From assembly GCA_009885745.1 (NCBI GenBank), contig VFKC01000017.1:1-55905 (forward strand): a DNA stretch of 55,905 nucleotides, written 5' to 3'. Position numbers and translations under genes: made by a program. The stretch comes from Actinomycetota bacterium (GTDB taxonomy: Bacteria; Actinomycetota; Actinomycetes; S36-B12; UBA5976). Under the pieces are notes generated by a model. That model had not been told where the DNA came from and did not search any database. It saw only the letters and a list, made by a program, of their open reading frames with translations. Within the stretch, counting starts at the first letter, position 1. The number at the start of each line of letters is the position of its first letter. Positions 1 to 55,905 of the stretch are shown here, piece by piece.

Positions 1-178
1 AGTCTAATTCCTGACTGGTGGCGCGCTCGGAATATGTGAGCTGACTCATTCGATGTTGAGGAGTGCCGCACAAGCGCGAGTGTGAACAGGGGCCGGTCAA
101 TTGCGGGGACAGGAACCGTCGTGTCTCGCGCGCACATGCGCGAGACACTCCTCCCAAATCCTGGCTCACTTACTTATT

Positions 179-216
179 AAAAACGAAAGACCCCCTGATG
201 GGGGTCTTTCGTTTTT
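179..216 (-). terminator. Intrinsic terminator downstream of tRNA-fMet
   Basis: Perfect 17-bp stem AAAAACGAAAGACCCCC/GGGGGTCTTTCGTTTTT with TGAT loop; A/T tracts on both sides, so potentially bidirectional. Confidence 0.9.
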
Positions 217-218
217 AG

Positions 219-292
219 TAGCGGGGACAGGATTTGAACCTGTGACCTCTGGGTTATGAGCCCAGCGAGCTACCGAGCTGCTCCACCCCGCG
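219..292 (-). tRNA. tRNA-fMet (CAT), initiator
   Basis: Reverse complement CGCGGGGTGGAGCAGCTCGGTAGCTCGCTGGGCTCATAACCCAGAGGTCACAGGTTCAAATCCTGTCCCCGCTA: cloverleaf, CAT anticodon, GGG/CCC anticodon-stem pairs and unpaired C1:T72 typical of initiator tRNA. Confidence 0.95.
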
Positions 293-369
293 TCGGTTTC
301 TTAAGGATACGCCAGATAACCCGCCAGGCAAAATTACACTCATTCGAATAATCTGGCGCACCCAAGAAA

Positions 370-3201
370 TTATTTACTACTTAATGCATCCTCGGCTGAA
401 GTGGCACGAGCCAACGCAGCAGCAAGTTTCTTTTGCGCGGCACCATAAGCAGTGAAGTCACCCTTAGCTAATGCAGCCTGTCCCTCAATGTATGCCTTGT
501 TAGCATCTGAAATAGCAGCAGCAAGTTTCTCTGCCGGTGTACTAACAGTCCCACCGTTGTCTGTGCCACCGCCGCCGCCACTATCAATCTGCTCACTAAA
601 CACCTTGACCAAAGCAGTCTGTAAATCATTTTCGAAAGCGACCTTTGATCCGAAGGAAACAAGAACCTTACGCAATAGCGGATAGCCGCCACCCTGACTT
701 GCCCGAATGTAAACCGGCTCTAGATAAAGAATTCCACCACCAACAGGTAGGGACAGCAAGTTGCCTAACTGAACATCCGAACCACCTTGACGCAGTAGCG
801 ACAATTGTGATGAGACGGCAGGATCTGACTCAAAGTTATTCTGCACCTGAGTTGGCCCTGGAATAGTTGTGTTTCGCGGCAACTGCAAAACTCGAATCGT
901 TCCATAATCAGGACCAGCATCAGCGTTGACAGACATGAACGCTGCCAAGGTTTGACGCTTACTTGGGGCAAATGCACTGGTCAACGAGAACGTTGGCTCT
1001 TTTTGATCAGGCATACGCAACATCATGAAGTAAGGAGGTTGCGCTTGACCAACTGAAGGTTTAGTTGGGTCATTCGGGACATTCCAGTAATCCTGACCGG
1101 AATAAAAGGCTTGTGGATCCTGCACATGGTACTTAGCCAAAATGTCACGTTGGACCTTAAACAAATCTTCTGGGTATCGGATGTGCTCAAGTAAGGATGC
1201 CGAGATTTTGGACTTCGGCTCAACAACACCCGGGAATGCTTTGCGCCAAACCTTTAGCACTGGATCTTTCGTATCCCATTGATAAATACGAACAGTGCCA
1301 TCGTAGGCATCTACTGTGGCTTTGACCGAGTTGCGCATGTACGTCAGATCCTGAGATGAAAGACTTCCCAATCCACCTTGAGCGTTAACCGAATCAGCTG
1401 TTGCATCACGGAGAGAAATACGGGCAGCGTATGGGAATTCATTTGAAGTTGTATAACCATCAACAATCCATTGAATTCGGCCGTCAATAACTGCTGGATA
1501 AGGATCCCCATCAAGAGTTAGCCAAGGAGCGACCTTCTTAACACGTATTTGTGGTGAGCGGTCGTAAAGAATTTTTGACCCCGGCGCAATTTGATTAGAA
1601 AGCAAGATATTCGCTTCACGATAGTGCAGCGCGAAAACTGCCCGTTGGAATAAATTGCCAACAGGAACGCCACCCTTACCTGTGTAGGTGTTATTGGCTT
1701 GACCGTTAGCGCTCTTGTCATCTGGGTAATCTAATTCGCGCGGTTCCCCACCCTTAGGACTGCCGACAATTGAGTAAGCCGGTGAGCGTTCACCGAAGTA
1801 AACCCTCGGCTGCTTTATGTCAAGCTTTCCAACCGGAGGAATGTCACTTTCGAGGAAGTTTGGTGAACCATCATTGCGAGCAGAATTATCAGCAGCAGCA
1901 ACTACGCCGTAGCCGTGGGTAAAGACCATGTGATCGTTGAACCAGTTGCGCTGTGAATCTGCCAAACCCGAAAGGCTAACCTCTCGAACTGCCAGAATTG
2001 TCCCCTGCTTAACTTTGTTAATTTTGTAACGATCAATGTCCAAAGAATCAGGGAATGAATAGAAGCCACGAATCTGCTGCAAATTCTGGAAAGTTGGTGA
2101 AACAAGACTCGGATCAAGTAGGCGAGCATTAGAAAGTGTGCCCTTGTCCTTGGTGAAAGAGGCCAATGATGGATTATCGATTGCCTTATATTCAGTGATC
2201 TTCACTTTGTCGAGACCATAAGCAGTGCGCGTGGCTTCAAGGTTTCGCTGAATGTAGGGAGTTTCCTTTTGTAGTTCGCTTGGCTTTACCTGGACCTGTT
2301 GCACGAATGCAGGATAAAGTCCACCAATTAAAAGTGAGGCGCCTAACATCACACCAAATGCGATGAACGGCAAGGATGTAGCTGCGCGGAAAAGTGAGAC
2401 AAAGAAAAGTATTGCTGTTGCGAAAGCAATGTAACTCAAGATTGTCTTAGCCGGCACGAGTGCATTGACATCCGTGAATCTCAATCCGCTAATTAGTGAA
2501 TCGGATTTTGTCGCAAGTGAGTATTTGTCGATTGAGTATGCAATGCCCTTGAGCAAAACAATGACACCAAGAAAAAATGTTAAATGTCGTCTGGCACTAG
2601 GTGAGGTGTTTTGGCCAGGTGCTGAACTAAGACCACCATAAATGTAGTGAATGATGAGGTTAACAATTAGCGCGACGAATGCCAGTGTGAATGCGCTGCC
2701 AAGTAAAAATTTTAAGAACGGCAATTCAAACGCATAAAAAGAAATGTCCTTACCAAACTGAGGATCCTTCTGCCCGAAAGGAACAGAGTTAGTCCACATT
2801 AAGTAAGTTCGCCATTGCGCGGCCGCTGACAAGGCGCTCAAGAGACCAAAGACTGCCGGAGCAGCAATAAATAAGCTCTTGCGAATTGGCTCGAGGCTAT
2901 CGCGATAGCGCTGCATAGCTAACTCTTCTGGTGTCGTGGGAATTGTTAGCACTCTTGACCGATAAGCAAATGTTGCTGAAGCCCAAAGCACGACTGTTGT
3001 CAGAACAAAAACTACGACGAAGAGTGTTCCACGAACTACCAATTGTTTTGCAAATACATCAGTGCGCTCGAGTGATGAGAACCATTGCCAATCCGTCCAG
3101 AATCCGGCCACTAGCGAGAACAAAATGAACAGGACAGCAATCACCCCCAAAGTAATTCCAAGGGGACTTCGACGCTGACTTTGCTGATTGTAAATGCTCA
3201 C
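370..3201 (-). CDS. UPF0182 family large membrane protein (Rv3193c-like)
   Basis: 943 aa ORF, several N-terminal TM segments, long extracellular domain, Gly-rich C-terminal linker; position matches actinobacterial synteny. Confidence 0.9.
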   Translation of the reverse strand: MSIYNQQSQRRSPLGITLGVIAVLFILFSLVAGFWTDWQWFSSLERTDVFAKQLVVRGTLFVVVFVLTTVVLWASATFAYRSRVLTIPTTPEELAMQRYRDSLEPIRKSLFIAAPAVFGLLSALSAAAQWRTYLMWTNSVPFGQKDPQFGKDISFYAFELPFLKFLLGSAFTLAFVALIVNLIIHYIYGGLSSAPGQNTSPSARRHLTFFLGVIVLLKGIAYSIDKYSLATKSDSLISGLRFTDVNALVPAKTILSYIAFATAILFFVSLFRAATSLPFIAFGVMLGASLLIGGLYPAFVQQVQVKPSELQKETPYIQRNLEATRTAYGLDKVKITEYKAIDNPSLASFTKDKGTLSNARLLDPSLVSPTFQNLQQIRGFYSFPDSLDIDRYKINKVKQGTILAVREVSLSGLADSQRNWFNDHMVFTHGYGVVAAADNSARNDGSPNFLESDIPPVGKLDIKQPRVYFGERSPAYSIVGSPKGGEPRELDYPDDKSANGQANNTYTGKGGVPVGNLFQRAVFALHYREANILLSNQIAPGSKILYDRSPQIRVKKVAPWLTLDGDPYPAVIDGRIQWIVDGYTTSNEFPYAARISLRDATADSVNAQGGLGSLSSQDLTYMRNSVKATVDAYDGTVRIYQWDTKDPVLKVWRKAFPGVVEPKSKISASLLEHIRYPEDLFKVQRDILAKYHVQDPQAFYSGQDYWNVPNDPTKPSVGQAQPPYFMMLRMPDQKEPTFSLTSAFAPSKRQTLAAFMSVNADAGPDYGTIRVLQLPRNTTIPGPTQVQNNFESDPAVSSQLSLLRQGGSDVQLGNLLSLPVGGGILYLEPVYIRASQGGGYPLLRKVLVSFGSKVAFENDLQTALVKVFSEQIDSGGGGGTDNGGTVSTPAEKLAAAISDANKAYIEGQAALAKGDFTAYGAAQKKLAAALARATSAEDALSSK

Positions 3202-3265
3202 GTCCCAATACTATGAGTCCAAGACACACTTCGCCTTTGCTTCACAAATAAGGCAAACTGTGTTT

Positions 3266-3781
3266 ATGGATTTTGCGCTCAATCTCGAAGCACTGGTACG
3301 AGAAGTTGAAGAACATGTTGGTAACGCTGGCTGGGATCAGCCAGCCCGCTTATTCGCCTTAATCCCAACAGCAGCTTTGATTGCTGCAAATCCGCAAACA
3401 GCGAAAGAACTCGGTATTACAGGAGATTTGCCTCTCACATCGGTTGAGCAAGAACTGGATTCACAGATAAGTCTTGAGGATCTTCTGGGCACTATTGCCT
3501 GGCCACAGGATGTTCAAGGAGCCATTCTGGTGCTTGAACGCATCGTTTTGCCACCTGCTGCCGAATCTGAGTTACCAACTGATACCGATAGTGAACTACT
3601 AGATGCGGCTTTCGCACATCCACAACGCCGTGATGTCCGCATTGTTAGTGCAGTTTTGCGAAGTGGTCAAAATCTCAATGCCCTGAGGCACCGAACACAC
3701 GATGAAATTACGGCAGTAGCAGTTGCCCCAAATCTTGTGAGCAGACTGAATGACTCTCTGCTAGCAACATTTGCTGAATAG
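3266..3781 (+). CDS. Conserved actinobacterial hypothetical protein (PPA1397-like)
   Basis: ORF open from 3194; likely start at internal Met (MDFALNLEALVREVEEHVGNAGWDQPARLFALIPT); divergent from UPF0182. Confidence 0.7.
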   Translation: MDFALNLEALVREVEEHVGNAGWDQPARLFALIPTAALIAANPQTAKELGITGDLPLTSVEQELDSQISLEDLLGTIAWPQDVQGAILVLERIVLPPAAESELPTDTDSELLDAAFAHPQRRDVRIVSAVLRSGQNLNALRHRTHDEITAVAVAPNLVSRLNDSLLATFAE

Positions 3782-3830
3782 GGTTTGATCGCTTTTTGCT
3801 CCCAGATTTAAGAGCAAATCTGATCTCAGG

Positions 3831-4142
3831 TTAGGGAGTTTCGCCCAAGTTAAGCGGGGCGCTAATCATCCGCAGCAACCCAGTACCGCCGGAGATGTTA
3901 GTAACATCAAAACCTTTTGCAGTTAGAAAGTCGCATGCTTTTGCAGAACGAACACCAGCTTCACAAATTACGTGATACGCCGTTTGGGTATCAAGTTCAC
4001 CAAAACGATCAGGCACAGTTGCAAGTGGCATTAAAATCGCTCCAGGAAAATGACCATCGATGTACTCAAAAGTTTCTCGAACATCGAGCACTGTCGCGCT
4101 CTCTGCAATGTTGACTAATTCCTGTGCTGAGATTTCTTTCAT
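3831..4142 (-). CDS. Rhodanese-like domain protein
   Basis: 103 aa; VLDVRETFEYIDGHFPGAILMPL and active-site loop CEAGVRS. Confidence 0.9.
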   Translation of the reverse strand: MKEISAQELVNIAESATVLDVRETFEYIDGHFPGAILMPLATVPDRFGELDTQTAYHVICEAGVRSAKACDFLTAKGFDVTNISGGTGLLRMISAPLNLGETP

Positions 4143-4188
4143 TTTCGCTCCTTTTTGTCTCGGACCATTATTTGGTGCGCGATAAATT

Positions 4189-5295
4189 TTATTTTTTATT
4201 GACGGAAGGATATTTGTCGTAGCACTCAGGAATTTCTATACCCTTGTTAAACCCCTCAATTGCCCTGACTGCTCCGCTTATGTTCGTAACCGGCGTGACC
4301 GTTAATCCAGCAGGAATGTGACCTAAGACCTCGTCGCAATTTGCGTTCGGAGCCAAGAACAACTTCGCACCCGCACGTTTCGCGCCAACTAATTTGTGGG
4401 CGATTCCACCAATAGGTCCCACTTTTCCAGTCGGCGTGATTGTGCCTGTTCCAGCAATAATCTTGCCACCTGTTAATGACCCGGGCGTCAATTTATCAAT
4501 AATGCCGAGGGCAAACATCGCGCCAGCACTAGGTCCGCCGACATCATCTAGCTCAAAGTCGATTGTGAAGTCTGCTGAATAGAGCATGTCTACCCCGATG
4601 CCGATAAATGGAATCTTAGTTTCGTCCACCTTGGTTGATGGGTCGTCCGGATATGCTCCAGACTTTATTTTTACAACTTCTTTCTTAGCCCCTCGCAAAA
4701 CCTCAAAACTGAAAACTGTGCCTATTGGGCTTGCGCGGATTACTGAGACGACTTGTTTCGGTGTTTTCATCATCACACCATCAATCAGCCGGATATGATC
4801 GCCCGCTTTAAGTTTGTTTGTAGCTGGAACATTATGTTTCACTGAAGTGACTGCAACATCTTGGCGTAACGGCTTGTTTAAGTAGCCCATAGCGGCAGCT
4901 ATTGCATCACTTTGAGAGAGGCTGAAATCCTCCGCACTTTGAATGTAATTATCTTCAGCTGTTTCTCCTGGCGGATAAATTTCTTCTCTCGGAATTACTT
5001 CATTTTCATTATTCAAGAGCGCAAAGATTCCTTGAAGCAAACTGATTCCCTCATCAGGCCCACCTGTTTCAGATACTGTGGTCATGTTCAGTTCACCAGT
5101 GGTCTTATAAGTTTTTGTTCCCGTGATTGAGATTAATTGATTACCCTGATCTGCACCGAGGGTGTTAAAAACTGGTCCTGGCGACAACAATACATATGGA
5201 ACGTTAACCACTGCACCAACGAGCCCCAAGAGGAACACTGAGGCGCTTAAGGTCGGAATAAAACGCCGCAAAACTAAAAGCACCTCCGCGCCCAA
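4189..5295 (-). CDS. PDZ domain / Lon-like (S16) protease, YlbL/Rv3194c-like
   Basis: N-terminal TM, PDZ-like region, DVGGPSAGAMFALGIID Lon-type catalytic Ser motif, AGTGTITPTGKVGPIGGIAHK. Confidence 0.88.
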   Translation of the reverse strand: MGAEVLLVLRRFIPTLSASVFLLGLVGAVVNVPYVLLSPGPVFNTLGADQGNQLISITGTKTYKTTGELNMTTVSETGGPDEGISLLQGIFALLNNENEVIPREEIYPPGETAEDNYIQSAEDFSLSQSDAIAAAMGYLNKPLRQDVAVTSVKHNVPATNKLKAGDHIRLIDGVMMKTPKQVVSVIRASPIGTVFSFEVLRGAKKEVVKIKSGAYPDDPSTKVDETKIPFIGIGVDMLYSADFTIDFELDDVGGPSAGAMFALGIIDKLTPGSLTGGKIIAGTGTITPTGKVGPIGGIAHKLVGAKRAGAKLFLAPNANCDEVLGHIPAGLTVTPVTNISGAVRAIEGFNKGIEIPECYDKYPSVNKK

Positions 5296-5453
5296 CTTCG
5301 ATCAAGAAATCTAACTACATCATCTACTTTACGTTAGTTAATCAATTTGTGAATTGTGCCATAGGCGTATTCGATAAACCCACACAATGCCAACAGCAGG
5401 ATTACGCTTGATGTGTAGCGCACATGCATTATCAGACAGAAAAGTAGGTCAAG

Positions 5454-6800
5454 ATGTCGATTCCATTCGGTTTTTCCCCAGGCGGAAACGATAATGATGG
5501 CCTAGCGGCAATGTTTGAAAATCTTGGGCGCATGCTGCGCAATAGTGGATCCGAGAATACCGATGCCGTTGATTGGTTAACTGCAAATCAGACCAGCAGG
5601 CAAGCTCTGAATAAAGTCGGAGATCCCAAAATAACCTCAGATCAACAAACTGCCATCGCATCTGCAAATGAATTAGCGGAAATCTGGCTAAACGACGCAA
5701 CAAGTTTTCCTAGTCTTGGTATTCCTCTTCTGCCATCCACGCGTGGCGAATGGCTAGACAGGACATTCGATGTTTGGAAGTTAATAGTTGAGCCAGTCGC
5801 TGAAGGCATCTCGAATGCGATGACCTCAATTCTTCCTCAAGGTAAAGACGGACAGAGTGTGGAACTTCCCGAAGAGCTCCTCGCAGGATTACCCGAAGAA
5901 GCCGCTGCCTCGATGCGCGAGCTCCTTAGTTCACAGAATTTATCCGAACTGTTGGGTCCAATCATGGGCATGGCACGCTCAATGGGTGCAACGATGTTTG
6001 GCAATCAATTTGGTCAGGTGCTGGCAACTATGTCTACCGAGGTGCTGTCATTTAGCGATGTCGGAATCCCGTTAACAGAGAACTCGGATCCAATTCTCGT
6101 CCTGGCCAACATAAATGAATTCTCAAAAGACTTGTCAATTTCGAGTGCAGATGTCTTGGTCTATATCTCACTACGAGAATTGGCACATCAACGCTTATTC
6201 GCTCATACACCTTGGCTGAGGTCGCAAGCACTGACTGCAATTGGCGACTACGCTCGCGGAGTGAAAATTGATACCAGCAAGATTGAAGTGATAATTTCCG
6301 AAAGTAATCCTCAAGATTTGGAATCGATGCAAACAACTTTGGGTTCAGAACTATTTGAAGGCACAACTTCACCTGAGCAACTTGCTGCGTTGGCCCGACT
6401 TGAACTTCTGTTAGCGCTGATCGAAGGTTGGGTCACAACAGTTGTCACATCAGCGATTTCAAATCGTCTGCCAAGTGCTGTGGCTCTTGAAGAAACATTC
6501 AGGCGCAGGCGTGCTGCTGGCGGACCCGCTGAGAAATTATTCTCAGGACTAGTGGGCCTGGAACTTCGCCCCCGACGCTTGCGTGAGGCAAATGAATTAT
6601 GGGTTGGGCTAACCCGCGAAAGAGGAATCGTGAATCGTGATGCGCTCTGGTTGCATCCAGATTTGTTGCCGAATGCAGATGACATTGACAACAATGAAGG
6701 CTTTATCGCTGGTCAAACACATGACTTGATGAGCGACCTGGATAAAGCAATGGAAACGCCCGGCCCTGCCGAGGATCCCCAGCAGCCTTCGGTCGAATAA
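5454..6800 (+). CDS. DUF2342 family ('zinc-dependent metalloprotease'/putative hydrolase, Rv3195-like)
   Basis: N-terminal MSIPFGFSPGGN..., LRELAHQRLFAHTPWL region, synteny; no canonical HEXXH visible. Confidence 0.75.
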   Translation: MSIPFGFSPGGNDNDGLAAMFENLGRMLRNSGSENTDAVDWLTANQTSRQALNKVGDPKITSDQQTAIASANELAEIWLNDATSFPSLGIPLLPSTRGEWLDRTFDVWKLIVEPVAEGISNAMTSILPQGKDGQSVELPEELLAGLPEEAAASMRELLSSQNLSELLGPIMGMARSMGATMFGNQFGQVLATMSTEVLSFSDVGIPLTENSDPILVLANINEFSKDLSISSADVLVYISLRELAHQRLFAHTPWLRSQALTAIGDYARGVKIDTSKIEVIISESNPQDLESMQTTLGSELFEGTTSPEQLAALARLELLLALIEGWVTTVVTSAISNRLPSAVALEETFRRRRAAGGPAEKLFSGLVGLELRPRRLREANELWVGLTRERGIVNRDALWLHPDLLPNADDIDNNEGFIAGQTHDLMSDLDKAMETPGPAEDPQQPSVE

Positions 6801-6836
6801 TTCGTTTAGTAAGTTTCATCGACTTGTGCGATGTAT

Positions 6837-7490
6837 CTACTTACTCTGCTCCCCCAATGAATATCCTCGGAGAAACTCTTGGGCCATTTTATGTTCAGGG
6901 AAACTTTCCATAAGAGCCTGGAATTTCGGCCCATGATTGGCCACAAGTAAATGAATTAATTCGTGTAAGACGACAGCATCAATCACATAGTGCGGAGCCT
7001 TTTGTAATCTATGCGAAATGCGTATTGCGCCTGTAGCTGGAGTACAAGAACCCCATCTTGAATTTTGATTCGATACCCATTTCACAGTCACACCCTTTGG
7101 ATGCTTCTCAAATAGATCAAGATGTAAATATTGCACACTCAGTTGGCGTGCTCTCTTTTCAAGTTCCTCATGGGACGTGGACAAAGCCTTCCGCAAATCC
7201 AATTTGGCCACCAACTCGGTGACAATTGAATCAAGTTCCGCTTTTGCTATCGATTTTGGTGCATTAATAATGATCCGATCACCTTCACGCACTGCGGATA
7301 CAGAACGCTTACGTCGGGCGCTGAAACGGATTTCAATTTTGGTATTTGTCGTGAGTGCTTCTGCATTTTCAACCGAAGATGGTTCAGCATATTCTCGAAT
7401 TAAGGCTGGATTGAGTTGCCCTTCATCATCGAACATTTGGCCCAAATCACAAGCGTCATCAAAAAATGATGAACTCTCGAGGGCGGACAT
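6837..7490 (-). CDS. YgjP-like (M48-type/SprT-like) metallopeptidase
   Basis: HELIHLLVANHGPKF (HEXXH) and NSRWGSCTP motifs; ORF open from 7520 (TTG) but ATG at 7490 is the likely start. Confidence 0.88.
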   Translation of the reverse strand: MSALESSSFFDDACDLGQMFDDEGQLNPALIREYAEPSSVENAEALTTNTKIEIRFSARRKRSVSAVREGDRIIINAPKSIAKAELDSIVTELVAKLDLRKALSTSHEELEKRARQLSVQYLHLDLFEKHPKGVTVKWVSNQNSRWGSCTPATGAIRISHRLQKAPHYVIDAVVLHELIHLLVANHGPKFQALMESFPEHKMAQEFLRGYSLGEQSK

Positions 7491-7525
7491 AGGTTTTAGG
7501 TTAACCCAATTGACGGACAAAAAAG

Positions 7526-7599
7526 TGAAGCTCTCGAGGCGCGTGCTCGCTCGTTCGCCTTCCCCTTGCGAACGTCGGCTCGTTATCTCGAGAGCTTCA
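7526..7599 (-). other. Long hairpin with 3' T6 (candidate attenuator/sRNA terminator) upstream of the YgjP gene
   Basis: 13-bp perfect arms TGAAGCTCTCGAG/CTCGAGAGCTTCA, inner CGTTCGC/GCGAACG stem with AAGGGGAAG loop, then CTTTTTT on the minus strand. Confidence 0.7.
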
Positions 7600-7665
7600 A
7601 CTCATGAAAACTTAGACTGTTTGCTTGCGGCAGACAATGATTTCGTCGAACTAGCTGGACTCCCC

Positions 7666-7806
7666 TGTGGATGAAGTTGTGGATGACATGGGGAAATCGC
7701 CACGTACATCTGGGGATTAAGGGTGCAAAACCTGTTAACAAGTTTGTGTGTTACCGAGCGATACCTTGCAATACGTGGACTTATCCCCAGTACGTGTTGT
7801 GGAGAA
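7666..7806. promoter_or_regulatory. Cluster of DnaA-box-like 9-mers
   Basis: TGTGGATGA (7666-7674), TGTGGATGA (7678-7686), TGGGGATTA (7711-7719), TTATCCCCA (7781-7789), TGTGGAGAA (7798-7806); each within 1 mismatch of TTATCC(A/C)CA or its complement. Confidence 0.5.
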
Positions 7807-7919
7807 AAAATAGATTGAATCAGCACAGAATTAGTTCCAAAATTTGCAACCAACAGTTAGCACACAACTTCTGTTGACGGCTTAAAAAATTCACAGCCTC
7901 CAAGTTGAACTGTTTGTTT

Positions 7920-8975
7920 ATGACAACAAAACTTGCAATTAAATCCGGGGTCCATATTTTGTGGCGCAATAAACATGAGATTCAGATTGGTATCGATCCA
8001 ACAAAGTCATTGATTGTTGATGCCCAGATTGGAAAGCGCATTCTGGAACTTTGTGACGGAACTAGAACTATGCAAAATGTAATTGATGAAATGACTCAAG
8101 TAGCGAGCGGCCGCGAAACTATTTGCAATTTGTTGAATCTCTTATCAAATCAAGGTTTGCTTGTTGGGCAAGAAGATTTTCAATCTAGTGAAATCTCCAT
8201 AAAGAAAAATGCTGTTTTGCATAATTCCGATGCTCGGTTTTTAGCACAGCGTGACCTATCCCATCCAGCTACTAATTTTACGAATCGACTCAGCGCAGAT
8301 ATTCACATCTATGGTGGAGGCCGACTGGGTATGACCATCGCACTGCTTCTGGCAACCGGCGGTTTTCAAAAAATATTTGTCAAAGATGAGCAGCTAATTA
8401 CTGCGAGTGATTTGAGCGCTTGGGGTGCAAGTCGAATAGATATTGGAATGCGTCGTGACAAAGTAGCGATGCAACTAATTGAGAGAGTTCAAGCAGGAGC
8501 CACTCAGCGAACTGGGAGTAATCAAAATTCTCAAGCGCATAGGCTGAAAATCCTCGCACCAGATTGTGTGGCTGACTACCCATGGATCAGTCCCGATCAA
8601 TCTGATAGCTGTTTGACAAGTGACACTCCCCATATTTTTGCCACATTGGCTGGGTCAAAGTCAATGAAGAGTTCAATAATTCAGCCTGGTATAAATGGTT
8701 GCATTCGATGTATGCATAGTTATCTGACTGATCGCGATCCGGCTTGGCCAATTGTGTGTGCTCAACTTATTGGGCGGACGTCTGCAGATGTTTCCCCCAC
8801 GGGATTAGTAATGAGCACCGCCTTGAAAGTTGCCGCCAGCGTGAGCGAATGGTTTGATAGCGCGAAGAATCAAGCGAACCTGATTGAAGTTAATAGCTGG
8901 CCTGACGGACTTACTCAAAACATATGGAATGAACCCCATCCTGCCTGCGGATGCGGTTGGAACACGACTAGTTAA
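7920..8975 (+). CDS. ThiF/E1-like protein with N-terminal RRE/PqqD-like domain ('TOMM leader peptide-binding'-type, Rv3196-like)
   Basis: N-terminal PqqD-like fold region (ILWRNKHEIQIGIDPTKSLIVDAQIGKRILELCDGTRT), Rossmann IYGGGRLGMTIALLLATGG, paired Cys GCIRCMH and CGCGW; ORF open from 7905. Confidence 0.72.
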   Translation: MTTKLAIKSGVHILWRNKHEIQIGIDPTKSLIVDAQIGKRILELCDGTRTMQNVIDEMTQVASGRETICNLLNLLSNQGLLVGQEDFQSSEISIKKNAVLHNSDARFLAQRDLSHPATNFTNRLSADIHIYGGGRLGMTIALLLATGGFQKIFVKDEQLITASDLSAWGASRIDIGMRRDKVAMQLIERVQAGATQRTGSNQNSQAHRLKILAPDCVADYPWISPDQSDSCLTSDTPHIFATLAGSKSMKSSIIQPGINGCIRCMHSYLTDRDPAWPIVCAQLIGRTSADVSPTGLVMSTALKVAASVSEWFDSAKNQANLIEVNSWPDGLTQNIWNEPHPACGCGWNTTS

Positions 8976-8985
8976 CAATTGGAAT

Positions 8986-10305
8986 GTGGCCATACTTCCT
9001 CAAAGTTCTTTTACTCGCACTGCCAGAATTTTTTCACTACCCATTTCACATGCAGGTCGCAGAATTTTTGGAGCAGGACGCAGGCTTTCTGGCGTTACCT
9101 CTCAAGATGCATTGTTAGACGCCCAAACTCGGACCGCTGAACAGATTTTTGGCGTACTTGGCACACTCAAGGGTGGTGCGATGAAATTCGGTCAGGCATT
9201 GAGCGTTTTTGAATCGGTACTGCCTGAGGAAATTGCCGCCCCATATCGTGAGTCGTTAACTAAGCTGCAAGATTCTGCACCACCTATGCCATTGGAGTCA
9301 GTCCATGCCGTGCTGCGCGCAAACCTTGGTGATGATTGGCGAGATCGATTTGCCGAATTTGATGATGAACCAACTGCAGCAGCATCCATTGGACAGGTAC
9401 ATCGAGCCATCTGGCATGACGGCCGACAAGTTGCCGTAAAGGTCCAATACCCTGGTGCTGCCGGCGCATTGATGGCTGACCTAAACCAACTCGCACGATT
9501 CGGTCGGCTATTTGCTGGACTCTTGCCTGGGATAGATGTCAAAGCCTTATTGAATGAGCTTCGTCTTCGAATAAGTGAAGAACTGGACTACTTGCATGAG
9601 TCAAGAGTTCAACGACGCTTTGCCGCCGCTTTTGATGGCGATCCTGAATTTGTAGTTCCCCATGTGCTTGCTGCCTGCGAGCAAGTGATCGTAACCGAAT
9701 GGGTCGATGGTATTTCTCTCGCTCGAATTATTGAATCAGGAACTTCCGAGCAACGAGATCGTATCGGAGAGTTGTACCTAAGGTTTTTATTAAGCGGCCC
9801 AAGTCGTGCTGGATTACTCCATGCCGACCCGCACCCAGGCAATTTCAAAGTAACAACAGATGGACGCCTCGTTGCCCTGGACTTTGGTGCCAGCGCAGAC
9901 CTTCCTGACGGCTTGCCAAGCACAATGGGCACTTTGCTTACAATCGCGATGTCTGGGGACTCACAGACTGTTCTGGATGGCTTAAGAGATGCAGGTTTCA
10001 TCAGGCCAGGAATCGAAATAGATCCACAATCTCTTTTGGATTACTTGGCACCCTTTACCGAGCCAGCTCAAAATCAGAGCTTTAAGCACAGTCGCGATTG
10101 GATTCGTGAACAGTTCAGCAGAACCAGCGATCCGCGCAACCCAGACTGGGCGGTGGGCTTGAAGATTAATCTGCCGGCTGATTACTTGCTTATTCATCGG
10201 GTTTGGCTTGGCAGCATCGGTGTTCTCTGCCAATTAGAAGCAGAATTTTCAGTTCGTGATGAGTTTGAAAAGTGGATACCAGGGTTTCAGAAACTAAATA
10301 TCTAA
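8986..10305 (+). CDS. ABC1/AarF/UbiB-type atypical kinase (Rv3197-like)
   Basis: GGAMKFGQALSVFES (KxGQ), AAASIGQVHRA, VAVKVQYPG, LHADPHPGNFKV, VALDFGA; likely GTG start 8986. Confidence 0.93.
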   Translation: MAILPQSSFTRTARIFSLPISHAGRRIFGAGRRLSGVTSQDALLDAQTRTAEQIFGVLGTLKGGAMKFGQALSVFESVLPEEIAAPYRESLTKLQDSAPPMPLESVHAVLRANLGDDWRDRFAEFDDEPTAAASIGQVHRAIWHDGRQVAVKVQYPGAAGALMADLNQLARFGRLFAGLLPGIDVKALLNELRLRISEELDYLHESRVQRRFAAAFDGDPEFVVPHVLAACEQVIVTEWVDGISLARIIESGTSEQRDRIGELYLRFLLSGPSRAGLLHADPHPGNFKVTTDGRLVALDFGASADLPDGLPSTMGTLLTIAMSGDSQTVLDGLRDAGFIRPGIEIDPQSLLDYLAPFTEPAQNQSFKHSRDWIREQFSRTSDPRNPDWAVGLKINLPADYLLIHRVWLGSIGVLCQLEAEFSVRDEFEKWIPGFQKLNI

Positions 10306-11982
10306 ATCGCGCAAAAGTGTTGACTCTACCCGTGAGCCTTTAGTGCCTGCATGACGAGATTTTGCCCAAGACAGCCTCAAATAAGTTCGAGCGCGAGTCA
10401 CTGCGACGTAAAGAAGTCTGCGCTCTTCGGCGAAATCTGCTGGTGTTTGCGCGTGTGAAATTGGAAGTAAACCCTCACTTAATCCCACCACAAATACCGC
10501 ATCCCACTCAAGGCCTTTGGCTGCATGAATAGAAGCAAGCGTTACTGCATTGGCACTCGGGGCAAACTCTTGTTCATTGCGCTTGTCTAGAAGTAAAACA
10601 AAATCAGCCAATGTGGATTTAGCATCACGCGCCTGGGCATCTTGGGCGAGTTCAACAATGGTATTCAAAGATTCCCACTTTTCTTGCTCGGCGCGACCAG
10701 CACTTGGGGCCTTCGGTTTCCAGCCGATAACCGCCAATAGATCTTTAACTGTCTCAACCAATGTTGGTGTGGCTAGCCCCACCATGCCAGCGCGCAAATG
10801 TAAAAGCGCTAACTTAACTTCGGGCCTTTCGAAAAATCTTTCAGCGCCTCGCAGCGTGACTGGAATCCCGAGACCGCCTAGTTCTGCTTCCAAAATTTCA
10901 GACTGGCTATTTATCCGATAAAGCACAGCAATCTCTCGTGCTGACACGCCAGTGTTCATCAGCTCACGGACCTGTGCTGCCACACTTTGTGCCTCAGTTT
11001 CATCATCCGGATAAGCAGTTGAGGTGACTTTCGGACCTTTACCCTTGGTCGTCGCGAGTCGAACTGGATTTGAGGCATCTTTAGTAAGGATTTGATTAGC
11101 TAACGAGATTACTTCTTCGGTGCTTCGATAAGAATGCGTTAACTGAAATTCCAAAGTGCGCGGGAAATGATTCTTAAAATTAGTTAGATAAGTTGAAGTT
11201 GCACCCGAGAATGAATAAATAGTCTGCGCTGGATCGCCAACCACACAAACATCATCTCGTTGTCCAAGCCACTGACCCAAAAGTTCAAACTGAACTGGGC
11301 TAACATCCTGAAATTCGTCTACCGTGAAATGGCGATATTGTTTATGAACTGTAGCGGCCACCTCAGGGAAATTTTCCATCAGCGCGGTCATATTTAAAAG
11401 CACATCTTCGAAATCCATTACATTGGCTTCATCCATCAGAGTTAGATAAATTTCATAAACTTTTGCAATGTCTTCGATTGAAATTTCACTTGATACGAGC
11501 CTGCGCGCTGCAATTGCTTGGGTTCTGTAGGCATCTGGAGAAAGTATGTTTACTTTCGCCCATTCAATCTCTGCGGCGATGTCGCGAAAAGTTTCCTTAG
11601 AGCTCTTTACTCGGGCAACTCCAACTGCATCAGATACATAGCGAATTTTGCTCGGCACAAGTTGAGGCAAACCAGCATTGAAATATTTCGGGTAGAAAAA
11701 GCGCAACTGGCGCAATGCGGCGCTGTGAAAAGTTCTAACTTGCACGCCAGGTATGCCTAGCGACCCAAGGCGATTACGCAGCTCGCCTGCAGCTCTAGTT
11801 GTAAAAGTTACTGCCAAAGACTGGCTTGGATCATGTGCCCCACTTGCAACTGCGTTAGCAATGCGATGCGTGATGGTTCGAGTTTTTCCAGTTCCAGCAC
11901 CTGCATAGATCACCACGGGACCAGAAATGCACTCAGCAGCAGCGCGTTGCTGTTCGTCGAGTGAATCCAATATGTGTGACAT
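10294..11982 (-). CDS. uvrD2: UvrD/PcrA-family DNA helicase (UvrD2-like, short C-terminus)
   Basis: YAGAGTGKTRTITHRI Walker A, VDEFQDVSPVQ, VGDPAQTIYSFSGA, HAAKGLEWDAVFVVGLSEG, YVAVTRAR; start at MSHILDSLDEQQ. Confidence 0.9.
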   Translation of the reverse strand: MSHILDSLDEQQRAAAECISGPVVIYAGAGTGKTRTITHRIANAVASGAHDPSQSLAVTFTTRAAGELRNRLGSLGIPGVQVRTFHSAALRQLRFFYPKYFNAGLPQLVPSKIRYVSDAVGVARVKSSKETFRDIAAEIEWAKVNILSPDAYRTQAIAARRLVSSEISIEDIAKVYEIYLTLMDEANVMDFEDVLLNMTALMENFPEVAATVHKQYRHFTVDEFQDVSPVQFELLGQWLGQRDDVCVVGDPAQTIYSFSGATSTYLTNFKNHFPRTLEFQLTHSYRSTEEVISLANQILTKDASNPVRLATTKGKGPKVTSTAYPDDETEAQSVAAQVRELMNTGVSAREIAVLYRINSQSEILEAELGGLGIPVTLRGAERFFERPEVKLALLHLRAGMVGLATPTLVETVKDLLAVIGWKPKAPSAGRAEQEKWESLNTIVELAQDAQARDAKSTLADFVLLLDKRNEQEFAPSANAVTLASIHAAKGLEWDAVFVVGLSEGLLPISHAQTPADFAEERRLLYVAVTRARTYLRLSWAKSRHAGTKGSRVESTLLRDLDI

Positions 11983-12040
11983 TTGCCTATTCTCCCAAGC
12001 CTGCTCAAGTGTTTGCACCCGCAGTGCTTGGTTTGTGGAT

Positions 12041-12283
12041 TTAAAGGCCGAGTTGAGCTTTCACTTCAGCGATACTCGGGTTAGTTTTGGCTGTTCCATC
12101 AGCAAAAAGCAAGGTCGGAACCGTTTGGTTGCCACCATTGACACCCATCACAAAGATTGCGGCATCCGGGTCTTGTTCAATGTCTACCTCGTTGTAAGCA
12201 ATTCCCTCGCGCCCCATTTGGGCCTTCAAGCGCTGGCAGTAGCCACACCAAGGTGTGCTGTACATCGTGACTTGAGCATCCAT
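12041..12283 (-). CDS. Mycoredoxin / glutaredoxin-family protein
   Basis: MDAQVTMYSTPWCGYCQRLKAQM, TVPTLLFADG; true start internal to ORF 12041..12394. Confidence 0.9.
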   Translation of the reverse strand: MDAQVTMYSTPWCGYCQRLKAQMGREGIAYNEVDIEQDPDAAIFVMGVNGGNQTVPTLLFADGTAKTNPSIAEVKAQLGL

Positions 12284-12344
12284 AACTTCCTCCACTTTAT
12301 AAAGAGTTCTAGTAGTAAATCTAAACCAAATTGTGTTCGGCGTT

Positions 12345-13265
12345 TTATACCCGACTCCAACTTCGAGGCAATGTTTCACCAAACCAATTTTCAATCAGAC
12401 GCCAAGCAATTGAGGTGGGATTAGGCAGTTGCAGAGTCTTATTAGCGCAACTAGCAACAAATTCTTCGCGAGTGAACCATCGCACATCAGACATCTCATT
12501 TTGATCGGCGGTGATCTCTTCTGTCAGTGCTAACCCTCGATAACCCATCATCAATGATGCGGGAAATGGCCAAGGCTGACTACCCAGATAGCGAAGCGAT
12601 TCTCGTTCGACAACTATGCCAGACTCTTCAAAAACTTCACGGACAACCGCTGCTTCACAAGATTCGCCCGCTTCAATAAATCCAGCCAAAGTTGAGTACC
12701 AAGATAGCTCCCACCCAACACGCCTGCCTAACAAGATCCGGCCCGATGTATCTTCAATTGCCACAATCATGGCCGGTTCAGTGCGTGGAAAATGCGTGGA
12801 ATTATCATTCGGACAATTTCTAGACCACCCGGCATTTTGAACCTGTGTTGTCGCCGCACACTTCTGACAATAGATATGACCCAGATGCCAAGCCTCTAAG
12901 GCTGTTGCAGTTACCGCCAGCCCAACATCGCGAGTTGTCATTTGCGATCCAGTGTCGCGAACACTAACCCAAGCCGTAGCCGATAAATCCTCATTCGAGC
13001 CAAGTAAAGCAACATATGTGTGGTCGTCATCAATTCCCAAAAGCATCACCGCTTCGGGGAAATCAACTACATTGAAACTCAAAGATTCTGGCTTAACCCA
13101 AATAATCGACAATTCATCGGTTACTGGTATTTTGCCTTCGCGCACAATTAAAACTCGTGTTCGCGATGACTGCCAAGCATCGGTCAGCCAATCTGGATTG
13201 CTCCGCACAGCCACCGCACGATCTACGGTGAATCTAGCCAGCGCCAAATCCTGCATCAAGTCCAC
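12345..13265 (-). CDS. nudC: NAD(+) diphosphatase (NudC)
   Basis: Nudix box GFIEAGESCEAAVVREVFEESGI, SQPWPFPASLM motif, zinc-ribbon-like CQKC region. Confidence 0.92.
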   Translation of the reverse strand: MDLMQDLALARFTVDRAVAVRSNPDWLTDAWQSSRTRVLIVREGKIPVTDELSIIWVKPESLSFNVVDFPEAVMLLGIDDDHTYVALLGSNEDLSATAWVSVRDTGSQMTTRDVGLAVTATALEAWHLGHIYCQKCAATTQVQNAGWSRNCPNDNSTHFPRTEPAMIVAIEDTSGRILLGRRVGWELSWYSTLAGFIEAGESCEAAVVREVFEESGIVVERESLRYLGSQPWPFPASLMMGYRGLALTEEITADQNEMSDVRWFTREEFVASCANKTLQLPNPTSIAWRLIENWFGETLPRSWSRV

Positions 13266-13350
13266 ACCAAAAGCCTACGTTTATTTGCACCTGTGCGCAT
13301 CGTCGTTAGTACAGGTGATGCGCTACCTGGCCCAACAGCAGTAACCTGCA

Positions 13351-14160
13351 ATGGTGAGAATAGCTACTTGGAATTTGTTACATGCAGTGTCCACTACCGG
13401 CGTGACTGCTCAGAACTATCTTGGGCATCAGGCTTTATTAACAGGCGCGGACATAATCGGATTGCAAGAAGTTGATCGGGACCAAATTCGCAGTGGAATG
13501 AGCCACCAAACACATGTTGTCGCACTGGCCCTGAATATGCCTTACTGGTTTTTTGCCCCAGCCATTGTTGGCACACCTGGACAAGAGTGGACAAAGGCAC
13601 ATGATGAATCGATCCATAGCCACACACACGGTGACGGATCTGGTGAGGCTCATTACGGAATCGGACTGGCTTCGCGTTATCCGCTAAGTCACATCGAAGT
13701 CATGCGCTTTGCCCCAGCACCTATTTCACTACCCCTTTTAGTTCCCGGACCAAAAGGCGCGCAGATCATGAAAGTTGCCGATGAACCGAGAATTGCATTG
13801 ATCGCTCAAGTAGATTGCCCAGGCGGACCAATAATGGTGGCTACAACCCATTTAAGTTTTGTCCCTGGATTTAATGTGAGACAACTGCGAGCAATCACGC
13901 GTAGGCTGGCGGAATTTGAAATGCCTACGTTGCTCTTTGGGGATTTCAATTTGCCTAGCGGGCTTCCTAAGTTCATTACAGGCTGGGATTCATTGGCGAA
14001 AATTGCCACCTACCCAGTGAACAAACCAAAGATCCAATTCGACCATGTGTTAAGTCGTGGCATTCGTAAAGGTGCTGTAATTAGAGCTCAAAAATCTGCA
14101 CGCGCTATTTCACTCGGCATCAGCGACCACTGTGCCTTGACTGTTGACTTAGAGCTCTAA
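13351..14160 (+). CDS. Endonuclease/exonuclease/phosphatase (EEP) family protein
   Basis: RIATWNLLHA, IIGLQEVDRD, LLFGDFNLPS, SDHCALTVDL motifs. Confidence 0.92.
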   Translation: MVRIATWNLLHAVSTTGVTAQNYLGHQALLTGADIIGLQEVDRDQIRSGMSHQTHVVALALNMPYWFFAPAIVGTPGQEWTKAHDESIHSHTHGDGSGEAHYGIGLASRYPLSHIEVMRFAPAPISLPLLVPGPKGAQIMKVADEPRIALIAQVDCPGGPIMVATTHLSFVPGFNVRQLRAITRRLAEFEMPTLLFGDFNLPSGLPKFITGWDSLAKIATYPVNKPKIQFDHVLSRGIRKGAVIRAQKSARAISLGISDHCALTVDLEL

Positions 14161-17100
14161 AGCAATTGCGAAAGTTCAGCCAAACTCAAGAATTGATTTG
14201 GCTGTTCGATTTTTTGGCTCGTAACGTAATAGAAGGCAGCATCCACTTGCTCTGGGGCAACTTGTAAAATTGCGGCGACCGCAAGTCGGTAAATACTCAG
14301 TTGCAATGGATCGGCTGAACCTGGTGAACCTGTTTTCCAATCCACAACACTCCAGTGATTTGGTTTATTAGGGTCCGTGAGGCTACCAAGAAATACCGCA
14401 TCAGCACGACCTAGCAAAGTATGAGAGCCAGCCAAAAGTGCAAATTGTTTTTCCATCGCGAATGGAACGCGGTCGGCAAATAACCCTTCTTGGAAGGATT
14501 TTTTTAATGCTTCAAGTTGCTCATCATCATAGATTTGTGAATCCATCGCACCAGGCAATTGATCATCATCAATTAATGGGCGTTGGCCAAAGAAATCCTC
14601 AACCCAGGCATGGAAAGTCGTCCCACGATCAGCAGCAGCAGATGGCTTACGTGGCATCGGGCGAACAAGTGATCTAAGGAACGAGTCCTGGTCTCGCACA
14701 AATGCCATAGCTTGACTGGCTGATAATGAACTAGGTAGTCGCACGAGTCTTTCATCCGCAATCGCGAGTTGAGACTGTGCCAGCAAAGCATCAACATCCG
14801 CTTGCCATTGCTTTGCCAAAAGTAATTCCTGCGCAGACAAGGATGATAATAGCGTGTCTTGTTCGAGGGTTTCACAATCTTTGACTAGCTTTGCTTGTTC
14901 TTGCAGAAGATCAAACCCAGCGCTTTCTACTGCAACTGGCCAGGGAACAAATTCCTCTGTGCCTAAAAGCGGATTCACCGCATTGTCTTCAGGTTGATCC
15001 TGCCAATGCGATAAGTGTGTTGCATGTTCGCGCAAGGCGAGTAAAAACTCGCTAGCACCACGCGGTTTGATTTGAGTCATGCCCCACCATGAAGAACTTG
15101 CAATTACCTGATGCTTGGCACGAGTGATAGCGACATAGGCCAGGCGTCGCTCATCAATTACGTGTAATTCTTTAACGACTGCGATGTACTTTTTCAAATC
15201 AGTCGCGGTCGGCCCGCTTGCTGCCGGAAATGCTTGTAAGCGTTCATCAAGAACCTTAGGCAAAATGTCTTGAGGTAAGAACTCGGGGCGCTTTGGCCAT
15301 TGTCCGCCCTTAGGGCTGCCTGGAAATACCCCTGAAGTCATTTCCGGAATCACAACATACGGAAATTCCAAACCCTTGGACTGATGAATAGTCATAATAA
15401 CAACGGCGTTTTGACTCAAGGTCGTTTCGGAATCAGGAATACGTTCAAATCGCTCGCTATCTCGAATGTAAGCCAAGAATGCCGGCAAACTTGCATCGCC
15501 ATCGAGACTACGGAACTCCCCGGCAAGGTCAATCAGAGATGCTAAACGATCAAAGTGTGTTCCGCCAGCACCATGTGCGCGCGACATAGATTCCACACCG
15601 ATACCAGTTACCTTTATAACCCGATTGATCACATCGATTGCTGATTCCCCTGCGAATCTGCGCAAGGTCCGCAACTCGTTTGCCAAAGCAGACATGCGGG
15701 CACGCGCTTCATCGGAGACATCAATAGCTCGCACTTCGCCAACAAGCTCTAAAGCATCAAGGAGGCTGACCCTTTCGCTTTTCTCGACATCAGCAACGAC
15801 ACGGTCCAAAATGACATCAATTCCTGCATCATCATCTTGTTTGTAAACCAAGCCACGGGCGTATTTACCTAAGGCGGCCATATCGCGCATTCCAATGCGA
15901 AGACGGGGACCCATCAGGATTCTTGCTAAAGCGCCATTTGCAGTAGGTTCAGCGATTGCTTGAAGGTAGGAAACAACCTCACGCACCTCTGGCAGATTAA
16001 TGAGAGCATCCGGGGAGACTACTTGAACTGGGACACCTCTACGCTCAAGCGCTTCTACGTAATAACCAGTATTTTTCTTCTCGCGCAGCAAGATTGCTAC
16101 TTCGTTCCATGATTTGTCAGGCTTTATTCGGGCAACCTGGTCAGCAATCCATTCGACCTCATCTTTAAAAGTAGAGAACTGCCCAACATGAACTTCACCA
16201 GGCACTTGGTCTTGATCCCCCACCACCAGTTCGATGATTGATTGATGGATGACTCTGAGAGAGTCACTCATATTATTTGCCGCGCTCAGAATATTCTTTC
16301 CGGATCTACGATTCACCGACAATTTATAGTCAGCTGATTTCGTAGCGACGCCATCAACCACTCGTGGAAAGTCTGATGCAAAATTCTCCATGTTACTGAT
16401 TTCTGCTCCACGCCAACCATAAATAGCCTGACAGGGATCTCCCACAGCCATAACTGTGTGACCATCTCCAAATAACTTTTGCAGGAGAACTTTTTGAGAT
16501 AAAGATGTGTCTTGATATTCATCGAGTAAGACAACTTGAAATTGTTCCTTGAGCAAATCGCACATTTGACTCGAGGAAGACGCTGCCAAAGCAGCTAACC
16601 TAATCTGATCCGAATAATCAATAATCGCATTCGCTTTTTTAGCGGCCCGAAATTCATCGACGAGAAGTGCTAGCGCGATGCGCTTTTTGCTTGCTTCAAT
16701 CATTTCAAAAGTTAGCGCTTGGGTTTTTTCTAAGCCAGATAAATGTGCGATTCGGGCTTGATCGCTGGAAATGACCTTGCTTGGCTCTACTAAATAATTT
16801 GAACATTGCTCATCTAGTTTCATCATCAAAGTAACGGCATCAACGGGATTAAATCCCAATCCGCCAAGGTCCACCGAGGTATTGCGCACTACTCTCATAG
16901 CAAGCTGATATCGCGTCGCATCAACCACAACGCGGGCATCCGGTTCATAGCCAAGCCGTAAACCATGTTCTTTTAGCAAGCGTGCACCGAAGGAGTTGTA
17001 TGTCGAGATGGTCGGCTCGCCTGCATCAATTCGCACCTGAGAATCGCCGACAAATGCCATAGCCTTCGGCAGGAGTTGGCGCACTCTAGTCAAGAGTTCG

Positions 17101-17327
17101 TGGGATGCTTTTTTTGTAAATGTGAGTCCCAGAATTTTCTCTGGGGCAACTTGTTCAGTCATGACCAACCAAGCAATGCGAGCACTCATCACCGTAGTTT
17201 TGCCCGTACCAGCACCAGCAATAATCATTCCAGGTTCGAGTGGGGCTGTGATGGCAGCTAACTGCTCAGCAGAGGGCGCAAAACCAATTATTTTTTTCAG
17301 GTCATCTATCGTTCGGGTGTTTGTCAC
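14157..17327 (-). CDS. adnB: AdnB-like helicase-nuclease subunit
   Basis: UvrD-type motifs (AGAGTGKTTVMSARIAWL, LDEYQDTS, VGDPCQAIYGWRGAE, IHQSKGLEFPYVVIPE) plus RecB-type nuclease motif (VVDWKTG); GTG start overlaps adnA stop (GTGA). Confidence 0.9.
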   Translation of the reverse strand: MTNTRTIDDLKKIIGFAPSAEQLAAITAPLEPGMIIAGAGTGKTTVMSARIAWLVMTEQVAPEKILGLTFTKKASHELLTRVRQLLPKAMAFVGDSQVRIDAGEPTISTYNSFGARLLKEHGLRLGYEPDARVVVDATRYQLAMRVVRNTSVDLGGLGFNPVDAVTLMMKLDEQCSNYLVEPSKVISSDQARIAHLSGLEKTQALTFEMIEASKKRIALALLVDEFRAAKKANAIIDYSDQIRLAALAASSSSQMCDLLKEQFQVVLLDEYQDTSLSQKVLLQKLFGDGHTVMAVGDPCQAIYGWRGAEISNMENFASDFPRVVDGVATKSADYKLSVNRRSGKNILSAANNMSDSLRVIHQSIIELVVGDQDQVPGEVHVGQFSTFKDEVEWIADQVARIKPDKSWNEVAILLREKKNTGYYVEALERRGVPVQVVSPDALINLPEVREVVSYLQAIAEPTANGALARILMGPRLRIGMRDMAALGKYARGLVYKQDDDAGIDVILDRVVADVEKSERVSLLDALELVGEVRAIDVSDEARARMSALANELRTLRRFAGESAIDVINRVIKVTGIGVESMSRAHGAGGTHFDRLASLIDLAGEFRSLDGDASLPAFLAYIRDSERFERIPDSETTLSQNAVVIMTIHQSKGLEFPYVVIPEMTSGVFPGSPKGGQWPKRPEFLPQDILPKVLDERLQAFPAASGPTATDLKKYIAVVKELHVIDERRLAYVAITRAKHQVIASSSWWGMTQIKPRGASEFLLALREHATHLSHWQDQPEDNAVNPLLGTEEFVPWPVAVESAGFDLLQEQAKLVKDCETLEQDTLLSSLSAQELLLAKQWQADVDALLAQSQLAIADERLVRLPSSLSASQAMAFVRDQDSFLRSLVRPMPRKPSAAADRGTTFHAWVEDFFGQRPLIDDDQLPGAMDSQIYDDEQLEALKKSFQEGLFADRVPFAMEKQFALLAGSHTLLGRADAVFLGSLTDPNKPNHWSVVDWKTGSPGSADPLQLSIYRLAVAAILQVAPEQVDAAFYYVTSQKIEQPNQFLSLAELSQLL

Positions 17328-20300
17328 AGTACTGGTCGCCCTTCTGGTACCGCAGGGCACATGATTCGAACAGGACATTTTCGGCATTTTTGTTCTTCAT
17401 AACGCGCTTCATAAGTTTCATCAAGAATTATTGAGGCAGCCGAGGCTAGTCTTTCTTCTAGCGAAACTTCTGAATCTTGATCGTGATCACCGGCATTTAC
17501 AAATTGAACGACCGGCAAATCCTTTTGGTCTTTTGGCGAGGATCTCAACTGCACTAATGCGGCACCCTTGACATGTGTCTCAGGTGCTAGCGACTTTTGA
17601 GATGCGCCATCTTCATAATTTCCTGACTTCACCAAATAGGAATAGAGAGCTAACTGGATATCAGTGGGTAGATCCTTCTTATCCATCGGGTTGCGCCCAG
17701 TCTTGAAGTCATAAACAACAACTCCATCTGCTTGGAATTCAATTCGATCTGCTCGCCCACTTACGCTCAATTGAATTACGCGAGGCGCACCATCTGGATT
17801 CGTTGTGTTCACCGAAGTCTTAATTGCCAAGCCTGCTTCGGCGACACTGTCGACTTCACCTTGCTGTACTAGCCAAGCAAATAGCCGGCCTGACACAACA
17901 TGTGCCTCTGTCCGCATCTGCTGAGATTCCCAAGGCGCTTCATAACCCATCCCAGGCCACAGGCGATCTAGCTTTTGATCAATCGCTGCCATGTCTAATG
18001 GGATTTCTTTAGTCTGCAAGCCTTGGGCAATCGCATGAATTGCATTGCCAAAGACCATCACAGTTTCTGCTTGGGAAGTTGCTTGCACTTGGCGCTCTAG
18101 GAACCAACGAGCGGGACATTTTTCAATCGCGCGCACTGTCGACGGAGACAACGAAATCGGCTCGCTTGGTGCCTTCGAATTCTCAGTGACTGTTTTGATT
18201 CCCCACCAATTCTGTGGATTCGCTGCCCTAAATGTGTCACTGCCTTGTTGCGCCAAAATTGCCAATTGATGTGCAGCTAATTTGCGCATTGCTAGTGAGT
18301 TCTCTGAGTTACTTAATTCATTTCTCAATCCCGCGATAACACCATCAACGCTCAGTGGTCGAGAAGGTCTGCCCGGTAAGTGCCGCACATTTTCAGTGGG
18401 CAACAAATCCTTGAAGTCCTGCACAAATCGAGATGGGACTGAACCATCTTCTTTAGCCGATGTATCAACGGCCGTTACTACCAAGTGGTTCATTGCTCGA
18501 GTGACAGCCACATAAAATAGGCGGCGTTCTTCATCCAAAAGTTCTCGTGCGGTTGTTGCCATCAACTCGCGACGGGGGCCAATACGATCAGCCTGTAAAA
18601 GTGTTTGACGTTGTCTTAAGTCTGGCCACAAATCTTCTTGAGCGCCTGCGATTACTACATACTTCCACTGCAAACCCTTGGATTTATGTGCCGTTAAAAG
18701 CCGCACAGAATCGCTACGGACATCATGTTCTGCCAAAGATCCCGCCGGTATTTCTTGAGCTTCAATTTCAGCCAAGAAGTTCGTTAAGTCTTTACCTCGA
18801 CCGCGCGATACAAATCGGTTGGCCAAATCGTTCAGAGCACAAATGGCATCTAGGTCACGATTAGCGCGCTGGCTTGCGGAACCAAAGGAAAATGCCTGAC
18901 GCTCAAGTTGTGTTGGCCAGTTTGTGCCTTGCCAAATCTCCCAAAGGACGACACCGGGTCCCATACCTTTGCGCATCTTGCTTCGAACATCATTGAGAAG
19001 ATTGCCCAATTTTGTGATTGTGGCGATTGTGCTGTCATGGCGACCTGGCTCGATGTCGATAAGTTTTCTTGGGTCGGCCAACGCCTCACAAATCAACTGT
19101 GCAGATGGTCGCGCTGCTTGTTCCCGCGTTCCATCTAATTTGCGCAGATATTGACCGAGTCTGCGAATATCGATTGGATCAATCTGGGCGAGTGGACCCT
19201 GTAGCAATAGCAAAGCAACATCAGGGGTGAGTGCCCGTTCGTTGTCAACAACTCTTAACGCTGTAACTAGAGGTGCCACTGCAGGGTCAAGGTGTAGCGG
19301 AATCTCGTCAGCCGCTATCTCCACTGGTACACCTGCGGCAACTAATGCTCGATAGATTGCCGGAAGAGTTGTGACCGCAGAGCGAACAATGATTGCCATC
19401 TGCGACCACTTATATTCATTTTGAACTTTTGCACGCGCAACTAAATCTGCAATGTGACTGGCTTGAGCACCATCGGAATCGAACGTTAATAGATCCACTA
19501 GACCTGGGGAAGTCGATGGACAACTTGGTTTACGGTGCCTTTCAATATCTGCTTTTTGAAATCCGGCCGGGACTCGATCGCCGATTACGGCACTGGCAAC
19601 TTCACGTATCTGCGATCCGAATCGACGACAGGTGCTGAGTACAACATCAGTTACTGGTGTACCAAAAATTGGCTGGAAAATATCCGGAAAATTACGAATA
19701 CCTGACTCGTCTGCACCACGGAAACCATAAATAGCCTGATCAACATCGCCAACCACTACAAGTGAAGTTTGTGAATTGACCATTGCTTTGAGCAGTGCAA
19801 CCTGACCTGGGTCAGTGTCTTGATATTCATCAACATAAATGGCTTTAAAAGTTGTCTGCAAATATTTTTGAACATCGGGGCGATGACTCAGAATTACTGC
19901 GCGATGAACTAACTCGCCGTAATCCAAAGTCCCTTCCATATCTAGGACATCTAAGTACTCGTTCATAAAACTGCCAATTGCTTCCCAAGTCGCGCGGCGA
20001 GATTCTTGGCCCAATTTTTCAAGATCAACTGGGTCAAGGAGGTACGAACGCGTTCGAGCCATGACAGCGCGGATTTCTTCGGTTAGCCCTTTGGTATTTA
20101 GCGCCGGCTCAAGTTCATCTGGCCACTCGATACGACGATCTACGACTGCATCATTAAAAAGTTGGCGAGCGCGTTGTTGTTGTTCGGGACCAGAAAGCAA
20201 GCGGGTCGCGTTCTGATAATTTTCTGAATCTTGAAATTTTCGAATTAATGCATAGCAAAACGAGTGGAAAGTGCTAACTAAGGGAACAGCTCCACCGCCA

Positions 20301-20563
20301 GTTGCAGTGGCAACCTGATTGCGCCATTCAATAGCGGCCTTGCGCCCAAAGGTCAGACCAAGTACCTCATCGGGCGCCAACTTGTCTGGGCCCGTTAGGC
20401 GAGCGGCCATTGCGGCCACTAATGTCGTCGTCTTGCCAGTACCTGGCCCGGCGAGCACGCGCATAGCACCAGCACGGTGGGCAACAACGAGTAGCTGGTC
20501 ACTATCGAGTTCTGGTTTGGCGGGATCTTGCTTAACACTGCGATCAAGAATTAACTTTGTCAT
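17324..20563 (-). CDS. adnA: AdnA-like helicase-nuclease subunit
   Basis: GPGTGKTTTLVAAMAARL, VDEYQDTDPGQ, VGDVDQAIYGFRGADE, TAHKSKGLQWKYVVIAG, VYDFKTGRNP nuclease motif, C-terminal Fe-S-type Cys motif CRKCPVRIMCP. Confidence 0.9.
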   Translation of the reverse strand: MTKLILDRSVKQDPAKPELDSDQLLVVAHRAGAMRVLAGPGTGKTTTLVAAMAARLTGPDKLAPDEVLGLTFGRKAAIEWRNQVATATGGGAVPLVSTFHSFCYALIRKFQDSENYQNATRLLSGPEQQQRARQLFNDAVVDRRIEWPDELEPALNTKGLTEEIRAVMARTRSYLLDPVDLEKLGQESRRATWEAIGSFMNEYLDVLDMEGTLDYGELVHRAVILSHRPDVQKYLQTTFKAIYVDEYQDTDPGQVALLKAMVNSQTSLVVVGDVDQAIYGFRGADESGIRNFPDIFQPIFGTPVTDVVLSTCRRFGSQIREVASAVIGDRVPAGFQKADIERHRKPSCPSTSPGLVDLLTFDSDGAQASHIADLVARAKVQNEYKWSQMAIIVRSAVTTLPAIYRALVAAGVPVEIAADEIPLHLDPAVAPLVTALRVVDNERALTPDVALLLLQGPLAQIDPIDIRRLGQYLRKLDGTREQAARPSAQLICEALADPRKLIDIEPGRHDSTIATITKLGNLLNDVRSKMRKGMGPGVVLWEIWQGTNWPTQLERQAFSFGSASQRANRDLDAICALNDLANRFVSRGRGKDLTNFLAEIEAQEIPAGSLAEHDVRSDSVRLLTAHKSKGLQWKYVVIAGAQEDLWPDLRQRQTLLQADRIGPRRELMATTARELLDEERRLFYVAVTRAMNHLVVTAVDTSAKEDGSVPSRFVQDFKDLLPTENVRHLPGRPSRPLSVDGVIAGLRNELSNSENSLAMRKLAAHQLAILAQQGSDTFRAANPQNWWGIKTVTENSKAPSEPISLSPSTVRAIEKCPARWFLERQVQATSQAETVMVFGNAIHAIAQGLQTKEIPLDMAAIDQKLDRLWPGMGYEAPWESQQMRTEAHVVSGRLFAWLVQQGEVDSVAEAGLAIKTSVNTTNPDGAPRVIQLSVSGRADRIEFQADGVVVYDFKTGRNPMDKKDLPTDIQLALYSYLVKSGNYEDGASQKSLAPETHVKGAALVQLRSSPKDQKDLPVVQFVNAGDHDQDSEVSLEERLASAASIILDETYEARYEEQKCRKCPVRIMCPAVPEGRPVL

Positions 20564-20710
20564 TGGGAACAATTCCACCATGCGCCTGTGACAAATATCG
20601 ACAAACATGCACAAAAGCGATTAAACAACGCAAGAGTTTCGCATTGTTGGACTAAAAACGGCAAAATTGAGATAGTTAAGACTCTGGCTGGCTTAGGTGG
20701 GGATGTATTG

Positions 20711-23092
20711 GTGAGCGATTCGCAAATTGCCATGCCCCTAGTAGTCGAAGACTCCGTCCTAGATCGCCGCTTGCGACGGCCAGCAGACATTGCTCGAGCA
20801 GCCTTTGCTCTACTTGCCATCACTGGTGTTGGGCTATTGGCGTATGTTGCCCACCAAACCACGAGTGGGATTGATCAAGACATATCTATTGGCGCTAATC
20901 GCCTACCTGCTGCGCTTATCTTTTTAGCGAACCTTGTTAGTGGTTTCAGTGTTCTAGTATTTCCAGGATTAGCCTCAATTGACCTTCTGGTTCGCAGACG
21001 GGCACGCCAACTTGTTGAAGCATTTGGTGGCTTGTTCCTGACGGCATTGGTTCTCACCTTGGCCTCATGGTTGTTGGTGCGTTTTGGATCAAACCGGCTA
21101 CTCGTTTCATTTTCAGGTACAACGAATCTTGACAAAGCAAACCCTTTCAATGTTTTACTCGGCGGATTCAGTTCATTCATAACAGTCTCTCGAATGATGT
21201 CTCGAAATCGATGGAATGTTTTATCCACGGTGGTGGTGAGCTCTATCGCATTAGCAAGCGTCATCAGCGGCGGTATCACAGCCGCTGGGCTTGCCGTTTC
21301 TTTGCTATCCGGCTGGTCAGTTGGATTGCTCATTCGTTATTTACTCGGCACCGACACAACTCGACCAGCTGGCAGAGATATCGCACGAACTCTTGTTGCA
21401 CTCGGTCATCCATTGAAAATATTGCGTGCAAGTGAAGTCATCCAATCGGGTCGCCGCTACGATGCCACGACAATTGACGGACAACGTCTCGAACTGATTG
21501 TGCTTGACCGAGACCTTGAGGGTGCTGGACTTGGGGCGGTTCTTTATCGCTCACTTCGCCTACGCGATGATCCTGGTGGCACAGGTACTTCGATGCGAGC
21601 ACGCTTGGAAAGAATGACTCTGAACAGTTGGGCAATTTCAAGTGCTGGTATTTCAACCCCACACTTACTTTCAGTGGCCGAAGTTGGACCTGATGCTGCT
21701 GTCCTTGCCTACGAATACGTGCAAGGTAAGCAATTTGACACAATCCAACATGCTCTCGGCGATGCCGAACTTGCTGGTTGCTGGGAAATTGTGCGCGACC
21801 TTCAAGCTGCCCGCATTGCTCATCGAGCGCTTTCTAGCGAGAACTTTTTGCTTGGCGCAGATGGGCGGGTTTACATAGTCGGCCTTGAAGATGCTGCAAT
21901 CGCGGCATCAGATGTACTGCTGCGAATTGATCTAGCCGAAGCATTAGTGACCTTGTCATTGTTAGCAGATCCAAACCGCGCTATCGCTGCCGGTCGCGCA
22001 ATACTAGGAGACGCTGGATTGGCCAGGGCCTTACCCGCCCTTCAACCAGTTGCGCTCTCATCCAGAACCCGCAAGCAGGTTAAGGCAAACAAAGATCTGC
22101 TGAGCAACCTGCGCGCCAAACTCCTTAAACTCTTACCCGCTGGCGCAACAACTGAGGCAATTGAAATTGAGCGCATTAAACCTCGCACATTGTTAACTAT
22201 CGCCGCCGGAACTATTGCCGGGTACATCCTGTTAACCCAACTTGGGCAAGTGAATTTACCTGAATTAATTCGTGAAACAAATCCAGTCTGGATGCTGGTT
22301 GGTTTTGGTTTCTCCTGTATGACTTATTTCGCGGCAACTATGACTTTAATCGGGGTTGTGCCTGAGCGATTATCTTTTTGGAAAACTCTACAAACTCAAC
22401 TTGCTGCTTCATTTGCGACCCTTGTTGCTCCCCCAACATTGGGATCGGTCGCAATAAACGTTCGGTACCTAAACAAACAGCGCTTACCTAGCTCTCTCGC
22501 GGGTGCCAGTGTTGCAGTAGCTCAAGTTCTTGCATTCTTAAGTCACTTAATTTTGCTGCTGATAATGATTATCGCTGCCGGCACTTCAAAAGATTTCACT
22601 TTCAAACCTTCTCGCACCGCGATTTTAGTTGCTATCTCAATTGCCCTAATTGCCTCAGCACTTTCGACAATTCCAAAAATTCGCACACTCGTTACCGAGC
22701 GAGTGCAACCCTTTATTGGTCAAGTTGTTCCCCGAATTACCTCGCTGGCAAACAATCCTGGGAAATTGGCAACTGGTATCGTTGGAGTTCTCTTGCTCAA
22801 TCTTGCCTACTGCGCTTGTTTAGTTGCTTCGGTGCGAGCGTTCACTTCCGAAGGCTCTATCGCGGCAATCTCACTGGTCTATCTCGCGGGTGCCGTGCTT
22901 GGTCAAGCAGCGCCAACACCAGGTGGACTTGGCGCAGTCGAAGCCGCGATCGCGGCCGGACTAACTGCAAGTGGAATTGACGCCGGTGTTGCCGTTTCTG
23001 CAACTCTTGTCTTTAGGCTTTGGACTTTTTGGATTCCGACGATTCCAGGTTGGTTTGCCTTCCAACGTCTCCAAAAATCCGGCGACCTTTAG
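20711..23092 (+). CDS. Flippase-like (LPG synthase TM/UPF0104) membrane protein with internal kinase-like domain
   Basis: Multiple TM segments, soluble IAHRALSSENFLLGADGRVYIVGLEDA kinase-like segment, C-terminal APPTLGSVAINVRYLNKQ and PTPGGLGAVEAAI motifs; start uncertain (ORF open from 20588). Confidence 0.8.
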   Translation: MSDSQIAMPLVVEDSVLDRRLRRPADIARAAFALLAITGVGLLAYVAHQTTSGIDQDISIGANRLPAALIFLANLVSGFSVLVFPGLASIDLLVRRRARQLVEAFGGLFLTALVLTLASWLLVRFGSNRLLVSFSGTTNLDKANPFNVLLGGFSSFITVSRMMSRNRWNVLSTVVVSSIALASVISGGITAAGLAVSLLSGWSVGLLIRYLLGTDTTRPAGRDIARTLVALGHPLKILRASEVIQSGRRYDATTIDGQRLELIVLDRDLEGAGLGAVLYRSLRLRDDPGGTGTSMRARLERMTLNSWAISSAGISTPHLLSVAEVGPDAAVLAYEYVQGKQFDTIQHALGDAELAGCWEIVRDLQAARIAHRALSSENFLLGADGRVYIVGLEDAAIAASDVLLRIDLAEALVTLSLLADPNRAIAAGRAILGDAGLARALPALQPVALSSRTRKQVKANKDLLSNLRAKLLKLLPAGATTEAIEIERIKPRTLLTIAAGTIAGYILLTQLGQVNLPELIRETNPVWMLVGFGFSCMTYFAATMTLIGVVPERLSFWKTLQTQLAASFATLVAPPTLGSVAINVRYLNKQRLPSSLAGASVAVAQVLAFLSHLILLLIMIIAAGTSKDFTFKPSRTAILVAISIALIASALSTIPKIRTLVTERVQPFIGQVVPRITSLANNPGKLATGIVGVLLLNLAYCACLVASVRAFTSEGSIAAISLVYLAGAVLGQAAPTPGGLGAVEAAIAAGLTASGIDAGVAVSATLVFRLWTFWIPTIPGWFAFQRLQKSGDL

Positions 23093-24279
23093 TAGGAAGG
23101 CTTCTCGGGTTCAATCTGGCTGACCCAAGCTAAGACTCCGCCACCAACATGTATCGCATCCTTGAAGCCAGCATTTTTTACCACTGCTAGAACTTCAGCC
23201 GAACGAACACCTGATTTACAATGCAATACAACTTGCTTATCCTGCGGAAGCTTCGTTAAAGCATCGCCCATCAAGAATTCATTTTTTGGAATCAAAATTG
23301 CGCCAGGAATATTTACAATTTCGTATTCACCTGGTTCACGCACATCAATAAGAACAAAATCTCTTTCGCCACGCTCTCGAGCCTGCAACATCTCATTGAG
23401 TTGGCGCACATTGATTGTGGAATCAACAATTGCCTCAACGGCAGCATCGGAGACTGCGCCACAAAATGCTTCGTAATCAATCAAATCGGTAACTGTTGGA
23501 TTGGCTCCACAGATTGCGCAATTCGGATCCTTGCGCATTTTAATTTTGCGGTACGTCATTTCAAGTGCGTCATAAACGATAAGAGATCCAACAAGCGGAT
23601 CGCCTATTCCCGTTAGGACCTTGATTGCTTCAGTTACTTGAATAGAGCCGATTGACGCGCAAAGCACGCCAAGCACGCCACCTTCGGAGCACGATGGAAC
23701 CATGCCGGGCGGAGGTGGCTCTGGGTATAGGCATCGGTAGCAGGGCCCAAATTCGGACCAGAACACACTTGCCTGACCATCAAATCGATAAATCGAACCC
23801 CAGATGTATGGCTTATTTAGCAAGACACAGGCATCGTTTACCAAATAGCGGGTCGCAAAATTGTCAGTGCCATCGACGATTAAGTCGTACTGGGAAAAAA
23901 GTTCCATTACGTTGCTTGAATCAAGTCGCTCTTCATGCAAATTTATTTTTACGTAAGGATTGATCTCGCTAACACTTTCGGCTGCGCTCTGTGCTTTTGA
24001 TCGGCCTACATCGCTTTGACCGTGAATAATCTGGCGCTGCAAATTCGATTCATCAACTGTGTCGAATTCTAGGATGCCCAAAGTGCCAACACCTGCTGCA
24101 GCTAAGTACATAAGAGCGGGGCTACCTAGCCCACCGGCTCCAACACAAAGTACGCGAGCATTTTTCAGGCGCTTCTGCCCAGCCATACCAACCTCAGGAA
24201 TAATTAAATGACGACTGTAGCGACGCACTTCATCCACGGTTAGTTCTAGAGCAGGTTCTACCAAAGGTGGCAGCGACAT
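23089..24279 (-). CDS. moeZ: Adenylyltransferase/sulfurtransferase MoeZ (ThiF + rhodanese)
   Basis: RYSRHLIIPEVGMAGQKRLKNARVLCVGAGGLGSPALMYLAAAGVG, CxxC pairs (CYRC, CAIC), C-terminal rhodanese CKSGVRS. Confidence 0.95.
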   Translation of the reverse strand: MSLPPLVEPALELTVDEVRRYSRHLIIPEVGMAGQKRLKNARVLCVGAGGLGSPALMYLAAAGVGTLGILEFDTVDESNLQRQIIHGQSDVGRSKAQSAAESVSEINPYVKINLHEERLDSSNVMELFSQYDLIVDGTDNFATRYLVNDACVLLNKPYIWGSIYRFDGQASVFWSEFGPCYRCLYPEPPPPGMVPSCSEGGVLGVLCASIGSIQVTEAIKVLTGIGDPLVGSLIVYDALEMTYRKIKMRKDPNCAICGANPTVTDLIDYEAFCGAVSDAAVEAIVDSTINVRQLNEMLQARERGERDFVLIDVREPGEYEIVNIPGAILIPKNEFLMGDALTKLPQDKQVVLHCKSGVRSAEVLAVVKNAGFKDAIHVGGGVLAWVSQIEPEKPSY

Positions 24280-24416
24280 AAAAACTCCTAAGTTTCTCTA
24301 CCTCTATCCAACCTTGTTTCCCTGTTTTTTGTTCCTGCGGGGTCGCTTTGGCCAACAAAGTTTCACTTTTAGGCATAAAGTTATAGGCACAGGAAAGTAA
24401 ACGAGTGGAGTAAATC

Positions 24417-24641
24417 GTGGAAATTAGAATTGGTATCAAAGATTCAAATCGCGATGTCGCTTTGGAAACAAACGAATCTCACAAAGAAGTTTTGAAGTTA
24501 GTAGAAGCAGCAATTGCCAATTCTTCTTTACTCAATCTCACCGACGACAAAGGTCGCACCGTGTTGGTTCCTGGTGGCGTAATCGCATTTGTTGAAATCG
24601 GATCGCCGACTTCGGGTCGCGTGGGCTTCGCTTCGGCATAA
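24417..24641 (+). CDS. DUF3107 family protein (Rv3208A-like)
   Basis: MEIRIGIKDSNRDVALETNES..., GKVG-like ending; 74 aa; synteny. Confidence 0.88.
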   Translation: MEIRIGIKDSNRDVALETNESHKEVLKLVEAAIANSSLLNLTDDKGRTVLVPGGVIAFVEIGSPTSGRVGFASA

Positions 24642-24646
24642 CCGAA

Positions 24647-25288
24647 TCAGGATGCCAGACCGAGCGCATCCATTCGGCGAGCATGGCCAACAGTTAGTCG
24701 ATTCACAAAAGCTGTAATTTCATCTGGGCTACCTGCTGCTTGAAAAAACAATTTCTGCAACTCTGGGCGCGCTGAGGCAACAACCGTTGCTTGGCTGATC
24801 ATTTCCCCCATCAAACGACGGCCCCAGAGCGCAAGGCGACCGGCAACTTTAGGATCATTAGCAATCGCGTTCCTAATGCGGCTGACGGCGAATTCAGTTT
24901 GACCCGCATCAGTCAGGATGTGTAGCACAAGCAAAGCGGTTTGCTCGTCTAAGTGTGTTGACATCTCTCGGTAAAAATCGGCGGCAATGCCATCGGCCAC
25001 ATAGACCATCAGCACACGTTCCAACCAATTTTTAGTCGACATGTTGGCATGGAACTGATTTAGTGGTGCAACGAATGGTTCCATCGCTTCATTCGGGTCA
25101 AAGCCAAGTTGAGTAAGTCGGTCACAAACCTGGACAAAGTGGGAATATTCCGTAGCGGCAATACCGGCTAGGACGATATTGTCCCCCAATTCCGGGGCCA
25201 AACGGGCATCGCTGGCGATGCGTTCAAAGGATACGAGCTCGCCATAAGCAAGGGCTCCGAGTAAATCTACAACTGCAAGACTAGTCAC
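24647..25288 (-). CDS. Ferritin-like fold protein (Rv3210c / MiaE-like)
   Basis: SFERIASDARLAPELGDNIVLAGIAATEYSHFVQVCDRL and downstream His/Glu-rich helices; synteny. Confidence 0.75.
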   Translation of the reverse strand: MTSLAVVDLLGALAYGELVSFERIASDARLAPELGDNIVLAGIAATEYSHFVQVCDRLTQLGFDPNEAMEPFVAPLNQFHANMSTKNWLERVLMVYVADGIAADFYREMSTHLDEQTALLVLHILTDAGQTEFAVSRIRNAIANDPKVAGRLALWGRRLMGEMISQATVVASARPELQKLFFQAAGSPDEITAFVNRLTVGHARRMDALGLAS

Positions 25289-25339
25289 GAAGCCTAAGGC
25301 TAGGCGATAAAGCGGGTACGATGGAAGTCGGCCACCAAA

Positions 25340-26872
25340 ATGTGCGTGTTTGCCGGTTTATTTTCAGGAGTTCTTATCACTACGTTTGCCGAACTCGGCG
25401 TTCCACAAGCAATCTGTTCTGCCTTGGCAGAAAACGGCATTATCGATGCCTTCCCCATTCAAGAGATGACTTTAGGCATTGCAATGGGCGGCCAAGACCT
25501 AATTGGCCAAGCAAAAACTGGTACCGGTAAAACTCTTGGTTTCGGTATTCCCCTTTTAACTCAGCTCATCACCCCACAAAGCGAACAGTGGTCAGAATTT
25601 AAGAATGCGGGAAAACCACAGGCTCTTGTTGTTGTGCCAACTCGTGAATTAGCCATCCAAGTTGCCAGCGACTTAGAAAAAGCCAGCAAGAATATCGGTG
25701 CTCGAGTTTTAAGTCTCTACGGTGGCAAATCTTACGAACCACAAGTTGACGCCCTAAAAAATGGAATTGAAGTTGTCGTTGGAACTCCCGGTCGACTTAT
25801 TGATTTGATGAAGCAAAAATATCTAGATCTTAGTTCCGTCAAAGTTCTCGTGATGGATGAAGCAGACGAAATGCTGGACATGGGTTTCTTACCTGATGTT
25901 GAAACACTTGTTGCCAGCACGCCGGCAAGTCGACAGACCATGCTGTTCTCGGCAACTATGCCTGGCCAGATTGTGGCTTTGGCTCGTCGCTACATGACTC
26001 AGCCAACCCACATCCGTGCAGCAGATCCGCTAAATGACACTTCAATTGTTGATGCAATCGAACAGCATGTTTGGCGAGCACACACTATGGATAAGCCAGA
26101 ACTAGTGGCTCGTGTTCTACAGGCCGAAGGCCGCGGACTAACTATGGTTTTCTGTCGCACCAAACGCGCGGCAAGCAAACTTGCCGATGATTTAATCGCA
26201 CGTGGCTTTGCTGCTGCCCCAGTTCACGGCGACTTAGGTCAAGGCGCGCGCGAGCAAGCATTGCGCGCATTTCGTTCTGGAAAGATTGATGTTTTGGTCG
26301 CCACTGATGTTGCCGCCCGTGGCATTGACGTGGCGGATGTAACTCACGTCATCAACTACGAATGTCCTGATGATGAAAAGACATACGTCCACCGCGTTGG
26401 TCGTACTGGCCGTGCTGGTAACTCTGGGGTAGCAATCACATTGGTTGATTGGCCAGACATGGCACGTTGGCAAATGATTAATCGCGCATTGGGCTTAGCT
26501 TTCAACGATCCAATCGAAACTTATTCGTCGAGTGAGCATGTCTACACCGGGCTTGGCATTTCAAAAGAGGTAACTGGTGCGCTGCCACATGCTCAACAAA
26601 CACGCGAAGGTCTAGGTGGCGAGAACATCGAAGACCTCGGTGAAACTGGCGCTAACAAGGGTCGCCGTTCGCAGACTGCGCAAAAGTCTGGTTCACGCCA
26701 AGGCGGTTCTGGCTCGCGCTCTAGCGGGTCTAGTTCGCGCCAAGGTGGCCGTGGCGAGCGAACATCGGCGCCACGCGCTGCTCAGAGCGAACCTGCTAAA
26801 AAGGAACCACGTACAGAGCCGCGCGCACCTCGCAATCGCACTCGCTCAGGAAGCACTCAAACCGAGAATTAA
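25340..26872 (+). CDS. DEAD-box RNA helicase (RhlE/CsdA-like)
   Basis: AKTGTGKTLGF, VVPTRELAIQV, MDEADEMLDMGF, SATMP, HRVGRTGRAG; basic disordered C-tail. Likely true start at 25376 (ATC). Confidence 0.95.
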   Translation: MCVFAGLFSGVLITTFAELGVPQAICSALAENGIIDAFPIQEMTLGIAMGGQDLIGQAKTGTGKTLGFGIPLLTQLITPQSEQWSEFKNAGKPQALVVVPTRELAIQVASDLEKASKNIGARVLSLYGGKSYEPQVDALKNGIEVVVGTPGRLIDLMKQKYLDLSSVKVLVMDEADEMLDMGFLPDVETLVASTPASRQTMLFSATMPGQIVALARRYMTQPTHIRAADPLNDTSIVDAIEQHVWRAHTMDKPELVARVLQAEGRGLTMVFCRTKRAASKLADDLIARGFAAAPVHGDLGQGAREQALRAFRSGKIDVLVATDVAARGIDVADVTHVINYECPDDEKTYVHRVGRTGRAGNSGVAITLVDWPDMARWQMINRALGLAFNDPIETYSSSEHVYTGLGISKEVTGALPHAQQTREGLGGENIEDLGETGANKGRRSQTAQKSGSRQGGSGSRSSGSSSRQGGRGERTSAPRAAQSEPAKKEPRTEPRAPRNRTRSGSTQTEN

Positions 26873-26905
26873 TTTGTTGGGCTGGTTCATGCATCCCGAC
26901 GGTGA

Positions 26906-27595
26906 CTAGCGCCCTGTTAACTGCAGCCAAGTATCAAATAGTGTCTCTTCTAAGCGAACCGTCACTTCACTGATACTCAAATGATCTAAGTCGCCAGTGT
27001 GAACGTGTGCGCCAATATGTAATTTAATTTTTGGTCTACGAAAAACGCTCGCAAATGACATCAGAATGCTTCGCTTTACTGTTCCATTGCCAAGCTTGCG
27101 GGTGTCGTGGTGAACGATTGGGACCACAGGCATCTTTGCCGCTTTTGCTAATCCAGATGCCCCTGGGCGCCAGGAACGTGGTGATGCTTCGTCATTTATC
27201 TTGACATCACCTTCAGGATAAATAAGAACAACTTCGTTGTTGCGAAGTGCTGCTAGGGCTGCGCGATAAGCAGCTCGTCCGTCATGTTGATCCGTTGGGA
27301 TAATTCCGCTGCCAGTACAAACTTGCTTTGCTACTGGAAAGTCCCACATGTCAGATGTGCCAACAGGCCTAATGTGACGACGGTGTGTGCAGGTGCCAGC
27401 ACAAGGACCATCAGTGGTAAATCCAAGTCGATGTAAGGAACCTATGACGACAATGACATCAACAACTGTCGTGTGGTTAACAACGATTAGCGCTGGGCCC
27501 GGTTGATCAAGGATGTCCAAATTGCTATGACCCGAGATTGATATTCTCGAAACCATCCGTGACATACGCGCCAAAAAAGTCCCAGGTCCAACCAT
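26906..27595 (-). CDS. 1-acyl-sn-glycerol-3-phosphate acyltransferase family (PlsC-like)
   Basis: NHTTVVD (NHX4D) and YPEGDVK motifs, VPIVHHDTRKL. Confidence 0.85.
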   Translation of the reverse strand: MVGPGTFLARMSRMVSRISISGHSNLDILDQPGPALIVVNHTTVVDVIVVIGSLHRLGFTTDGPCAGTCTHRRHIRPVGTSDMWDFPVAKQVCTGSGIIPTDQHDGRAAYRAALAALRNNEVVLIYPEGDVKINDEASPRSWRPGASGLAKAAKMPVVPIVHHDTRKLGNGTVKRSILMSFASVFRRPKIKLHIGAHVHTGDLDHLSISEVTVRLEETLFDTWLQLTGR

Positions 27596-28560
27596 TATTT
27601 ACCAACCTCAAATTGGTGACCGGAAACCAATCCTGCTGCACGACCTTTGGCGCTGACTACTAAGGCCATCTTTCTTGATGCTTCATCAATCATCTGCGAG
27701 CCCAGCATCACTGCTCCAAGTTGACCGCCTATTTGAGAAGTGTGATATTCGTAAGCCTGAAGAATCAATTCGGCTTGTTCAAATTCCGCTTGAGCGGGTG
27801 AAAAAATCTTATTGACCAAATCAATTTGATCTGGATGTAAAACCCATTTGCCATCAAAGCCCAATGCAGCCGAACGATTCGAGCTGAGCTCGAGCCCGAC
27901 TAAGTCTTTTATCTCGAGGTACGGTCCATCGATTACTTGTTTGCCAAATGCCCGTCCAGCCACAAGCAACTTCATCAAGGCGTAATGGTAAGCATCCCCC
28001 TCGGTGTAACCCAAGGGTTGTGCCCCAACATTGAGGCTTCGCATATTCACACTCGCCATAAAGTCCGCGGGACCGAAAATTATTGTTTGAATTCGATTTG
28101 AACTTGCCGCGATTGCCTCAACATTGATTAGCCCGAGCGCATCTTCTATTTGTACTTCGATTCCGATCTGTCCGAGTTCAACATTTTCGCTTGCTTCCCA
28201 TGTTGCTAAGCGGCGCTCTAGCCAGGAAACATCTTCTACCGTTTGGACTTTAGGTAAAATTATCGAGTCAAGATTGTGCCCCGCACCTGCCAAAATAGTT
28301 TCAATGTCTGCATCACACCATTGAGTGCCGGTGCCATTTATTCGCACACTGCGGATTCGAGAACCATAGCCGCCCTCATTTAATGCTTTGACAATATTTT
28401 CGCGAGCATCTTTTTTGGCTAAAGGCGCCACAGAATCCTCAAGATCAAGGAAAACTTGATCAGAATTTAGCAACTTGGACTTTTCTAACATGCGGGTACT
28501 GCAACCAGGCACAGCCAAAACTGTTCGTCTGGCTCGAGTATTTTGCAGTGACGCATTCAC
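27595..28560 (-). CDS. HpcH/HpaI aldolase/citrate lyase family (CitE-like CoA ester lyase)
   Basis: DQVFLDLEDSVAP, RINGTGTQWCDADIE, GFDGKWVLHPDQI. Confidence 0.9.
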   Translation of the reverse strand: MNASLQNTRARRTVLAVPGCSTRMLEKSKLLNSDQVFLDLEDSVAPLAKKDARENIVKALNEGGYGSRIRSVRINGTGTQWCDADIETILAGAGHNLDSIILPKVQTVEDVSWLERRLATWEASENVELGQIGIEVQIEDALGLINVEAIAASSNRIQTIIFGPADFMASVNMRSLNVGAQPLGYTEGDAYHYALMKLLVAGRAFGKQVIDGPYLEIKDLVGLELSSNRSAALGFDGKWVLHPDQIDLVNKIFSPAQAEFEQAELILQAYEYHTSQIGGQLGAVMLGSQMIDEASRKMALVVSAKGRAAGLVSGHQFEVGK

Positions 28561-28699
28561 TAGGCGAGTCCCTTTCTATCTGCCAAGAGCCTACTTGAAC
28601 GCGAGAAAATGTCAGATTTGCGCTTATGCGGATTCGCAAAATCAACGTGCAACCACTTTGGAAGACAATAAGTACGCGAAATAACGGTAATCTTCATTT

Positions 28700-29950
28700 G
28701 TGAGCGCAACAACTTCTCGGATTTACCTCGCCAGGCTGGCGGGGACTTCTGTGTTTGATCCTGCAGGCGATCAGGTCGGAAAAATCCGGGACATAGTTGT
28801 AAATTCAAGAATTAATATCAAGGCCCCCACCGTTTTAGGTTTAGTTGTTGAAGTAGCGCCTAGGCGTCGTATCTTCGTCCCGATGTCGCGGGTAACCGCG
28901 ATTGACCCAGGCACTGTTGTTACCAGCGGAGTAGTGAACCTGCGCCGATTTGAGCGTCGAGCTGAAGAGACTTTAGTTATTGCCGAACTTCTTGACCGTA
29001 AAGTTACTCTGAATTCCTCTGGAAATAGCGTCACCATTCAAGACATCGCAATGAGCCAAGATCGCACTCGCGAATGGGTTATTTCCAGAATCTTTATTCG
29101 CGAGCATGGTGCAGGTTTTGGTCGCCGAGGTGCCACTTCTACCGTCGAGTGGAATGCAGTCACAGGCTTATTCCTTGAATCTGAACAGCAACCAGTTGAT
29201 TCTTTGTTGGCTTCGGTGGAACAAATGCGTCCTGCTGACCTCGCGAATCTCTTACAAGAATTGCCTCAAAAGCGCCGGCTAGAACTCATTAGTGGGTTGG
29301 ATCTAGAAAAACTTGCAGATGTTTTTGAAGAACTTCCCGAGGATGATCGAGTTGAAATCATGACTGCCATGGGGATGGATCGCGCACGTGAGGTTCTTGA
29401 AGAAATGGATCCTGATGATGCGGCCGACTTGCTCAGCGAACTGCCTCCTGAACAAGCCCAAGAATATCTCGATGGCATGGAACCTGAAGAAGCCGATGAC
29501 CTTCGTCGACTACTGGCATATGACGATTTCTCAGCCGGTGGCATGATGACCACAGAGCCAGTAATTCTGGCTCCGGATGCCACTGTCGCTGAGGCTTTAG
29601 CCCATTTGCGTGTTGCAGAGTTGTCTCCAGCCTTAGCCTCACAGGCTTACGTTGTGCGCCCTCCTACCGAAACCCCAACTGGGCGCTATATAGGTGTGGC
29701 ACATGTACAGCGTTTGCTTAGAGAGCCGCCTTCAGCTCTTGTCTCAGGCATCTTGGATACGTCGCTCGAGCCAATCGGACCTGGCGCACCTCTCGGTCAG
29801 GTTGCTCGATATTTTGCAACCTACAACTTGGTGGCTTTACCTGTTGTAGACGAGAATGATCATTTGATTGGTGCAGTCACAATTGACGATGTTATTGACC
29901 ACATGTTGCCGGAAAATTGGCGAGAAAACGAGATAGATGAGGAGGGCTGA
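28700..29950 (+). CDS. PRC-barrel + MgtE N-terminal + CBS domain protein
   Basis: MgtE_N repeats (LEEMDPDDAADLLSELPPEQAQEYLDGMEPEEADDLRRLL), AGGMMTTEPVIL, C-terminal CBS VDENDHLIGAVTIDDVIDHM; no MgtE membrane domain. Confidence 0.9.
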   Translation: MSATTSRIYLARLAGTSVFDPAGDQVGKIRDIVVNSRINIKAPTVLGLVVEVAPRRRIFVPMSRVTAIDPGTVVTSGVVNLRRFERRAEETLVIAELLDRKVTLNSSGNSVTIQDIAMSQDRTREWVISRIFIREHGAGFGRRGATSTVEWNAVTGLFLESEQQPVDSLLASVEQMRPADLANLLQELPQKRRLELISGLDLEKLADVFEELPEDDRVEIMTAMGMDRAREVLEEMDPDDAADLLSELPPEQAQEYLDGMEPEEADDLRRLLAYDDFSAGGMMTTEPVILAPDATVAEALAHLRVAELSPALASQAYVVRPPTETPTGRYIGVAHVQRLLREPPSALVSGILDTSLEPIGPGAPLGQVARYFATYNLVALPVVDENDHLIGAVTIDDVIDHMLPENWRENEIDEEG

Positions 29951-29952
29951 TT

Positions 29953-30477
29953 ATGGCACGCAAGACTTCACGTGGACCACGCTTGGATCAGCCGCTAGAG
30001 CGTAGTCGTTCACTTCGTCCTTCAGTTGATTCCGAAACAGCTGGTCGCGTTAGCGAACGAGTTGCCCGGTTCTTAGGCTCTTGGCGTTTTTTGGGTTATA
30101 TGACTCTTGCAATCGCTGTTTGGGTACTTTGGAATATTTTCGCTCCAGAGAATCTGACCGTGGATGGTTACCCATTCCTGTTTTTAACTTTAGTTTTATC
30201 GTTGCAGGCTTCATATGCAGCCCCGCTAATTTTGTTGGCGCAAAATCGACAAGCCGATCGAGATCGGGTGCAGTTTAAGGAAGATCGCGATCAGACCGAA
30301 CGCTTACTGGCCGATGCTGATTATTTAACTCGTGAAATTGCATCCTTGCGATTAGCGCTAGGTGAAATGGCCACTCGAGATTACTTGCGCGGAGAAATTC
30401 GTGACTTACTCGAAGAATTTGCTGAACTACTTAAGACCTCAAAATCACAAGATTCTTCGTCAGAAGAAAATGCCTAA
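29953..30477 (+). CDS. DUF1003 membrane protein
   Basis: GSWRFLGYMTLAIAVWVLWNIFAPENLTVDGYPFLFLTLVLSLQASYAAPLILLAQNRQADRDR. Confidence 0.93.
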   Translation: MARKTSRGPRLDQPLERSRSLRPSVDSETAGRVSERVARFLGSWRFLGYMTLAIAVWVLWNIFAPENLTVDGYPFLFLTLVLSLQASYAAPLILLAQNRQADRDRVQFKEDRDQTERLLADADYLTREIASLRLALGEMATRDYLRGEIRDLLEEFAELLKTSKSQDSSSEENA

Positions 30478-31627
30478 ACTTAATCCCTTTGGAGAACGCG
30501 TGAGTTTGTCCCGTACCGCAATTGATGCTGCCCTATCAACAGTTATTGACCCAGAAATCCGCAAACCTATTACCGAAGTTGGTATGGTCAAAGGCGTTGA
30601 AGTCTCAGCCAAAGGTGTTGTCACTGTTGGGGTATTCCTAACAATTTCTGCCTGTCCGATGCAGGACACAATCGTGCAGAGCGTTAAGGATGCAGTTTCC
30701 AAGGTCGAAGGTGTGACTGGCGTTGAAGTTGATCTCGATGTCATGAGTGACGAACAACGAGCGGCCCTTCGTGAACAATTACAAGGACCCACTAAAGAGA
30801 TTCGTTTCAACCGACCTGAATCACTAACACGCATCTATGCCATCGCTTCTGGTAAAGGTGGCGTTGGAAAGTCGTCGATTACAACAAACCTCGCCGTTGC
30901 TATGGCCGCGCAAGGTCTATCCGTGGGCATTGTTGATGCAGATATTTATGGCCACTCAATCCCAGACATGATGGGAATTACCGCTTCGCCATTGCGCGTG
31001 GACAGCATGATCATGCCCCCAGAACGCTTTGGTGTGCGCGTGATGTCGATGCTTCCCCTTAAGCGTGAGGGACGTCATGAGCCACTGGCTATGCGTGGGC
31101 CAATGCTTCATAAATATCTTGAATCATTTCTGGCCGAGGTTTGGTGGGGTGACCTAGATGTGCTGCTTTTGGATCTTCCGCCAGGCACTGGTGACATTGC
31201 AATCAGTACCGCACGTCTGTTACCCGCCAGTGAATTGATTATCGTTACGACACCTCAACCAGCAGCTGCTGATGTTGCTATTCGTGCTGGCATGTTGGCG
31301 CCGCAGCTAGAGCAGCGTGTGAGTGGCGTTATCGAAAACATGTCGGCGTTTGCCTGCCCTCATTGCGATGAGCCGATTGACATGTTTGGCGCTGGTGGTG
31401 GTCGGATGGTTTCCGAGGTACTAACTGACAAACTCGGCGTAGATGTGCCGCTGTTAGGCAAAATCGCCTTTGATCCAAACCTGCGCGTTGGTGGAGATGC
31501 CGGTGAACCTTTGGTACTTAGCCAGCCAGACGCGCCTGCTGCAATAGCGCTTAAAGAGATTGCTCTTGAACTAACCACTCGCAGTCGTGGACTTATCGGC
31601 AAGAACTTAGGCGTTCAGCCTAAGTAA
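30470..31627 (+). CDS. mrp: Mrp/NBP35-family P-loop ATPase (Fe-S carrier)
   Basis: DUF59-like N-terminus (VIDPEIRKPITEVGMV), SGKGGVGKSSITTNLA, CPHC; start overlaps DUF1003 stop. Confidence 0.95.
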   Translation: MPKLNPFGERVSLSRTAIDAALSTVIDPEIRKPITEVGMVKGVEVSAKGVVTVGVFLTISACPMQDTIVQSVKDAVSKVEGVTGVEVDLDVMSDEQRAALREQLQGPTKEIRFNRPESLTRIYAIASGKGGVGKSSITTNLAVAMAAQGLSVGIVDADIYGHSIPDMMGITASPLRVDSMIMPPERFGVRVMSMLPLKREGRHEPLAMRGPMLHKYLESFLAEVWWGDLDVLLLDLPPGTGDIAISTARLLPASELIIVTTPQPAAADVAIRAGMLAPQLEQRVSGVIENMSAFACPHCDEPIDMFGAGGGRMVSEVLTDKLGVDVPLLGKIAFDPNLRVGGDAGEPLVLSQPDAPAAIALKEIALELTTRSRGLIGKNLGVQPK

Positions 31628-32888
31628 GAGTCTGACTCACAACTGGAGTTCGGGTGAAACTGAAAAACCGGTTTCCAAATGTTTCAAGCCATCGTCTCAG
31701 TCGCGGTTCTAGGAACTGCAGGGACACTATCGAGATCAAAATGGTGCAACTAAGGATTAGTAAATACCGAGGCACAAAATGAGTACTGGTCGCCTGGCCA
31801 AGAATTGGGATGTTCTGGCTGGCGCCATAATAAATTTCTAGAACTACTCGATGCCAGATGAAAACTGGGAATGACAATTTTCCAGCCCATAAAAACCATG
31901 AACGCATTTGCATAGTTAGTTTCGCATCCGGTTGACTAGCTAAAGCCACAAGCAATGGGGCCAGACATATTGGTGATACAAAAGCGGCAGCTGCAAGTGA
32001 GTAGCGATCGATAACCATGAAGACAACTAAAGCCACTACGGACAAGATCCAGATGTAAGTCGTGGATTGATAACTCTTGTTGTTGAGATGATTGCGAATG
32101 ATCAAACCGCCATTGAACCCAATAAGCGCTCTACCTAGGGCGGAAATACCCCAAATCTCGCCATAGTAGTCAATGAATGCACGATCTAAAACAAAACCGA
32201 TTGCCAATAAGATAAATCCCACGCCAAACAAAATCCAGATATTACTTAAGCGTCCGACTCTTGAGGTGAATGCCGACACCACATTAGCCCACCAGATTGC
32301 CGACAAACTCCAAAGCGGCGCACACCAAAATATTGAAGCCTCAACTGCAATTTGAAGCATGAGTGCAGCGCTCAACCACGACAGCCAACCATTTTCAGAA
32401 ATTAACCAAGTTGAAATATTCTGCGCAGAACATTCAAATGCAGTCGATACGCCATCCGTTGTACCTAAACAAAGTGACTGGGAGATTTTGACGAGTAAGG
32501 CAGCAACAACCACGATGAACATAAGAGGCCAAAGGCGAATAAATCTTTTCCATAAGAAAAGCGCAGGCGATAACTGTCCGGCTGAAATTTTGGCGATCTG
32601 ATCGAATAAGACAAAGCCACTAATGAGGAAAAAGAAATCAACAACAAGGTAGTGAATGTTGATGACATTGAAATCAGTAACGCTATTTCCCCCACGAACA
32701 TGCCAAGAGACAACAATTAGCGCTGCGATTCCGCGAGCAAGGTCAATATAAGGATTACGCTTTTTAGCCGTTTCAAATATTTGAGACTGGTTCTTTGAAT
32801 TTAATAACTTGTTTTTCTTCATTTTTTTTAAATTATCAGCGAAAACACGCACCACTGAACCAAAAGTGCGAACTGTGTCATATCTCAT
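31620..32888 (-). CDS. Acyltransferase 3 (OafA/YrhL-like) membrane protein
   Basis: NPYIDLARGIAALIVVSWHV, multi-TM, VVDFFFLISGFVL. Confidence 0.9.
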   Translation of the reverse strand: MRYDTVRTFGSVVRVFADNLKKMKKNKLLNSKNQSQIFETAKKRNPYIDLARGIAALIVVSWHVRGGNSVTDFNVINIHYLVVDFFFLISGFVLFDQIAKISAGQLSPALFLWKRFIRLWPLMFIVVVAALLVKISQSLCLGTTDGVSTAFECSAQNISTWLISENGWLSWLSAALMLQIAVEASIFWCAPLWSLSAIWWANVVSAFTSRVGRLSNIWILFGVGFILLAIGFVLDRAFIDYYGEIWGISALGRALIGFNGGLIIRNHLNNKSYQSTTYIWILSVVALVVFMVIDRYSLAAAAFVSPICLAPLLVALASQPDAKLTMQMRSWFLWAGKLSFPVFIWHRVVLEIYYGASQNIPILGQATSTHFVPRYLLILSCTILISIVSLQFLEPRLRRWLETFGNRFFSFTRTPVVSQTLT

Positions 32889-32990
32889 AAGAACTGAGTT
32901 TCAACAACAACTCTCTGTGCTTAAGACCCCTATACAAAACAGTGCGAGCTTACTGATTCCATCCGTCCTAAATGAGTAGGCTCTAAGTTA

Positions 32991-33770
32991 ATGAAACTTT
33001 TCCTTGCTTTGGCGCGCGCGTCACATTTTGGGCCTACCGTACTTGTGTCAGCCGTGGCTGGGGCATTCACGGCCAAGGCGTGGCAACTAAATCTTGCTTT
33101 GCCAATTGCGCTGATCGTGTTCGTTGGTCAACTATGCATTGGCTGGAGCAACGATGCGATCGATGCAGATAGCGACATCTTGCAAGATAGAAAAGAAAAG
33201 CCTGTAGTTGCTCAAGCCATAACAGCCTCAACCCTGACTCGACTTTCAATATTAGCCGCAATAGTTAGCTTGCCAATTAATCTTCTTGGTCCACTTGGCC
33301 TTAAAGCTGGCGCGTTGCACCTATTAGCAATTGGTTCTGGAGTCTCCTACAACTTCTTTTTTAAGAACAATATGTTCTCACCGTTACCCTTTGCTCTTTC
33401 ATTCGGGTTACTGCCGACTTTTATTCTTGTTGGCGCGCAAATTAAACCTCCAGTTTGGGTTTTTCTCTGGGCTGCCTTGCTCGGGATTACCGCACATTTC
33501 GCCAATTGCCTCAAGGACATTGATTCTGACGTAGAGGTTGGCATTAACGGTCTACCTCAACGACTCGGCAAGAAGACCAGTCGTTTCATCACGATAGCCG
33601 GCTTGTTACTGTCAGGAATTGTGGTGTTAGCGCCGGCGGGCTTGATGTTATTGGCGTTAGCCAATTTACCTTTTGCCCTAATTCTTTTGCGGGTGAATTT
33701 AGCGAAGTTTTTTCCCGCACTGATGCTGATTGCATTGGTAAATATTTTCGGTACCATCTACTTTTTTTAA
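32991..33770 (+). CDS. UbiA-family prenyltransferase
   Basis: GWSNDAIDADSDILQDRKEKPV first Asp motif, CLKDIDSDVEVGINGLPQRLG second motif, multiple TMs. Confidence 0.88.
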   Translation: MKLFLALARASHFGPTVLVSAVAGAFTAKAWQLNLALPIALIVFVGQLCIGWSNDAIDADSDILQDRKEKPVVAQAITASTLTRLSILAAIVSLPINLLGPLGLKAGALHLLAIGSGVSYNFFFKNNMFSPLPFALSFGLLPTFILVGAQIKPPVWVFLWAALLGITAHFANCLKDIDSDVEVGINGLPQRLGKKTSRFITIAGLLLSGIVVLAPAGLMLLALANLPFALILLRVNLAKFFPALMLIALVNIFGTIYFF

Positions 33771-33789
33771 AAAACTTAAAACTCTTTAA

Positions 33790-34146
33790 CTAGGTAGCAT
33801 CTGGATCAAAAGTTGCTGGTTCACCATCAATGCGAACAGAGTTTGCCGATTTTTGCCCAACATTGCCATCCATTCCACCATCTTGTTTTTTGGAATTGAG
33901 CATTCCACTGAGGCCATTAGCCATCATTCCCGCAGGTGTTGCCGAACGCACTTTTCCGGCGATGTCAGACAAATCTGGCAAATCCAATGACTCAGTTAAT
34001 TCAGCTGTTGCCTCATTGGCTTTGATCCGCAATGCCTTGATAGCGCGGGCAGTCTTTGTCGCAATTTCAGGCAGTCGATCTGGACCAAATACGATTAGCG
34101 CCAAAATTCCCAGCACCAAGAATTCAGGTAGACCTATGTCAAACAT
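33790..34146 (-). CDS. tatB: Sec-independent translocase TatB
   Basis: MFDIGLPEFLVLGILALIVFGPDRLPEIATKTARAIKALR. Confidence 0.92.
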   Translation of the reverse strand: MFDIGLPEFLVLGILALIVFGPDRLPEIATKTARAIKALRIKANEATAELTESLDLPDLSDIAGKVRSATPAGMMANGLSGMLNSKKQDGGMDGNVGQKSANSVRIDGEPATFDPDAT

Positions 34147-34180
34147 GAATCACCCTCGAATTCTTTAATAGAACAATTTT

Positions 34181-35506
34181 CTATTTCTTTGTTGTTTGAG
34201 AGCCTAAGACAATTGATACATCCGAGCCAACTTGTCTGCGTAAGGAAACACGATCTCCGGCGACTCGAGAGCGAATTCGCACAATCAATTCCTCGCCATT
34301 CTTAATTGGCTGCCCATCGATTGCCGTAACGATGTCTCCGACCTTTAGTGAACTCTTCGAGGCCGGGCCCCCAACGACTATCTCCTGAATCAAAGCGCCA
34401 ACTCCTTGATATGAGACGTCTAGTAGTACCCCAATAACAGGGTGCGTGGATGTTCCAGTGGCCATCAATTCCGTAGCGACACGTTTGGCCTGGTTGATAG
34501 GTATTGCAAAACCCAGTCCGATACTTCCAGTCGGACCACCAAGTGATGACGAACCCAAAGTGGCAATTGCAGAATTAATTCCCACCACTTGACCACGAGA
34601 GTTAATTAGCGGTCCACCTGAATTACCTGGATTAATTGCAGCATCCGTTTGAATTGCATTAATGAATGAAGCCTCAGATTCACCACCTGCTGAAACTGGA
34701 CGATTCAGAGCCGAGATGATTCCACTAGTTACAGTTCCGCTCAGACCAAGAGGTGAACCGATCGCGATTGATAGGTCGCCAACAACTACATCATCTGAGT
34801 TGCCAAGTCTTGACACCGGCAACTTTCCTTTTGCCACTCGCAAGACCGCTAAGTCATACGAAGGATCAGTGCCAACTATGGTGGCGTTCACTTGCGATTG
34901 ATCAGCGAGAGTGACTGTGATTCTTGATCCCGACCCAGCCCCAGTTGCCACATGGTTATTAGTCAGAATAAATGACTCATTAGCTGAACTTCGAATGATG
35001 AATCCTGAACCGCTGCCTTGCCTCGTGCTCGAAGACACTTCAATAGAAACCACGGTAGGTAAGACGGCTTTGGCCAGCCCAGCGATTGAATTAGCAGCTC
35101 TTGGTGAAGTATCACCTGGACTTGTGGGCAAGGTAATGCCGGCGCGCGGTGTCCAGGCGTTATAGGAAGCTAAGGAATAACCGCCGACGCCGGCAAGTAA
35201 GCCACTGACCACGCCAGCGATCACGGCATTGCGCAGACCCTTAGACACTGCTGAGGGTGACTGTGGAGTGGGTGATTGCGCTTGTGGCTGCTGGTATACC
35301 CAAGTGGCCACGTAAGGGAGTTCATTTTCTGGTGCAGCCTGCGGCGCAGCAGGGGTCTGCGGGGTAAATCCAGAAGTTTCAACTGTCACGAAATTTGGGA
35401 TTTCGCCATGTATGGGCGGGGCGTCTGGCAGTGATGGCGTTGGATTTAGGTCAGAAACTGGCTCAGTATTTGCAGTAACAGGCGTTTCCTCAGGCGTGCC
35501 GCTCAT
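34181..35506 (-). CDS. Membrane-anchored trypsin-like serine protease with PDZ (HtrA/DegP)
   Basis: ILTNNHVATG (His), YDLAVLRV (Asp), NPGNSGGPLIN (Ser), PDZ at C-terminus, single TM. Confidence 0.94.
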   Translation of the reverse strand: MSGTPEETPVTANTEPVSDLNPTPSLPDAPPIHGEIPNFVTVETSGFTPQTPAAPQAAPENELPYVATWVYQQPQAQSPTPQSPSAVSKGLRNAVIAGVVSGLLAGVGGYSLASYNAWTPRAGITLPTSPGDTSPRAANSIAGLAKAVLPTVVSIEVSSSTRQGSGSGFIIRSSANESFILTNNHVATGAGSGSRITVTLADQSQVNATIVGTDPSYDLAVLRVAKGKLPVSRLGNSDDVVVGDLSIAIGSPLGLSGTVTSGIISALNRPVSAGGESEASFINAIQTDAAINPGNSGGPLINSRGQVVGINSAIATLGSSSLGGPTGSIGLGFAIPINQAKRVATELMATGTSTHPVIGVLLDVSYQGVGALIQEIVVGGPASKSSLKVGDIVTAIDGQPIKNGEELIVRIRSRVAGDRVSLRRQVGSDVSIVLGSQTTKK

Positions 35507-35608
35507 TTGTAATTTTCCTCGTTCTTTCCGATTTTCCTAATACTTCTATTGTCCCCTAGGTGAGACTCGAATGCCTCATAACGGGACCATTCTTAACCTA
35601 ATACGAAC

Positions 35609-36292
35609 ATGAGCCGTACGCTTACCTATATGGCAATGACTGACCCCCGCGTCCTAGCAATCCACCGAGCATCCTGCGACTACACCGAGTCGTGGTCTGG
35701 CGAGGATGGCATCCGAACCCACGCACGCACGCGTGCTGGCGAAATTGGTTGCGTAGCAATCAGTCCCGGAGCAGGAACGGTCCTGCGCACTTTGGCTAGT
35801 GCTATTGATGCACGTAATGTTGTGGAGATCGGAACTGGCGGCGGAGTCTCCTCGCTATGGCTTCTTGATGGCATGAACCCTGAGGGCGTTCTTACGAGCG
35901 TGGACAATGAGGCCGAGCATCAGTTGATTGCCAAGGAAGCAATCGCTCAAGCTGGTATCGCTACCAATCGCGTGCGCTTAATAAATGGCCGACCAGAAGA
36001 AGTTCTTGATCGTCTCACTCAGGGCGCTTATGACATGGTTCTAATTTCGACAAATCCAATTGATGTTGCCGGCCATGTTGAAGTTGCCCTAAATCTTCTT
36101 CGACCAAATGGTTTACTGGTCATTAATCAAGCTCTTTGGAATGACAAAGTCGCCGATCCTGCTGCGCGTGATGCTGAAACAATCGCAATGCGCGGAGTAG
36201 TTGAGTCAATCGCAAATCATGAACAGCTATCAGGCACACTATTGCCAGTTGGTGGCGGCATGTTAGTGGCCGTTAAAAAATCAGATGTCTGA
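35609..36292 (+). CDS. SAM-dependent O-methyltransferase (Rv1220c-like)
   Basis: VVEIGTGGGVSSLWLLDGMNPEGVLTSVDNEAEHQ. Confidence 0.9.
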   Translation: MSRTLTYMAMTDPRVLAIHRASCDYTESWSGEDGIRTHARTRAGEIGCVAISPGAGTVLRTLASAIDARNVVEIGTGGGVSSLWLLDGMNPEGVLTSVDNEAEHQLIAKEAIAQAGIATNRVRLINGRPEEVLDRLTQGAYDMVLISTNPIDVAGHVEVALNLLRPNGLLVINQALWNDKVADPAARDAETIAMRGVVESIANHEQLSGTLLPVGGGMLVAVKKSDV

Positions 36293-36343
36293 ACGGCTTT
36301 AAGATTTATGGACCGCACCTAAGAAAGTCTCGCTTCCTCGCGG

Positions 36344-36394
36344 GTTCTACTTCTTTGGCAGTTCTATTTCTTTGGCAGTTCTATTTCTTTGGCA
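36344..36394. repeat. 3 x 17-bp tandem repeat GTTCTA(C/T)TTCTTTGGCA
   Basis: Units 36344-36360, 36361-36377, 36378-36394; the last overlaps the 3' end of the DUF3117 gene. Confidence 0.95.
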
Positions 36395-36563
36395 TAGACG
36401 CGACAGTGTCCTTCAGGACCGCACCTAAATCTTTAACTTCTTGAGCGTTAAGTTCAACAACGAGACGGCCGCCGCCTTCTAATGGAACTCGCAAAACATA
36501 GCCACGGCCTTCTTTGGGACACTCCATTGGACCGTCGCCGGTCCGAGGCTTCATTGCCGCCAT
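36381..36563 (-). CDS. DUF3117 family small protein
   Basis: MAAMKPRTGDGPMECPKEGRGYVLRVPLEGGGRLVVELN, near-invariant actinobacterial small protein. Confidence 0.95.
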   Translation of the reverse strand: MAAMKPRTGDGPMECPKEGRGYVLRVPLEGGGRLVVELNAQEVKDLGAVLKDTVASMPKK

Positions 36564-36666
36564 TTTGCAGTCCCCTATCGTGGTTAAAGTACCGTTCTAT
36601 TATCCCGCACAAATGCGACGAAACGAAATCAGGTAAGCCAAAAACTCCTAAAACCTGGCCTTTAGG

Positions 36667-37125
36667 CTAGATTTTGCCCTGTTCCACCAAATTGGCGAAC
36701 TTTGCCAGAGATTTGCGAACACCAGAGACAAATAGCGGCTTCATTAGCCAAAAACCAATTTTCCCAATAATGCCCATTGGGAGTTTAAGATCTTCACTCC
36801 AAATGAATCTGCTGGTTTGTGCGCTTAGTGCGTTCACGGCAAAGGTTCCAGTTCCCTTTACAACACGACCAGTATGTAAAACATCACAGCGGTGTGGTGG
36901 ATCCCACCTGGTAATTTCCATGGTGTCGAGAAAACCGATTTTCCAAATTCCGGTGAAAGCCTCGATCTGTCCGCCAATCTCTTTGCCATCCCCATGAACT
37001 GGCTTAACACGGGTCCCAAGCATCCACTTATCTTGCGCGGTCCAATTTGTGATGGCATCCCACACATGCTGCGTGGTTGTTTGGATGTCGACCGTTACTT
37101 CTACATGCTCTAATTTCAATGTCAT
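36667..37125 (-). CDS. SRPBCC family protein
   Basis: VEVTVDIQTTTQHVWDAITNWTAQDKWMLGTRV. Confidence 0.85.
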   Translation of the reverse strand: MTLKLEHVEVTVDIQTTTQHVWDAITNWTAQDKWMLGTRVKPVHGDGKEIGGQIEAFTGIWKIGFLDTMEITRWDPPHRCDVLHTGRVVKGTGTFAVNALSAQTSRFIWSEDLKLPMGIIGKIGFWLMKPLFVSGVRKSLAKFANLVEQGKI

Positions 37126-37928
37126 TCAGCAATCTGTTCAGGTAATTCATCTGCGCTAGTTCGCAATTCTGTCCGTAAATCTACCGCGTGAGAACGCTTC
37201 GCGCTTGCCTCAAGAAGAATACCTACTGCTTCATCTATGTCATCTGTGACATGAAACATATCTAAATCATCAATTGAAATTTTTCCATCGAATGCGACCG
37301 TATTCCTCAACCACTCAACAAGCGGAGTCCAATAAGCCTTACCCATCAGCACCACTGGGAAAGATGTGACTTTTTTGGTTTGTACCAAAGTCAATGCTTC
37401 GAACAATTCATCCAAAGTCCCATAGCCGCCAGGAAATACCACAAATCCTTGCGCATACTTTATAAACATTGTTTTGCGCGCGAAGAAATAACGAAAATCA
37501 ATCGCTAACTCGACGTATTTATTTAATCCTTGCTCAAAGGGAAGTTCAATCCCAAGTCCAACTGAAAGTCCAGGCTCAGCAAAGCATCCTTTATTTGCCG
37601 CTTCCATAATTCCTGGTCCGCCACCAGTGATGATGTTGAACCCACTCGCAGATAAGCGTCGAGCTAGCTCCTCGGCTGTTGCATACATCGGGTCATCAGG
37701 TGAAGTTCTCGCGCTACCAAAAATACTAAAGGCCGGTCCAAGTTCGGCTAAGGCGCCAAATCCATTCACAAACTCCGATTGAATGCGCATGACACGCCAT
37801 GGGTCTTCATGTACCCATTCTGTGGCACCGCGCGAATCTAGCAGGCGCTGATCTGTTGTAGTTCTGACTCTGGCATGACCTCGACGGGTAATAGGTCCCT
37901 GACGTTGGACGCTTTCGTGTTCGCTCAT
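37122..37928 (-). CDS. TIGR00730/LOG family Rossmann protein
   Basis: SIFGSARTSPDD, ITGGGPGIMEAANKG, FPGGYGTLDELFE. Confidence 0.95.
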   Translation of the reverse strand: MSEHESVQRQGPITRRGHARVRTTTDQRLLDSRGATEWVHEDPWRVMRIQSEFVNGFGALAELGPAFSIFGSARTSPDDPMYATAEELARRLSASGFNIITGGGPGIMEAANKGCFAEPGLSVGLGIELPFEQGLNKYVELAIDFRYFFARKTMFIKYAQGFVVFPGGYGTLDELFEALTLVQTKKVTSFPVVLMGKAYWTPLVEWLRNTVAFDGKISIDDLDMFHVTDDIDEAVGILLEASAKRSHAVDLRTELRTSADELPEQIAE

Positions 37929-37965
37929 GATTACACGCTAGCCCTTAGGCAAGTGCGATGTTGCA

Positions 37966-39111
37966 TTAACGACTAAGCCAAGAGAAAATAACGTCTTCAC
38001 ACTTTTGCAACTGCTCAACACTCACATGTTCATTTCTCGAATGAGCCAAACCTGGGTCTGCTGGACCAAGATTTACCGCAGGTATTCCCAAGCTAGAGAA
38101 TCTGGCCACATCAGTCCACCCAAGTTTCGCTGACACTTGAGCGCCCACTCTGGCTAGTAAATCCTGGATTGCTGGTTGCGTTAATCCAGGCATTGCACCC
38201 GGCGCGTTATCGAGAATTGCAACCTCAAAATCGCTAAATAGTCCAACGATGTGGTCTTGGGCATCTTGAGCAGACTTACTGGGCGCATAGCGATAGTTAA
38301 CATCTATGTAAGCCTCATCAGGAATCACATTTCCTGCGACGCCACCAGCGATTCCCACAGCATTTAACCCCTCGCGGTAAGTCAGGCCATCAATTAGAAC
38401 TTCTTGCGCCTGATAGGTGTTAAGGGTCTCGAGGGCACCAGTTAACAAGTGGATGGCATTAGTTCCGAGCCAGGATCTAGCGCTATGGGCGCGCATACCT
38501 GCGGCATAGATACGAGCGCGCAAAGTTCCTTGGCACCCTGCTTCGATGATGGAATTAGATGGCTCAAGCAATACGGCAACATCAGCAGCCAGCCATTCGG
38601 GGTGTTCTTTGGCAATCAGAGTCAAGCCATTGCGAGCACTTTCAATTTCTTCACATTCATAAAAAAGGTAAGTGACATCAAAGATTGGTTCACTAATAGT
38701 GGTGGCTGCACGTAATGCGACCGCTACTCCACCTTTCATGTCACAAGCACCAAGTCCGAAGATGACATCATGCGGGACAACTGAATTGTCGCTGGGCAAA
38801 ACTTCTCCCGCGAGAATCTTCAGGGCTTTGGAATTACCTGCTGCTGGGACTGTATCAAGATGGCCAGCCAGAATTACTCGACTTGATCGACCTGAAGATG
38901 TTTTAGCAACGACGTTATTTCCAAATCTGAAGACCTCAAGCCAAGAGCATTGGCGCAAAGCATTTTCTACCGCATCGGCAATAGTAGTTTCATCACCAGA
39001 AACACTTGGAATATCAACCAGTTCCAAGGTTAGGGACACAACACCCTGCGCAGGATGTAACAATAAAGGCTCCACAGGACTACGGTAGTCGTGTACGAAT
39101 GAACATCTCAA
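37966..39111 (-). CDS. dapE: Succinyl-diaminopimelate desuccinylase (M20)
   Basis: LAGHLDTVP, GACDMKGG, YECEE; true start probably internal (around VVSLTLELVDIPSVSGDE). Confidence 0.92.
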   Translation of the reverse strand: MRCSFVHDYRSPVEPLLLHPAQGVVSLTLELVDIPSVSGDETTIADAVENALRQCSWLEVFRFGNNVVAKTSSGRSSRVILAGHLDTVPAAGNSKALKILAGEVLPSDNSVVPHDVIFGLGACDMKGGVAVALRAATTISEPIFDVTYLFYECEEIESARNGLTLIAKEHPEWLAADVAVLLEPSNSIIEAGCQGTLRARIYAAGMRAHSARSWLGTNAIHLLTGALETLNTYQAQEVLIDGLTYREGLNAVGIAGGVAGNVIPDEAYIDVNYRYAPSKSAQDAQDHIVGLFSDFEVAILDNAPGAMPGLTQPAIQDLLARVGAQVSAKLGWTDVARFSSLGIPAVNLGPADPGLAHSRNEHVSVEQLQKCEDVIFSWLSR

Positions 39112-39142
39112 TTCATCCGCACTAACTTAAGCGAGGAATTTC

Positions 39143-40060
39143 ATGACGACTTCAGCCGCCGCAATTGGTATTGCCACATTTTCAGGGGATACCTTGTTAG
39201 ATGCTTGGTATCCAGAGCCTGTCTTAGGCATTGAATCAAAGTCAACTAGCGGTCTCGGGAATCCCTCGGATACTGATGAATTGCGCGAAGTTCGTACCCA
39301 AATTATTTCGACACAAATTGCAGATCTAGATTCTGCGCCAACTGATGCTGCGGATGCATACCTGCGCCTACATTTGCTTTCTCATCGCCTCGTCACTCCT
39401 CATTCGATTAATCTCGATGGGATTTTCGGCTTGCTGACAAATGTGGTTTGGACCTCTCTTGGCCCAGTAGCAATTGAGAACCTAAGCCGCGTGCAACTTA
39501 ATGCTCGAATCAAGGGTCAACACCTGACTGTCTTTGGTGTCGATAAGTTTCCACGCATGGTCGATTACGTTGTGCCCTCAGGTGTTCGTATTGCTGATGC
39601 TGATCGCGTTCGTCTTGGCGCACATCTTGCCTCGGGAACCACAATCATGCACGAGGGTTTTGTGAACTTTAATGCGGGTACTTTAGGTATCAGCATGGTC
39701 GAGGGTCGCATATCATCTGGCGTTACGGTTGGCAATGGTTCTGACATCGGTGGTGGCGCAAGCATAATGGGCACACTTTCCGGTGGCGGCAAAGAAGTTA
39801 TTTCAATCGGCGAGAACAGCCTGGTGGGCGCAAATGCCGGTGTTGGAATCTCCCTTGGTGATAACTGCATCATCGAATCTGGTACCTACATCACGGCGGC
39901 ATCCAAGATAAAGTTGCCCGATTCCACAATCGTCAAGGCCCGGGAATTATCAGGTGCCCATGGTTTGCTCTATCGTCGCAACTCAATCAGTGGCGCCCTA
40001 GAAGCCGTTGTACGTGAAGGTTCATGGGGTGGGCTAAACAGCGCCCTACACAAGAACTAG
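39143..40060 (+). CDS. dapD: 2,3,4,5-tetrahydropyridine-2,6-dicarboxylate N-succinyltransferase
   Basis: Left-handed beta-helix region, [33 protein letters not shown], actinobacterial-type DapD. Confidence 0.94.
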
Positions 40061-41340
40061 CGAAGGTTTAGTGGCTTGTAGTCACGAGCGTCTTCACCAA
40101 TGTAAACCTGGCGAGGGCGACCAATCTTTGTCGTTGGATCGGTAATCATTTCCTGCCATTGTGCTATCCAACCGGGTAAACGACCCATCGCAAAAAGCAC
40201 AGTGAACATTTGGATTGGGAAGCCAATTGCACGATAGATCAAGCCTGTGTAGAAATCAACATTCGGGTACAAGTCGCGCTCAATGAAGAATTCATCCCCC
40301 AGAGCAGCTTCTTCAAGTTGGCGCGCGATATCGAATAATGGATCTTGAACACCAAGCATTTCCAAAATTGAGTGTGCATGCTTCTTCACAATGGCAGCAC
40401 GTGGATCGTAATTTTTGTACACGCGATGGCCAAAGCCCATTAGTCGAATTCCATCTTCACGATTCTTAACGCGGCTGATAAATTTCTCCACACTATCGCC
40501 AGAATCTTGAATCTCATGGAGCATCTCAAGCACTGCCTGATTTGCACCGCCATGCAATGGACCAAATAACGCATTGATTCCGGCGGAAATAGAGGCGAAC
40601 ATGTTGGCATGTGAGGATCCCACCATGCGCACAGTTGAAGTTGAGCAGTTCTGTTCATGATCGGCATGCAAGATAAACAACATATCCAATGCCTTAACAA
40701 TTTCTTCATTAACAATGTACTTTTCTGCGGGTACGCCAAAAGTCATACTCAAGAAATTTGCCACGTATCCAAGATTGTTGTCTGGATACATGTACGGCTG
40801 TCCAGCAGTCTTCTTGTGTGCGTATGCAGCAAGTGTTGGAACTTTAGCCATCAAGCGAATGGTCGAAATCTCAACATGACGTGGATCGAATGGATCGAGA
40901 GAATCTTGGTAGAAAGTTGAAAGCGCACTCACAGCACTACTAAGAACTGGCATTGGATGCGCGTCGCGAGGGAAGCCATCAAAGAAGCGACGAAGATCCT
41001 CATGAACCATAGTGTGGCGACTGATGTTTGATTCAAAGTCAGCAAGCTGCGTTGCACTTGGCAATGATCCATAAATTAAAAGGTATGAAGTCTCTAGGAA
41101 TGTGCTGCTCTGTGCCAGCTGCTCGATTGGATACCCGCGATAGCGCAAGATGCCCTGATCGCCATCAATGTAGGTGATGCTGGACGAGCAAGCAGCTGTA
41201 TTCATGAAGCCATGATCTAAAGTCACGCGGCCGGTGTCCTTTAGGATTCTAGATATGTCAAGACCCGAGGGACCAACGGTGCTGGGAACTTCGCCAAGAA
41301 TTGATTGACCGTTTTCGTGATTGAGTGTGGCATCAGGCAT
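40057..41340 (-). CDS. gltA: Citrate synthase
   Basis: [66 protein letters not shown]. Confidence 0.97.
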
Positions 41341-41389
41341 AGGACAAACCTACTATTCAATTGAGTTATCTTGTTAAACGCATTGGCAT

Positions 41390-42472
41390 TTAGGCACGGG
41401 TTAGGCGACTAGCAGCCGCCACAATTCTTTCGTCCGTTGCAGTCAATGCGACTCGGACATGTTTGGCACCTGCAGGTCCATAAAAATCACCAGGTGCCAC
41501 CAAAATGCCAAGATTTGCAAACCAATTAACGGTCTCAAGGCAATCCGTGTCTCTAGTAGCCCAAAGATATAAACCAGCCTGCGAGTGTTCGATCTTAAAG
41601 CCTGCTTGGCCTAGTGCGTTGTGAAGAATCTCACGTCTGTTGCCATAACATTCTTTTTGCTGCAGAACATGATCGCGGTCAGCAAGAGCAGCAATTGTTG
41701 CGGCTTGAATGGGCGTCGCTAACAACATACCCGCATGTTTACGAGCGCCAATTATTGAAACAATCAAACTTTCATCACCCATGATTGAGCCCGAGCGATA
41801 GCCCGCAAGATTTGATCGTTTTGATAACGAGTGAACTGCTAGTACTCCCTGATTCGAGTCACCACATACTCGAGTGTCAAGAATTGAGACTGGCGTGGCC
41901 GTCCAACCAAGCTCGAAATAGCACTCGTCACTAACTACTGGAGCCCCAATTTCGCGACCGCGTGCAACAATCGCACTCATCTGCGCAACATCAAGGACGC
42001 CACCAGTGGGATTACTTGGCGAATTTACCCAAATCAGGTTTGCGGATGTTGGAATCGATTGCGCATCTGTGTAGGTGACAAATTTTGCTCGAGCCATCAT
42101 GGCGCCAACTGCGTAGGTCGGATACGCCAATTCTGGGATGGCTACTATCGCGGTTTCATTTAGTCCCAAGATTGTGGCAAGCCAAGCGACAATTTCTTTA
42201 GATCCGATAGTCGGTGAAACTTCATTCACATTTACCTTGGCACCCGCACATGAGTTCGCCCAATCAGTCCATGCTTGTCGTAACTCAATGCTTCCGGCTG
42301 CTGTTGGATAACCTGGCGCATTTGTAGCAGCAGCAAGAGCCTGCTGGATTATTTCTGGTGTTTTATCAACGGGAGTGCCAATTGATAGGTCAACAATTCC
42401 ATCTGGATGCGATTTGGCTACCTCACCGGCTTGAACAATTCGATCCCAAGGAAAATCTGGCAGACCAGCCAC
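41390..42472 (-). CDS. dapC: Succinyldiaminopimelate transaminase (DapC-type class I/II aminotransferase)
   Basis: NSPSNPTGGVLD, SLSKRSNLAGYRSGS PLP-Lys motif, next to dap genes. Confidence 0.92.
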   Translation of the reverse strand: MAGLPDFPWDRIVQAGEVAKSHPDGIVDLSIGTPVDKTPEIIQQALAAATNAPGYPTAAGSIELRQAWTDWANSCAGAKVNVNEVSPTIGSKEIVAWLATILGLNETAIVAIPELAYPTYAVGAMMARAKFVTYTDAQSIPTSANLIWVNSPSNPTGGVLDVAQMSAIVARGREIGAPVVSDECYFELGWTATPVSILDTRVCGDSNQGVLAVHSLSKRSNLAGYRSGSIMGDESLIVSIIGARKHAGMLLATPIQAATIAALADRDHVLQQKECYGNRREILHNALGQAGFKIEHSQAGLYLWATRDTDCLETVNWFANLGILVAPGDFYGPAGAKHVRVALTATDERIVAAASRLTRA

Positions 42473-42487
42473 GAGTGGCGCGAACAG

Positions 42488-42808
42488 TTAGTGCTCCTGT
42501 GGAGGAAGTACTTTGACCATTTCTGGATCGTTGGAAGTTAGCCCAGTCTTAGCAGCCCCACCTGGAGAACCAAGAGTTTCAAAGAAATCAACATTAGCCT
42601 GAGTGAAACTAGTCAATTCAGCAGGGACATCATCTTCGTAGAAGATTGCTTCAGTCGGGCACACTGGCTCGCAGGCGCCACAGTCAACACACTCATCTGG
42701 ATGGATGTACATCATGCGATCGCCTTCGTAGATGCAATCTACTGGGCACTCTTCAATGCAAGCCTTGTCCTTGAGATCTACACAAGGTAGCGCGATTACA
42801 TAAGTCAC
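42488..42808 (-). CDS. 7Fe-type ferredoxin
   Basis: MTYVIALPCVDLKDKACIEECPVDCIYEGDRMMYIHPDECVDCGACEPVCPTEAIFYEDDVP. Confidence 0.96.
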   Translation of the reverse strand: MTYVIALPCVDLKDKACIEECPVDCIYEGDRMMYIHPDECVDCGACEPVCPTEAIFYEDDVPAELTSFTQANVDFFETLGSPGGAAKTGLTSNDPEMVKVLPPQEH

Positions 42809-42910
42809 GAATCCTCCAAAATTGAACTTGTCGAGTTAAAAGTCTCAACTGTCTAACCGTACCTGCCAATTGAGTGATGTGCCAGAGCAGGCTCGGTCGT
42901 GTCGCAAGAA

Positions 42911-44620
42911 CTAACTGCGGCTTGGCTTTGGTGTGGGGCTAGGAGAAGGGCTACAAATAACATTCGGACCTGCTGCATAACTGGTGACAAAGTCTTCGTT
43001 AGTAGTTTTCCCACCGACGCGAGTAACTCTGCGTGTCACTGTGATATCAAAACCTTGGACCCCGTCTTGCGCTACACAACCTGGATCTTGGCTGTAGACC
43101 TTTGCGTAGGTACGGATGTTTCGCATCGGCGAGCTTATTGCCTGAACTTCATCATATGTTTTTGTGCCAAATAGCGTCACTGTCACAGAACTATTCGTAA
43201 TTGATGCTTTGATCAGCACAGCCGTCTTAAGCGGATTTTTCCACCGCATGTCTAGCGAGCCCCATGAAACAGTCGCTTCAAGCCCTGCTCGATAGCGCGA
43301 TATCCAAAATGAATGTGCTCGCTGTTCGACTCGAGTCATGTTGGAATAAAAAGCGGCGGCCCACATCGCACTTGTCGCTGTTGAAACACCGCCACCCAAA
43401 TCTTCGCGGAATTGTCCGCCAGGTCCGATGATGAAACCTGTGGTGTAGCCATTGGCGACAGTGCGTTCTTTCACAGTGTCATTCATCGAGAACGTCTCAC
43501 CAGGCATAACAATAGTGTCGTTTAAATAGTAGGCAGCGCGACCAATGTTCGTAACTCGGTAAGCCGCATAGGGGAAGTTCTGCGTAAAGGTTCCAAGCTT
43601 TTCAACGATGCCTAAAGTCTTGGCTTTTTTTGCCGTTAGTTCAGGCTGGATTTCGGCCAAAGCAATTTTGGCACTGCGGTTTTCTGAATTTGCAATAGCC
43701 GATTGAACACTGACCGCAATTTCTTCACTAGTTACACCTCGGCCTGGAGTTTCAGGTACTACATAGGGCTTGCCTCGATAGATTTTGAAGGAAGCATCCT
43801 TAGCCGCAATCCCCAACTTAGGTAATTTGCGATTGACCTCTGCCAAGAGCAGATCACCATCAACCTGCAAAATGACTTTTGAATCGCTACCAACAAAAGA
43901 TGTGGTCGCTCGAAGGGTTTGCGCAGAAAAAATAATCTTTTGTTTTCCAATTGCGATATCCACTGGAGTCGCTACTGCGGTTAACGCTTTGGGAAGGTAC
44001 TCATCCATCGCAGCGTCTGAGACGCTCGGAACAAGGGCCTTCATCGGAAGTTTCAATACCTTGGCCTGGAATGGATAGGCCTGAGCAATTAGTTCAGAAC
44101 TTGCGGCTATGTCAATACCTCGACCTGTCTTGCCATTACTGATTTTGGGTGCATCATCAACAAAGACGATGCTAGGTTCAGCAGCTAATGTGTCATTTGC
44201 ATTTGCAATTGTCTGCAAATTAGCGACCAAGATCTTTTTGTCCACCAATGTGATTGGCTGAACAACTAAATTCCCAAAAACTCTTTGAAACATCAAAATT
44301 GGATTAGTCTCGCGTCCAGTTAATTGAGCCAGTGTTGCATCCCTATTTATACTCAGCCCAGAAACCACCGGGTTGAGTGCGTACTCTTGCTTATCGAGCG
44401 AAACTGCAATGGGTTTCTGGGCTTGAGTGATTACGTCACTTTCGAGTTTGATCTGCGCTTGACTCAATGTCATGCCACCTACTGAAACCGAACCCACGCT
44501 GGCCCGCTTCGGAAGTCCGTCACCTTGTAAATAGAAAAGAAGTCCGTAGGTACCACCGGCAATTATCGCTGCTATAGCAAGTGTCTTAACAGATTTTTTT
44601 ACAACCGAAATTTTGCTCAA
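42911..44620 (-). CDS. VanW family protein with peptidoglycan-binding-4-like repeats
   Basis: N-terminal TM, VSVGGMTLSQAQ repeats, TFTQNFPYAAYRVTNIGRAAYYLNDTIVMPGETFSMND, GGGVSTATSAMWAAAF. Confidence 0.93.
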   Translation of the reverse strand: MSKISVVKKSVKTLAIAAIIAGGTYGLLFYLQGDGLPKRASVGSVSVGGMTLSQAQIKLESDVITQAQKPIAVSLDKQEYALNPVVSGLSINRDATLAQLTGRETNPILMFQRVFGNLVVQPITLVDKKILVANLQTIANANDTLAAEPSIVFVDDAPKISNGKTGRGIDIAASSELIAQAYPFQAKVLKLPMKALVPSVSDAAMDEYLPKALTAVATPVDIAIGKQKIIFSAQTLRATTSFVGSDSKVILQVDGDLLLAEVNRKLPKLGIAAKDASFKIYRGKPYVVPETPGRGVTSEEIAVSVQSAIANSENRSAKIALAEIQPELTAKKAKTLGIVEKLGTFTQNFPYAAYRVTNIGRAAYYLNDTIVMPGETFSMNDTVKERTVANGYTTGFIIGPGGQFREDLGGGVSTATSAMWAAAFYSNMTRVEQRAHSFWISRYRAGLEATVSWGSLDMRWKNPLKTAVLIKASITNSSVTVTLFGTKTYDEVQAISSPMRNIRTYAKVYSQDPGCVAQDGVQGFDITVTRRVTRVGGKTTNEDFVTSYAAGPNVICSPSPSPTPKPSRS

Positions 44621-45057
44621 GATTGACGCTCCTTTAATGTCAATTTTGATTTAACTCTGTCATCACTAACTTCTGACACTTGTAAATCCTCATGGCCGTT
44701 ATCAAGCGGGCGCAGTGGCTTCAGGCTTGAGGCTATGCCCAACAGCACAGCAGCTCCAACAAGATAGGCGCTGGTGAAAGTTGTGTACGAGAGAATCAAA
44801 TCGCCATCAGAACTTTCAATAGCTAATTTGCAAGTAACAACAATCCAAGCCAAAAGGAAGCCAAGTCCCGCTAGGCGTGTTTGAAAATAGCGATTCAACA
44901 ATAAAAGCAAACCAACCAAAATTGCGATTGCCAATGGAACACCAAAATAGATCATTTGCGACTGCACAATCCCTCGATGAGCATGAACAAACCCAGCAAC
45001 CGTTGAGCCAAATATTCCTGCGAAAAAACCAGCAGCGAAGGCGATGAGTCTGTTCAT
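44617..45057 (-). CDS. Small multi-TM hypothetical protein (DUF6113-like)
   Basis: Four predicted hydrophobic segments; start/stop overlaps VanW gene; adjacent to mshB. Confidence 0.6.
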   Translation of the reverse strand: MNRLIAFAAGFFAGIFGSTVAGFVHAHRGIVQSQMIYFGVPLAIAILVGLLLLLNRYFQTRLAGLGFLLAWIVVTCKLAIESSDGDLILSYTTFTSAYLVGAAVLLGIASSLKPLRPLDNGHEDLQVSEVSDDRVKSKLTLKERQS

Positions 45058-45942
45058 CTATGCCTCAAGTCCTGCGAATAAATCAATCTCGCGGCCGTCA
45101 TTGTCGAATGGGCCAGCCACTTCACCCTTGGCTAAGCGATAGTACTCATGCCCGAGTACTTCTGCGCCTAAATTATTTGAAAGAGCGAAGAAGCCACTAT
45201 CAGTGCTGATCTGCGTGGCATGTGCCTGTAGCGCAGCCATCTTGCGCTCTACAAATTCGGTGCCATCAATTACGGTGGTAACAAATTCATCTGGACAAGC
45301 AAATGGGATGTCTTGTGGATCTTGAGTTGCGAATGTGGTGGTGTCGCCTGCTTTGGCTAGCGCTTCCATCCCCGCTTGGATCACACTTATAGGGAATGCA
45401 GTCCAATAGATTTTTTCAACATTCCAAGCAGGACCTTGTTCAGGCAAGTAGGAAGCAACTCCGGCCAAACTAGCGGCGTACATTGCCACTCGATGAGCCT
45501 GAATGTGATCAGGGTGCCCATATCCGCCAAAGTCATCATAAGTAACCAAAACCTGAGGACGAACCTCTCGAATTATTCCAACTAAGTAACTTGCAGCCTC
45601 AAGCAGATCTGCGCGCCAGAAATTATCAGCACGTTCATTCGGTGGAGTTCCGATCATGCCGCTATCACGGTATGTGCCTGGGCCACCGAGTAAACGCCAG
45701 TCCGTGACACCTAATTGCGCCATTGCGTTGCCAAGTTCGCCAATCCGATGCTTACCCAGCAAATCGTCATGTGTGGCAGCAAGATTGGTCAGTTCATGGA
45801 CAAGGATTTCCCCCTCTTCGCCGAGTGTGCAGGTAACCAGAGTGACCTGCGCGCCTTGGGCCACATACTTGGCCATAGTTGCTCCAGATCCAATGGATTC
45901 ATCATCAGGATGGGCGTGAACTAAAAGCAGGCGGCGTGACAC
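45058..45942 (-). CDS. mshB: Mycothiol biosynthesis deacetylase MshB (LmbE family)
   Basis: LLLVHAHPDDESIGSGATMAKY and GGYGHPDHIQAHRV metal motifs. Confidence 0.92.
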   Translation of the reverse strand: MSRRLLLVHAHPDDESIGSGATMAKYVAQGAQVTLVTCTLGEEGEILVHELTNLAATHDDLLGKHRIGELGNAMAQLGVTDWRLLGGPGTYRDSGMIGTPPNERADNFWRADLLEAASYLVGIIREVRPQVLVTYDDFGGYGHPDHIQAHRVAMYAASLAGVASYLPEQGPAWNVEKIYWTAFPISVIQAGMEALAKAGDTTTFATQDPQDIPFACPDEFVTTVIDGTEFVERKMAALQAHATQISTDSGFFALSNNLGAEVLGHEYYRLAKGEVAGPFDNDGREIDLFAGLEA

Positions 45943-46005
45943 TCCTCTACTTTACGAGGCTTAAAGATTGCAAGTGCCCAAGTATGAGGCGGGACACGCA
46001 CGAGC

Positions 46006-48117
46006 ATGACAAACTTAGAAATTATGAGCGAAACATTTCCCCGCCAGCAGGCAGCCACAGGACGTTTTTCCTTCGGAGCACCTCGTAGTTTTCAAATCAC
46101 TAAAGACGGCGCCTACGTCACTTTCCTAAGAAGTGACCATGGTCGAGACTCGGTCAACTCCATGTGGGTCTATTCGCTTGCAGATAACATCGAGCACAAG
46201 ATTTTTGACTCTCACCTAGTCCAGCTTGGTACCACTGAGATGCCTGCCGAAGAATTGGCTCGCAGAGAAAGAATGCGCGAAACAGGAAGTGGCATTACAA
46301 CTTATTCAAGTGATGAGTCTGGCAAGGTAGTAGCTTTTACATTCGCGGGGGAACTTGTCGCGCTCAATGTCGAAAGTAGGAAATTTTCTGAACTTCATGT
46401 GACAAAACCAATCATTGATCCACAAATCTCTCCTGATGGGCTTCATGTTGCTTGGTCAACTGGCAAGGAACTGCGCACCTGCACAATTGCTGGGCTCGAC
46501 GAGCGCGCGCTTGCCGTCTCGGATGACAAGGATGTGACTTGGGGTCTCGCAGATTTCGTCAGCGCTGAGGAATTTGGGCGCATGCATGGATACTGGTGGT
46601 CACCCGATAGCCAGAGTTTGCTCGTTCAACGAGTAGATAATTCACCAGTTGCGACTTGGTGGATTAGCGATCCAGTGCATCCAGAGCAGGCCCCGAGGCA
46701 ACAGAAATATCCAGCCACTGGAAAAGCTAACGCAAAATCATCTTTACTTCACTTCCAACTTTCTGGTGAAACATCCAACCCAATCTGGGAATCAAGTGAA
46801 TACGAATACTTGATTAGTGTGCGCTGGCAACAAGATAGACCTGCCCTGGTGACACTTAGCAACCGTGCCCAGACCAAACAAGATACTTATGCTCTGCTGG
46901 ATGATTCTCTGGCTCTCCTGCACAGTGTTTCAGATGAAAAGTTCATTGAGGTTATCCCTGGACAACCCAGATGGATTAACGAATCATTAATTACCATCGT
47001 TGATAACTATCAAACAGATACTCGCGAACTTCAACTTGATGGTATTTCCTTGACGCCAATTGGTATGCAAGTTCTTAACGTAGTCACCAGTGACCATGAA
47101 TCAGTCACGGTCCAAGTTTCAACCGATGGTGTTACTCGCGACATTGTCCGAGTAACATTCGACGGTGAAGTCACCTACCTAACTACAGGTGGTGTTTCTG
47201 GTGTTAGCCCTGCTGTTGAAACCAGTCTTGGTGCGTTGCAGATTGTGATGCAGTCTCGCTTAGACAATCATGAACGCACTTATGAACTTATGTGCGCACA
47301 CGAAGTGCTTCACGCCTTTGATTCACATTCAGAGAGTGCATTAGTTAGACCAAAAGTGGAATTCTTAAACACCGGACCGAATCAGGTCAATACTGCGGTG
47401 CTATTTCCAAGTGATCACATCATGGGTAGTAAGAAACTCCCAATTCTGGCTCGCCCATATGGCGGCCCACACGGAGCACGAGTAATCAAAGGTGCAACAA
47501 ACTTCTGTGAAGATCAGTGGTACGCAGATCAGGGATTTGCCGTTGTCATCGCCGATGGCCGAGGCACCCCAGCGCGGGGTCCAGCTTGGGAAAAATCAAT
47601 CTACCAAGACTTCGTTGGCCCCATTTTGCAGGATCAAGTTGATGCAGTCCTTGGCATTGCAGAACATTTTCCAGATGATGTGGACCTTGAAAAAGTTGCA
47701 ATCATGGGCTGGTCATTCGGCGGTTACCTGGCTGGACTGGCAATCCTGGAACGACCGGATGTTTTTCATGTTGCAATTGCTGGAGCGCCGGTGACTGAGT
47801 GGCTTTGGTATGACACTGCCTATAGTGAGCGCTACCTCGGCCATCCTGATAAATCTGAAGACGTATACGAACACCACTCACTAATGACACGTGCCGCAAA
47901 TTTAAGCCGTCCGCTGATGCTTGTGCACGGTCTCATTGATGACAATGTGGTTGTTGCTCACTCGTTGGAACTTTCACGCGAACTTCTGGCCGAAGCTAAA
48001 GACCACACTTTTTTGCCGCTATCTGGAGTAACCCACATGCCGCATCAACCCAAGATTGCCGAGAATCTCATGTTGATGTCCGTGGATTTCATAAAGAAAA
48101 ATCTCAAATACTTTTAG
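46006..48117 (+). CDS. S9 family prolyl oligopeptidase/dipeptidyl peptidase
   Basis: Beta-propeller N-terminal half, GWSFGGYLAG catalytic Ser, DDNV Asp, GVTHMP His. Confidence 0.94.
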   Translation: MTNLEIMSETFPRQQAATGRFSFGAPRSFQITKDGAYVTFLRSDHGRDSVNSMWVYSLADNIEHKIFDSHLVQLGTTEMPAEELARRERMRETGSGITTYSSDESGKVVAFTFAGELVALNVESRKFSELHVTKPIIDPQISPDGLHVAWSTGKELRTCTIAGLDERALAVSDDKDVTWGLADFVSAEEFGRMHGYWWSPDSQSLLVQRVDNSPVATWWISDPVHPEQAPRQQKYPATGKANAKSSLLHFQLSGETSNPIWESSEYEYLISVRWQQDRPALVTLSNRAQTKQDTYALLDDSLALLHSVSDEKFIEVIPGQPRWINESLITIVDNYQTDTRELQLDGISLTPIGMQVLNVVTSDHESVTVQVSTDGVTRDIVRVTFDGEVTYLTTGGVSGVSPAVETSLGALQIVMQSRLDNHERTYELMCAHEVLHAFDSHSESALVRPKVEFLNTGPNQVNTAVLFPSDHIMGSKKLPILARPYGGPHGARVIKGATNFCEDQWYADQGFAVVIADGRGTPARGPAWEKSIYQDFVGPILQDQVDAVLGIAEHFPDDVDLEKVAIMGWSFGGYLAGLAILERPDVFHVAIAGAPVTEWLWYDTAYSERYLGHPDKSEDVYEHHSLMTRAANLSRPLMLVHGLIDDNVVVAHSLELSRELLAEAKDHTFLPLSGVTHMPHQPKIAENLMLMSVDFIKKNLKYF

Positions 48118-49151
48118 GCAATAAAGTCAGTACCTGTTGGTGCGACAGAGATTGTCTCGATGAGGTTTTGTTCTGGGAAATGGCAAGCGACTTGATGGCC
48201 CATCGAGATTTCGCGTAACACGGGACGTTCTGAGCGACACTTGTCTTCAGCCTTCCAACAACGAGTGTTGAAGACACAACCTGCAGGCGGATTGCTTGGA
48301 CTCGGTAAATCACCCGAAAGAATGATGCGCTCTCGATTTCGCTCTAGGTCAGGATCTGGAATTGGAATCGCTGACAATAGCGCATGAGTGTATGGGTGCA
48401 GTGGCTCAGTGTATAAAAGTTCAGATGGCGCACTCTCCATAATCTGACCTAAATACATAACCGCTACTCGATCAGAAATGTGTCGCACAACTGAAAGGTC
48501 ATGTGCCACAAAAACATATGCAATGCCAAAATCCTTTTGAATTTCTGCCAAAAGGTTCAAGATTTGGGCTTGAATGGAAACATCTAAGGCAGATACAGGC
48601 TCATCGCAGACAATCAGTTTCGGCTGCAGTGCGATAGCTCGCGCAATCCCGATGCGTTGGCGTTGTCCACCTGAAAATTCATTGGGATAGCGATTAAAGT
48701 GCTCTGGGTTTAATCCAACTCTTTCCATCAAGTCGCCAACAGCCGAGCGCAATCCTCCAACTGGTTTAACCCCTTGCACTTGGAAAGGAGCAGAGATTAT
48801 GTCTCCTACTGTCGCCCGAGGATTAAGCGAAGAATAAGGATCTTGGAAAATCATTTGCATTTCACGGCGCATGAAAACCAATTCCCGCTTAGAAACTTTA
48901 ATAAGATTTTGACCTTCAAATTCAATCGAACCGCTAGTTGGTTCAAGCAGACGCAACACTGTGCGACCCGCAGTTGATTTACCGCAGCCACTTTCACCGA
49001 CAAGACCTAAAGTTTCACCTGGGAATACCTCTAAGGAAATTCCATCTACGGCCTTGACTGCCCCTGTGGTTCTTTGAAATATTCCGCCAGATGTGATTGG
49101 GAAATGCTTGACAAGATTACTTACCTTAAGGATTGGAGAAACTTGAGTCAT
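48114..49151 (-). CDS. oppF: Oligopeptide ABC transporter ATP-binding protein (OppF-type)
   Basis: [47 protein letters not shown], oligopeptide C-terminal extension. Confidence 0.95.
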
Positions 49152-50185
49152 TACTTTTGCCTGCCAATCAAACGTGCACGCCTAATATCAGTGCGTTGAT
49201 TTTCCGTTAAGTGACATCTTGAAGCGTGTTCTAGAGATATCAGCGAAAGTTGTGGTCGCTCATGTTCGCACAAATCATCACCGACTAACTGCTTGAAGGC
49301 ACAACGTGGGGCGAACACACAGCCCGATGGCAAATTAATAAGTGACGGTGGATTGCCAGGAATTGGATCTAAGTGGGCATTCTTTGCAGAAATCTGCGGG
49401 ATGGATGCAATCAAACCCCAGGTATATGGCATAGCTGGTTCATAAAAGATTTCACGCACTGGCGCATGCTCAACAGCGCTACCGCCGTACATGACCACTA
49501 CTTCATCAGCCATGTCCGCAACTACGCCTAGGTCATGAGTAATCAGAATGATTGCAGTGCCAAATTCCTTTTGCAAATCTTTGAGCAACTCAAGAATCTG
49601 CGCCTGGACGGTCACATCAAGTGCAGTCGTTGGTTCATCAGCAATCAACAACTCTGGATTATTAATCAGGGACATCCCAATCATTACCCTTTGGCGCATC
49701 CCACCCGAAAGTTGATGCGGATACTCGTTCATCCGTTGATCTACATCGGGAATACCAACGCGTTCAAGCATCGCTTTTACTCTGACCTGTGCCTGCTTCT
49801 TATCAATATCATGATGGACTTGCACAGCCTCGACGAGCTGGTCGCCGATTCGGAAAAACGGATGCAACGAACTCAATGGATCTTGGAAAATCATTGCCAT
49901 TCGATCGCCACGCAACTTACGCACGGATTCTGGATCTGCGCCAATCAGTTGTTGACCGTCGAAATAAACTTCACCAGAAACCTTGGCATTCATTCCTGCT
50001 ACCAGACCCATAAGCGCCATACTCGAAACACTTTTACCCGAACCGGATTCTCCTACGATTGCCAAAGTCTTGCCGCGCTTTAGATCATACGAAAGATCAT
50101 TTACTGCGCTAACGAGTCCATCATCTGTAGCAAATTCAACATAAAGATTTCTGACACTCAGTAACACTTCGTCAGTCTCGCTCAT
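49151..50185 (-). CDS. oppD: Oligopeptide ABC transporter ATP-binding protein (OppD-type)
   Basis: GESGSGKSVSSMALMGL, LSGGMRQRVMIGMSLINNPELLIADEPTTALD. Confidence 0.95.
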   Translation of the reverse strand: MSETDEVLLSVRNLYVEFATDDGLVSAVNDLSYDLKRGKTLAIVGESGSGKSVSSMALMGLVAGMNAKVSGEVYFDGQQLIGADPESVRKLRGDRMAMIFQDPLSSLHPFFRIGDQLVEAVQVHHDIDKKQAQVRVKAMLERVGIPDVDQRMNEYPHQLSGGMRQRVMIGMSLINNPELLIADEPTTALDVTVQAQILELLKDLQKEFGTAIILITHDLGVVADMADEVVVMYGGSAVEHAPVREIFYEPAMPYTWGLIASIPQISAKNAHLDPIPGNPPSLINLPSGCVFAPRCAFKQLVGDDLCEHERPQLSLISLEHASRCHLTENQRTDIRRARLIGRQK

Positions 50186-51171
50186 TGCAACCTCACCCTC
50201 GGGTCAATAGCTGCATATAGGAGGTCAACCACAATGTTGGCAACAATCACAAATGTCGCTGCTACTAAAGTCGTGGCTGTAATCGTTGGTAAGTCATACT
50301 CTGTGACCGCGCCGATAGCCAAGCGGCCTAACCCAGGTAGGCCAAAGATATATTCGGTAATTACTGCTCCACCTAATAGGCCTGCCAAATCAAGACCTGC
50401 ACTCGTGACAATCGGGGTTAACCCAGCGCGCAATGCATGTTTGCGCAAGACTATTTTTTCTGGAAGTCCCTTAGCGCGTGCTGTCCGGATGTAGTCCTCA
50501 CTCATAGTGTCGAGCATCTGCGAACGCGTTAGCCGAGTGTAATAAGCCGCATAAAGAATCGCTAAAGAGATCCATGGCAAGATCATGGTTTGCAGGAATT
50601 GCAAGGTGTCAACATTCGGTCCCACATAACTTGGGTAGGGCAAAATGTTCCATCTAACAACCACGAAAATCAACATCAATATGCCGATGAAGAAAACTGG
50701 TAACGAGTAGCCAACCAAAGTCACGCCCATGATTGCGCGATCTTGCCATTTACCCTTTTTGCGGGCGGCATAAATTCCAGTCGAAATACCGCCGACCATC
50801 CAGAGCACGAATGCGCCAAGTGCTAAGTAAATAGTTACTGGCAGCGACGTGACGATCATGTCGGTAACTTGCTCACCATTTCGGAATGAATATCCAAGAC
50901 AAGGTGCGTCGCAATTAAAAGTCGCCGTCCCCGAACCGTATGTGCGACCTGCGAATATGCCCTTAATCCACTCAAGATACTGAGTTATTAAAGGTTGATC
51001 TAAACCAAGTCGAATCCGGTTTGCCTCAATAGTCGCAGGCGAACAAGTCTTGCCACAGGTTAGTCGCGCTGGATCAGTTGGTACCGCATTAAAAAGTAAG
51101 AACGTAACAATACTCAGGATGGTCAACATAAATACCATCAACATGATTCGTCTGACTATGTAGGGAAACAA
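50182..51171 (-). CDS. oppB: Oligopeptide ABC transporter permease (OppB-type)
   Basis: MFPYIVRRIMLMVFMLTILSIVTFLLFNAVPTDPAR; YIRTARAKGLPEKIVLRKHALR EAA-loop. Confidence 0.95.
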   Translation of the reverse strand: MFPYIVRRIMLMVFMLTILSIVTFLLFNAVPTDPARLTCGKTCSPATIEANRIRLGLDQPLITQYLEWIKGIFAGRTYGSGTATFNCDAPCLGYSFRNGEQVTDMIVTSLPVTIYLALGAFVLWMVGGISTGIYAARKKGKWQDRAIMGVTLVGYSLPVFFIGILMLIFVVVRWNILPYPSYVGPNVDTLQFLQTMILPWISLAILYAAYYTRLTRSQMLDTMSEDYIRTARAKGLPEKIVLRKHALRAGLTPIVTSAGLDLAGLLGGAVITEYIFGLPGLGRLAIGAVTEYDLPTITATTLVAATFVIVANIVVDLLYAAIDPRVRLQ

Positions 51172-51226
51172 GATAGGCCTTTCCTACAAGTTATAAATCT
51201 CGAAATAAAACTTCAATTGCCTAACC

Positions 51227-51281
51227 CTAAGTCAAAGTGTGTGGACGCTCGCATTGAACGCCCACACACTCATTGACTTAG
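51227..51281 (-). other. Intercistronic hairpin between oppA and oppB
   Basis: CTAAGTCAA/TTGACTTAG (9 bp) + 2-nt bulge + AGTGTGTGG/CCACACACT (9 bp), starting 3 nt after the oppA stop; no T-tract. Confidence 0.85.
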
Positions 51282-51284
51282 TTC

Positions 51285-52997
51285 TTACTGAGATACAGAA
51301 AGAGCGCCGTATGGGTACGAACCGTATGGTCCCCAAATGTATGCACCTTGGACCATTGATCCTTGGATGCGTTGCTCTTTACCGAACCGAGTTGGGATTA
51401 CCAGTGCGAGTTCGGCAGCCTTAACGTTAAGGGCTTGCCATGCTGCAGCTTGCTCAACACGATCAGCGATTGCCTTTGCCGCATCTGACTCAGCAGTGAA
51501 TGCCTTGTCATCAAACTGCGACAAATTGAATCCGCCACCAGGAGTGAACAACTCAGGCAACACTGTTGATGCGTTTGACCAGTCAGGTCCCCATCCACCT
51601 GCAGACAGTGATCCCTGCTTGGCTGGATCGAGAACTACACCGTAGTAAGCGCCAACTTCAATTGGATTTGGCTTAACCACGATGCCAGCGCGGGCCATTG
51701 CAGCCACAATTGCTGATGCAGACTTGTCTGCTGTTGGGCTCTGACCATAGTCAAACACGATTGGGTTCGGGAACTTTTCGCCAGATTCAGCAATAAGTTT
51801 CTTAGCCAATGCCACATTTCCAGTGTCTGGAATTGCTTCGCCTAGCAAACCATCCCATAGGCCAGTTGCGGCATAATCTTGGCCGATGTTTGGCTTAACA
51901 ACACCATCAGCATCATCACCGGCGTACTTACCACCGGCAATTTTGCGAAGATCAGCACGATTTAGCGCAGCCAGCATTGCCTGGCGGTGCTTCACATTCG
52001 GAACCTTCTTGGTGTTGATCGCGATGTAACGAACATACGGATCGTAATCATTCAAGCGACGATTAGTGTATTTAGCATCACCAAAGATGACTGCTAACTG
52101 AGTTGGGTCGACACCATCAGGCGAGATCGCCATTGCATCTTTGCCAGAATCCTTCATCAAGCGTTGAGTCAAAAGTGGCTGAGCGATTGAGAATACATAC
52201 TCGATTGAATCCGGGAATGCCGGACGAATTGGATCTGTGTCTTTTGACCACTGATCGTTGCGCACAAGAACTAGCTTGCTATTCTTCACATAAGAGGCAA
52301 TCTTGTATGGACCATTGGACAATACCGAATCGTCATACCTTTCGCCTGTATCAGCGTCTTTACGCACTGGCGCAAATGCACTCAAAGTAACCGCATAGTT
52401 GAAGTCAGCCGTTGGCGCACCTAAGTTAAAAGTGAGCTTATTTCCATCACAGACAACTGCCTTGTCGAATAAGGTTTGCTGTGCGGCTGAGGCCTTGTAT
52501 GGTCCTGGGTACTCCGAGACACCATCTGCCTTTGGAATATCCAAAAGTGAGATTGCGTAAGTTGGGCCATCTGTGATGACATCAGTTGCAAAGGTACGCG
52601 AGACCCCATACGCCACATCAGCACAAGTAACTGGCTTACCATCTTCCCACTTCACTCCGTCGCGAAGTGTGAATTCCCAAGTCTTACCGCCATCGCTAGC
52701 GGTACCGGTATCTGTTGCAAGGTCAGCCTGAATTTGGCTAGCTGCATTATTGTCCTTAGTCATTGCGTATTGAGTTAGGGTGCGGTTTAGGAAACCACTA
52801 GCGAATGCTAGATCTTCACCCGTGTAGTTGCGCTGTGGGTCTAAGTGCAAAATCTGCTCAGCCGCAGTAAGGATGTACAGGGTTCCGCCTGCGGTACCGC
52901 TTTGTGAATTATTGTCACTCTTGCTTGAGCAAGCTGACAAAAGCAGTGCCACAGACGCCACACCTACGCCGAAGCGAATGTTGGTCGTCTTATTCAT
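51285..52997 (-). CDS. oppA: Oligopeptide ABC transporter substrate-binding lipoprotein (family 5)
   Basis: Lipobox VALLLSACSSKSDN; SBP_bac_5 features (WEFTLRDGVKWEDGKPVTCADVAYGVSR). Confidence 0.95.
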   Translation of the reverse strand: MNKTTNIRFGVGVASVALLLSACSSKSDNNSQSGTAGGTLYILTAAEQILHLDPQRNYTGEDLAFASGFLNRTLTQYAMTKDNNAASQIQADLATDTGTASDGGKTWEFTLRDGVKWEDGKPVTCADVAYGVSRTFATDVITDGPTYAISLLDIPKADGVSEYPGPYKASAAQQTLFDKAVVCDGNKLTFNLGAPTADFNYAVTLSAFAPVRKDADTGERYDDSVLSNGPYKIASYVKNSKLVLVRNDQWSKDTDPIRPAFPDSIEYVFSIAQPLLTQRLMKDSGKDAMAISPDGVDPTQLAVIFGDAKYTNRRLNDYDPYVRYIAINTKKVPNVKHRQAMLAALNRADLRKIAGGKYAGDDADGVVKPNIGQDYAATGLWDGLLGEAIPDTGNVALAKKLIAESGEKFPNPIVFDYGQSPTADKSASAIVAAMARAGIVVKPNPIEVGAYYGVVLDPAKQGSLSAGGWGPDWSNASTVLPELFTPGGGFNLSQFDDKAFTAESDAAKAIADRVEQAAAWQALNVKAAELALVIPTRFGKEQRIQGSMVQGAYIWGPYGSYPYGALSVSQ

Positions 52998-53053
52998 AAC
53001 TTGGCCTCCAAGGTTTTCGATTTCTCGAACTAGTTTGGTTTGGGTCTTTACTA

Positions 53054-53085
53054 TTCTGATTTCCCAGTTATCTGCGAAATCAGAA
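53054..53085 (-). other. Intercistronic hairpin between oppC and oppA
   Basis: 10-bp perfect stem TTCTGATTTC/GAAATCAGAA, 12-nt loop, starting a few nt after the oppC stop. Confidence 0.75.
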
Positions 53086-53087
53086 AT

Positions 53088-54071
53088 CTACATGCGCCCT
53101 GCTTTCGGGTCTAACGCATCACGAAGCGCATCACCTAGCAGGTTGAACGACAATACCGCGGCTAGCAGCATTGTTAAGGGAACAAAGAAATAGAAGGGAT
53201 CGACACTGAAGTAACTAACTGACTCTTGCAACATAGAGCCCCAAGTTGCAGTTGGCGGTAGTACTGAAATTCCCAGGAATGCCAGCGTTGCTTCGGCGCC
53301 AATCAACCCTGGCAGTGCGATGGTCGTGTAAATCAGAATTGGCCCCCACAGGTTTGGCAGAAGTTCCTTAAACAAAATTCGTCGGTTACTCGAACCGATA
53401 GAAATTGCCGCCTCAACAAATTCACGTTCGCGCAAAGAGAGAACTTGGCCTCTGATTAGGCGGGCTAGATAGGGCCAACCAAAAACGCTCAGCACCAGAA
53501 TTAAGGTTACAATTCTGGATGAATTTCCTTCCGGTATTCCAAAACTGGCAATGCGTTGTTCGAGCACTGGTGACATCGCAATAATCACCAGCAATAAAGG
53601 GAAGGCCAGTGTTATGTCCATGACTCTGCTTAAGAAAGTATCAAGTCGACCGCGCGAATTACCGGCGAGGATTCCAATAACCACTCCAGTAACTACTGTG
53701 ATTGCGGTGGCCGTGACAGCAATAAATAAGGAGATACGCGATCCATATAAAAGGCGAGCCAAGATGTCACGTCCTGTTAGTGGCTCAATCCCAAGAGGGT
53801 GAGCTAATGAAACTCCCCCGAACCTACCGCTTGGCAATCCGCCGTCATCGCTAAGCAAAGCGGAATTGAATTCATAAGGATCAATCTTTAATACGTTACA
53901 AATAAGTGGGGCGAAAATTGCGATAAATGCGATGAAGATTAAAATCGCCATACAAACTTTGGCGACCCTGTCCCGGCGCAAACGTAACCAAGCAATTTGA
54001 GTTAGTGTCCGGCCAACGGTCACAGTCACAGACTGAGGAACCTCTAGAACATCATTGTTCTTGCGTGCCAT
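53088..54071 (-). CDS. oppC: Oligopeptide ABC transporter permease (OppC-type)
   Basis: N-terminal single TM, HPLGIEPLTGRDILARLLYGSRISL, EAAISIGSSNRRILFKELLPN EAA-loop. Confidence 0.95.
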   Translation of the reverse strand: MARKNNDVLEVPQSVTVTVGRTLTQIAWLRLRRDRVAKVCMAILIFIAFIAIFAPLICNVLKIDPYEFNSALLSDDGGLPSGRFGGVSLAHPLGIEPLTGRDILARLLYGSRISLFIAVTATAITVVTGVVIGILAGNSRGRLDTFLSRVMDITLAFPLLLVIIAMSPVLEQRIASFGIPEGNSSRIVTLILVLSVFGWPYLARLIRGQVLSLREREFVEAAISIGSSNRRILFKELLPNLWGPILIYTTIALPGLIGAEATLAFLGISVLPPTATWGSMLQESVSYFSVDPFYFFVPLTMLLAAVLSFNLLGDALRDALDPKAGRM

Positions 54072-54198
54072 AAATATGCGTGACCTTCACTAATCGGACT
54101 TGTCTTGAATACTAGATTAAAACTGCCGTATTACACAGGGTTACTAGCCAATGTGACAAGTATGTTACTTATGCCAAATTCATGAGGTTGGCTTGTTA

Positions 54199-55905
54199 TC
54201 ATTCCGAATTGTTTTTTCCTATGTTTACCAGATCGTAACTACTGCCTAAACCTTGTTGGACATAGACATTTACCAATTTACTGCCACGAAATAACACAAT
54301 ACGGTCGGTTGCGTACGGCAGATAGACCGCTTTGGATTCAATCTCAATAGCAAGTTCAGAACTAAGTGAAGCCAAAGTTTCATAGTTCGCAATAACGCCG
54401 AGCTTGTCTAAAAGATCATTTAACTGTTCATCAGATAGTTGAGCAAGATTTCTATTTGCATAATCGGTTATGTTTCGCCCATCAACAACAGGACTCCAGA
54501 AGGCACTCGCGGAGAGGTAATCTGGCCCGATTTTTGTCATCATGATTCCGATATTGCGTTCTTTGATGTTTTCTGGTGAACCAATTCCTAAAGTGAAATA
54601 ATCTGCGAAATTTGTATACCGCACCGGATCAACGACAATCCCAATTCTGGCTAAACTTCGCTGGACTGATAAATATATGTTCCGACCGATCCCGAGATCA
54701 AGATAAGCCATACCAATTTCGAATCCATCCGGATACCCGCATTCGCTCAGTTTTTGCCGAGCCTTGATTAGATTTCCAGTACTCTCAGCGCCGGTTGGGA
54801 AGTTGTTTTGATTTGGAGCATATCCAGGTACCCCACGCGGGATTAATGAATGAGCAATACTCGAAACTAAATTCCCGCCTCGAGCCCGCTGGAGATCTTT
54901 TTTATTCAGTGCGAAAAAAATCGCTTCTCGACAGCGAACATTATCTAACGGTGTGACACTCGAGGAGAGCGCCAAAACATTAGTTGAATTGCTAGCCACC
55001 AAATCCACCTGCCTGGAATGATCCGGTGAACTTAACACCCAAGAGCTACTGGCTGCACCCAATCCCGAATTTAACTTCAGGTCAATTGCACCTTTAACTA
55101 ACGCATGATCCACAGAAGCATCCGTGCCATACAGACGCCAAGTCATCGCTTTAACTTTAGGGCTTCTAATTGGGTCGGTAACTTGTTGCCAGAAGGGATT
55201 GCGGACAAACTTTGCAATTTCCTTGGTCTTTTTCACCTGCAGCTTGAAAGGGCCATTAGATGCCGGATTTGCAGCGTAAGCTAATTTCTGTTGTCGCATT
55301 TCAATGTCTCTAGCACGTTGAATTGGTGCAAATTGACTTGAAGCTAGCACTCGATCAAAGTCTCCACATGACCTAGTTAGTTCAAAAACAATTTTGAATT
55401 TCCCGGAAGTGCTAATCGATTTAAGGTGTGGGTACTTCTTTTTGAAAGGTCCTTGGTAATCAGGTGTGCCATCACTGCAATTACTTAACAGACAAAGAAT
55501 GCTGTTTGAAACAGGGGCTTGCAAATAGCTGGCATACAGACGTTCAATTGAATACCGCACATCGCCAGCGGTGACGATAGTGCCGTCATCCCAGCGCACA
55601 TCTTCACGCAGATTAAAAGTCCACACTTTGGCATCCTGCGAAATATCTGGATAACCAGCGGCTAAATCTGGAACGACTTCAAGCCCAGCCTCACCTGGTG
55701 CACCCGTAAAGGACATTAAGTTACGTGAATAGGTTCGGTGAATGACCGCACACCACGAATCGAAACTTAGCCCAGGGTCAAGGGAGTCACAACGCTTTGA
55801 TGAACCTAATTTCAATTCGGCCATTTCATCCGCATCATTTCCGACCAGACCATAAAGTGCTGCGTTTAAACCACCTTCGACATTCTTTGAAGGTGAAGAC
55901 CCAGA
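54199..55905 (-). CDS. Second family 5 extracellular substrate-binding protein (5' end outside window)
   Basis: WTFNLREDVRWDDGTIVTAGDVRYSIERL; frame stays open from 55824 to the window edge (SGSSPSKNVEGGLNAALYGLVGNDADE-M...). Confidence 0.9.
   Translation of the reverse strand, partial: SGSSPSKNVEGGLNAALYGLVGNDADEMAELKLGSSKRCDSLDPGLSFDSWCAVIHRTYSRNLMSFTGAPGEAGLEVVPDLAAGYPDISQDAKVWTFNLREDVRWDDGTIVTAGDVRYSIERLYASYLQAPVSNSILCLLSNCSDGTPDYQGPFKKKYPHLKSISTSGKFKIVFELTRSCGDFDRVLASSQFAPIQRARDIEMRQQKLAYAANPASNGPFKLQVKKTKEIAKFVRNPFWQQVTDPIRSPKVKAMTWRLYGTDASVDHALVKGAIDLKLNSGLGAASSSWVLSSPDHSRQVDLVASNSTNVLALSSSVTPLDNVRCREAIFFALNKKDLQRARGGNLVSSIAHSLIPRGVPGYAPNQNNFPTGAESTGNLIKARQKLSECGYPDGFEIGMAYLDLGIGRNIYLSVQRSLARIGIVVDPVRYTNFADYFTLGIGSPENIKERNIGIMMTKIGPDYLSASAFWSPVVDGRNITDYANRNLAQLSDEQLNDLLDKLGVIANYETLASLSSELAIEIESKAVYLPYATDRIVLFRGSKLVNVYVQQGLGSSYDLVNIGKNNSE

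Follow-up and report, generated by a model that had tools for sequence, protein, structure and literature searches.

The window analysed here, a stretch of 55,905 nucleotides of actinobacterial DNA, carries between positions 4189 and 12018 genes for a PDZ/Lon-like protease, a Zincin_2 protein, a YgjP-like metallopeptidase, a ThiF-like protein, an ABC1 kinase and a UvrD-like helicase, an order that we take to resemble the Rv3194c–Rv3198c (whiB7) neighbourhood of M. tuberculosis without whiB7. The YgjP-like gene (ygjP; 6837..7490, minus strand) matches the Pfam families YgjP-like (4.3e-21) and SprT-like (1.2e-9); a query of viral contigs with ygjP found no relatives. On the same strand, just before it, lies one long hairpin that we predict to be an sRNA gene of about 85 nt (7519..7602, minus strand) on the strength of covariance-model matches, covariation and a G-U bias, with its 5' end predicted at about 7602/7601 and its 3' end within the T-run; ygjP lies next to it but is no target of a leader. 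A preliminary description had read this region as the leader of ygjP, with three arms forming a regulatory switch or attenuator, and the elements that it named are all present. Arm A (7587..7599) pairs perfectly with arm B (7526..7538), the apical loop AAGGGGAAG occupies 7559..7567, the tail CTTTTTT occupies 7525-7519, the ATG of ygjP is at 7490, and arm C (7470..7481), a near copy of arm B, lies within ygjP, all on the minus strand. The description was also right that no minus-strand gene lies upstream to be terminated.

The 91-nt hairpin has a predicted folding energy of -39.1 kcal/mol (z = -3.46), a stability that no sequence among 200 shuffled ones attained. Its consensus anatomy comprises a 13-bp outer stem of the GAAGCCCYCGG type formed by arms A and B, an internal loop with GATAAC, a middle part that varies and an apical stem of 7 bp. 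In the window, the conserved internal-loop element with the GATAAC core is AGATAACGA (7580..7588, minus strand; alignment A5). The apical loop, closed by GC/GC, is identical in 22 of 22 genus sequences and nearly so in 70 diverse sequences, and we propose it as a recognition site. One divergent copy, in the sister genus g2 (L250, G028), has the variant loop TATCTGGGGAAAG and keeps the boxes and promoter described below. Together with the outer stem, the CTTTTTT tail has the shape of an intrinsic terminator. A TTTT run 3' of the hairpin is found in 100 of 115 loci with a GC fraction of 0.6 or less vs 7 of 55 with higher GC, so that the 3' ends are uncertain in high-GC members, most of which have no T-run.

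The hairpin is widely conserved. A BLAST search of 7400-8000 against the genus gave matches in 22 of 23 genomes, and in the 20 more distant of these the stretch 7614-7519 is 76-93% identical (86-93% in most) while the flanks do not align. With covariance models built stepwise (R1, R2 and R3; 89 model positions), we found matches in 30 of 43 family genomes, 108 of 156 order genomes and 154 of 395 sampled class genomes, the last representing 60 of 125 genera, almost always as a single copy. Outside the class and within the phylum there were four matches (L232, L233, L235 and L237), in each of which the loop is accompanied by a TTGAC box and ygjP is adjacent. Among the carriers is Candidatus Planktophila lacus (NZ_CP016769.1, L106). 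Several carriers of the actinobacterial locus are labelled Bifidobacterium breve or Rubrivirga (L096, L131, L144, L160 and L117); these labels look wrong, or the metagenome bins look mixed. A further model match (L236) and a pattern match (L199) were both rejected as chance, as was an upstream-region match to L024 and L025, which reflects chance similarity within an ATPase gene. In Streptomyces-sized genomes and other negative families, the model found no RNA within 1.5 kb of ygjP, with few candidates scored per large genome.

Compensatory changes preserve a single secondary structure across these sequences, as expected of a conserved structured RNA. A MAFFT alignment of 22 sequences, independent of the model, gave a 26-pair consensus with six pairs changed on both sides and 97.8% of cells paired, a result matched by none of 500 shuffles. 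Pair counts are inflated in the larger alignments, which were fitted to the model: 19 of 26 pairs covary among 28 sequences, and all 26 covary among 70 sequences, with 394 double-changed cells and again none of 500 shuffles reaching this. All 13 outer pairs covary. Tested in orthologous regions in this way, the preliminary pairing of A with B is strongly upheld and that involving arm C fails. In alignment A5, read as the minus strand, there are 130 G-U cells vs 50 A-C cells; since an A-C cell is a G-U cell on the other strand, this excess identifies the RNA as the product of the minus strand of the window, the strand on which the hairpin is followed by the T-run. At the gathering score there is no match to any Rfam 15 family, a relaxed-score Rfam scan of 7400-7950 gave one match only, due to chance, and in the open-licence literature we found no description of this RNA. 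Thus, as judged from comparative sequence evidence, the hairpin is the body of a predicted RNA of about 85 nt that is conserved across Actinomycetota and belongs to a family outside Rfam.

The RNA appears to have its own promoter. Immediately 5' of the hairpin on the minus strand lie a -35 box, TTGTCT (7632..7637; TTGAC in many relatives), and, after a 17-bp spacer, a -10 box, TAAGTT (7609..7614), which together predict a start at about 7602. A TANNNT box occupies the matching place in 162 of 170 loci, and a sigma-70-like pair is present in 144 of 170, vs 0-3 of about 150-169 in control stretches (about 1%). No gene is fixed downstream: by lineage, the neighbour may be ygjP, a thiF-like gene or a convergent Zincin_2 gene, and in 126 of 172 loci ygjP itself is upstream of the RNA and diverges from it, and in 22 of 172 it is downstream and co-directional. 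One locus (L101) keeps the RNA and boxes with no match to ygjP or Zincin_2 nearby, having PDZ/Lon-like and NUDIX-like genes near instead. Because neighbours and orientation vary, and because that locus gave no nearby match to ygjP or Zincin_2, we regard the RNA as independent of any one neighbour. The hairpin is thus a predicted independent sRNA with its own sigma-70-type promoter, ended by the outer stem and T-run, with the reservation that the 3' end is uncertain at high GC. The preliminary description had considered, as an alternative to its switch, that the hairpin terminates an unannotated sRNA transcribed from 7600-7900. That reading was essentially right about an sRNA and misplaced it: the hairpin (about 7602-7519) is itself the sRNA, and what lies at 7609-7806 is its putative promoter, together with a DnaA-box array, rather than an upstream transcript.

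Three other explanations of the hairpin were considered. To the three-arm switch, in which A would pair with B as a terminator or with C over the ygjP start and so attenuate ygjP, we give almost no credence. The arms exist and an A:C duplex is indeed predicted, at -15.1 kcal/mol; however, with an A:B duplex at -22.2 kcal/mol (both energies for isolated duplexes), arm C is a much weaker partner of A, and in the minimum-free-energy fold with the downstream region A and B remain paired while C enters a separate hairpin. Arm C is also not conserved, as the alternative arm of an attenuator should be. It is absent from the 20 more distant genus genomes, and only in the nearest species (L002) does a worn form of it survive, CTCGAGAATTCA, so that we judge its resemblance to arm B to be chance. 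Moreover, ygjP has what appears to be its own leaderless promoter, with a -10 box, TAACCT (7498..7503, minus strand), that sits 7 nt 5' of the ATG, past the hairpin; a -10-like box lies 6-8 nt before the start genus-wide, and this spacing is conserved. In most loci, finally, ygjP diverges from the RNA. With its -10 box so close to the start codon, ygjP appears leaderless (7503-7490), with the start at 7490 and not at the TTG of a longer frame at 7520.

A cis-regulatory leader or riboswitch of whichever gene comes next is a broader version of this idea, and the compact, conserved structure with its fixed loop, together with an ATG close behind the hairpin in a few high-GC genomes, would fit it. 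We nevertheless consider it very improbable, because the downstream neighbour varies and the closest downstream genes often start hundreds of bases away. In one case (L062) the ATG opens a frame of only 32 codons. We rejected a leader role in cis, whether for ygjP or for a gene with its ATG directly behind the hairpin. An ordinary terminator, bidirectional or stray, or a DNA palindrome bound by protein would account for the terminator shape and also for weak reverse-strand matches to the model, to which the near-palindromic outer stem gives rise. Neither would account for a near-invariant unpaired loop, a dedicated promoter that begins at the hairpin, the lack of any upstream minus-strand gene to terminate, or a G-U bias that only selection on RNA from one strand explains, and this explanation, too, seems to us scarcely plausible. 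In genus g12, ygjP is found on either side of the RNA (L062 vs L071 and L073), which suggests that local inversions about the RNA and the array have happened repeatedly.

That array lies 5' of the sRNA promoter and consists of boxes facing one way, of the type bound by DnaA, the initiator of chromosome replication. In the window, all on the minus strand, the box closest to the promoter is TCATCCACA (7666..7674), and a second TCATCCACA (7678..7686) follows at 12 bp; two weaker boxes, TCCCCA, lie 11 bp further (7689..7694) and another 22 bp further (7711..7716), and there is an outlying box, TTCTCCACA, at 7798..7806. Upstream enrichment of TCCCCA resembles that of TCCACA. Around TCCACA the sequence logo reads TT(G/A)TCCACAG, which agrees with TTGTCCACA, the high-affinity DnaA box published for M. 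tuberculosis and S. coelicolor (PMC4285127). When counted in 50-bp bins, TCCACA is strongly in excess on one strand between about -250 and -50 relative to the loop and is almost lacking elsewhere within 500 bp. Outside the Nanopelagicaceae-like group, 95 loci have a mean of 3.9 forward TCC(A/C)CA boxes vs 0.23 reverse, and 72 of them carry three to seven DnaA-type boxes (TTGTCCACA) in one direction 5' of the promoter, with 11-12 bp between most neighbours. Spacings between boxes peak at 11/12, 22/23, 33 and 44/45 bp, close to whole helical turns, and the distance between the loop and the last box is mostly 94-107 bp. In several unrelated actinobacteria (L261, L264, L266 and L267), DnaA boxes also occur near dnaA as direct pairs with a separation of exactly 12 bp, as in the array.

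Such arrays are largely confined to this position. In 0.87 Mb of these loci there are 70 arrays of at least four boxes, of which 63 are directly 5' of the RNA; of the remaining seven, six begin 334-358 bp upstream of it and one lies elsewhere. The only such array in the window is the one at 7716-7666, with its outlier at 7806. DnaA-like sites are no commoner than chance across the window as a whole, so it is their clustering, and not their number, that distinguishes these boxes. The array is not oriC: it does not adjoin dnaA/dnaN, and 0.17-1.7 Mb separate the locus from dnaA in those single-contig genomes that were checked. Actinobacterial DnaA boxes stand at the sRNA promoter in most lineages, whereas the Nanopelagicaceae-like loci, a grouping defined by a sequence signature of the stem and not by a tree, keep the RNA and are almost devoid of boxes (mean 0.36), so that any DnaA control would not be universal.

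Taken together, these results make it probable, in our judgement, that the locus encodes an independent sRNA of about 85 nt that is controlled by DnaA and acts in trans through its loop. DnaA would bind the array cooperatively and, given the position of the array 5' of the -35 box, would most likely activate transcription of the sRNA. Activation is favoured over blocking because, in the window, about 64 bp separate the predicted start from the nearest box upstream. The level of the sRNA would then follow the amount or state of DnaA. The usual placement of the RNA beside a row of DnaA boxes suggests that its production may be tied to DNA replication. Once made, the RNA would act in trans via the near-invariant purine loop, which more likely binds a protein than base-pairs with many mRNAs. 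Not counting the copy in the sRNA itself, the complement of the loop, CTTCCCCTT, is no commoner across 23 genomes than its reversed control, which argues against many antisense targets, although one or two could still exist; nor are 8-mers enriched around the loci. We therefore rejected the loop as an antisense seed, the complement not being enriched and its sites near dnaA being scattered.

The main competitor to this model accepts the sRNA and assigns the boxes another purpose, such as titrating DnaA, inactivating or reactivating it, or regulating a neighbouring gene, with the RNA promoter merely nearby. Two observations speak for it: Nanopelagicaceae-like loci carry the RNA without the array, and the array lies far from dnaA, much as datA and DARS lie off oriC in E. 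coli. On the other hand, the side, direction and rough distance of the array relative to the RNA promoter are constant, and the array is retained beside the RNA even when the orientation to ygjP flips. We consider this competitor unlikely. A more ambitious form of the preferred model, that a phylum-old sRNA set by a phased DnaA array is an RNA output of the replication-initiation state, acting via a protein-binding loop, is one that we advance only tentatively, as a possibility that falls somewhat short of even chances.

If DnaA does drive the sRNA, the locus makes it testable how actinobacteria read the state of DnaA beyond oriC, and if the phased-array reading is true, it would reveal an undescribed RNA arm of actinobacterial cell-cycle control. 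The conserved sequence and coordinates allow a search for the transcript in existing RNA-seq data from cultured carriers. To our knowledge, few non-coding RNAs span a whole bacterial phylum, none has a DnaA-box array before its promoter, and a phased-array sRNA promoter is undescribed.

The molecule represents a known kind of RNA, the sRNAs; its family is without a catalogued relative in Rfam 15. 6C RNA and similar actinobacterial sRNAs are short, terminator-ended hairpins with a conserved loop, but the loops of 6C are C-rich, whereas that of the RNA described here is purine-rich. Like this RNA, Ms1 RNA is a widespread actinobacterial sRNA with a conserved gene neighbourhood (PMC9130861, PMC4191392), and in Streptomyces it is about 230 nt long (PMC9130861). 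Ms1 differs in that it binds core RNA polymerase and adjoins a HAD hydrolase gene, whereas the RNA described here is one hairpin adjoining ygjP, Zincin_2 or ThiF-like genes. It also lacks the length of at least about 160 nt and the large central bubble of Ms1 and 6S RNAs, having 89 model positions and a single hairpin with small internal loops. In E. coli, datA and DARS titrate or inactivate and reactivate DnaA, and they resemble the array in being non-coding clusters of DnaA boxes away from oriC. Unlike them, the array has boxes that run in one direction at regular intervals, right beside the promoter of a conserved RNA; we know of no conserved RNA of this sort for datA or DARS. The DnaA-regulated promoters known to us have mRNAs as their targets. 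Our proposal shares with such promoters, as in the DnaA regulon of Caulobacter (PMC3193534), in which DnaA serves as a transcription factor, the idea that DnaA acts at a promoter, but here the product would be a non-coding RNA.
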